A stretch of 41,859 bases of DNA. Source: Bacteroidota bacterium (GTDB lineage Bacteria > Bacteroidota > Bacteroidia > Bacteroidales > GCA-2748055). How positions within the stretch are numbered: the first letter of the stretch is position 1; the number at the start of each line of letters is the position of its first letter. Both the position numbers and the translations under genes were made by a program. Positions 1-41,859 of this stretch are shown here, in pieces. The stretch is from NCBI GenBank assembly GCA_003648635.1, contig QMPQ01000005.1, forward strand, positions 1 through 41,859, in the 5' to 3' direction. The notes below the pieces were generated by a model. That model was not told the DNA's origin and made no database searches. It saw nothing but the letters and a program-made list of their open reading frames with translations.

Positions 1-2
1 AA

Positions 3-347
3 CATTCCGGTCTGCTTGATGCTGCTGGAAATAAAATGGGAGTGGCCACCTGGCCACTCTCAGCTTTATTTGCTGTTGTGGCGGTGCTGGCTTTCCTGAA
101 TATATTTTTCTACAGGCACCGTATGCGGCAGATGCGTATCGTAGTATTTCTGATCCTGCTTAATGCAGGTATGATTGGAATGATGTTCTACTATACTTTT
201 ATTGCCAGGATCCAGATAGAAGGGGCGCTTGTTATGCATCAATGGAGGTTTGTTGTCCCACCCATCAATATGATCCTCCTTTATTTTGCATTCAGGAGAA
301 TTCGAAGGGATGAGCTCCTTGTAAAGGCTTTCGACAGGATCAGATAA
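3..347 (+). CDS. DUF4293-type membrane protein, 3' part
   Basis: The reading frame is open to the left edge, so only the last 114 residues are visible and the true start lies outside the window. An ATG at 36 exists, but the frame continues upstream of it without a stop (HSGLLDAAGNK...). At least three hydrophobic segments are visible (about residues 18-35, 47-66 and 83-97), and the C-terminus is basic, ending in AFDRIR. Size, membrane layout and the 'DRIR' ending fit the DUF4293 family of small Bacteroidota inner-membrane proteins of unknown function. It converges on pyrI, and the last 8 bases overlap the pyrI 3' end. Family assignment is from pattern memory; function is unknown. Confidence 0.7.
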   Translation, partial: HSGLLDAAGNKMGVATWPLSALFAVVAVLAFLNIFFYRHRMRQMRIVVFLILLNAGMIGMMFYYTFIARIQIEGALVMHQWRFVVPPINMILLYFAFRRIRRDELLVKAFDRIR

Positions 348-795
348 TCACGATATTATCCTGGTCGGTAATCTTTTCACAGTAGTGGCATTTTAGCTTA
401 ACCTCCGCTTTGGAGATCACCTCGAAACGCGTGGTCACCTTTTCATTATTGGTAATGCATTTGGGGTTCACGCATTTCGCGATGCCTATGATTTCGTCGG
501 GAATTTCCACCACCCGTTTCTCCACCACATCGTAATCCCTGATGATGTTGAGTTTGGCACATGGGGCTACCATGGCTATCTTGTTGATTTCATCATCTTT
601 GAAGAAAACCTTTGAAAGCTTAATGATCCCTTTCTGGCCCAGCTTATTGCTCCCCAGGCCGTTCCCAATGGTAATCATGGTATCGAGTTTATCCAGGTTC
701 AGGATGGACACTACCTTAAAAAGGGCGGAGGCTGGTATATGATCAATGACAGTTCCTTCTTTAATTGCGCTGACTGATAGTTGTTTGTCTTTCAT
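340..795 (-). CDS. pyrI: Aspartate carbamoyltransferase regulatory subunit PyrI
   Basis: Regulatory chain of aspartate transcarbamoylase, 151 residues, the normal family length. The N-terminal allosteric domain begins with a short beta strand followed by IKEGTVIDHI, the nucleotide-effector site in known PyrI proteins. The C-terminal zinc domain shows C108-x4-C113 and C136-x2-C139, the four cysteines that bind zinc and contact the catalytic chain. It follows pyrB by 29 bases on the same strand, so the two subunits should be co-transcribed and assemble into a regulated holoenzyme in the cytoplasm. Its stop overlaps the end of the convergent DUF4293 gene by 8 bases, and no terminator hairpin is evident there. 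Confidence 0.97.
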   Translation of the reverse strand: MKDKQLSVSAIKEGTVIDHIPASALFKVVSILNLDKLDTMITIGNGLGSNKLGQKGIIKLSKVFFKDDEINKIAMVAPCAKLNIIRDYDVVEKRVVEIPDEIIGIAKCVNPKCITNNEKVTTRFEVISKAEVKLKCHYCEKITDQDNIVII

Positions 796-824
796 CTTTT
801 CTTGCTTATTCGATTAGTCAGGTT

Positions 825-1733
825 TTACTTAATTCCCAGTATGGAGGTGAGGATGGCCATACGTGCATAGACCCCGTTTCTGGCCTGTTCGAAGTAGTAG
901 GCGTGGGGACTCTCATCCACATCTGTGTGAATTTCATTTACTCTGGGCAGGGGATGAAGCACTTTCATCTTCTCCTTGCAGCCCTCAAGCATTTCCCTGC
1001 GCAGGATGTAGGCATTTTTAACCCTTTCGTATTCAATGGGATCGGTAAAACGCTCCTGCTGAACCCTGGTCATGTAAATGATATCTGCCTCATCCAGAAA
1101 CTCGGTCAGATCTTTTCCCTCGGAATAGCTCACACCAATTTTGTCAAGATACAGTTTATAGGCTGAGGGCATCTTTAATTCATCGGGCGATATGAAGTAG
1201 AATGTTGGATTGAATTTAGACATGGCCTGAAGTAGTGAATGAACTGTTCGTCCGTACTTCAGGTCACCTACCATAAAGATCTTTTGGTTTTCCAGAGTTC
1301 CCTGAGTCTTTAGAATCGAGTACATATCCAACAGGGTTTGAGTAGGGTGCTGATTTGCACCATCACCTGCATTTACGATGGGTACCGAGCTTACCTCACT
1401 GGCCAGGCGGGCACTTCCTTCCAGGGGATGCCGCATGACGATCAGGTCGGCATAATTGCTAACCATTTTAATGGTGTCGTGCAGGGTTTCTCCTTTAGAA
1501 GCACTGGTTGCTCCTGAATCGCTAAAGCCTACAACCCTTCCTCCCAGTCCATTGATGGCCGTTTCAAAACTAAGCCTGGTCCTTGTGGAGGGTTCAAAAA
1601 ACAGGGTTGAGATCACATATCCATGCAGGATATCCTGCCTTGGTTTTGCCTCGAACTCAGCTGCAAGTTCCATGATTCTCAGGTACTCTTCCCTGGTGAA
1701 ATCTGTGATTGAAACAAGATGTTTATTCTTCAT
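825..1733 (-). CDS. pyrB: Aspartate carbamoyltransferase catalytic subunit PyrB
   Basis: Catalyses carbamoyl phosphate plus L-aspartate to N-carbamoyl-aspartate, the first committed step of pyrimidine synthesis. The protein has 302 residues. The carbamoyl-phosphate signature FFEPSTRTR is at about 45-53. The mobile-loop lysine lies in SASKGETL (about K80), HPTQ is at about 129-132, and the C-terminal LHPLPRVNEI segment supplies the conserved loop of the aspartate domain. The gene is 34 bases downstream of yigZ and 29 bases upstream of pyrI. I see no -7 box in the short gap before it, so it may be read from a promoter upstream of the EamA gene. Confidence 0.97.
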   Translation of the reverse strand: MKNKHLVSITDFTREEYLRIMELAAEFEAKPRQDILHGYVISTLFFEPSTRTRLSFETAINGLGGRVVGFSDSGATSASKGETLHDTIKMVSNYADLIVMRHPLEGSARLASEVSSVPIVNAGDGANQHPTQTLLDMYSILKTQGTLENQKIFMVGDLKYGRTVHSLLQAMSKFNPTFYFISPDELKMPSAYKLYLDKIGVSYSEGKDLTEFLDEADIIYMTRVQQERFTDPIEYERVKNAYILRREMLEGCKEKMKVLHPLPRVNEIHTDVDESPHAYYFEQARNGVYARMAILTSILGIK

Positions 1734-1767
1734 ATCATGACAATTAATTACGAATATAATATAGTGA

Positions 1768-2373
1768 CTATTCTTCTATAAGTGATATTTTGCATTCTGT
1801 GATTTTTGAAAAACTATCCACAACACGCTCTGTTTGGCGTTTCCATGATTTCAGGATCAGAGAGCAATCCATATCAAACTCCTGCTGCTTAAAATCGAGC
1901 TGGAAATCCTTGATTATCTTCATAACAGCATTCATTCGCTCGTATCCAAACTCCAGTTTTAAGCTGTCATATACCTTGCATTCAATAATCTTGCTATGAT
2001 CAAGTGCATCGGAGGCGGCCGAGCGATATGCATTGATCAATCCGCCTATTCCAAGTTTGGTTCCTCCGAAATATCGAACCACTACTACCAGAATATCAGT
2101 CAGCTCTCTTGATACGATCTGACCATAGATCGGTTTTCCAGCGCTTCCAGAGGGTTCGCCGTCGTCATTAACCCTGTAGTGGGTCATTTCCGGTTCCAGG
2201 CGCCAGGCATAGCAGTGGTGGCGGGCATCGTGATACTGCTTTTGAAGAATGGCCATACCTTCTTTGATGGATGCTTCATGGCTAAAAGGGTAGGCGAAAG
2301 CTAGAAATTTGCTTCCCTTCTCTTTGTAGATCCCTTTAGTGGGTGCTTTTATGGTCTTGTAGAGATCGAACAT
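1768..2373 (-). CDS. YigZ/IMPACT (UPF0029) family protein
   Basis: 201 residues, the usual YigZ length. The N-terminal IMPACT domain contains KEKGSKFLAFAYP and the hallmark DDGEPSGSAGKPIYGQI, followed by VVVVRYFGGTKLGIGGL. The C-terminal ferredoxin-like part is DUF1949-like (KLEFGYERMNAVMKII). Bacterial members are cytoplasmic; a link to translation or proteolysis has been proposed, but the precise role is not settled. The start codon abuts the stop of the EamA gene with no spacer, which suggests translational coupling, and pyrB follows 34 bases later. Confidence 0.93.
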   Translation of the reverse strand: MFDLYKTIKAPTKGIYKEKGSKFLAFAYPFSHEASIKEGMAILQKQYHDARHHCYAWRLEPEMTHYRVNDDGEPSGSAGKPIYGQIVSRELTDILVVVVRYFGGTKLGIGGLINAYRSAASDALDHSKIIECKVYDSLKLEFGYERMNAVMKIIKDFQLDFKQQEFDMDCSLILKSWKRQTERVVDSFSKITECKISLIEE

Positions 2374-3255
2374 CTATACCAGGGTAAAAAGCAGAAGGGC
2401 CAGAGCCGACAGCACAACACCTATCCAGTTAATCAATTTCAGTTTTTCTTTGAAAACTAACAATCCTATGAGAACACTCAGGGCCACAATACTGATGTTA
2501 TTTGCACCGAAAATCACAGAGCTATCCATATGCATTCCCGAAGGTGAAGTGTAATGCAGGGCCCTTACCAGAAAGTAGATGGAGCCGAAGTTTACAGATC
2601 CAAGCAGCAATCCCCAGCCCCAGACCTTTCCCTTTAAAAAATAGCGATTGTGCTTTCTGTAAAAGATAGCGGCAAGGATACCAGAAATAAAGGCATTCAG
2701 AAAGAGGATAGCACTGAAAAGAGCCGTCTCCTCATCACTTACATACTGATGCTGAGCCAGTTTTACAAGGGAATCCACAAGCCCCATCCCAGCAAATAGC
2801 AGCAGCGGTATAAAAATGATGCCCCTTTCGGGATGCTCTCTCTCTGGTTTATACACGGTAAGTACTACCCCGCCCAGAGCTAATAATACGGCCGATGACT
2901 TCAATATCGAAAGCTGGTCCGATGGATCTATAATCAGGGAAAACACAATGGGAAAAATCACTGACATTTTGCTGGCTACCGTGGTGACCGTTATTCCGGC
3001 TTTTCTTGTGGAATAGGCTACAAGAAAGAACATGAGAATAAACAAGATTCCAATGATGATGCTGATGCTTAGCCATCGGGAACCTGAAATGGAAGTCAGA
3101 CCGGTATCTCCTCTATAGATCAGGAAACCAAGAAGCGTTGCTACAAGGTAGTTGATAACGATCACCGGGAAAGCCGGGATATTGAGTCGGTTAATGGTTT
3201 TAAAGGTGACGAAAATAGCTGTGGATGAGAGTATACAGAGGAGAAGGAAATGCAT
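2374..3255 (-). CDS. EamA/DMT-superfamily transporter
   Basis: 293 residues with about ten hydrophobic helices arranged as two repeats of five, the drug/metabolite transporter layout. The first helix (FLLLCILSSTAIFVTFKTIN) is not a cleavable signal. The second repeat includes GSVNFGSIYFLVRALHYTSP, and the C-terminal helices end in a short hydrophobic tail. Substrate cannot be told from sequence; relatives export metabolites or amino acids. First gene of the leftward set EamA-yigZ-pyrB-pyrI. It begins just after the dnaA terminator, so it probably has its own promoter in the 55-base gap, though I see no consensus -7 box there. Confidence 0.85.
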   Translation of the reverse strand: MHFLLLCILSSTAIFVTFKTINRLNIPAFPVIVINYLVATLLGFLIYRGDTGLTSISGSRWLSISIIIGILFILMFFLVAYSTRKAGITVTTVASKMSVIFPIVFSLIIDPSDQLSILKSSAVLLALGGVVLTVYKPEREHPERGIIFIPLLLFAGMGLVDSLVKLAQHQYVSDEETALFSAILFLNAFISGILAAIFYRKHNRYFLKGKVWGWGLLLGSVNFGSIYFLVRALHYTSPSGMHMDSSVIFGANNISIVALSVLIGLLVFKEKLKLINWIGVVLSALALLLFTLV

Positions 3256-3266
3256 TCAGAATTTTA

Positions 3267-3300
3267 CTTAAAAAAAAACAGGTCCGATTGGAACCTGTTT
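3267..3300 (-). terminator. Intrinsic terminator of dnaA
   Basis: Stem AAACAGGT (3276-3283) pairs with ACCTGTTT (3293-3300). Read leftward, the stem is followed by a run of nine T. It sits directly after the dnaA stop and separates it from the EamA operon. Confidence 0.85.
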
Positions 3301-3310
3301 CTATTTGACT

Positions 3311-4732
3311 TTACATTTTTAGTTTTTTCTCAATTTCGTCGACCTGGAGCCGGAAGCGTTTATCCGTTTCAATCAGGTTATTCACTGTTTTGCATGCATG
3401 CAATACGGTGGCATGGTCCTTTCCTCCAATCTGGGAACCAATGGTAGCCAGAGATGATTTCGTCATGGATTTGGAGAAGAACATAGCCACCTGGCGTGCT
3501 TGTACGATCTCACGCTTACGGGTTTTTGATTGCAGCATTTCAAGTCCTATATTGTAGTAATTGCATACCACTTTCTGAATATAGTCAATGGAAATCTCCC
3601 TTTTGGTGCTCTTTATGAGCTTGTCGATCATCTCTTTGGTCAGCTCAAGAGTGATCTCCTTTTTATTGAGTGTCGACTGAGCAAGAAGGGAAATAAGCGC
3701 ACCCTCCAGTTCACGGATATTATCCGATATATGCGTGGAGATATACTCCAGGACCTCTTCAGGTAACTCGATACCATCGTTGTAGGTTTTCTTCTTCAAA
3801 ATGGCCATGCGAGTCTCAAAGTCGGGGGGCTGCAAATCTGCACTTAGGCCCCACTTAAACCTGCTGAGAAGCCTGGACTCCATCCCCTGTAACTCTACAG
3901 GAGGCTTATCTGAGGTCAGAATAAGCTGTTTTCCACTCTGATGGAGGTGATTAAATATATGGAAGAAGGTATCCTGGGTCTTTTCTTTTCCGGCAAACTC
4001 ATGCACATCGTCGATAATCAAGACATCAATCATCTGGTAAAAATGCAGGAAATCATTTTTATTGTTGTTCCTGATGGCATCCACAAATTGGGTCTGGAAC
4101 TTATTGGCATTTACATAGAGGACAATTTTTTCAGGGAATAACTCTTTAACCTCAATACCAATGGCCTGAGCAAGGTGGGTTTTCCCCAATCCGCTATCCC
4201 CGTAGATCAACAGGGGGTTAAAGGCTGTGCCTCCGGGATTTTTCGAAACGGCAAAACCAGCAGAACGGGCCAGCCTGTTGCATTCACCCTCAATAAAATT
4301 ATCAAAAGAGTTTTCCGGATTGAGTCTGGGATCAATATCCAGTTTCTTCAATCCCGGAATCACAAATGGGTTCTTAATGGTATTTTCACTGGCATCTAGC
4401 GGAACAGAGACAGGAATGTTTTTGATTTCCTTGCTGCTTTTGGCCGGGAATTTGACCGTATAGGGTTTACTGTTGTTGTATGAGTTATTCTGCATGATCA
4501 CATTATACTCCAGCTTGGCCTCCGAGCCCAGCTCCTTTTTGATCACTTTTCGCAGAATATCAATATATTGCTCTTCCAGATACTCGTAAAAGAAGGGACT
4601 GGGAACCTGAATGGTCAGAATATCATTATCAAGCTTAAGAGGAACAATCGGCTCAAACCAAGTACGAAAACTTATTGAGGGGACATTGTCTTTAATCACT
4701 TTCAGACAATTGTTCCAGATACGTTCATGCAT
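3311..4732 (-). CDS. dnaA: Chromosomal replication initiator protein DnaA
   Basis: 473 residues from the ATG at 4732. The longer frame starts at a TTG (4744) that adds only MTFE, and I prefer the ATG. Domain I is at about 1-80 (ERIWNNCLKVIKDN, FRTWFEPI), with a short variable linker at about 80-120. The AAA+ domain III has Walker A GDSGLGKT (about 178-185), Walker B VLIIDDVHE and a sensor region. Domain IV ends with GGKDHATVLHACKTV, the DnaA-box-binding helix-turn-helix signature. It initiates replication by opening oriC. The upstream 356-base gap carries no recognisable DnaA-box cluster, so oriC is probably elsewhere. A strong terminator follows the gene. Confidence 0.98.
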   Translation of the reverse strand: MHERIWNNCLKVIKDNVPSISFRTWFEPIVPLKLDNDILTIQVPSPFFYEYLEEQYIDILRKVIKKELGSEAKLEYNVIMQNNSYNNSKPYTVKFPAKSSKEIKNIPVSVPLDASENTIKNPFVIPGLKKLDIDPRLNPENSFDNFIEGECNRLARSAGFAVSKNPGGTAFNPLLIYGDSGLGKTHLAQAIGIEVKELFPEKIVLYVNANKFQTQFVDAIRNNNKNDFLHFYQMIDVLIIDDVHEFAGKEKTQDTFFHIFNHLHQSGKQLILTSDKPPVELQGMESRLLSRFKWGLSADLQPPDFETRMAILKKKTYNDGIELPEEVLEYISTHISDNIRELEGALISLLAQSTLNKKEITLELTKEMIDKLIKSTKREISIDYIQKVVCNYYNIGLEMLQSKTRKREIVQARQVAMFFSKSMTKSSLATIGSQIGGKDHATVLHACKTVNNLIETDKRFRLQVDEIEKKLKM

Positions 4733-5100
4733 TTCAAACGTCAATTTTAGGGTTAGGTTACTACTTTTTCAGCTTGTGAGAATCCTGAAACAAAGATTGT
4801 GAAAAAAAAGTAGAAAAAAAACTTCAGATGACTTGAAAGTGTCAGAAAAACTATATCAGTTTTAAGGTCAATTATTTATGAAGTGAAAAAAAATGTAAAT
4901 ATAATAATAAACAGTAAATCAGATAGTTATGCCATAAGCCCTTCTTATGAAGCTTAATGAATTGTTATTTAAACCTTTAGTCCACCCAATTCAATATTTC
5001 ATTTAACAGGAAGCCCTATTATATGTTAAATTTTAACATGAAAACCGGACTTTCATCAAAAATTTAAGCTTCTGAAAAATCCGCTACGGAATATTTCTCC
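4733..5100. other. AT-rich intergenic region upstream of dnaA
   Basis: About 360 bases with no plausible gene. It is very AT-rich, with several runs of seven or eight A. I searched by eye for TTATCCACA-type DnaA boxes on both strands and found none. A weak dnaA -7 candidate (AATCTTTG, 4798 to 4791 on the minus strand) matches TAnnTTTG at 7 of 8 positions. A perfect 8-1-8 palindrome lies at 5023-5039. I see nothing else. Confidence 0.6.
5023..5039. repeat. Perfect 17-base palindrome ATGTTAAA-T-TTTAACAT
   Basis: Arms at 5023-5030 and 5032-5039 with a single central T. It lies 62 bases downstream of the MlaD-like stop and far upstream of dnaA. It could be a protein-binding dyad or a weak hairpin at the end of the envelope operon; no T-run follows on the leftward strand. 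Confidence 0.5.
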
Positions 5101-6024
5101 CTATTTTTTTCCAAACACCGAAAAGCGGACGTAATCCTTGGGATTTTCATTCAGGTCAACGATCAGGCTGTCCAGGTCAACAACAAGATTTTGAAGCTGG
5201 GCATAGAGCGTATCCGAGTATAATAGTTTTCCCATACTACCATCACCAGAATTAAGCTGTGTCATCAATTGTGTAAACGCTTCGGAAGCAGCTATAAGCT
5301 CCGCAGCAATCCTGTCAATACCCGCACTATCTATGGTTTCAGAAATGGAATTCAGATGACCGGTCATGGATTTTAGCTCATCTTCCTGAGATTCCAGCAT
5401 GGATGTGAAGGACTCCAGGTTTTGGAAGCTCATATAAAGTGCTCCGCCCGGACTTAAGGAGGAGGAAAGGGATGCTGAAATTTCACTCAGGTCTTGCAGT
5501 GTCTCACCCGGAGCTTCTGAATCCAGGAGCTTATTAAGCTTCTGTGCAACACTGTCCAGTGATTCGGAGAGATTTCCAATCTGTTCCATCACAGGCATCA
5601 CCTGGGAGCTGATCGAGGCGATCATGTCAGATTCAGTGGCTGTGAGGATGGTGTCGTTGTTTTGCATTGCCTGCCCTGATCCGGGGGAATCAATCCGGAT
5701 GGCCTTACTACCAAGGAGGTCTGCACTGAACAGCCTGGCTGTCGATCCAGTATTTACAGGATACTGCTTCTCTACATGTATAATCACATGGACAGGTAGC
5801 TCCTGTCCTTGCTGAAGTTCAATATCGTCTATGTACCCGATTTTTATACCCTGCATTAAAATGGGTGAAGAGTTCTCCAGGCCACCCGAGTCCTCATAAA
5901 AAGCATGAAGGGTGTAGGTGCTATTAAGTATATTTCTACCCTTCAGGTAGTTAATTCCCCAGATTAGGAGAACCAGGGTTGCAATCCCGATCAAACCGAC
6001 TTTAGCTTCGCTGCTTATTTTCAT
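5101..6024 (-). CDS. MlaD/MCE-domain protein
   Basis: 307 residues. A single N-terminal membrane anchor (about 7-25, VGLIGIATLVLLIWGINYL) is followed by an MCE domain (about 35-125, with the typical FYEDSGGLENSSPILMQGIKIGYI) and then a long helical, coiled-coil-like tail (about 140-290). MCE proteins bind lipids in the periplasm as part of phospholipid-trafficking ABC systems (Mla-type). No MlaE permease or MlaF ATPase is adjacent, so its partners must be encoded elsewhere. The start is one base after the amidase stop, so the two genes are one operon. The N-terminus is unusually well defined because ATG is immediately followed by the anchor. Confidence 0.9.
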   Translation of the reverse strand: MKISSEAKVGLIGIATLVLLIWGINYLKGRNILNSTYTLHAFYEDSGGLENSSPILMQGIKIGYIDDIELQQGQELPVHVIIHVEKQYPVNTGSTARLFSADLLGSKAIRIDSPGSGQAMQNNDTILTATESDMIASISSQVMPVMEQIGNLSESLDSVAQKLNKLLDSEAPGETLQDLSEISASLSSSLSPGGALYMSFQNLESFTSMLESQEDELKSMTGHLNSISETIDSAGIDRIAAELIAASEAFTQLMTQLNSGDGSMGKLLYSDTLYAQLQNLVVDLDSLIVDLNENPKDYVRFSVFGKK

Positions 6025-6025
6025 A

Positions 6026-7177
6026 TTAGTAGTTTATTTCCTCCAGAGCCTCATTAAGTGGAACGATCTTTCCAGCCTTTGAAGCTACAACAAAAGCATC
6101 AGGGTAGTCGGATTTGATTACTTTACACCTCTCCAGGGCGTTATGATAGCTGCTCTCTTCTCCAAGCAGATACTTGAACCATCTTCCGTCCTGGATGACC
6201 ATGACCTGTTCATATCCTTTAAAGGATGACGGATCTGTTGCTATTTTGTTCTTGGAAGAGGCCAGCTGTATGCTGAAGATGATTTGTTCGGGCTGTGCGG
6301 GATCCGGATTGGTTCCCAGGACCGTTTCTGAGACGGCTGCCGCTTCATCCGCAACAATAACTGTCAGATTGCTTTTGCCGTCAATCTCTTCTTTATAGGC
6401 TTTAAAACCTCGATAGATGGCAGAGGCAATTATCTCTTGTCCATACTGGGTTAGCAGGTATTTTTCCTCTTCAGGATTTGATATAAACCCGGTCTCCACC
6501 AGCACACCCGGCATGGTAGTTTGCGCCAGTACCAGGATCCCCTGTTCCCTGACTCCAAGGTCCTTTCTGCTGGCGCGTTCACGAAACTGATCCTGCACAT
6601 AATCCCCAAACTGAATGCTCTGCTTGAAATAGGTCTTCTGCATAAGTGAGAACATGATGTAGGATTCAGTGGATTTGGGATCAAATCCTTCGTAAGTTAT
6701 TTCATAATCCTCCTCCAGAAGGATCACCGAGTTCTCCCTGACTGCCACATCAAAATTCTCATCAGCCCTGTGTTGTCCCAGCACCAGTGTCAGGGTGCCA
6801 TAGGCGGATGCCCGGGGATGCGCATTTACATGGATGGAAATAAAAAGGTCTGCTTCCGCTCTGTTGGCAATATTTGCACGTTCATGCAGTTCAACATAAA
6901 CATCGGTTTTTCTGGTATAAATCACTTTCACATCAGTGATATTATCTTCAATGTAAGTGCCGACTTTCAGGGCAATTGCAAGGGCAATATCCTTCTCTTT
7001 TCCATTTTTACCTACGGCTCCAGGATCTCTGCCCCCATGACCGGCATCGATCACCACAGTCCTGATCCCTTTAGGTGGGTCAGTGACTGTGTTTCCTGCT
7101 TTCAACGAAAAAAAAGCAAATACTAAAAATGTTGATACAAGAAACGTATGAAATAACCGTTTTACATTTATTGGCAT
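6026..7177 (-). CDS. N-acetylmuramoyl-L-alanine amidase with C-terminal SPOR-like domain
   Basis: Zinc amidase (Amidase_3) that cuts the bond between muramic acid and the stem peptide. I use the ATG at 7177 (383 residues) because the longer GTG start at 7195 coincides with the last base of a perfect -7 box. There is a signal peptide at about 1-28. Zinc and catalytic residues: H47 in VVIDAGHGG, E99 in LHERAN, H116 in ISIHVNA, and E228 in VETGFISN. The last ~80 residues (IIFSIQLASS...) resemble a SPOR peptidoglycan-binding domain. Co-transcribed with the MCE gene and divergent from the LptD-like gene, all envelope functions. Confidence 0.93.
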   Translation of the reverse strand: MPINVKRLFHTFLVSTFLVFAFFSLKAGNTVTDPPKGIRTVVIDAGHGGRDPGAVGKNGKEKDIALAIALKVGTYIEDNITDVKVIYTRKTDVYVELHERANIANRAEADLFISIHVNAHPRASAYGTLTLVLGQHRADENFDVAVRENSVILLEEDYEITYEGFDPKSTESYIMFSLMQKTYFKQSIQFGDYVQDQFRERASRKDLGVREQGILVLAQTTMPGVLVETGFISNPEEEKYLLTQYGQEIIASAIYRGFKAYKEEIDGKSNLTVIVADEAAAVSETVLGTNPDPAQPEQIIFSIQLASSKNKIATDPSSFKGYEQVMVIQDGRWFKYLLGEESSYHNALERCKVIKSDYPDAFVVASKAGKIVPLNEALEEINY

Positions 7178-7181
7178 TACC

Positions 7182-7210
7182 TTTGAGTTTATCACAAAAA
7201 TATAAGTTTA
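7182..7210 (+). promoter_or_regulatory. Candidate promoter of the LptD-like gene
   Basis: TTTG at 7182-7185, a 17-base spacer, then TAAGTTTA at 7203-7210 (7 of 8 to TAnnTTTG). The predicted start of transcription would fall almost on the TTG start codon at 7217. Confidence 0.4.
7195..7202 (-). promoter_or_regulatory. -7 box of the amidase promoter
   Basis: Leftward TATTTTTG matches TAnnTTTG exactly and lies 17 bases before the preferred ATG at 7177. It overlaps the proposed lptD promoter on the opposite strand. Confidence 0.6.
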
Positions 7211-7216
7211 TCCATA

Positions 7217-9922
7217 TTGCTTTACGTTCGATATAAGATATTTTTCATCATCTTACTAACTCTTCTGACAAGCAGCAAATTGCATGCTCAGCAGCAAGAT
7301 AGCGTTCAGGTGGCTGACTCAACAGACGTGGAAGCAATCTATGAGGCACTATCGGATAGCATCATGAGGGCTGATTCTCTGAACTTAGATACGCTGCTTA
7401 CAGCACAACCAGCGGGAGGGGAGATTGAAGCTATAGTTAAGTACGGTGCAACTGATTCACTGATTTTTGCTTTGGATAGAGGTGGAGTGGAGCTTTACGG
7501 TGATGCACATATCGAATATGAGGATATCACCCTGGACGCAGCATATATCCGGTATGAGATAGACTTAAATCTTGTGCTTGCAAACGGGCTGCCCGATTCC
7601 ACAGGTACTATCTCAGGTACCCCGGTTTTTAAAGATGCTGGTAACTCCTTCGAATCCAAGAGGCTGCAATATAACTTCAAGACCCAGAAAGGCTACATTG
7701 AAGAGGTGGTAACCCAGCAGGAGGGAGGTTTCCTGCATGCTGAACAGACCAAGAAACAAAGTAACGGGCACGTTCACCTTAAGGATGGCAAGTACACAAC
7801 TTGCGACGCGGAACATCCCCATTTCTATATTGCCATCACCAAAGGGATTAGTATGCCAGGCGATAAGATTATCTCGGGGCCTGCATACATTGTACTGGCG
7901 GATGTGCCATTACCCATCGGTCTTCCATTTGGATTCTTTCCCAATTCCCAGACCAAAACCTCTGGGATACTTATTCCAAAATATGGGGAGGAGCAAAGGA
8001 GGGGTTTTTACCTCAAGGAAGGGGGCTACTATTTTGCCATGAACGATTATATGGATCTGCGTGTGACAGGGGATATCTACTCAAATGGTACCTGGGGTGT
8101 CAGACTGGGGAGTAACTATAAGGTGAATTACAGATTTAACGGTAATCTGAATGTAAGGTATTTTAAGAATATTTCCGGATTTAAGGATGTGGAGGATAGC
8201 TATTCAGTGAGTAGGGACTACGCCATAGGCTGGAGCCATGGCCAGGATTCCAGGGCCAATCCCAACTCTTCCTTCAGGGCCAGTGTAAATCTTTCCAGTT
8301 CTTCTTACGATCAGAATCACTCCAATAACATCAACAATGCATTAAGGAGCACCAAACAGTCCAGTGTCTCATACACCAAATCCTTTCCTAACAGCCCCTT
8401 TAATTTAAGTACTTCCCTGAACCATATCCAGAACAGCAGTACCGGGGCGGTGAATATGACCCTGCCGAAGATCTCATTTAATATGTCCAGGATTACCCCC
8501 TTTAAACGTAAATCAGCCATCGGTCCCAAAAGGTTTTACGAAGATATTCAGTTTTCTTATACCAGTCTGATGGAGAACCGTATCAATACTACTGATACCC
8601 TGTTGTTTACCAGCTCGGTCTGGGATGATATGAAAAACGGATTCAAGCATAATATTCCCTTGAGCTTGAGTATCAGGCCCTTCAAAAAAACACCCATGCT
8701 GCAGAGTTTTGCCATTACCCCTTCTATGAACTACAATGGGGTGCTCTACAGCAAGCAAACTTATAAGGAGGTTAGATACGATGAGGATGGCGCATCGTAT
8801 ATCCATGAAGAGCTGATCAGTAAAATGTCCTATGCCCAATCATTTTTCCCCAGCATTGGGTCTGGATTGGCACCAAAGGTATATGGGATGTATACCTTTA
8901 AGGGTAAAGGCAGAATGGAACAAATACGGCATGTGATGACTCCAACGGCCTCTTTCTCCTACGTCCCGGATATGAGTGCCATTCAGGCGGATTACTACAG
9001 GGACCTGGTGGATCCGGAAACCGGTGATACCGTGGCAAGCTACTCCATCTATGAGGATCAGATTTACGGGACCCCAACATCCAGGGGGGCTTCTGGCTCG
9101 CTTAATTTATCACTTCGTAACAACATTGAGGCAAAAATGCGTTCAAAGGTCGATAGCATTGATGAACTACAGATGGTCAAAATACTGGACAACCTGAGTT
9201 TCAATACCAGCCTGAACCTTTTTCATAAGGATACCCTGACCCCTGCCTGGAACCCCATCACCTTCACAGGGAGTACCAGGATATTTAAGGAAAAACTGAA
9301 TCTCTCATTCAGGGGATCGATGGATCCCTTTGGATATGACACAGTCCGTAACCTCAATCGTACTGCTGAAACCTGGTATTCCCAGACAGGGAAACCTCTT
9401 CGCTTAACAAGCGCCAGTATGTCAGCTGGTTTCAACCTTAAATCGAAGAAGGAGACAACAGGAAGTAAAGCGGGACAGGAGGATATGGATCAGCAGTCTC
9501 AATTAAATAACCAAAACATGACCAGTGATGATCCCCTTGGGTCCTACGATCCAAATTTGGAGGAGTATTATGGTGATTATGTTGATTTTGATATTCCCTG
9601 GTCCTTGCGGGTGGATTACAGCTTCAGCTATACCAAACCGAGGGAGGATGTCAGGATCATTCAAACCCTGAGGGCCTCTGGCGATTTCAGCCTGTCGCCT
9701 AACTGGAAAATAGGCTTTAATACAGGATATGATCTGGACAAGAAGCAGTTTACTACAACCAATCTGAGCATATACAGGGATCTGCATTGCTGGGAAATGC
9801 GAGTCTCTGTGGTGCCATTTGGAAATTATAAATCCTATAACTTCCAAATCAACGCCAAATCCTCTATTCTGAAGGATCTGAAATACAACAAAAGAAAGAA
9901 CTGGCAAGATAATTTCAGGTAA
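7217..9922 (+). CDS. LptD-like LPS-assembly outer-membrane protein
   Basis: 901 residues. The only start that keeps the signal peptide (about 1-25, FIILLTLLTSSKLHAQ) is a TTG at 7217; the first in-frame ATG removes about 50 residues. An OstA/LptD-like beta-jellyroll domain follows at about 70-220 (AHIEYEDITLDAAYI, RLQYNFKTQKGYIEEV). The long C-terminal region has alternating aromatic/polar strands typical of a 26-strand barrel, ending in a conserved KDLKYNKRKNW motif. LptD delivers lipopolysaccharide to the cell surface with LptE. It is divergent from the amidase-MCE operon, so three envelope genes share a promoter zone. Bacteroidota LptD homologues are distant from E. coli LptD, hence no gene symbol. 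Confidence 0.88.
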   Translation: MLYVRYKIFFIILLTLLTSSKLHAQQQDSVQVADSTDVEAIYEALSDSIMRADSLNLDTLLTAQPAGGEIEAIVKYGATDSLIFALDRGGVELYGDAHIEYEDITLDAAYIRYEIDLNLVLANGLPDSTGTISGTPVFKDAGNSFESKRLQYNFKTQKGYIEEVVTQQEGGFLHAEQTKKQSNGHVHLKDGKYTTCDAEHPHFYIAITKGISMPGDKIISGPAYIVLADVPLPIGLPFGFFPNSQTKTSGILIPKYGEEQRRGFYLKEGGYYFAMNDYMDLRVTGDIYSNGTWGVRLGSNYKVNYRFNGNLNVRYFKNISGFKDVEDSYSVSRDYAIGWSHGQDSRANPNSSFRASVNLSSSSYDQNHSNNINNALRSTKQSSVSYTKSFPNSPFNLSTSLNHIQNSSTGAVNMTLPKISFNMSRITPFKRKSAIGPKRFYEDIQFSYTSLMENRINTTDTLLFTSSVWDDMKNGFKHNIPLSLSIRPFKKTPMLQSFAITPSMNYNGVLYSKQTYKEVRYDEDGASYIHEELISKMSYAQSFFPSIGSGLAPKVYGMYTFKGKGRMEQIRHVMTPTASFSYVPDMSAIQADYYRDLVDPETGDTVASYSIYEDQIYGTPTSRGASGSLNLSLRNNIEAKMRSKVDSIDELQMVKILDNLSFNTSLNLFHKDTLTPAWNPITFTGSTRIFKEKLNLSFRGSMDPFGYDTVRNLNRTAETWYSQTGKPLRLTSASMSAGFNLKSKKETTGSKAGQEDMDQQSQLNNQNMTSDDPLGSYDPNLEEYYGDYVDFDIPWSLRVDYSFSYTKPREDVRIIQTLRASGDFSLSPNWKIGFNTGYDLDKKQFTTTNLSIYRDLHCWEMRVSVVPFGNYKSYNFQINAKSSILKDLKYNKRKNWQDNFR

Positions 9923-9929
9923 CAGGGGT

Positions 9930-9964
9930 AAAAAAAAACCGCCCGGAATTTCTCCGGACGGTTT
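9930..9964 (-). terminator. Intrinsic terminator of the rpsF-rpsR-rplI operon
   Basis: AAACCG (9936-9941) pairs with CGGTTT (9959-9964) and CCGG (9943-9946) pairs with CCGG (9954-9957), with one mismatch. Leftward it is followed by a run of T. The hairpin also lies just after the rightward LptD-like stop and may act weakly for it (TTTCTGTT tail). Confidence 0.85.
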
Positions 9965-9985
9965 CTGTTATCAAAGTGATATAGT

Positions 9986-10432
9986 TTATTCAGATACGAT
10001 TTCGAAAGGAATATCCACAAGCACCTCTCTATGGAGTTTTACGGTAGCTGAATAGCTTCCGACCTCCTTAATCAGGTCGTCTTTAATGGAAATGTTTTTC
10101 CGTTCTATCTCAAATCCCTTTTCAATCAATGCCTCAGCTATCTGAATGGTATTGACTGAACCGAATATTTTACCCTTAGTGCTGGTCTTGGCACCAATGC
10201 TCAGACTTACTTCCTTCAGCTTTTCGGCCAGTTCCATAGCAGCTTCCTTAAGTTGCTTTTCTTTATGAGCACGCTGGCGAAGAATCTCCTCGTGAACCTT
10301 TTTATTCTGAGCCGTAGCGTTGATGGCAAAACCTTTGGGAATTAAGTAATTCCTGGCATAGCCGTTCTTTACGGCAATAATGTCGTCCTTATGTCCCAGA
10401 TTGGGCATGTCCTGTTTTAAGATCACATTCAT
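9986..10432 (-). CDS. rplI: 50S ribosomal protein L9
   Basis: 148 residues, normal length. The N-terminal rRNA-binding domain MNVILKQDMPNLGHKDDIIAVKNGYARNYLIPKGFA contains the L9 signature. A long central helix rich in K and E joins it to a C-terminal domain (about 80-148, KIFGSVNTIQIAEAL). Third gene of the rpsF-rpsR-rplI operon, 15 bases after rpsR. No ssb or priB lies between them, as is usual outside enterobacteria. A strong terminator follows. Confidence 0.98.
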   Translation of the reverse strand: MNVILKQDMPNLGHKDDIIAVKNGYARNYLIPKGFAINATAQNKKVHEEILRQRAHKEKQLKEAAMELAEKLKEVSLSIGAKTSTKGKIFGSVNTIQIAEALIEKGFEIERKNISIKDDLIKEVGSYSATVKLHREVLVDIPFEIVSE

Positions 10433-10447
10433 TTTTTCTTCCTCCTT

Positions 10448-10717
10448 TTACTTTAACATGTCAACTACATAAGGAAGCAGTGCCAGGTGACGTGCACGTT
10501 TGATAGCCACTGCTATTTTTCTCTGAAACTTCAGCGAAGTACCTGTGAGGCGCCTCGGAAGAATTTTCCCTTGCTCATTCAGGAATTTCTTCAGGAATTC
10601 GGGATCTTTATAATCAATGTATCTGAGACGGTTCTTTCTGAACCTGCAATACTTTTTCTTTTTAATCTCAACCGTTGGTGGAGTTAAATATCTGATTTCT
10701 GAATTGTCCTGTGCCAT
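10448..10717 (-). CDS. rpsR: 30S ribosomal protein S18
   Basis: 89 residues. The core signature is [20 protein letters not shown], followed by [30 protein letters not shown], which contacts S6 and the central domain of 16S rRNA. The start ATG overlaps the rpsF stop by one base (TAATG), so translation of the S6-S18 pair, which bind each other in the ribosome, is probably coupled. Confidence 0.98.
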
Positions 10718-11073
10718 TACTCTTTCTCCTGTTTTTGTTCTGCTGATTTTCTTGCTCTTTTCTTCTCTGCATAAACTACCGCATATTTCTCCATTTTCAT
10801 GGTTAGAAAGCGAAGGATTCGCTCATCCCTGCGATACTCAACTTCAAGTTTGGCGATCACGTCGGGCTCTACCCTGAACTCGATCAGATGGTAAAAGCCA
10901 GTGGATTTTTTCTGAATGGGATAGGCCAGCTTTTTCAGCCCCCAGTCCTCTTCGTAAACGATTTCACCTTTGCTATCGGTGACAATCTTTTTGAATTTTG
11001 CAACCGCTTCCTTCATCTGGCTTTCAGACAAAACGGGAGTAGCAATGAAAACGGTTTCGTATTGATTCAACAT
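10717..11073 (-). CDS. rpsF: 30S ribosomal protein S6
   Basis: 118 residues. The ferredoxin-like fold begins [15 protein letters not shown], then [22 protein letters not shown] and [20 protein letters not shown]. The C-terminal tail is short, basic and disordered ([15 protein letters not shown]). First gene of the ribosomal operon, with a near-perfect Bacteroidota promoter 33 bases upstream of the ATG. Confidence 0.98.
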
Positions 11074-11105
11074 TTATAAAAATTTAGTTAATAAAAAATC
11101 GACTG

Positions 11106-11137
11106 CAAAAGTAGGAAGTTTTTGAATAGCAGCCAAA
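11106..11137 (-). promoter_or_regulatory. Promoter of rpsF operon (-33 TTTG, N20, -7 TACTTTTG)
   Basis: Leftward TTTG (11137 to 11134), exactly 20 bases of spacer, then TACTTTTGC (-7 box 11113 to 11106, with the trailing C). This is a full match to the Bacteroidota sigma-70-type consensus and is the best promoter in the window. Confidence 0.88.
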
Positions 11138-11190
11138 AAGAAGTGCATTTATTTATCTGATATCTTGCGATATTACTTTAGTCTTTAAAC

Positions 11191-11221
11191 TTTTCCCTTT
11201 CTAACTTAGTTACTATCTTTG
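11191..11221 (+). promoter_or_regulatory. Promoter of dnaX (-7 TATCTTTG)
   Basis: TTTT at 11191-11194, a 19-base spacer and TATCTTTGC with the -7 box at 11214-11221. The -7 box covers a TTG that would otherwise give a longer dnaX frame, so the ATG at 11231 is the start. Only a few bases of 5' leader are expected. Confidence 0.75.
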
Positions 11222-11230
11222 CAAACGCTT

Positions 11231-12955
11231 ATGGAGAAATTTATTGTTTCAGCCAGGAAATACAGACCGGCGAGTTTTGTGGATGTGGTAGGCCAGCCTT
11301 CCATTACCACAACACTCAGGAACTCAATATTAAATAACCACCTTGGGCACGCCTACCTTTTCAGTGGTCCGCGAGGGGTGGGAAAAACCACATGCGCCCG
11401 GATTTTTGCCAAAACCATTAATTGCGAACAGATTTCTGATACCGGTGAAGCCTGTAATCAGTGTGAATCTTGTTTATCTTTTGATGAGAACCGTTCCTAT
11501 AGCATTCATGAACTGGATGCTGCTTCCAACAATTCAGTGGATGATATCAGGATACTTACAGAACAGGTAAGGATTCCCCCTCAGATTGGCAGCTATAGCA
11601 TCTACATTATAGATGAGGTACACATGCTCTCGCAGGCTGCATTTAACGCTTTTCTTAAAACCCTTGAAGAGCCTCCTGCCCATGCCATTTTTGTACTGGC
11701 TACCACCGAGAAACATAAGATCATACCTACCATCCTGTCCCGTTGCCAGATTTTTGATTTTAACAGGATCAGGGTCGAAGACGCAGTGGATTACCTGAAG
11801 CAGATTGCTGAAAAGGAGCACCTGGCTTATGAGGAGGATGCATTTCATGTTATCGCCCAGAAGGCAGATGGGGCCATGCGGGATGCACTCTCGATTTTTG
11901 ACCAGGTAGTCAGTTTTTCAGGGGAGAAAATCACCTACCAGGATGTGATTAATAATCTTAATATACTGGATTACGAGTATTACTTTAAACTCACCTTCTC
12001 CTTACTGGAGGGTGATGTTGCATCGGCCATGCTTCTTTTTGATGAGATACTTGCAAGTGGATTCGATTCCCGCAATTTTATCAATGGTTATGCAGCACAT
12101 CTGAGGGACCTGATGGTATGTAAGAATCCGGACACCATTCAGCTGATGGAGGTTGGTGCAGGGATTAAAGAGAAATATCTTAATCAATCTGCGGAGGTGA
12201 GCTTACCATTTCTATACGCGGGACTTGAGATTTGCAATCAGGCCGATATTCAGTTTAGAAGTAGCAGGAACCAGCGGCTTACCATTGAGCTGGCACTGGT
12301 AAAACTGGCCAACCTTTCAGAGGTTTCAAAAAAAAAAACAGTAGCGGAACCTGAAACTCCAAAAGCGGGTGAGCAAGCTTCACCGAAAGCTGAGCCTACA
12401 GAAACAGCAACGCAAACTTCACCTGATATTGCTCCACAGACCGGAAATGGTGCCAGCAACCTGGTCAGAACTACCGGAATCTCTATAAAAAATAGCTTGC
12501 AAGGCAGGGCCGCTTTCGAGGAAAGTGCAGATGATCATGTTTCAGAAGTGGAGGAAGAGAAGCAGCCAGATACAGAGAAACCTGCTTCGGCTGACCCAGA
12601 TGCAATAATTAATGCATGGAACGATTATGCGGCGTCCCTTGAGAAAAGAAAACCACGTATTCATAGTACGCTGGTTAATAACAGGCCTGTGCTCAGGGGC
12701 GATGGAGCAGTAATGCTCCTGCTTAACAGCGAAGCACAGCGTGATAATTTTATAAAAAATATTAAATCGGATCTTGTTGAATATATCCGGGGAGCAACTG
12801 GTCTCTCGAGTGTGGAAATCCTTACTGAAGTATCAGAAAATGAGCAAGTTGGGAAAAAGATTTACACTGAGCAGGATAAGTTGGATTTCCTGGTAAAGAA
12901 GAATCCTGAACTTGGTAAATTAAAGTCGCGCTTTAAGCTCGATTTTGACGATTGA
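11231..12955 (+). CDS. dnaX: DNA polymerase III tau (and possibly gamma) subunit DnaX
   Basis: Clamp-loader ATPase, 574 residues. Walker A GPRGVGKTTCA lies at about 41-51. A zinc module follows in CEQ...CNQCESC, then Walker B YIIDEVHML, an SRC motif (LSRCQIF) and domain III to about residue 365. A Pro/Ala/Glu-rich linker (about 370-410) leads to a C-terminal tau domain that binds the polymerase. At 12328-12338 an 11-base A run encodes S366-KKK-T370 at the boundary between core and linker. One extra A leads to a TGA after NSSGT and one fewer A leads to QTAG, so a ~370-374-residue gamma-like form is predicted. The start is ATG 11231 because the upstream TTG overlaps the -7 box. Confidence 0.97.
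   Translation: MEKFIVSARKYRPASFVDVVGQPSITTTLRNSILNNHLGHAYLFSGPRGVGKTTCARIFAKTINCEQISDTGEACNQCESCLSFDENRSYSIHELDAASNNSVDDIRILTEQVRIPPQIGSYSIYIIDEVHMLSQAAFNAFLKTLEEPPAHAIFVLATTEKHKIIPTILSRCQIFDFNRIRVEDAVDYLKQIAEKEHLAYEEDAFHVIAQKADGAMRDALSIFDQVVSFSGEKITYQDVINNLNILDYEYYFKLTFSLLEGDVASAMLLFDEILASGFDSRNFINGYAAHLRDLMVCKNPDTIQLMEVGAGIKEKYLNQSAEVSLPFLYAGLEICNQADIQFRSSRNQRLTIELALVKLANLSEVSKKKTVAEPETPKAGEQASPKAEPTETATQTSPDIAPQTGNGASNLVRTTGISIKNSLQGRAAFEESADDHVSEVEEEKQPDTEKPASADPDAIINAWNDYAASLEKRKPRIHSTLVNNRPVLRGDGAVMLLLNSEAQRDNFIKNIKSDLVEYIRGATGLSSVEILTEVSENEQVGKKIYTEQDKLDFLVKKNPELGKLKSRFKLDFDD
12311..12354 (+). promoter_or_regulatory. Candidate dnaX slippage site (A11 with upstream hairpin)
   Basis: A small stem AACCT (12311-12315) / AGGTT (12321-12325) is followed two bases later by eleven A (12328-12338). 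The -1 frame stops at TGA 12352-12354, and the +1 frame stops at TAG 12342-12344. The layout resembles known dnaX slippage or frameshift sites (Thermus A-run transcriptional slippage, E. coli AAAAAAG frameshift). Function here is inferred. Confidence 0.55.
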
Positions 12956-13006
12956 ACATTAAAGATTAATTTTTGTAATTAATTACCTAAACCATAAGAA
13001 AAAAAG

Positions 13007-14272
13007 ATGACCGGAGAAAAAATTACCAACCAGCTGGGAAAAATTACCGTTCCCGATTTTCCTATTGTTCCTTTTATTGAGGGAGATGGTACAGGTCCAG
13101 ACATTTGGGCTGCATCCGTCAGGGTACTGGATGCAGGTGTTGAGAAAGCCTACCAGGGAAAAAGAAAAATTATCTGGAAAGAGGTGTATGCTGGCGAAAA
13201 GGCCTTTAAAAAGACTGGCAAATGGTTGCCCGAAGAGACACTTGATATTATTCATGAACACATGGTAGCCATTAAAGGCCCCTTAACAACTCCCATAGGT
13301 GGAGGCATCAGATCACTGAATGTGGCATTGAGGCAAATACTTGATCTTTATGTTTGTCTTCGACCTGTTAGATATTATAAGGGAGTTCCCTCTCCGGTGA
13401 AGAGACCCGAAACCACCGATATGGTGATTTTTCGTGAAAACTCGGAGGATATCTACGCAGGCATTGAGTGGATGACCAATACGCCGGAAGGGGAGAAAAT
13501 CAAGAAATTCCTTCTGGATGAGATGGGGGTGTCTACGATACGTTTTCCTGAAAGCACTTCCATAGGTATCAAACCAATTTCAAAGGAAGGAACCGATCGT
13601 CTTGTTCGGGGAGCTATCCAGTATGCGGTTCGGAATAAGCTGCCATCTGTTACCCTGGTTCACAAAGGGAATATTATGAAGTTTACCGAGGGTCAATTCA
13701 AACAGTGGGGCTATGAACTGGCAGAAAAGGAATTTGGCGATGTGGTGTTTACCTGGAGTCAGTACGACAGGATTGCAGAAAAAGAGGGCAAGGCCCGGGC
13801 AGATGAAGCCCAGGATACAGCTCTTAAGGCAGGTAAAATTTTAATCAAAGATGTCATTGCGGATGCCTTCCTGCAACAAATTCTGACCCGTCCCGCTGAA
13901 TACTCAGTGATTGCTACCATGAACCTGAATGGCGACTATATTTCAGATGCGCTTGCAGCCATTGTTGGGGGAATCGGTATTGCACCTGGTGCCAATATTA
14001 ATTATGAGACCGGACATGCCATATTTGAGGCCACTCATGGGACTGCTCCTAAATATGCAGGACTGGACAAGGTGAACCCGGGATCGGTCATTCTTTCCGG
14101 AGTCATGATGCTTCAATATATGGGATGGGATGAAGCTGCAGATATGATACTGAAGGGGCTCCAGGCGGCTATTCTGAAGAAGAAAGTCACCTATGATTTT
14201 GCGCGACTGATGGATGACCCTACGGAGTTGAAGTGCTCAGAATTTGGCTCTGCCCTCATTGAAAATATGTAA
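13007..14272 (+). CDS. icd: NADP-dependent isocitrate dehydrogenase
   Basis: Oxidatively decarboxylates isocitrate to 2-oxoglutarate in the TCA cycle. 421 residues, close to the E. coli enzyme. N-terminal [12 protein letters not shown] is typical, and the substrate loop RSLNVALRQ carries S103 at the place of E. coli Ser113, the phosphorylation site. [12 protein letters not shown] and the family signature [19 protein letters not shown] are present, then HGTAPKYAG near the cofactor site. It lies 51 bases after dnaX; a weak -7 candidate (AATTTTTG) lies in that gap. Whether an IDH kinase exists cannot be judged here. Confidence 0.96.
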
Positions 14273-14303
14273 GCATTAACTACTAACCATTAACTATTAA
14301 TCC

Positions 14304-14810
14304 ATGCTACCAAAAAAAGTAGAAGAGATATTGAATGTACAGATTGAGAAGGAAGACTATTCTTCACAGCTGTACCTGTCCATGGCCACCTGGGCCGAAA
14401 ACAAAGGGTTTGAAGGCGTTTCAAACTGGCTCTATTCCCAGGCAGAAGAGGAGAGAATCCATATGTTGAAACTCGTAAAATATGTCAACGAGCGCGATGG
14501 TGTGGCTGTGATACCAGGGATTAAGAAGCCCCCGGCCGATTTTCAGGATATCTTTGTGGCTTTTGACCAGGTGTTGGCCCATGAAAAATACATCTCCGGC
14601 TCAATCAACGAGATTGTGGCTGTGTGTATTGCAGAGAATGACTATACGACCCAGAGCTGGATCCAGTGGTTTGTAAATGAACAGATAGAAGAGGAATCTT
14701 CCGTAAAGGCGATTATCGATAAATTGAATCTTCTGGGTAAGAACAACCTCTACATGTTTGACCGCGATATCATGTCTATGCGTGGCGGCGGAACAGCCAC
14801 TTCAGAATAA
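14304..14810 (+). CDS. Bacterial-type ferritin
   Basis: Iron-storage protein of the FtnA type, 168 residues. The four-helix bundle has ferroxidase ligands E17 (EKEDYSSQLYL), E50 and H53 (AEEERIHM), then a second-half pair near HEKYIS and NEQIEEES, the usual FtnA pattern. No heme-binding methionine arrangement of bacterioferritin is obvious. It stores iron as a ferric core in a 24-mer and limits Fenton chemistry. It follows icd by 31 bases and is closed by a rightward terminator. Confidence 0.95.
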   Translation: MLPKKVEEILNVQIEKEDYSSQLYLSMATWAENKGFEGVSNWLYSQAEEERIHMLKLVKYVNERDGVAVIPGIKKPPADFQDIFVAFDQVLAHEKYISGSINEIVAVCIAENDYTTQSWIQWFVNEQIEEESSVKAIIDKLNLLGKNNLYMFDRDIMSMRGGGTATSE

Positions 14811-14861
14811 GTGCCTGCAGTTCCAGGGGATATACATATTCTTCTTTAGTCTTATTGAATT

Positions 14862-14912
14862 ACAGGGATGTTAACTATGGATGCTTTAGCACTCAGCAGG
14901 CATCCCTGTTTT
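14862..14912 (+). terminator. Terminator after ferritin, with a competing inner hairpin
   Basis: CAGGGATG (14863-14870) pairs with CATCCCTG (14901-14908), followed by five T. An alternative stem GGATGC (14879-14884) / GCATCC (14900-14905) uses the same right arm, so two structures exclude each other. Confidence 0.75.
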
Positions 14913-14988
14913 TGCATATTACTGACAAATTCGCCGGATTTTAATATTGGTATACTATTTGAAAGTACAGGACCGATAAAAAAGGGTA

Positions 14989-14996
14989 AATTTGTC
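14989..14996 (+). promoter_or_regulatory. -7 box of secA (TAAATTTG)
   Basis: Exact TAnnTTTG match 42 bases before the secA ATG. A TTTG at 14960-14963 is 25 bases upstream, a longer gap than the usual 19-21, so the -33 element is uncertain. Confidence 0.5.
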
Positions 14997-15038
14997 CTTT
15001 CTCGACAATTATTATAAACAAAATAATCACATCGGATC

Positions 15039-18000
15039 ATGGATGTAGGCAAAGTAATAGGAAAATTATTGGGTAATAAGTCAGACAGGGATATGCGCGA
15101 TGTGACGCCTTATGTGGAAAAGATTAGGAAGGAATATGAGCCTCTGCCCCAGTTAAGTAACGATCAGTTGCGTGAGCGTTCTGTAGCCCTGAAGCAGAAG
15201 GTGACAGATTATGTGGCTGAAGAAAAGTCCAAATTGGAAGCTCTGAAGGTCAAAGCCGAAGATCCTGAAGTGGATGTAAGTGAAAAGGAAGCGATCTATA
15301 AGGAGATCGATATACTGGATGAGGAGATTGATGAGAAATATGAGGTAGTCTTGAATGAAATTCTCCCGGAGGCTTTTGCTGTTGTCAAAGACACTGCCAG
15401 ACGCTTTAAGGAACACGAAGAGATTGAGGTAACAGCATTGGATTATGACCGGACACTTGCTGCTGCCAGGGAGTCGGTGGAGATCAAGGGGGACAGAGCT
15501 ATCTGGCAGAACCGATGGATGGCAGGAGGAAATGAGATTATCTGGGATATGGTTCATTATGATGTGCAGTTGATTGGTGGTGTGGCCCTGCACAGTGGTA
15601 AAATTGCAGAAATGGCTACGGGCGAAGGAAAGACCCTTGCTGCCACCCTTCCTGTCTTCCTGAATGCACTCTCAGGGAAAGGTGTCCATCTGGTTACAGT
15701 AAACGACTACCTTGCCAAGCGTGACTCAGAATGGATGGGCCCCATATATGAGTTTCACGGACTTACCGTGGACTGTATTGACAAGCACCAACCCAATTCC
15801 GAAGCCAGGAGAAAAGCCTATAACTGTGATATCACATTTGGGACCAATAATGAGTTTGGTTTTGACTACCTGCGCGACAATATGGCGCATAGTCCGGGTG
15901 AACTGGTGCAGCGTAAACATAATTACTCCATCGTGGATGAGGTGGATTCGGTACTGGTAGATGATGCTCGTACCCCTCTGATAATTTCCGGTCCCATTCC
16001 CAAAGGTGATGACCAGGAGTTTGCAGAATATAAGCCCAAGGTGGAGAAGCTTATCAGCGTGCAGCGTCAGCTGGTCAATACGATCTTCACGGAAGCCAGA
16101 AAGCTGCTTGCTGATGGTGACACTGAAAAAGCTGGTTTTAAGCTGCTCCAGGCTCACAAGGGTTTACCCAAGTACAAACCCTTGATTAAGCTCTTCAGTG
16201 AAGAGGGCAACAAGTCGCTGATGCTGAAAACTGAGAATCACTACATGCAGGAGCAATCCAAGAATATGCATCTGGTGACCGATGAGCTCTATTTTATCAT
16301 TGAGGAAAAGCAAAATTCTGTTGAGCTGACAGAGAAGGGGATCGATGTTATTACAGGTTCCTCAGATGATCCATCTTTCTTTATCATGCCCGATATCGGG
16401 TCAGAAGTGGCGGAGATCGAACGTTCCACTATGAGCGATAAGAAGAAGCTGGAGATTAAGGATAAGCTGCTCCAGGATTATGCTGTAAAATCTGAACGGA
16501 TTCATACCGTTAACCAGCTTATGAAAGCATATTCCATGTTTGAAAAAGAGGTGGAATATGTGGTAATGGACAATAAGGTGAAGATAGTGGATGAGCAGAC
16601 CGGGCGTATCATGGAGGGTAGAAGGTATAGCGACGGACTGCACCAGGCCATCGAGGCCAAGGAGAATGTGAAGGTGGAAGCTGCCACACAAACCTGGGCA
16701 ACCATTACCCTGCAAAACTATTTCAGGATGTACCACAAACTGGCCGGTATGACCGGGACCGCCGAGACCGAGGCGGGCGAATTGTGGGACATCTACAAAC
16801 TGGATGTGATGGCCATCCCTACCAACCGGCCCATTATAAGGGACGACCAGGAGGACCTGGTTTATAAAACCAAAAGGGAGAAATACAATGCGGTTATTGA
16901 TGAGCTGGTAAGGCTCAATAAGGCAGGACGTCCTGCACTTGTGGGTACCACCACCGTAGAAGTGTCGGAGCTACTTTCCAAAATGCTTAAGATCCGAAGA
17001 ATCGATCACAATGTGTTGAATGCCAAGTTGCACCAGAGGGAGGCTGATGTGGTTGCCCAGGCAGGTACAGCTGGAACGGTTACGATAGCCACCAACATGG
17101 CCGGAAGGGGAACCGATATTAAATTATCCGACCAGGTGAAGAGCGATGGAGGATTGGCCATCATAGGAACCGAGAGACACGAATCCAGACGGGTCGACCG
17201 CCAGTTAAGGGGACGTTCTGGACGGCAGGGTGATCCTGGTTCATCCCAGTTCTATGTTTGTCTGGAGGATGATCTGATGCGCCTGTTTGGATCTGAGCGG
17301 ATTGCCGGCATGATGGATAAGCTGGGTTTAAAAGAAGGGGAGGTGATTCAGCACTCTATGATCACCAAATCCATCGAGCGGGCTCAGAAAAAGGTGGAGG
17401 AGAACAACTTTGGAATCCGGAAGAACTTACTGGAATATGACGATGTGATGAATTCGCAGCGCGAGGTGATCTACAAGCGCAGAAAGCATGCACTCTATGG
17501 GGAACGGATTGGCCTTGATATTGCCAATAATATGTTCGATGTAACTGAAAGTATTGTAGATGAATACCATACCAGCAGCGATTATGATGGTTTCAAGCTG
17601 GAGCTAATTCGCTACTTTTCCATCGAGTCACCTGTAAGTGCTGATGAGTTTAAGCGATTGAACAGTGACGATCTGGTTGACAAGATCTACGAGAACCTGC
17701 TGGAAGCCTATAAGCGGAAGCAAGAGAGCATATCAGAGCAGGCCATGCCGGTGATCAACCAGGTATATGAGCATCAGCGTGAGGTTTACGAGAATATAGT
17801 TGTGCCGGTTTCGGATGGAACCCGGGTTTTTCAGGTGCTGGCCAACCTTGAAAACTGTTATAATTCGCAGGGCAAAGAACTGGTTCGCTCCTATGAAAAG
17901 AGCATTATCCTGGCTACCATTGATCAATCCTGGCAGGAACATCTCCGCGAACTGGACGACCTGCGACAATCGGTGCGAAATGCCCAGTATGAACAGAAGG

Positions 18001-18347
18001 ATCCATTGCTGATCTATAAGTTTGAGGCATTTGAATTATTTACAGCTATGATCGATAAGGTGAATAAGGATGTGGTCTCTACCCTGATGAAGGCTCATAT
18101 TCCCCTCAAGGATCCTAATAGTGTAAAAAGGGCCGAGGCACCGAAGAAAATGGACCTCAGCAAATTTGAAGCCAACAAGGATGAGGCAAGCAGCTATAAC
18201 GATCCCTCAGGCGGAGGAAAAGCAAAAGATGGACGTAGCCAGGTACAGCAGCCGGTAAGGGTAGAGAAAAAGGTAGGACGAAATGATCCTTGTCCTTGCG
18301 GAAGTGGAAAGAAATATAAAGCCTGTCATGGCAGACCTGGCGCCTGA
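15039..18347 (+). CDS. secA: Preprotein translocase ATPase SecA
   Basis: Motor of the Sec export pathway, 1102 residues, the long Bacteroidota form. Compared with E. coli, Walker A (ATGEGKT, about 193-199) is displaced by roughly 90 residues because of an inserted charged helical segment at about 55-100. DEAD-type motif [17 protein letters not shown], the preprotein-binding region, NMAGRGTDI and the helicase motif [16 protein letters not shown] are all present. The C-terminal zinc motif is [18 protein letters not shown], which binds SecB and phospholipid in known SecAs. It converges on dapA with only 14 bases between; a hairpin spans the stop codon. Confidence 0.98.
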
Positions 18348-18358
18348 GTGTGCCAGGT
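18335..18358. repeat. Hairpin across the secA stop codon
   Basis: ACCTGGC (18335-18341) and GCCAGGT (18352-18358) form a perfect 7-bp inverted repeat that contains the secA TGA. No T-run follows on either strand, so it is at best a weak or factor-dependent bidirectional terminator between secA and dapA. Confidence 0.5.
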
Positions 18359-18361
18359 ACT

Positions 18362-19252
18362 CTATTGAAGCAGCTTGTCCAGCCGGGCAATTTCCTGGTA
18401 AAGTTCAGAGGTGACAGGGATTAAGGGAAGTCGTAGTACATTTTTTATCTCTCCACGGATCTCCATGGCGGCTTTGACCCCGGCAGGATTTCCCTCCTTA
18501 AAAATGGCCTTCATCATGGGAAATAGCAGATAGTGCAGTTCACGTGCTTTAAGGTAGGCACCATCCAGGGCAGCCGCAACCATTAAGGAAGTCAGGGCCG
18601 GATATGCATTTCCAATCACACTAATGGCACCATCGCCACCAGCAGCAATCATAGGCAGGGTGATGGCATCATCGCCCGAGACCACCAGGAATCCTTCGGG
18701 ACGATTGTGCAGAATCTCCATTACCTGTTCAAAGTCCCCCGAAGCCTCTTTAACCCCGATAATGGTTCCTTTGAAATCAGAGGCGAGCCGCAGTGCAGTA
18801 TCAGAGCTTATGTTGGAAGCTGTTCTCCCTGGCACATTGTATAGCATGACAGGTAATTCACTAAGCGATGCTATCGCAGCATAGTGCTGGTATATTCCTT
18901 CCTGCGAGGGTTTATTGTAATAGGGAGAGACACTGAGTATTCCCTGGATCTCTCTGGTATCAGTCTTTTTTATGGCTTCTACAACAGCCCTGGTGTCATT
19001 TCCGCCAAGCCCTAGCATAATAGGCACCCTATGTCCACAGGCATTGACAACACAAGAGATCACATCTTCCTTATCCCTGGCAGAAAGAGCAGGAGTCTCC
19101 GCTGTAGTTCCCAATACCACAAGGTATCCGGTCCCCTGATCAATTAAGCTGTCGGTATGGATCATCAAGCGGTCGAAATCAATCTCCCCATCTAGTTGAA
19201 AAGGCGTGATCATTGCCACACCTGTACCTCTGAACAGATCTGATTCAGCCAT
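18362..19252 (-). CDS. dapA: 4-hydroxy-tetrahydrodipicolinate synthase
   Basis: Condenses pyruvate and aspartate semialdehyde, the first step of the diaminopimelate/lysine branch. 296 residues, a (beta/alpha)8 barrel. GTTAETPAL at about 48-56 is the pyruvate-carboxylate loop. Y138 is in MLYNVPGRT, and the Schiff-base lysine K168 is in IIGVKEASGD. The gene ends the leftward unit ligA-DUF6913-dapA, 7 bases after the DUF6913-like gene. It feeds both lysine and peptidoglycan. Confidence 0.97.
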   Translation of the reverse strand: MAESDLFRGTGVAMITPFQLDGEIDFDRLMIHTDSLIDQGTGYLVVLGTTAETPALSARDKEDVISCVVNACGHRVPIMLGLGGNDTRAVVEAIKKTDTREIQGILSVSPYYNKPSQEGIYQHYAAIASLSELPVMLYNVPGRTASNISSDTALRLASDFKGTIIGVKEASGDFEQVMEILHNRPEGFLVVSGDDAITLPMIAAGGDGAISVIGNAYPALTSLMVAAALDGAYLKARELHYLLFPMMKAIFKEGNPAGVKAAMEIRGEIKNVLRLPLIPVTSELYQEIARLDKLLQ

Positions 19253-19259
19253 ATTATAT

Positions 19260-19799
19260 TTATTTAGCGGGATTTAAAATGGATACATAATGCTTGATCT
19301 GTTCCGCCAGATAAGACATATCGTTCTGTTCCGACAATTTTATCATCAGATCATAATCATTCTTTTCTTCAGTAAAGCATCCTATTTTGAACCTGGCTGT
19401 CGAAAGCTGCACAAGGAACTGCAACTCAATTCGTTGATCGATTGTAAAATCCATCAGTAAATCGGGATTTTCATGTTGAAACAGTTCTGCTGCTTCTCCT
19501 CCGGGTTGCATGTACCAGTTCAGATTGCGTTTGGTTATCACGTGAATGTCCTTCCAGAACAGCATATCCTGGGGAATTTCTTTCTGATTTATATACCCAT
19601 AAATAGTGCAGTTGACTCCTTTATCCTTTAAGAATCCTCGGAACTCCCATACGATATGGAATGCATTCTGTATTTGTGCATCAAAGAGAATTACAGCCGA
19701 TTCGGCAGTATCAAAATTATATACACGGGTCTCTCTCTGGAAACTTTTAAGTTTATTTTTAAGTACCCTTTTTCCAATTGTTTCTCTTATGCCTGCCAT
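19260..19799 (-). CDS. DUF6913-like protein of unknown function
   Basis: 179 residues, soluble, no signal peptide. A basic N-terminus (MAGIRETIGKRVLKNKLKSF) is followed by an alpha/beta segment with VILFDAQIQ and a central FWKDIHVITKRNLNWYMQPG. I recall this kind of protein beside dapA/ligA in other Bacteroidota, annotated only as a domain of unknown function. Position between ligA (27 bases upstream) and dapA (7 bases downstream) suggests co-transcription. Function unknown. Confidence 0.7.
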   Translation of the reverse strand: MAGIRETIGKRVLKNKLKSFQRETRVYNFDTAESAVILFDAQIQNAFHIVWEFRGFLKDKGVNCTIYGYINQKEIPQDMLFWKDIHVITKRNLNWYMQPGGEAAELFQHENPDLLMDFTIDQRIELQFLVQLSTARFKIGCFTEEKNDYDLMIKLSEQNDMSYLAEQIKHYVSILNPAK

Positions 19800-19826
19800 A
19801 TGAACAAAAATACAATTTTAATATTG

Positions 19827-21863
<2,037 letters not shown>

Positions 21864-21898
21864 TCACCTTTTGCTTTTATTCCCTACTTTTAGAATTC

Positions 21899-23608
21899 AT
21901 GAATCGTAGATCCTTGTCCATATGGCCCTTCCTGATATTGCTTATCTCTGCCGGGAGCACTTGTGTAAAGGCGCAGTTGCAGTTCCCGGGGAAACCAATG
22001 GGATTAAACAATCAGTTGAAAGCTGCAGAAGTGATGTATGTGCTTCCTCCTCCCGATCCTGTGGAGATTGAGGCAGAGCTGGAACTGAACAGGAGGACTA
22101 ATTCAAAACCCCTGCGTTTTGCATTGGAGCGTCCGGTGAATCTTTCTCCTGAAACCCATGGTAGTTGGAGCCTTAAAGGTGATATACGGGTGTGGCATGT
22201 CCATGTTCTCTCGCCCGGGGCCTATTCCCTGGGTCTTGTTTTTGGTAAGTATGCGCTTCTGCCCGGCGTTAAAATATTTGTGTATAGTCCAGGTCAGCAG
22301 GAGGTAAAAGGAGCCTTCACTTCAGAAAACAATAAGACTTCCGGAGTTTTGCCGATTGGGCATTTGCCCGGGGAGGAGTTGCTTATTGAGATGCAAGTGC
22401 CGGCAGGGATGGCCGACTATGGTGAGCTGGAGCTGGAAGCACTATCACACGCTTTTCTCAATACAGGTTTTAAATCTTCAAAAGCAGATTGTCCGGCTGG
22501 TGAATTTGGCTGTTCACAGCCATGCGAGATTGATGTCAATTGTATGGAAGGTGATCCATGGTGGCAGGTCAAGCCTTCAGTGGTAAGAGTTTTTACAACT
22601 ACCTTTTACTGCACAGGAGTACTTGTTAACAACACATCCTATGATGGCACCCCCTATATTATCACAGCTGAACACTGCCTGAACAACCAGTATTACGCCG
22701 ACCGCACGGTTTTCCAGTTTAACTATGAAAGTGCCAGCTGCTTCGGGGAGGACGGACCCCTGGATATGTCCATTTCTTCTGCTAACCAGCTTACACATGG
22801 AGATAGTGTTGATTTCAGCCTTTTGGAGATTTCCAGTATACCACCTGCTTCCTATGGTGCCTACTATGCAGGGTGGGACCGTACCCAATTTCAGACTTCC
22901 TCCTCAAGTACAATCCACCATCCATTCGGTGATGTAAAAAAGGTGTCTATTGATGAGCAGGCCCCTTCCATTCCGGAGAAACCTGGCGATGTGCCCTATT
23001 CGGGACTGGAAGACTATCACTACTTCTCTTTTTGGTGGATCAAGCAATGGGAGACAGGCTCAACTGAAGGAGGCTCTTCGGGTGGCCCCCTCTTCAACCA
23101 GGCCCACAGGGTAATTGGCACGCTGAGTGGCGGAAATGCTGCGTGTGGAGACTCCATTGGCTACGATGATGATACAGACCGGGTGATCTATAATCCTGCA
23201 CCCAACTACGATGATTATTTCACCCAGTTTGGTATGGCCTGGGACTATGAAGAGGATAAAGGCAATGCCCTAAAACCATGGCTCGACCCACTGAATCTGG
23301 ATCCGCCTACCTTAATTGGTTACAATCCAAGCTCTACGGAGCCTATCAGAGTAGATGCTGACGGACTATTCCATGTATTTCCCAATCCTGCACGGGACCT
23401 TTTTCATATCACTTCGAAGGAGCCTGTGCAAGGCAGTGGATACTACAACATCGTAAATCTCTCAGGAGCTTTATTAAGAGAGGGACAGCTGGATGGAGAA
23501 GGGCGGGCTGAGATTCATATCTCCAATCTGGCACCTGGCCTATATATTGTCAAGGTGGGTAGTGACGCTTACCAGGAACATCATAAATTACTGGTAACAG
23601 GCCAATGA
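21899..23608 (+). CDS. Secreted lysyl-endopeptidase-like serine protease with T9SS sorting domain
   Basis: 569 residues. Signal peptide at about 1-25 (FLILLISAGSTCVKAQ). A beta-rich N-terminal region (about 50-190) precedes a trypsin-fold protease domain with catalytic H259 (IITAEHCL), D305 (SVDFSLLE) and S394 (GGSSGGPLFN). Several cysteines at 198-260 resemble the disulfides of Achromobacter protease I (lysyl endopeptidase). The last ~85 residues (VFPNPARDLFHI... to KLLV) are a type A T9SS C-terminal sorting domain, so the enzyme should be secreted or anchored on the cell surface. The stop overlaps the next gene by ATGA, tying a protease to a binding-protein-dependent uptake operon. Confidence 0.92.
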   Translation: MNRRSLSIWPFLILLISAGSTCVKAQLQFPGKPMGLNNQLKAAEVMYVLPPPDPVEIEAELELNRRTNSKPLRFALERPVNLSPETHGSWSLKGDIRVWHVHVLSPGAYSLGLVFGKYALLPGVKIFVYSPGQQEVKGAFTSENNKTSGVLPIGHLPGEELLIEMQVPAGMADYGELELEALSHAFLNTGFKSSKADCPAGEFGCSQPCEIDVNCMEGDPWWQVKPSVVRVFTTTFYCTGVLVNNTSYDGTPYIITAEHCLNNQYYADRTVFQFNYESASCFGEDGPLDMSISSANQLTHGDSVDFSLLEISSIPPASYGAYYAGWDRTQFQTSSSSTIHHPFGDVKKVSIDEQAPSIPEKPGDVPYSGLEDYHYFSFWWIKQWETGSTEGGSSGGPLFNQAHRVIGTLSGGNAACGDSIGYDDDTDRVIYNPAPNYDDYFTQFGMAWDYEEDKGNALKPWLDPLNLDPPTLIGYNPSSTEPIRVDADGLFHVFPNPARDLFHITSKEPVQGSGYYNIVNLSGALLREGQLDGEGRAEIHISNLAPGLYIVKVGSDAYQEHHKLLVTGQ

Positions 23609-24750
23609 GACTTCTCTACCTGCTAATCGTAACAGCTCTCCTGCTAAGCGCTTGTACGGGCCAGGCGGGCCCCTCAGTTGACGCGGATGGACATGGTGAG
23701 GGGACCTGTTTTACGCGTTATGCCTCAGGATTCAGAGTCTTAGACCAAGGGACATATACCCTCATAGAGGTCACTGATCCCTGGCAGCAGAGCAAGGATG
23801 TGATCTTCTCTTATGTGCTGGCTCCAGGCCCGGAGGCGCTCCCCGATTCGCTTAAGAACATATCGTTTATTAAGACACCGGTAAAACGGGTGATCGCACT
23901 CTCCACTACCCATGTGGCCATGATTGATCAACTGGGAAGCGCCGAATCTATTGTTGGGCTTTCAGGATCAGGTTTCATTTACAGCTCCAAGATCAGGGCG
24001 CGAATCGAATCAGGCTCCGTGAAGGATGTAGGATATGGCCAGGGACTGGATTTTGAAACCATAGTAAGGCTTAAGCCGGATGTTCTCTTTTTGTATGGTG
24101 TGGAAGGGAATGTGATGACTACACTGGAAAAACTAAGAGATCTGGGAATTCCGGCAGTTTTCTGTGGCGAATACCTGGAAACTCATCCCCTGGGTAAAGC
24201 TGAATGGATCAGGTTTTTCTCTCTTTTTTACAAGAAGGAGGAACAATCGGCACGCTTCTTTCAAAAGATAGATTCTGCCTATTGTGCTCTGTCTGCTTTG
24301 GCTTCCGGGGTCCTGCCCAAACCGCATGTGCTGAATGGTCTTCCCTGGAAGGATACCTGGTTTATGGCGGGAGGGAAGAGCTTTGCCGCTCAGTTAATGG
24401 AGGATGCCGGAGGTGATTATCTATGGAAGGATAACCCTTCCACCCAGGCAGTTCCGCTGGACCTTGAATCGGTCTATATGCGTGCCTTGAATGCTGATAT
24501 CTGGATCAATCCAGGGGCAGCGGGAAGCCTTTCAGATATCCTGCTGCTGGATAAGCGCTTGGGAGATCTCAAGGTAGTACAAAGCGGACATGTATTCAAT
24601 AACGATGCGCGCAGTAGTGTTGACGGAGGAAACGACTACTGGGAGTCGGGCACCGTGCGCCCTGACCTGGTGCTTGCCGATCTGATAGAGGTGTTTCATC
24701 CTGAATTATTGACAGATCATCGCTTTGTATATTACAGGCAATTAAAATAA
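23605..24750 (+). CDS. BtuF/FepB-like substrate-binding lipoprotein
   Basis: 381 residues. The lipobox LLLSAC puts the lipidated Cys at about 17. After a variable N-terminal region, a class III periplasmic-binding domain (about 90-350) shows KRVIALSTTHVAMIDQLG, the family start, and LKPDVLFLYG. Such proteins bind cobalamin, ferric siderophores or heme; the ligand is not readable from sequence. It overlaps the protease by 4 bases and leads to the permease and ATPase genes, so it delivers ligand to them. Domain order and length match Bacteroidota btuF-type proteins with an N-terminal extension. Confidence 0.9.
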   Translation: MRLLYLLIVTALLLSACTGQAGPSVDADGHGEGTCFTRYASGFRVLDQGTYTLIEVTDPWQQSKDVIFSYVLAPGPEALPDSLKNISFIKTPVKRVIALSTTHVAMIDQLGSAESIVGLSGSGFIYSSKIRARIESGSVKDVGYGQGLDFETIVRLKPDVLFLYGVEGNVMTTLEKLRDLGIPAVFCGEYLETHPLGKAEWIRFFSLFYKKEEQSARFFQKIDSAYCALSALASGVLPKPHVLNGLPWKDTWFMAGGKSFAAQLMEDAGGDYLWKDNPSTQAVPLDLESVYMRALNADIWINPGAAGSLSDILLLDKRLGDLKVVQSGHVFNNDARSSVDGGNDYWESGTVRPDLVLADLIEVFHPELLTDHRFVYYRQLK

Positions 24751-24754
24751 TCGT

Positions 24755-24762
24755 TACTTTTG
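24755..24762 (+). promoter_or_regulatory. -7 box (TACTTTTG) before the small ORF at 24784
   Basis: Exact TAnnTTTG match just after the BtuF-like stop, 22 bases before the ATG at 24784. It may give the small protein-permease-ATPase genes a second, internal promoter. The -33 element is not clear. Confidence 0.45.
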
Positions 24763-24783
24763 GGTAGATTAAAACTACTACCC

Positions 24784-25056
24784 ATGGCCAGCATCAGGAT
24801 CCTCAAGAAGGATATTAACAGGTTTGCATTTGATTTACTTCAGGAGTGTTTCTCCTACAGGCACTATTCAGATGAACTTTCTGAAGACAAATTCGACGAT
24901 GTAATCAGTAAACTGGTGTTGCTAAGAAACGATTTGATTCAGAGGACAAATCATCCTGAAGCAGATGCTGATTCCTCCACTTTGAAGACACATTACAAGC
25001 AGGTTCAACTTGATCTGCTAAAACTCGCCGAAGTTGTGGAGGATCTAAAGAAGTAG
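24784..25056 (+). CDS. Small soluble protein of unknown function in the uptake operon
   Basis: 90 residues from the ATG at 24784; a TTG at 24760 would lengthen it but overlaps the -7 box. It is helical and charged (LKKDINRFAFDLLQECFSYRHY, DDVISKLVLLRNDLIQRTNHP), with no membrane segment and no signal peptide. I do not recognise a named family. It lies 33 bases after the binding protein and 3 bases before the permease, so it is probably co-expressed and could be a cytoplasmic accessory. Function unknown. Confidence 0.75.
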   Translation: MASIRILKKDINRFAFDLLQECFSYRHYSDELSEDKFDDVISKLVLLRNDLIQRTNHPEADADSSTLKTHYKQVQLDLLKLAEVVEDLKK

Positions 25057-25059
25057 GAT

Positions 25060-26076
25060 GTGAAAATCCCGTCAAGAAGTATTTTAATTATCTATGCTCT
25101 GGGACTATTGTTAATAGTCCTTTTTTTGCTTGATATCAGGCTTGGCAGTCTTTCCATAACTTTTGCTGATATGTTGAGCCACCTGATGGGCAGGACTGAG
25201 CTCTCAGAACAGCAAGTGCTTATTCTCACCAAATTTCGCCTACCCCGAATCGCTACAGCATTGATGGCCGGAGCGGCACTGCCGGTATGTGGATTGCAGA
25301 TGCAAACACTCTTCAGGAATCCGCTGGCAGGACCATATGTGCTGGGGATCAGTTCCGGCGCAAGTTTTGGTGCAGCAATAGTTGTGCTGGGCGCAGGTGC
25401 CACAGGCCTTGTAGCGACCTGGAGTCTGGCCATTGCTGCATGGATAGGTGCCGGAACCGTGATGTTGCTCTTGTTGTTTGTATCCTACAGGATCAAGGAT
25501 GTAATGACCATACTGATCCTGGGAATCATGTTTTCAAGCGGATTGGCTGCCATCATCAGCATCATGCAATATTTCAGCCAGGCTGCAGCCCTGAAATCAT
25601 TTGTGATCTGGAGCATGGGTAGTCTGGGGAATGTGACAGGTGCTCAGCTGACTATTATGGCATGGGCCATCCTTCCGCTACTTATGGTAACCCTTGCTTA
25701 TTCCAAGGTGCTCAATGGGCTGATGCTGGGTGAGGAATATGCTTTAAGCATGGGAGTACGCATTCAGCGAACCCGGCTTGTTATTTTTGCAACTACCAGT
25801 ATCATGGCTGGCACCATCACTGCTTTTTGCGGTCCCATTGGTTTTATTGGTATTGCAGTTCCCCATATGGCAAGATTTCTTCTGAATCGCTCCGACCATC
25901 GGGTCTTGATGCCTGCCAGCATGCTCACAGGAATGGTGGTAATGGTTTTTAGCGATATTGTATCGCGCCTTCCTGGCACAGAACAGATACTTCCTATCAA
26001 TGCGGTAACCTCCCTGATTGGTATTCCGGTGGTCATATGGCTTGTTGTTATGAACCGCAAAGCCCAATCACTCTGA
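25060..26076 (+). CDS. FecCD/BtuC-type ABC permease
   Basis: 338 residues from a GTG at 25060 three bases after the previous stop; no ATG is available in this frame upstream. About ten membrane helices. FecCD family signatures: LRLGSLSI-like start of the first loop, FRLPRIATALMAGAALPVCGLQMQTLFRNPLAGPYVLGIS, and GPIGFIGIAVPHMARFLLNRSDHR, the conserved coupling helix that contacts the ATPase. It transports cobalamin, heme or ferric siderophore across the inner membrane. Its TGA overlaps the ATPase start as TGATG. Confidence 0.95.
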   Translation: MKIPSRSILIIYALGLLLIVLFLLDIRLGSLSITFADMLSHLMGRTELSEQQVLILTKFRLPRIATALMAGAALPVCGLQMQTLFRNPLAGPYVLGISSGASFGAAIVVLGAGATGLVATWSLAIAAWIGAGTVMLLLLFVSYRIKDVMTILILGIMFSSGLAAIISIMQYFSQAAALKSFVIWSMGSLGNVTGAQLTIMAWAILPLLMVTLAYSKVLNGLMLGEEYALSMGVRIQRTRLVIFATTSIMAGTITAFCGPIGFIGIAVPHMARFLLNRSDHRVLMPASMLTGMVVMVFSDIVSRLPGTEQILPINAVTSLIGIPVVIWLVVMNRKAQSL

Positions 26077-27077
26077 TGTCACAAACCCAGGCAGAACATA
26101 TTATTTCTCTGGATCGCTTTGCAATTGGTCATCACAAGGAAGATGCCCTTTTGACTCAGCTCAATCTGACTGTGAACCGGGGTGAGATGGTGGCGCTCAT
26201 AGGAAGGAATGGTACAGGAAAAAGTACCCTGTTAAAATCGATGATAGGATTGCTTGAGCCCCTGGATGGAGTGTGTCTGCTCGATGGTGTACCTTTCTCT
26301 GAATATACACTTCCGCAGCGGGCGCGCAGGGTCAGTTTTGTCTCATCGCAACTCGCTCAAATACCGGCTCTTAGCGTGGGTGAATTGGTGGGCCTGGGTA
26401 GAATGCCCTACACAGGCTGGATGGGGCGCCTCACTCCGCAAGACAGGGAGCTAATCAAACAGGCACTGGATGAAGTGCAGATGGCTTCCTTTTCAGAGCG
26501 GAAACTTGATTGTTTGAGTGATGGGGAGCGACAGCGGGCCATGATTGCCCGTGCATTTGTTCAGGATACACCCTTGATGGTTTTGGATGAACCCACTGCA
26601 TTTTTGGATATTCCCAATACCTATGACCTGATTCATCTTCTAAGTAAATTCAGGGATGGGGGCCGGTCCATTGTTTATTCCACTCACGATCTTGAAACAG
26701 CCATGTCGTGTGCCGATAAGATGTGGGTAATTCATGAGGGTAGAATTCTTGAGGGTGCACCTGAGGACCTGGGACTGTTGGGAATTTTCAATGAACTTTT
26801 TTCTGACTCCGGGATCAGGTATGATGAGCAGGCAGGAAAATTCCTGTATTCTGGTAAATCACGGGGTGCTATAAGTCTTGAAGGAGACCAGGGAAAGCCA
26901 TTTATATGGACACGTAATACTCTGGAAAGATTGGGATACAGACTTGAAAATGGAGCCGGGCATGTTATCAAAATAATATCTTCACAGGAAGGATACCACT
27001 GGATTCTTCAAAAAGAAAGTGGGTCAACTAGCTTTGAAAGTCTATATACACTGGCTCGGTTCTTGATACAAGAATAA
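26076..27077 (+). CDS. BtuD/FecE-type ABC ATPase with C-terminal extension
   Basis: 333 residues from ATG 26076, which overlaps the permease stop (TGATG). The longer start at 26037 would give a 40-base overlap and a non-conserved lead. Walker A GRNGTGKS (43-50), signature LSDGE (147-151), Walker B LMVLDEPTAFLD (about 167-178) and H-loop STHD are intact, so it should hydrolyse ATP. After the standard domain (about 1-250) an extra ~80 residues follow (KPFIWTRNTLERLGYRL...HWILQKESG), with a mixed alpha/beta pattern. Extensions of this sort may regulate the ATPase. The ligand is the same as for the binding protein. Confidence 0.93.
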   Translation: MSQTQAEHIISLDRFAIGHHKEDALLTQLNLTVNRGEMVALIGRNGTGKSTLLKSMIGLLEPLDGVCLLDGVPFSEYTLPQRARRVSFVSSQLAQIPALSVGELVGLGRMPYTGWMGRLTPQDRELIKQALDEVQMASFSERKLDCLSDGERQRAMIARAFVQDTPLMVLDEPTAFLDIPNTYDLIHLLSKFRDGGRSIVYSTHDLETAMSCADKMWVIHEGRILEGAPEDLGLLGIFNELFSDSGIRYDEQAGKFLYSGKSRGAISLEGDQGKPFIWTRNTLERLGYRLENGAGHVIKIISSQEGYHWILQKESGSTSFESLYTLARFLIQE

Positions 27078-27117
27078 TAATTCAGTAATTTGAAGCCGTA
27101 AACTAAATTTCCAAACC

Positions 27118-27342
27118 ATGAAGGTAAAAAAGATTATTGCGTATACATTGTCGGCACTTGTACTGCTCTTTTCTCTTGTGGCCATCCTTGGAATCTGGGA
27201 TGTGGTCGATATCGAATACCTTATCGCACGCATGTTTAAATCCTTGATGGTGGTCCTTGCTGCTGCAGCTGTGGTAGTGCTTATTTTTTCCATTTTGGAC
27301 AGACCCGAGAGGCCCGACAGAAGGGAGATCGACGAGGGCTAA
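27118..27342 (+). CDS. Small two-helix membrane protein
   Basis: 74 residues with two hydrophobic segments (about 8-26 and 43-60) and a charged C-terminus (DRPERPDRREIDEG). It starts 40 bases after the ATPase, so it may be the last gene of the uptake operon. The stop overlaps the 3' end of the convergent glycosyltransferase gene by 4 bases. No named family recognised. Confidence 0.7.
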   Translation: MKVKKIIAYTLSALVLLFSLVAILGIWDVVDIEYLIARMFKSLMVVLAAAAVVVLIFSILDRPERPDRREIDEG

Positions 27343-28454
27343 GCAAGCATCCTTAGAATTTTTTCTGCACCGGCCCTGTTGGAAAACTCCTGCAGGGCCT
27401 TTTTTCGCGTCCTGATCTGTGACTCTTCGAAGGCTAGTAGCATCAGTCTATGAATCTGATCCTGCATTTCACGGCCCTCTTTGGCCACTGTGCAAAGACT
27501 TTCCAGGCCACTCCCTTCCACCATTTCCGGGTTCACCAGGCAATGCCTTCCTGCGTATAAAACATGCAGGAGTTTGAGCTTGGTCCCGGTTGCTTGTCGC
27601 GTGAGAAGAAGGTTAATCTGGGCCTGGGCAATCAGCTTATCAAGTTCCTGGTCGCTAGGACTAGCAATCAGGCGGATGTTGGAAAAACGGGCTATCTTTT
27701 TCCGGAAACGAAGGGATGGGTTTTTTCCTGCTACGACCACCAGGTAGGGAAGCCTGGAGAGTAGCTCTTTGGCCAGGCTTAGAAAAATCTCTGAATTTTC
27801 AACTACTCCCAGATTACCGTGATACAGGATATATGTACCAGAGCCTGGCAATGAGCTTACTTCTTTAAACCTGTGAAATGCTGGGATGAAAATGGCAGAG
27901 CTGTAATTTTCATTAAAATATATGGTTTCATGCTTTGCTATGCTCAGGATATGGTCGGCATGATGCATTATTTTCTCATAGCGTTTCAGTTTGCGAGCTT
28001 CGGACCAGAAGAACAGCTTGTGTAAGGGATTTCGTGTGGAGAGGGCAAGGCCTCTGTAATAGGCATGTTCAATATTGTGTGCTCTCAACAGTATTTGCTT
28101 ATTGGCCTCCATGCATTGTGGCAGTACTCCAGTGGTATGTAACCCCTCAAAAAGAACAGGGAATGAATCCCCGAGAAGGTTTTTTGGCATAGTATTTGCT
28201 ATTCTAGTAACTACAATATATGGATCGGAGCGAAAAAAATATTTCAATCCAAGCTTACGGTCATAGTAATAGACTTTAAAGCAAAGATCCTCGAGTTCTT
28301 TGGAATGTGTACGTCCGTATTGGAAACAATGGAGAATTATCCGAACCCCCGCTTGTGAAAGTGCCTTCAGTTTATAGTAAATATCGATGACACCGCCATA
28401 GTCGGCCGGGTAGGGGATGTCGAAAGAAACAATATGAAGATATTGTGAAGGCAT
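27339..28454 (-). CDS. Glycosyltransferase (GT4-like fold)
   Basis: 371 residues from the ATG at 28454; a GTG at 28463 would add three residues. N-terminal YLHIVSFDIPYPADYGGVIDIYYKLKAL resembles the donor/acceptor entry of GT-B enzymes. A C-terminal Rossmann half contains GTYILYHGNLGVVENSEIFL and LHVLYAGRHCLVNPEMVEGSGL, typical of family 1/4 glycosyltransferases. It should transfer a sugar to a cell-surface or lipid acceptor in the cytoplasm. It stands alone and no polysaccharide cluster surrounds it. A 7-3-7 dyad lies between its -7 box and the start. Confidence 0.85.
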   Translation of the reverse strand: MPSQYLHIVSFDIPYPADYGGVIDIYYKLKALSQAGVRIILHCFQYGRTHSKELEDLCFKVYYYDRKLGLKYFFRSDPYIVVTRIANTMPKNLLGDSFPVLFEGLHTTGVLPQCMEANKQILLRAHNIEHAYYRGLALSTRNPLHKLFFWSEARKLKRYEKIMHHADHILSIAKHETIYFNENYSSAIFIPAFHRFKEVSSLPGSGTYILYHGNLGVVENSEIFLSLAKELLSRLPYLVVVAGKNPSLRFRKKIARFSNIRLIASPSDQELDKLIAQAQINLLLTRQATGTKLKLLHVLYAGRHCLVNPEMVEGSGLESLCTVAKEGREMQDQIHRLMLLAFEESQIRTRKKALQEFSNRAGAEKILRMLA

Positions 28455-28473
28455 ACTAAGCACTGGATACCAG

Positions 28474-28490
28474 AAGTAGTCTAACTACTT
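28474..28490. repeat. Perfect dyad AAGTAGT-CTA-ACTACTT at the glycosyltransferase promoter
   Basis: Seven-base arms (28474-28480, 28484-28490), three-base centre. It touches the leftward -7 box (28497 to 28490) and sits where transcription would begin, the position of a classic operator. As RNA it could also fold as a leader hairpin. Confidence 0.5.
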
Positions 28491-28497
28491 AAAGATA
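28490..28497 (-). promoter_or_regulatory. -7 box of the glycosyltransferase (TATCTTTA)
   Basis: 7 of 8 match to TAnnTTTG on the minus strand, 35 bases before the ATG at 28454. Confidence 0.4.
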
Positions 28498-28671
28498 GGA
28501 CAAAAAATATTAACAATTTTTAATGAATTTTTTTAAAAATTAGTGCAACTTTTTCTGAAATTGCACGTTATAAAAATGTAGAGACTTTATTGATTATCAA
28601 ATAGATAATTTCGTTCTTTTAATTCTACATTTCTTTTCATAGATTTAGTTTTAGGGTTAGTTTAGTTTTAA

Positions 28672-28705
28672 GGTCCCTCGGCGCTCGCTGGGGGATCTTT
28701 TTTTT
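28672..28705 (+). terminator. Rightward intrinsic terminator immediately before argS
   Basis: GGTCCC pairs with GGGATC (one G-U) around a GC-rich loop, followed by T8 ending at 28705. It abuts the argS -7 box. Confidence 0.65.
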
Positions 28706-28712
28706 ATCTTTG
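28705..28712 (+). promoter_or_regulatory. -7 box of argS (TATCTTTG)
   Basis: Exact TAnnTTTG. Its final base is the first base of the GTG (28712) that would lengthen argS, so the start is the ATG at 28730, 17 bases downstream. The region where a -33 would lie is inside the terminator stem. Confidence 0.65.
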
Positions 28713-28729
28713 TGCCTCAGTTTACAACT

Positions 28730-30511
28730 ATGCAGAGAATTGAAAAGATTTTAAAGGACCTGGTTGCTCAGGCAGCTCTCCAACATTGGAATATAAATCT
28801 GGAAGAGGAGCACATCCAGGTGCAGAAAACCAGGAGAGAATTTGAAGGAGACTTCACCGTGGTGGTATTTCCCCTGCTCAGGTATTCGAAGCAGAATCCC
28901 GAGCAAACCGGAAAGTTTCTCGGATCATATCTTGTGGGTTCCTCTGATTTGATCGAAGCCTTCAACGTGATAAAGGGATTTTTGAATTTGGTCGTGGCAC
29001 AGCAATACTGGAAAGATCAACTCGATGGCCCTCTTTGTTCCCATGATTATGGAATGATCTTGCCAGGGGCAGATGCTCCGACAGTGATGATTGAGTATTC
29101 TTCACCAAATACAAATAAGCCATTGCACCTGGGTCATATCAGGAATAACCTCCTTGGCCATTCAGTATCCAGTATCCTGAAAGCCACAGGAAAGCATGTG
29201 GAACAGGTAAACCTGGTAAACGACCGGGGAATTCATATCTGCAAATCCATGCTGGCCTGGCAGAAGAATGGCAATGGGGAAGATCCTGTTTCGTCGGGGA
29301 TGAAAGGAGATCACCTGGTGGGTAAATATTATGTGCGTTATGACCAGATCTACAAGTCGCAAGTGCAAACGCTTGTGGAAAAGGGCATGCCGAAGAAGGA
29401 AGCTGAGGCAGAGGCGGAAGTGTTGAAAGAGGCAAGAGAGATGCTTCGTAGGTGGGAAGCAGAAGATCCTGAGGTCAGGAAGCTCTGGGAGACAATGAAT
29501 TCTTGGGTTTATGCTGGATTTGAGCTTACATACAAGCGACTGGGTATATCCTTTGATAAAACTTATTATGAGTCGGAGACCTATAAATTAGGTAAAGAAC
29601 TAGTGTTGAAAGGACTAAATAAAGGCGTGCTCTACCAGAAAGAGGATGGCTCGATCTGGGCCAACCTGGAGGAGGAGGGACTTGATCATAAGCTCTTGCT
29701 CCGCTCAGATGGAACCTCCGTTTATATGACTCAGGACGTGGGGACTGCTCACCAGCGCTACGAAGAGTCGGTTTTCGATTCACATATCTATGTGGTTGGG
29801 AACGAACAGAATTACCACTTCCAGGTACTGACCATAGTACTGAAAAAGCTGGGCTATGCCTGGGCCGATAAACTATACCATCTGAACTATGGTATGGTTG
29901 AATTGCCCGAGGGAAAAATGAAGTCCCGGGAAGGCACAGTAGTGGATGCCGACGAGCTGATGGATGAGATGGAAGATACCGCCCGGCAGATGTCGGAAGA
30001 GCTGGGTAAGCTGGAGGACTTTACAGAGGAGGAGAAGAGTCGCATCTACAGGCAGGTGGGAATGGGCGCCCTCAAATATTTTATTTTAAAGGTTGATCCC
30101 AAGAAGAACATGACTTTTGATCCTCGCGAATCTGTTGATTTCAACGGAAATACAGGGTCATTCATACAATATACCTATGCCCGTATCCGTAGTGTATTGA
30201 GAAAAGGAGCAGAGAAGCATAAGGGCACAAGTCAGGAAGTCCTCAATGAAAAGGAGATTGCCCTGATAAGGATTATGTATGATTTTCCTGAAATACTTGT
30301 TGAAGCAGCGCGTACACTGAATCCCTCACTGCTTGCTAATTTCCTGTATGAGCTGGCTAAAGAGTTTAACCAGTTCTACCATGATCATAGCATACTCAGT
30401 GCCGAAACGGAGGGGCAGATAAGCCAGCGCTTATTGCTGATAGAGTCTGCAGGGAATATAATTGAATCGGGCATGGAACTATTGGGAATAGAGGTGCCTG
30501 AGCGTATGTAA
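28730..30511 (+). CDS. argS: Arginyl-tRNA synthetase
   Basis: Class I synthetase, 593 residues. The N-terminal Add-1 domain (about 1-115) recognises the tRNA D-loop. The HIGH-type motif is SPNTNKPLHLGHIRNN, with HLGH at about 133-136. The KMSKS-type motif is GKMKSREGTVVDADEL, and the all-helical anticodon-binding DALR domain fills the C-terminus (GNTGSFIQYTYARIRSVLR... to EVPERM). I chose ATG 28730 because the upstream GTG overlaps the -7 box. The TPR protein gene follows 24 bases later and may be co-transcribed. Confidence 0.97.
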   Translation: MQRIEKILKDLVAQAALQHWNINLEEEHIQVQKTRREFEGDFTVVVFPLLRYSKQNPEQTGKFLGSYLVGSSDLIEAFNVIKGFLNLVVAQQYWKDQLDGPLCSHDYGMILPGADAPTVMIEYSSPNTNKPLHLGHIRNNLLGHSVSSILKATGKHVEQVNLVNDRGIHICKSMLAWQKNGNGEDPVSSGMKGDHLVGKYYVRYDQIYKSQVQTLVEKGMPKKEAEAEAEVLKEAREMLRRWEAEDPEVRKLWETMNSWVYAGFELTYKRLGISFDKTYYESETYKLGKELVLKGLNKGVLYQKEDGSIWANLEEEGLDHKLLLRSDGTSVYMTQDVGTAHQRYEESVFDSHIYVVGNEQNYHFQVLTIVLKKLGYAWADKLYHLNYGMVELPEGKMKSREGTVVDADELMDEMEDTARQMSEELGKLEDFTEEEKSRIYRQVGMGALKYFILKVDPKKNMTFDPRESVDFNGNTGSFIQYTYARIRSVLRKGAEKHKGTSQEVLNEKEIALIRIMYDFPEILVEAARTLNPSLLANFLYELAKEFNQFYHDHSILSAETEGQISQRLLLIESAGNIIESGMELLGIEVPERM

Positions 30512-30535
30512 GACCTCAATTGGAAGTTAGATTTT

Positions 30536-31684
30536 ATGAAGCAATACCTTGTAATAATTCTTCTCCTGGGCCTGACCCTCTCCGTGTCAGGTCAAAAAAG
30601 CAAGGTGCTGGCTGTGAAACAGATGATCGATGCTGGCAAGTATGATGAAGCTAAAGAGGCCATTGAGCTTGCCGTATTGAATGACAAAACCTCCAGGTGG
30701 CACCGAACCTACTACACTAAGGGATTGCTCTGTCAGACGGCCTATGAAGCTGGTGTGGAGAAAAGTGATACTAAGATGACCAATCTCTATTCCGATCAGC
30801 TATTTGTCGCCTATGACTCTTATGAAAAGGCCCTGGAACTTGATCTAAGAGAGCGAACACACAATCTTATCAGACAACAATATTATGGACTTGCAAACGA
30901 TTTCAGAAGCATGGGAGAGGAGCTCCATAAGAAGAGAGCTTATAAAGAATCTTTGCGGGCATTTGAACATGCACTTCTGATAGGTGAAAGTGATTTGATT
31001 TCAGCCAAAACCGATACAAACCTGGTTTATAATACGGCCTTGGCGGCCTACGAAAGTCAAAACTGGGTGAAAGCTACTGAATACCTGGACCGGCTGCATG
31101 AAGATGCATATTCTCCCAAGACCACTCTCTTATTGGCCATGGCCTGGCATAATGCCGGAGATAGCATCCGAAGCGAAGAGGTGTTGATTGAAGGGATGGA
31201 ACTCTATACCTATGATGAGTCGCTGGTCATGTACCTGATTAATGAGCTTGCCAGATCAGAGAAAACTGAAGCTGCCAAAGATATCCTGGACAAAGCCATT
31301 GAAGCCAAACCCGAGAATTATATGTTTTTTTGGGCAAGGGGTTTGGTTTACCGGAGAATGAACAATTATGATGAGGCCATCCTTAATTTCCAAACGGCCA
31401 CTAAACTTGCTCCCGACACACCTACTCTATACTACCACATTGGAATGGTCTACTACAACATAGGGATCGATCTTCGGCAAACGGCCCTGACTATTGATGA
31501 AAATGATGAGTACCAGGAGATCAGGGAGCAATACCTTGAAAAATTCAGGGAAGCAGTTACATGGCTTGAACAATCCTATGAGCTGGATCCCACCAATGAG
31601 AAGACCATATCAAAGCTCAATCAGCTCTATTACCAGCTGAATATGAAGGAAGAGCAGAAGGCCCTGGAGCCAAAAAACGATTGA
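30536..31684 (+). CDS. Exported tetratricopeptide-repeat protein
   Basis: 382 residues. Signal peptide at about 1-19 (YLVIILLLGLTLSVSGQ). The rest is TPR helices: for example AFEHALLIGES, KATEYLDRLHEDAYSP, AKDILDKAIEAKPENYMFFWARGLVYRRMNNYDEAILNFQTATKLAP and a final EQSYELDPTNEKTISKLNQLYYQL. A periplasmic or outer-membrane-associated scaffold is likely; the partner is unknown. Its stop codon abuts the stop of the convergent DUF3078-like gene (TGA|TCA). Confidence 0.9.
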   Translation: MKQYLVIILLLGLTLSVSGQKSKVLAVKQMIDAGKYDEAKEAIELAVLNDKTSRWHRTYYTKGLLCQTAYEAGVEKSDTKMTNLYSDQLFVAYDSYEKALELDLRERTHNLIRQQYYGLANDFRSMGEELHKKRAYKESLRAFEHALLIGESDLISAKTDTNLVYNTALAAYESQNWVKATEYLDRLHEDAYSPKTTLLLAMAWHNAGDSIRSEEVLIEGMELYTYDESLVMYLINELARSEKTEAAKDILDKAIEAKPENYMFFWARGLVYRRMNNYDEAILNFQTATKLAPDTPTLYYHIGMVYYNIGIDLRQTALTIDENDEYQEIREQYLEKFREAVTWLEQSYELDPTNEKTISKLNQLYYQLNMKEEQKALEPKND

Positions 31685-33568
31685 TCAGAATTTGAATTGC
31701 ATCGACAAGCCTATGAACTCCTTAAACTGGGCCTGAGCTATCGTATAGCTACTGCCATCGGGGTTCTGGATGGGCGTTCCCTCGGAATCGAATACCGGGA
31801 AACGGGCATCGTCATCATAGATCAGGTGAAGATTCAAACGGATGGTAAAGAACCAGTTGATCTTCTGATCCAGGATTAGCTCCCAGTCCACATCCACATT
31901 TTGTGGATTATTCAAATAGTTGGAGAAAAGCCTTAGGCGGTTTTCAATCTTGAGATTCTTGGTGGGATTAAATTTGTTATTCATAACAATCTGGGTCCCC
32001 ATCTCCTGTAAAGCCCTTTTTCCTTTCTCAATACCGTGTATGGTCTGGTCAATTAATGCAGTGTCCAGCACGAATGTGTTTTTGAAAGAAAGCGGAGCTA
32101 CATTAATAGTGGTGTTTTTTATAGGCTTATATTCAAAACCAAGACCGACCGTAATGGAAGCAGGATTCAGGAACTTGGATATAACCACCGAGTCGTTTGG
32201 GTAATTATACCCATTTGCCATCTGGGTTTTCATATAGAATGAGGCACTCATCCCGATTTTCCCCCAGGCATTCCGGTTGTATTTTGAGTTTATTTCAAAC
32301 AGGTCCTGGTTTTTCCGAAAACCATTCTCTTTTGTTCTTATACTCCCAAAATTCAGTCTCATGTTAGAGATCCATTGCGTCTTGGCCTCTTTATTATTGT
32401 AGGTGCTTTCTCCCAGCAGGTCCAGAACGCTTGAAATAGAGCTCTCTCCTCCTTTTGTCCAATTGGAAAGGTAAGTCTGATTCAAGGTGAAAGCACTTGA
32501 GAATGCGAAATCCCAGTAAATGGGTTCTGCCTCAAGCTCTTTCATTGGGGCCAGTGATCTTTCCGGCATTTCTACAAATTCAGGAAGATAGTGGATATTC
32601 TCTTTCGTAAGTCGGTTGATACTCACGTCTTCTTCCAGCAGGAGGCTGATCTCATTGGAAGCTGGATTTCCTATCCAGATGGTAAGGGAATCATTGTTGT
32701 AATTCTTAACCCAGAACCTGTAGGCCTTATTATCTCCCTGAGACAACCATAACGGGGTTTTGTTTCCATAAAGGTCATTTACCAGCAGCATGGTAGAATC
32801 GCGTTCGCTTGTAAACTCCAACAAATGCCCAACTGCCTGCTGCAATGAATCGAGCTGGTGTTCTCCCTCCACAATCATAAAAGGTGATTCCTCAGATGCT
32901 TTCCAGGTGGTCCCGGTCAAATAATAGTTCACCCTGCTTCGGTCTGCTGTCATCACACCGGTCAAACCTTCTTTATCCAGGGATGGAGTGATCTGGTTTT
33001 CCCTGAATGTATGCATGTCAATACCCAGTGATTCTATGGCCGCTGTATCGATTAAAATGTTGACCAGGGTATCTGGAATCTGGGTGCGGGTGTCGGAGAT
33101 TGTGGCAGAATCAGAAGGAAGAACAAAAAGATCTTGCCTGATACCTTCAGGATAGATCAATTTAACCTCCTCATCCAGGTATAAGTCAGAGCTCCAGCCT
33201 TGGGGATCCACCAGGAAAGTTGAATCGTTTAGCCATTTCAAATCATTGCTGCCCATGACTACAGGATCGCCTGTAGCTACCTCAACAAGACTAAAATCCT
33301 CCTTTACCAATTTGGAACGGATCGAATCGAAAGGTTCCACACTGTGGTCCAGTAGACGTTGAAGTGCATCCCTGACAGAGTCCTGCTGTGATCGCCAGAA
33401 GGAATTGGTTTTGACCACATGGTCCACATAGATCCAGGCATCAGGTGTGCTGAACTGTACTTGGATACTCAGCGAATCAGTGCTAATAGAATCAGAATCA
33501 ATGCCAGTTTGAGCTGATATCCTCAAGACCAGTAGGCTTACCAGTACCAGAGACGACAGTCTTTTCAT
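31685..33568 (-). CDS. DUF3078-like outer-membrane protein with long N-terminal region
   Basis: 627 residues. Signal peptide at about 1-20. The C-terminal part (about 350-627) has the pattern WDFAFSSAFTLNQTYLSNWTKGGESSIS, then KNQDLFEINSKYN and GLGFEYKPIKNTTINVAPL, ending in a hydrophobic-aromatic strand (LSMQFKF). This matches the DUF3078 family, a predicted Bacteroidota beta-barrel. Most DUF3078 proteins I know are about half this size. The ~330-residue Asp/Ser-rich N-terminal region is extra and not recognised. Downstream of folD in the ffh-folD-DUF3078 unit (36-base gap). Confidence 0.75.
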   Translation of the reverse strand: MKRLSSLVLVSLLVLRISAQTGIDSDSISTDSLSIQVQFSTPDAWIYVDHVVKTNSFWRSQQDSVRDALQRLLDHSVEPFDSIRSKLVKEDFSLVEVATGDPVVMGSNDLKWLNDSTFLVDPQGWSSDLYLDEEVKLIYPEGIRQDLFVLPSDSATISDTRTQIPDTLVNILIDTAAIESLGIDMHTFRENQITPSLDKEGLTGVMTADRSRVNYYLTGTTWKASEESPFMIVEGEHQLDSLQQAVGHLLEFTSERDSTMLLVNDLYGNKTPLWLSQGDNKAYRFWVKNYNNDSLTIWIGNPASNEISLLLEEDVSINRLTKENIHYLPEFVEMPERSLAPMKELEAEPIYWDFAFSSAFTLNQTYLSNWTKGGESSISSVLDLLGESTYNNKEAKTQWISNMRLNFGSIRTKENGFRKNQDLFEINSKYNRNAWGKIGMSASFYMKTQMANGYNYPNDSVVISKFLNPASITVGLGFEYKPIKNTTINVAPLSFKNTFVLDTALIDQTIHGIEKGKRALQEMGTQIVMNNKFNPTKNLKIENRLRLFSNYLNNPQNVDVDWELILDQKINWFFTIRLNLHLIYDDDARFPVFDSEGTPIQNPDGSSYTIAQAQFKEFIGLSMQFKF

Positions 33569-33604
33569 TATCGGGAATTTTGATACCGTTTGATAAACGG
33601 TTTT

Positions 33605-34480
33605 CTATTGGTAAATATTTCCTTTGGCAGCAAGAAGTGTATTGCTGAGCAGGGATACTCTGGTCATAGGACCAACACCACCCGGAACAGGAGTGATGAA
33701 TGAGCATTTGGGAGCCACTTCGTCAAAAATTACATCACCTTTCAGACGGAAGCCCGATTTGGTTTCGCTGGAGGGAACGCGGGTAGTTCCCACATCAATC
33801 ACAACTGCACCTTCCTTTACCATATTCTCTTTGATAAAGCCTGGGGCACCCAGGGCCGCGATCAGGATATCAGCCGAGGCACAGAGTTCTTCCAGGTTCC
33901 CTGTACGGCTATGCGCTACAGTTACTGTTGCATTGATGGATTTCTGGGACATCAGAATACTCATGGGTCTTCCCACAATATTGCTTCTGCCCACAACCAC
34001 ACAGTGTAAGCCTGAAGTCTCAATCTGATAGCGCTTCAATAATTCAATGATACCAAAAGGGGTGGCGGAAACAAAAGAGGGGAGCCCGATAACCGTGCGT
34101 CCAACGTTTACCGGGTGAAATCCGTCCACATCCTTTGCAGGATTGATTGCTTCAATGACTTCTGGTTCTTTGATATGTTCTGGCAGGGGCAGCTGTACTA
34201 TAAATCCATCCAGTTCAGGATCATTATTGAGTTCCCGGATCTTAGCCAGTAGGACCTCCTCTTTCACATCATTTTCGAATCGAATTAGTGAGGAACGGAA
34301 CCCCACCTCTTCACAATCCTTGATTTTGTAGGCAACATAGGTTTCGCTGCCACCGTCGTGACCCACCAGGATGGCAGCCAGGTGTGGAGCTCTGTGGCCG
34401 GCCTGAACCAGCTTATCTACCTCTATTTTAATCTCCTCTTTAATTGCCTTTGCAGTGGCTTTACCGTCAATTAATTGCAT
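33605..34480 (-). CDS. folD: Bifunctional methylenetetrahydrofolate dehydrogenase/cyclohydrolase
   Basis: Interconverts 5,10-methylene-, methenyl- and 10-formyl-THF for one-carbon metabolism. 291 residues. The catalytic Tyr/Lys lie in [40 protein letters not shown], the NADP loop [12 protein letters not shown] and [11 protein letters not shown] are the FolD signatures. It starts one base after the ffh stop, so the two are probably one transcript. Confidence 0.98.
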
Positions 34481-34481
34481 G

Positions 34482-35798
34482 TTATCTCATTTTTGGAATG
34501 CGCATTTTCTTTCCGGCAGTCATCATCTTCATCATTTTCTTCGTCTCATCAAACTGCTTTACCAGTCTGTTGACCTCGGGTACGGTGGTTCCACTTCCAT
34601 CGGCAATTCTTTTTCGCCTGCTGCCGTTTAATTGAGCTGGGTTTGAACGTTCGTCGGGTGTCATGGAGTTAATTATGGCCTCAATCCCCTTAAAGGCATC
34701 ATCGTCCATATCCAGGTTTTTCATTGCTTTGCCCATGCCTGGAATCATACCTGCCAGGTCCTTTATGTTACCCATCTTCTTGATCTGCTGGATTTGCGAC
34801 ATAAAATCGGTAAAGTCGAACTGGTTCTTGGCGATTTTCTTCTGAAGTTTTCTGGCCGCTTCCTGATCGTATTGTTCCTGGGCCTTTTCAACAAGTGACA
34901 CAATATCGCCCATGCCAAGAATTCTGTCGGCCATCCGTTTGGGATGGAAAGCATCCAGTGCATCCATCTTCTCGCCGGTACCAACAAACTTTATTGGTTT
35001 GTCCACCACCGAACGAATCGACAGGGCCGCTCCACCACGGGTATCACCATCCAATTTGGTCAGAACCACACCATCAAAATCAAGTCTTTCATTGAACTCC
35101 TTGGCTGTATTGACCGCATCCTGTCCAGTCATGGAGTCAACCACAAACAGGATCTCATGGGGGGTGACTGCATCTTTAATAGCGGCTATCTCCTTCATCA
35201 TCTCTTCGTCAATGGCGAGCCGTCCCGCGGTATCGACAATGACGGTGTTGTATCCCTTTTGCTTAGCCTCTTTGACAGCAGCTTTGGCAATCTTTACCGG
35301 GTTCATATTTCCCTCTTCGGTATAGACCGGAACCTGGATTTGTTCACCCACCACCTTGAGCTGCTCGATGGCAGCCGGGCGGTATACATCACCAGCCACC
35401 AGCAAGGGTTGTTTTCCCTGTTTGGTTTTCAGATGAAAGGCAAGTTTTCCCGAGAAGGTGGTCTTACCTGAACCCTGCAATCCGGCAATCAGGATAACCG
35501 TTGGATTTCCTTTCAGGTTGATCGCTTCATTTTCACCTCCCATCAGTTTGGTCAGGTGGTCATGAACGATCTTGACCATCATATCTGAAGGTTTCAGCGA
35601 TGTGAGGATTTCCTGACCCAGTGCTTCTTCCTTAACCTCTTCGGTAAATTGTTTGGCAATTTTAAAGTTAACGTCGGCATCCAGTAATGCCCGTCTCACT
35701 TCTTTCAGGGTTTCCGCCACATTGATTTCGGTAATTCGCCCCTGTCCCTTGAGCATTTTAAAGGATTGCTCAAGTCTTTCTGATAGATTTTCAAACAT
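34482..35798 (-). CDS. ffh: Signal recognition particle protein Ffh
   Basis: 438 residues from the ATG at 35798, which gives the family start [18 protein letters not shown]; a TTG at 35813 would add five residues. The N domain is at about 1-95. The G domain has P-loop [10 protein letters not shown] (about 105-114), DTAGR and [14 protein letters not shown]. The methionine-rich M domain (about 325-438, GDIVSLV... to KKMRIPKMR) binds 4.5S RNA and signal sequences. It targets membrane proteins to FtsY and Sec. A perfect -7 box (35832 to 35825) lies 26 bases before the ATG. Confidence 0.98.
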
Positions 35799-35824
35799 CT
35801 GCAGTTGATTCAATTATCAAGCTG

Positions 35825-35832
35825 CAAAAATA
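35825..35832 (-). promoter_or_regulatory. -7 box of ffh-folD (TATTTTTG)
   Basis: Exact TAnnTTTGC (with trailing C) on the minus strand. A TTTG (35848 to 35845) is only 12 bases upstream, so the -33 element is uncertain. Confidence 0.55.
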
Positions 35833-35857
35833 GCTAAAATCGCTCAAATTTCCGCCA

Positions 35858-37129
35858 CTATTCTGACGGGCTTATGAGCAGACTTCCCAGAATGGAAATA
35901 TTGTTCAGATCGGAGTAATCATAGATATAGAAACCATCCTCGCCAATCATAAAGAGGAAGCTCTCCATGGGTATCACATCATAGGCATTGATTCCTGGAA
36001 AAGCAGCAATGAGATGAGAGGTAATGCTATTTTCGTAAGTGGCATCGTATACCTTCAAACCATATTCCCCTTCGCAAACAAACAGGGTGCCGTTATCGAT
36101 ACCCAGGCCATATGGTTTTTTCATGGAGAACGAGGAGAGACGTATGGGCTCATACTTATCGGATATGTCGATCACCTCGAGCAAGTTCTGTGTGCCTCCA
36201 CACCAATTGCCTGTACGAAGGGTTACATAGGCTCTGTCTCCCTCTACGACTACCGGATCGCATGCAGTAATATGCTGGTAGGTAGACAGGAAGTTGGGTG
36301 CACCGGGATTGGCAAGGTCCAGTATATGCATGCCATTGGAGGTGCCCACATACAGATGGGCATCTGCGATAAACAGTGTCTCCACATTACCCCATAGGGA
36401 CAACTCGTTTTCAACTTTCAGATTATCAATATTGGCAATGTTGATACTCTTCAGTTTCCATGAGCTTTCAAGGGCATAGAGATAATCATCGTAGGTAATA
36501 AAACGGGCCATGGAACCGCCCACACCGTAGGTATTACTATTAGCTCCAGTCATTCCACCATCAGCAAAACTGGATTCAAGACGGTAGTCCCAGTAGATGG
36601 GCCAGGGATATGGATTGTTGTATACCTCACGGGTAATCTTCTTCACATCGTAGCCGGTAATTACTCCCTTCTTTTCGTCAATTTCATCCAATGGGTAGTC
36701 ATAATCGTAGGGAGGAATTACATATTCAAACAGATCTTCAATCCTCTCAGTCAGCTCAGGTTGTTCCGGATTGGTGATATCGATCACCAGCAGGTCCACA
36801 AAGCTTTCGGCAAAAAGTTGATCATTACGAATGGCCATATCCACGTTGCCCGGTACTTCGATAAATGCTTTGAGCTCAGGCTGAGTGGGATCGGAAAGAT
36901 CTACCACATGAATCCCCTTCTGGTACTCGTTAATAAACATATGGGAACCATAGAAACTGATCTTCCCCGGCTTTTCCATGGATACTCCAGAAACAACATC
37001 AAAAGAGGAACGGAGGGCCTCATAGGACATATAGACCGGTACATTGGCCATATAGGTTTGTAAACGTTTGTCTTCGCAGGAAGTCAGGGCCAGACCTATG
37101 ATGGAGAACAGAATGAGCAGGCGTTTCAT
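35858..37129 (-). CDS. LVIVD-repeat lipoprotein
   Basis: 423 residues from the ATG at 37129, which gives a clean lipoprotein signal MKRLLILFSIIGLALTSC (lipid Cys at about 18). The longer frame adds an unlikely lead. It contains several LVIVD-type blades: IHVVDLSDPTQPELKAFIEV, LLVIDITNPEQPELTERI, MHILDLANPGAPNFLSTY and VIDISDKYEPIRLSSF. These form a beta-propeller-like fold on the cell surface or periplasmic side. Similar proteins are annotated as 'LVIVD repeat-containing' with no known activity. Confidence 0.9.
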   Translation of the reverse strand: MKRLLILFSIIGLALTSCEDKRLQTYMANVPVYMSYEALRSSFDVVSGVSMEKPGKISFYGSHMFINEYQKGIHVVDLSDPTQPELKAFIEVPGNVDMAIRNDQLFAESFVDLLVIDITNPEQPELTERIEDLFEYVIPPYDYDYPLDEIDEKKGVITGYDVKKITREVYNNPYPWPIYWDYRLESSFADGGMTGANSNTYGVGGSMARFITYDDYLYALESSWKLKSINIANIDNLKVENELSLWGNVETLFIADAHLYVGTSNGMHILDLANPGAPNFLSTYQHITACDPVVVEGDRAYVTLRTGNWCGGTQNLLEVIDISDKYEPIRLSSFSMKKPYGLGIDNGTLFVCEGEYGLKVYDATYENSITSHLIAAFPGINAYDVIPMESFLFMIGEDGFYIYDYSDLNNISILGSLLISPSE

Positions 37130-37134
37130 ATGTG

Positions 37135-37142
37135 TATTTTTG
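37135..37142 (+). promoter_or_regulatory. Candidate -7 box (TATTTTTG) for the gene at 37247
   Basis: Exact TAnnTTTG on the plus strand in the divergent gap. If used, transcripts would carry a ~100-base leader containing the hairpin at 37186-37205. Confidence 0.4.
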
Positions 37143-37185
37143 ATTTCAGGTTGTTTTGCTCTTAGGATGCAGGAGAGAAGCAAGC

Positions 37186-37208
37186 GGTTGCGTGGCTACG
37201 CAACCTTT
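37186..37208 (+). repeat. Perfect 8-bp hairpin GGTTGCGT-GGCT-ACGCAACC followed by TTT
   Basis: Arms at 37186-37193 and 37198-37205 with a 4-base loop. A short T-run follows on the plus strand. It lies in the leader of the gene at 37247 and could be an attenuator or a protein-binding dyad. A 117-base gap with no gene otherwise. Confidence 0.55.
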
Positions 37209-37246
37209 TCCAGGGGAGCCTCATCCTGACAGAAAACCTACCCTCT

Positions 37247-38014
37247 ATGAAAACATACAGTTCTACTAAAATTAGCTTAGCTATACCTTTAATCTTCTTA
37301 TTGACCATATTTATTTCCCCGCTTCTGCTGGCACAGGATACGGATCATGTATACCTGAAATCCGGAAGTGTAATTCGTGGGAAAATCCTTGAGATTAAGC
37401 CTGTGGATCATGTGAAAATCGAAGATATGTGTGGGAACATCTGGTTTTATAAGATTACAGAAGTGGAGAAGATCACCTCAGAACCCTTTGAGTCTGATAA
37501 GCGCAGGGATCAAAAAGCCTTAGGTTTTGATGAGGGATTCGTCAATATGACCTCCATAGGATTCCTGGTAGGGTCCTCATACAATGCACAGGTGGCTCCG
37601 CTCAGTCTATTGATGGTGAATGGTTACAGGATGCCCAATGGCTTCTTTGCCGGGATCGGAACCGGGATTGAATTCTTCTCAAGCTCCTATATGCCTTTCT
37701 TTCTTGATCTGCGCTATGATTTGATTGGAACGGATGTGGTACCCTATGTGGTGGCCAAAGGAGGGTGGAGTGTTCCGCTTTCTTCAGACCGCTCAGAATA
37801 TGACATAAGCTACGAGTATTCAGGCGGCCCCTTGTTTGGTGCCGGGATTGGACTGAAGATCAGGACCAGGAACCATTTTGCCTGGGATATTGAATTGCTC
37901 TATCGCTACCAGGAGACCTCGTATAAGGAGATCTATGAATGGAACAACCAGGAGTATGACTATACCGATATATTTAACCGGATTGAGATACGTTTAGGAT
38001 TCTATATCGACTAA
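37247..38014 (+). CDS. Predicted outer-membrane beta-barrel protein
   Basis: 255 residues. Signal peptide at about 1-30 (LIFLLTIFISPLLLAQ). A short N-terminal module HVYLKSGSVIRGKILEIKPVDHVKI is followed by about ten amphipathic strands (GYRMPNGFFAGIGTGIEF, YVVAKGGWSVPL, FGAGIGLKIRTRNHFAWDIELLYRY) and an aromatic C-terminus (RLGFYID). I do not recognise a named family; the fold resembles small barrel proteins of Bacteroidota. Closed by a rightward terminator. Confidence 0.75.
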   Translation: MKTYSSTKISLAIPLIFLLTIFISPLLLAQDTDHVYLKSGSVIRGKILEIKPVDHVKIEDMCGNIWFYKITEVEKITSEPFESDKRRDQKALGFDEGFVNMTSIGFLVGSSYNAQVAPLSLLMVNGYRMPNGFFAGIGTGIEFFSSSYMPFFLDLRYDLIGTDVVPYVVAKGGWSVPLSSDRSEYDISYEYSGGPLFGAGIGLKIRTRNHFAWDIELLYRYQETSYKEIYEWNNQEYDYTDIFNRIEIRLGFYID

Positions 38015-38042
38015 TCCTGGCAAGTGGATTAGGTTTTCCTCC

Positions 38043-38078
38043 CGGCCCGCTGATGCATCGTCTTTGGTGGGCCGTTTT
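38043..38078 (+). terminator. Rightward terminator after the predicted OMP
   Basis: CGGCCC (38043-38048) pairs with GGGCCG (38069-38074), followed by TTTT. The leftward nhaA ends just beyond it and the opposite-strand tail is not T-rich. Confidence 0.75.
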
Positions 38079-38085
38079 AATTTAG

Positions 38086-39384
38086 CTAAACCACTTTTTT
38101 GCTACCCATCCGAAGCACAAGGTATCCGGAAACACCTGCAATCAACGAACCAATCAGAATACCGGCCTTAGCCGAATCGAGCAGGTAATCATTACCGAAA
38201 AAGGCCAGGTTGGCTACGAATATGGACATGGTAAAACCGACGCCGGCCAGGAGTGAAACTCCTATCACCTGTTTGAAGTTCACCTCTTCCGGGAGTTCGG
38301 CAAAACCAAATTTTACCGCCATCCAGGCAAAGAGGGTCACACCAATTAATTTGCCAACTATCAGGCTAATGGCAATGATCCCGCCAAGCATACTATCCAG
38401 GCTTCCGCCACCCTGGAAGGCTACCCCGGCATTGGAGAGCGCAAACAGGGGCATGATCAGGTAGGCCACCCAGTTGTGTAGCTTGTGTTCAAGGTGCTGC
38501 AAGGGTGACTGCACCTTTTCAGTCCAGTCTTCCAGGGAGTCAATTCCCTCTATTTGTTTCTTTGAAAGCAGGGGAGAGGAAGGATCGGCTGAATCCCTTA
38601 TCCCGTCTACAATTTCACAAAGATCACCCACAGAGCTTTCCACACGCATCTGTTGCCTAATAGGAATGGTCAGGGCCATGAGCACACCGGCAATTGTGGG
38701 GTGAATTCCTGCTTTCAGAAAAAGAAACCAGATAATAATTCCAAACACCAGGAAAAGCCCGTGTGCATAGATTCGGCGATAAGAGAGGAAAAAAAGGATG
38801 GCCAGAAGTACCATGGAGATGCCAATAAGTGACCAATTGATGCTTCCGCTATAGAATAAAGCAATAACCATAACAGCACCCAAATCATCCACAATGGCAA
38901 AGGCAATTAGAAATATCTTGAGTCCAATGGGAACCCTTTTCCCCAGCAAAGTCAGAATGGCCAGGGAGAAGGCGATATCTGTGGCCATTGGAATTCCCCA
39001 GGCGTGAGCGTTATCAGGATTCTTATTCAGGAGCAGAAAGAAAAGCACCGGGACCAGCATTCCCCCGATGGCAGCAAAGAGTGGAAAAGAGGCTTTCTTT
39101 ACCGAGTTTAGTTCCCCGATAAGCAGTTCCCTTTTTATCTCCAATCCGATCAGGAAAAAGAAGATGGCCATCAGTCCATCGTTGATCCACAGGATCAGTG
39201 GTTTGATCAGCTCAAAGCCAGAGGTGGAGATCCCCATCTTATATTCCCAGATTGATTGAAAACGATCGGCCAGGGGAGAGTTGGCCAGGATCAGGGCCAA
39301 TACAGTTGCACCAAAGAGCAGCAAGCCGCTCAGGCTTTCAATGTGGACAAATTTTTGAATTGGCGTCAGGATTCTTTTAACCAT
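38086..39384 (-). CDS. nhaA: Na+/H+ antiporter NhaA
   Basis: Exchanges 2 H+ for 1 Na+ across the inner membrane, controlling internal pH and sodium. 432 residues, about 12 helices. The ion-binding pair D166-D167 is in FAIVDDLGAV and T135-D136 in MATDIAFSLAIL; FFFLIGLEIKREL marks the pH-sensor side. The C-terminal helix-rich region ends at LVLRMGSKKVV. The start ATG at 39384 is the second copy of a duplicated junction. It is 32 bases after abgT. Confidence 0.97.
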   Translation of the reverse strand: MVKRILTPIQKFVHIESLSGLLLFGATVLALILANSPLADRFQSIWEYKMGISTSGFELIKPLILWINDGLMAIFFFLIGLEIKRELLIGELNSVKKASFPLFAAIGGMLVPVLFFLLLNKNPDNAHAWGIPMATDIAFSLAILTLLGKRVPIGLKIFLIAFAIVDDLGAVMVIALFYSGSINWSLIGISMVLLAILFFLSYRRIYAHGLFLVFGIIIWFLFLKAGIHPTIAGVLMALTIPIRQQMRVESSVGDLCEIVDGIRDSADPSSPLLSKKQIEGIDSLEDWTEKVQSPLQHLEHKLHNWVAYLIMPLFALSNAGVAFQGGGSLDSMLGGIIAISLIVGKLIGVTLFAWMAVKFGFAELPEEVNFKQVIGVSLLAGVGFTMSIFVANLAFFGNDYLLDSAKAGILIGSLIAGVSGYLVLRMGSKKVV

Positions 39385-39422
39385 TGTTTTTCTTATTTAA
39401 CCATTGTTTATCTTATTTAACC
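39383..39422. repeat. Two tandem 20-base copies at the abgT/nhaA junction
   Basis: Copies at 39383-39402 and 39403-39422 differ at one base (39390 t, 39410 a). On the minus strand the repeat spans the abgT stop codon and duplicates the nhaA start. The upstream copy of ATG (39404) opens a three-codon frame MVK ending in TAA at 39393-39395, eight bases before the real start. Confidence 0.85.
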
Positions 39423-40952
39423 AGGGAGTATATAATCTATGGTAGCATTGGGTCCCAGTGGAATATCGAATAAAAGCCATACGATTAAAAGCAGTATCCA
39501 GACAACAAGGAAGGCCACTGAGTAGGGCATCATGGTTGAAATGATGGTCCCAATACCCGCTTTGGGCTCGTATTTCTGAAAAAAGGCAATAATAAGGGCA
39601 AAGAAACTCATCATGGGAGAGATCACATTGGTTACACTATCGCCAATACGATATACAACTTGTGATAGCTCTGGCGAGTACCCCATAATCATAAACATGG
39701 GAATAAAAATGGGAGCCAGGATGGCCCATTTGGCAGAAGCACTTCCCATTAGCATATTAATAGATGCCGACAGCAAGATGAACAGGATCATCAATGGGAT
39801 TAAGCCGATATCAAGCGACATTAGAAGATTAGCACCCTTCACAGCCAGGATGATCCCCAGGTTGCTCCATTTGAAATAGGCCACAAACTGGGCGGCAAAA
39901 AAGACCAGGACCAGGTAAATGGCGAGAGTCTTCATGGAGTCTCCCATACCGTTTATCACATCGCTGTCGTTCTTGAATTTCCCTGTGTAAAAACCATAGG
40001 TAATTCCCATGGCACCTGCTGTGATAAAGAGCATGGCCACCACCCCCTTGATCAGGGGTGAGCTAAGAAATCCACCATCAGCTCCTCTAAAGAATCCGTT
40101 TGCCGGGATGAGCCCTACTAATGTGATGCTCATAATCACTGCCAGGGTGATCATAGCTATGAGCAAGCCTCTTTTCTCAATGTGAGTAAGCTTTTCGAAG
40201 GATTGATCCTTTGCACTCACCACTCCATTATAAGTACCCAGTCTGGGCTCAATGAGCCTTTCTGAAATAAAGGTGCCTGTAAATGCGATTACAAAAGTAG
40301 AGGCGACCATAAAATAATAATTGGCTGTGGGATTTACATCATAGGCCGGATCGAGGATCTGCGCAGCCTCCGTGGATAGGCCAGCCAGCAAGGGGTCGAC
40401 CGTTCCAAGAACCAGATTGGCACTGAATCCGCCGGATACACCCGCAAATGCTGCAGCCATCCCGGCTACAGGGTGTCTTCCCACAGCCATGAATACGACC
40501 CCCGCCAGCGGAATCAACAAGACGTATCCCACATCGGCTGCCATATTTGAAAGAATCCCGGCAAGGACAATAACAAATGTTAGAATTTTACCAGGAGCAT
40601 TTAGAACAAGAAGACGAATGAAGGCCTGGATCAGGCCGCTCTGTTCCGCAATGCCAATTCCCAGCATGGCAACAAGGACGATGCCCAGAGGAGCAAAACC
40701 AGTGAAATTTGTGACCATTTCCAGCAGTATCCGGTGGATACCATCATGGGATAGTAAATTCACAGTTCTTACCACTTCACCGGTAGCAGGATGAAGAGCT
40801 TCCCAGCCGAGCAGGTGCCCGAGTCCGGAGAGCAGCAATGCAGCAAGAGCAAAGAGGGCGAAAAGTGTAGCGGGGTGGGGAAGTGCATTTCCTGCCCTTT
40901 CGGTCCAGTCCAGCATCCGCTGCAAAAGACTTCTCCTATCTGATTTACCCAT
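39417..40952 (-). CDS. AbgT-family transporter
   Basis: 511 residues, about 12-13 helices and two re-entrant-like segments. The start ATG follows a good AGGAG Shine-Dalgarno 3 bases upstream, unusual for this phylum. Family features are GNALPHPATLFAL, MAAAFAGVSGGFSANLVLGTVDPLLAGLSTEAAQILDP and MGSASAKWAILAPIFIPMFMIMG. AbgT proteins import p-aminobenzoyl-glutamate in E. coli, while relatives MtrF and YdaH export antifolates with proton coupling; which applies here is unclear. It lies just before nhaA and 154 bases after the Nudix-type regulator. Confidence 0.92.
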   Translation of the reverse strand: MGKSDRRSLLQRMLDWTERAGNALPHPATLFALFALAALLLSGLGHLLGWEALHPATGEVVRTVNLLSHDGIHRILLEMVTNFTGFAPLGIVLVAMLGIGIAEQSGLIQAFIRLLVLNAPGKILTFVIVLAGILSNMAADVGYVLLIPLAGVVFMAVGRHPVAGMAAAFAGVSGGFSANLVLGTVDPLLAGLSTEAAQILDPAYDVNPTANYYFMVASTFVIAFTGTFISERLIEPRLGTYNGVVSAKDQSFEKLTHIEKRGLLIAMITLAVIMSITLVGLIPANGFFRGADGGFLSSPLIKGVVAMLFITAGAMGITYGFYTGKFKNDSDVINGMGDSMKTLAIYLVLVFFAAQFVAYFKWSNLGIILAVKGANLLMSLDIGLIPLMILFILLSASINMLMGSASAKWAILAPIFIPMFMIMGYSPELSQVVYRIGDSVTNVISPMMSFFALIIAFFQKYEPKAGIGTIISTMMPYSVAFLVVWILLLIVWLLFDIPLGPNATIDYILPG

Positions 40953-41106
40953 ATGCTCCTAAATGTTATTTTTTGCTTGGTGAAAATAGGAAATCTTTTT
41001 GAACCAGATTCCAAGGGAGTATTATTACTTAAATCAGTTAAATTATGCCATTATAATTTATATTCATTATAGTATAGTATAATAACTGCTATCCTTTAAG
41101 CATTAA
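40953..41106. other. Intergenic gap between Nudix regulator and abgT
   Basis: 154 bases, AT-rich, no gene. It holds an AGGAG ribosome site for abgT and a repeated TATAG run (41068-41082). No exact TAnnTTTG; TATTTTCA is the nearest leftward -7 candidate. The regulator upstream may bind here, but I cannot point to an operator. Confidence 0.4.
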
Positions 41107-41859
41107 CTAACTTATATACCCAATTCCTTGTTTCACAAGCTCATTGTACCTCTTCTCGTTAAAGGAATATAGATAGGGGGCCTTATGAGCACCTCCAGTC
41201 AGTTGCTTTTCGTGTCGTTCCAGGAATCCAAGCTTCAACATTTTTTTCTGAAAATTGCCCCGGTCCAGACTTCTGCTTAGGATCTGCTCATACAAGGTCT
41301 GGAATTCCTTCATGGTGAATTTCTCGGGCAGGAGGGAGTAGCCTACAGGCATATAATTTATTCTGCTCCTTAGTTGTTCCATGGCTTTTTCCACTATCTC
41401 TTTGTGATCGTACAGAAGTTGTGGAAGTTTTTTAGCAGCTTGCCAGGTACACTGATCGCTTAAAGCATCTGGTGTGGGTGCACAAGACCGTATATCAACC
41501 AAAGAAAGATAACCTGAGCTAATAAAGCGTTGTTCAATGAAAGCTATCAACCTTTTAAAATCATCTTCCTGTATCTGCTTGACTTCAGGGAACTTTGTTT
41601 TATCCCTCCGGTTTACATCTCCAAAGGTGTGAAACTGCTTCAGATAGGGCAGCTTGATTCCGGTACGCTCTTCCAGTATCCTGGTTGCAGCCTGGTCCAT
41701 ATCCTCATCGAGGCGAATAAATCCTCCCGGAAGCATCCAGAGATCATGCTCTTTCAATTTAAGTAGAAGTATTTGGAGTTGCTTGAGGTCAAATCCAATT
41801 ACAACACAGTCAATGGAGACCCCTGGTAAAAATACAGAAGTGTCACCAAATCCACTTGG
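41107..41859 (-). CDS. Nudix-fold transcription regulator (NrtR/AraR-like), 5' end outside window
   Basis: The frame is open to the right edge, so the first residues are missing; 250 are visible. A TTG at 41757 is only an internal codon. The N-terminal Nudix fold reads SIDCVVIGFD, then WMLPGGFIRLDED. The Nudix box GX5EX7REUXEEXGU is degenerate: the expected RE-U-x-EE is RILEER, so two catalytic Glu are replaced by Ile and Arg. The C-terminal ~90 residues (FTMKEFQTLYEQIL...RKMLKLGFLE-type helices) form a winged helix. This layout matches Nudix-related regulators such as NrtR and Bacteroides AraR, which bind sugar-nucleotide ligands without hydrolysing them. The ligand is unknown. Confidence 0.88.
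   Translation of the reverse strand, partial: PSGFGDTSVFLPGVSIDCVVIGFDLKQLQILLLKLKEHDLWMLPGGFIRLDEDMDQAATRILEERTGIKLPYLKQFHTFGDVNRRDKTKFPEVKQIQEDDFKRLIAFIEQRFISSGYLSLVDIRSCAPTPDALSDQCTWQAAKKLPQLLYDHKEIVEKAMEQLRSRINYMPVGYSLLPEKFTMKEFQTLYEQILSRSLDRGNFQKKMLKLGFLERHEKQLTGGAHKAPYLYSFNEKRYNELVKQGIGYIS

Follow-up and report, generated by a model that had tools for sequence, protein, structure and literature searches.

The window analyzed here, the whole 41,859-nucleotide stretch of DNA, holds a non-coding stretch flanked by a leftward glycosyltransferase-like gene (27339–28463, minus strand) and by argS, for arginyl-tRNA synthetase (28730–30511, plus strand), both functions being as named in an earlier, sequence-only reading. 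For argS, an ATG start at 28730 is favored over a GTG at 28712. Relatives of the glycosyltransferase adjoin the RNA described below across the taxonomic family (tblastn), so the position of this RNA is conserved. Each neighbor has a promoter box of its own outside the RNA gene. The −7-like box TATCTTTA (28490–28497, minus strand), recognizable in most same-genus loci, is the probable promoter of the glycosyltransferase-like gene; the −7 consensus is given as TAnnTTTG (PMC7366714). The −7 box of argS, TATCTTTG (28705–28712, plus strand), lies directly after a T-run, just where it had been noticed before. Further upstream, a TTAACA-N4-TTAA element (28510–28525), kept in related loci, precedes the promoter of the RNA and is a possible activator site. 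Tandem TTAA half-sites 10–11 bp apart are also seen upstream of the AAC box at other loci (L109, L112, L113, L125, L111 and L115); they occur in several families and resemble a response-regulator site.

Four inverted repeats and a terminator had been described in this stretch, and all were recovered in place. The first repeat, GTGCAACTT/AAATTGCAC, joins 28543–28551 with 28558–28566; the second, AAATGTAGA/TCTACATTT, joins 28574–28582 with 28624–28632 and has ATTATC/GATAAT (28593–28598 with 28604–28609) nested within it. The two copies of TTAGTTTTA were likewise confirmed at 28645–28653 and 28662–28670. The plus strand folds at −45.9 kcal/mol vs −30.8 kcal/mol in shuffles (z −3.98), a value equaled by 1 of 200 shuffles, and the minus strand also beats its shuffles (z −3.97; 0 of 200 as good). 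A search for compensatory changes, which the sequence-only reading had proposed for this region, gave a divided answer: the terminator stem covaries strongly, the nested 5′ stems are without compensatory change, and the hairpin at 28543–28566 is not kept.

The predicted RNA gene and its conservation in the family

From these features, the DNA upstream of argS is most likely the gene of a conserved, rightward small regulatory RNA, predicted at about 28577–28706 (plus strand, ~130 nt), with a 5′ end placed from the promoter to within several nucleotides and a 3′ end placed from the terminator. Support for the earlier suggestion of a small RNA comes from its promoter, its conserved core, its covarying terminator and its conserved position. 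A 5′ stem-loop domain (28574–28632) is formed by the outer stem 28574–28582/28624–28632 and the inner stem 28593–28598/28604–28609; the transcript may start a few bases inside the outer stem. Within the genus, these nested stems are nearly unchanged in sequence, with 93.8% pairing and no pair altered on both sides, and covariation is uninformative for them because the sequence is almost invariant. In most other genera, single-sequence folds place a different local stem-loop before the core, in the same place, though not clearly so in those predicted for L008 and L028.

The 5′ domain is followed by a near-invariant unpaired stretch, the seed TTTTCATAGATTTAGTTTTAGGGTTAGTTTAGTTTT (28634–28669), which is antisense to translation start regions. 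It contains most of the TTAGTTTTA repeats, earlier taken to be near −7 boxes and better placed as part of this conserved antisense stretch. In the family alignment, conservation of the core exceeds everything around it. Since the core carries indels of 1 and 2 bases between genera, a conserved reading frame is unlikely. Transcription is predicted to end at an intrinsic terminator (28670–28706) with a 13-pair stem (28670–28699), a 4-nt loop and T8. In its stem, 33 cells show changes on both sides (12.5 in shuffles) and 95% of cells are paired; the covariation score of 0.689 compares with 0.321 for shuffles and with no more than 0.297 when the stem is slid along the alignment. As a variation on this layout, the seed unit AGTTTTAGGGTTAGTTT is tandemly duplicated (18 nt extra) in L012:4210-4371 (G007) and L058, giving a longer antisense stretch.

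Two other candidates in the region were discarded. The hairpin at 28543–28566 was rejected as an RNA structure, as its stem is not kept in relatives (67.4% of cells paired vs 66.4% in shuffles); it had been noted for a T-rich tail on its leftward side, and is better read as the −35/−10 region of a rightward promoter. No leftward transcript is needed besides that from the glycosyltransferase's own promoter. A small leftward ORF of 17 codons, on the strand opposite the RNA, was also rejected, because one-base indels within the genus break its frame by eye.

The RNA is present in 24 of the 28 genomes of the family (23 listed loci plus L052), within the genus and in other genera, upstream of argS, and these loci share the core TTTTCATAGATTTAGTTTTAGGGTTAGTTTAGTTTT, then a GC stem, then a T-run. 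Of the four genomes in which it was not found, three (G006, G009 and G023) lack argS or have only a fragment of it, and in G011 the contig stops 449 nt upstream. A pattern scan of genome contigs yielded 29 stretches, comprising 21 family loci, one further RNA-like locus (L065) and seven that were dropped, the architecture of the RNA being absent from them. In four distinct genomes (L010; L013/L048; L012/L058; L046), a gene for a methyltransferase-like protein of 271 aa lies between the RNA and argS, either inserted there or lost elsewhere. The RNA is intact in all four, and the box TATCTTTG stands directly before argS itself in L010 and L013. Because of this intervening gene, the position beside argS is read as a conserved neighborhood with no regulatory link; judged by gene order only, the RNA is not co-transcribed with argS.

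Predicted promoter elements and probable kinship with FopS

At Rfam gathering scores, there was no match in the window, and 19 loci outside the family gave four tRNAs only. The best Rfam match is FopS (RF04319), over the full model length but at 28.6 bits vs a cut-off of 56, with E 0.023 for 451 bases (0.05 for the genome) and 9 bits above the next match in the genome. GibS (RF04182) matches at 16.2 bits vs a gathering score of 115. Searching 393 Bacteroidales genomes with R1, a model derived from the loci of the family, gives matches in 60 at E ≤ 0.05 (~20 expected by chance) and, at E ≤ 0.005, in 16 genomes outside the family (~2 expected). The matches inspected consist mostly of TTTTTTCATAG(G) plus a terminator, some in tandem, and R1 recovers two FopS loci that lie over Rfam's own cut-off (G191:C7:21699-21769 and G351:C44:2239-2310). 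The full-length Rfam match and this reciprocal recovery support kinship with FopS, which itself passes the cut-off in 75 of the 393 Bacteroidales genomes and has been described, from BLAST at word size 28, as conserved within Bacteroidaceae (PMC11697453).

With a broader model, R2, full-length relatives are also recovered from genomes of the class that lie outside the order. R2 is without base pairs and many of its partial matches are start regions in antisense, for which reason its 133 of 395 class genomes are not a count of RNAs. Two of the full-length relatives outside the order (L186 in G782 and L187 in G726) lie just downstream of the end of an efp-like gene, by eye, and are possibly 3′-UTR-derived RNAs. 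Elsewhere (L107, G209:C89; L117, G222:C162), near-identical related RNAs with −7 boxes of the housekeeping type stand in tandem at distances of ~180 and 520 nt. At many FopS loci (L197–L236), a palindrome resembling ATGTTnnnnAACAT precedes the −7 box and GTTAAA-N4/5-GTTAA lies further up; both are possible FopS activator sites.

The spacing of AAC and CGT found upstream of the RNA is the usual shape of promoters read by ECF sigma factors. The predicted ECF-type promoter, GCAAC-N16-CGTTATAA (28545–28573, plus strand), consists of a −35 element GCAAC (28545–28549), whose AAC is invariant in a 15-sequence alignment, and a −10 element CGTTATAA (28566–28573), whose CGTT is equally invariant there. 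AAC-N16/17-CGT[AT] occurs in 21 of 23 family loci vs a shuffle mean of 0.26, being absent from L029 and L032, so that AAC and CGT at 16–17 bp are kept in relatives, as expected of an ECF-sigma-dependent promoter. Outside the family, 24 loci were scanned from 26 listed R1 matches, second copies within two loci being omitted: the ECF-type pattern is found in nine (mean 0.48 and never more than 4 in 500 rounds of shuffling), the housekeeping box in six, and none carries both. Among FopS loci (40 stretches, of which four were dropped for absence of the search word), TAnnTTTG is present in 36 of 36 and the ECF-type pattern in 1 of 36. In the RNA's own genome the pattern is not enriched, with 6 sites vs 11 for the reversed control, and we therefore make no claim of a regulon; two of the other sites just precede genes with signal-peptide-like starts.

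An ECF-type promoter with a CGT box has been described in Flavobacterium (PMC9723704). Non-canonical promoters of B. thetaiotaomicron have been suggested as possible ECF targets (PMC12596196), and GibS is reported to use a non-canonical promoter (PMC11697453), so that an ECF link for such RNAs would have some precedent. Judging by these elements, a stress-type (ECF) promoter appears to control the small RNA, in contrast to the family known from gut Bacteroides, which it otherwise resembles. In the titles and abstract openings covered by our literature search, no report was found of this RNA or of any ECF-driven FopS-like RNA. On sequence grounds, we call the locus an RNA of the FopS/GibS kind that differs from FopS in copy number, promoter and 5′ hairpin.

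Complementarity to SusC translation starts

Read as its reverse complement, the core gives CTAACCCTAAAACTAAATCT-ATGAAAA, a translation start, and the unpaired stretch is antisense to start regions of the form ...AACCCUAAAACUAAAUCU-AUGAAAA. Nine full SusC genes in this genome, all over the TIGR04056 cut-off, were compared with 228 control genes from the window and from 15 stretches of 20 kb. For all nine SusC starts, the pairing energy with the core lies between −18.2 and −29.5 kcal/mol (control median −12.8) and within the best 7.5% of controls (p 6.4e-7); three pair better than all 228. Shuffled cores never reached the observed SusC mean (0 of 300; z −6.5, and z −5.4 for same-genus relatives). 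A slight advantage over shuffles (z −2.9) is seen for ordinary start regions as well, part of it arising from the choice of the best ATG in each gene. A search with the 26-nt core at up to three mismatches matched no start region in this genome, only the locus itself. In a blind scan, the three other R2 matches listed for the genome each proved antisense to a start region, two belonging to SusC genes and the third to a lipoprotein-like gene.

In five relatives, 30 of 110 listed SusC matches were evaluated against controls from the window's genome only. Among 18 same-genus starts, eight are in the best 5% of controls (p 2.9e-6), as are six of 12 from another genus (p 0.001); overall, 14 of the 30 are in this top fraction and 16 are not outstanding. 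The best control start is AACCTAACCCTAAAATT before the ATG at 4732 (window ~4725–4775, minus strand), which belongs to an ORF at 3311–4744 (minus strand), dnaA-like by eye, and pairs with the core at −23.9 kcal/mol; this pairing may be due to chance or mark a further target.

No RRM_1 protein, the family of RbpB, was detected in this 97% complete genome or in the relatives G003 (98%) and G002 (96%), and such proteins are patchy in the family (15 of 28 genomes). The RNA thus persists in genomes that appear to have lost an RbpB-type protein. This persistence fits the report that RbpB at 1 µM left duplex formation in vitro unchanged (PMC11697453).

As one rival reading, an RNA of the FopS/GibS kind, with the action proposed below, could be transcribed by the housekeeping sigma factor from TACATTTC (28626–28633); it would be short and lack the 5′ stem-loop, and the ECF-type elements would be there by coincidence. 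The TAnnTTTG box of every FopS locus scanned and the conservation of TACATTTC in most of the genus speak for such a start; we nevertheless consider it unlikely, as TACATTTC touches the seed, whereas the box ends ~7 nt before UUUUUCAU in the six FopS loci inspected. A start there would also cut into UUUUCAU, which covers the start codon, and other genera keep AAC-N16/17-CGTT, not TACATTTC.

Less probable still is a core with no regulatory role, a mere terminator region of start-site-like composition whose SusC pairing stems from AU-rich starts. The slight advantage of ordinary starts over shuffles would suit it, but composition-matched shuffled seeds did not attain the SusC value in 300 rounds, the core is conserved above all its surroundings, and similar RNAs are found at unrelated loci. 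We give the least credence, close to none, to the proposal of an argS leader with an attenuator, in which a transcript started upstream would enter argS and terminate at 28670–28706 unless charged tRNA-Arg is scarce. The terminator does end at the argS promoter, and the RNA immediately precedes argS in most family genomes. Yet argS has its own −7 box 3′ of the terminator, the methyltransferase-like gene intervenes in four genomes with core and terminator still intact, there is no conserved leader ORF and the 5′ domain carries one-base indels, and most relatives of the core adjoin other genes.

Proposed action and known counterparts

Our preferred reading, to which we assign a probability of roughly three in four, is a small RNA of the FopS/GibS kind that acts in trans under an ECF-type promoter, pairs with SusC starts and blocks ribosome loading. 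It builds on what can be read in the DNA itself, namely promoter-like elements, a conserved core, a covarying terminator and specific complementarity to SusC starts; from these we infer transcription of the RNA, its drive by an ECF sigma factor under envelope or nutrient stress, and translational repression by pairing. Transcription would proceed rightward from the ECF-type promoter and the product would fold into the 5′ stem-loop, leaving UUUUCAUAGAUUUAGUUUUAGGGUUAGUUUAGUUUU unpaired before ending at the intrinsic terminator. The unpaired stretch would then pair across the start codon and its 5′ side in mRNAs beginning ...AACCCUAAAACUAAAUCU-AUGAAAA, with mRNAs of SusC-type outer-membrane transporters as the chief targets, so that ribosome loading would be blocked. 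Experimental proof of such repression comes from FopS of B. thetaiotaomicron alone, in which FopS-10 is reported to pair beside the susC start codon and to block translation in vitro, an effect counteracted by RbpB (PMC11697453). By analogy, the RNA of this locus most likely acts on SusC as FopS-10 does.

SusC transporters are the means of glycan uptake of the Bacteroidota. We envision, tentatively and with somewhat less than even confidence, that FopS is the Bacteroides branch of a Bacteroidia-wide small RNA family with the start-codon-antisense seed UUUUUUCAUAGGUUUAGUUUUAGGUU, and that one branch, including this locus, came under an ECF sigma factor, such that stress would shut off SusC porin synthesis in a clade without an RbpB-type protein, as a counterpart of sigma-E/MicA-RybB. 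If so, a single-copy, SusC-mirroring RNA with a stress-type promoter would give the phylum porin silencing of the enterobacterial style. It would also offer a candidate class of regulator for RNAs like FopS, whose inducer is unknown according to PMC11697453, and lineages with the RNA but without the RRM protein would separate the role of the RNA from that of RbpB.

In enterobacteria, the envelope-stress sigma factor sigma-E drives the small RNAs MicA and RybB, which repress outer-membrane porins at the start codon. The working principle proposed here is the same, although the sequences are unrelated and from another phylum, and ECF control here is deduced from promoter shape only. With FopS, the locus shares UUUCAU-N4-UUAG-N-UUUA-N-GGUUA at identical spacing, an unpaired 5′-proximal stretch followed by a Rho-independent terminator (with a stem-loop coming first here), a seed complementary in silico to SusC translation start regions, and no coding capacity that we could see. 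It departs from FopS in having one locus per genome, compared with a reported 12–15 (PMC11697453), ECF-type elements in place of the canonical sigma-ABfr TAnnTTTG promoter, a 55-nt 5′ stem-loop domain, and a genome in which no RRM_1 protein of the RbpB type was detected. Like GibS, whose length is 145 nt, it is an intergenic RNA in single copy and of comparable size, with a promoter of non-canonical type (−10/−30 in GibS) and a conserved seed pairing at start codons (PMC7366714). For the GibS promoter motif PM2, 'TGTT' is given near −10 (PMC12596196); the letters here are CGTT. The neighbors differ, and GibS is described as having a second seed, R2, and metabolic-enzyme targets (PMC7366714).
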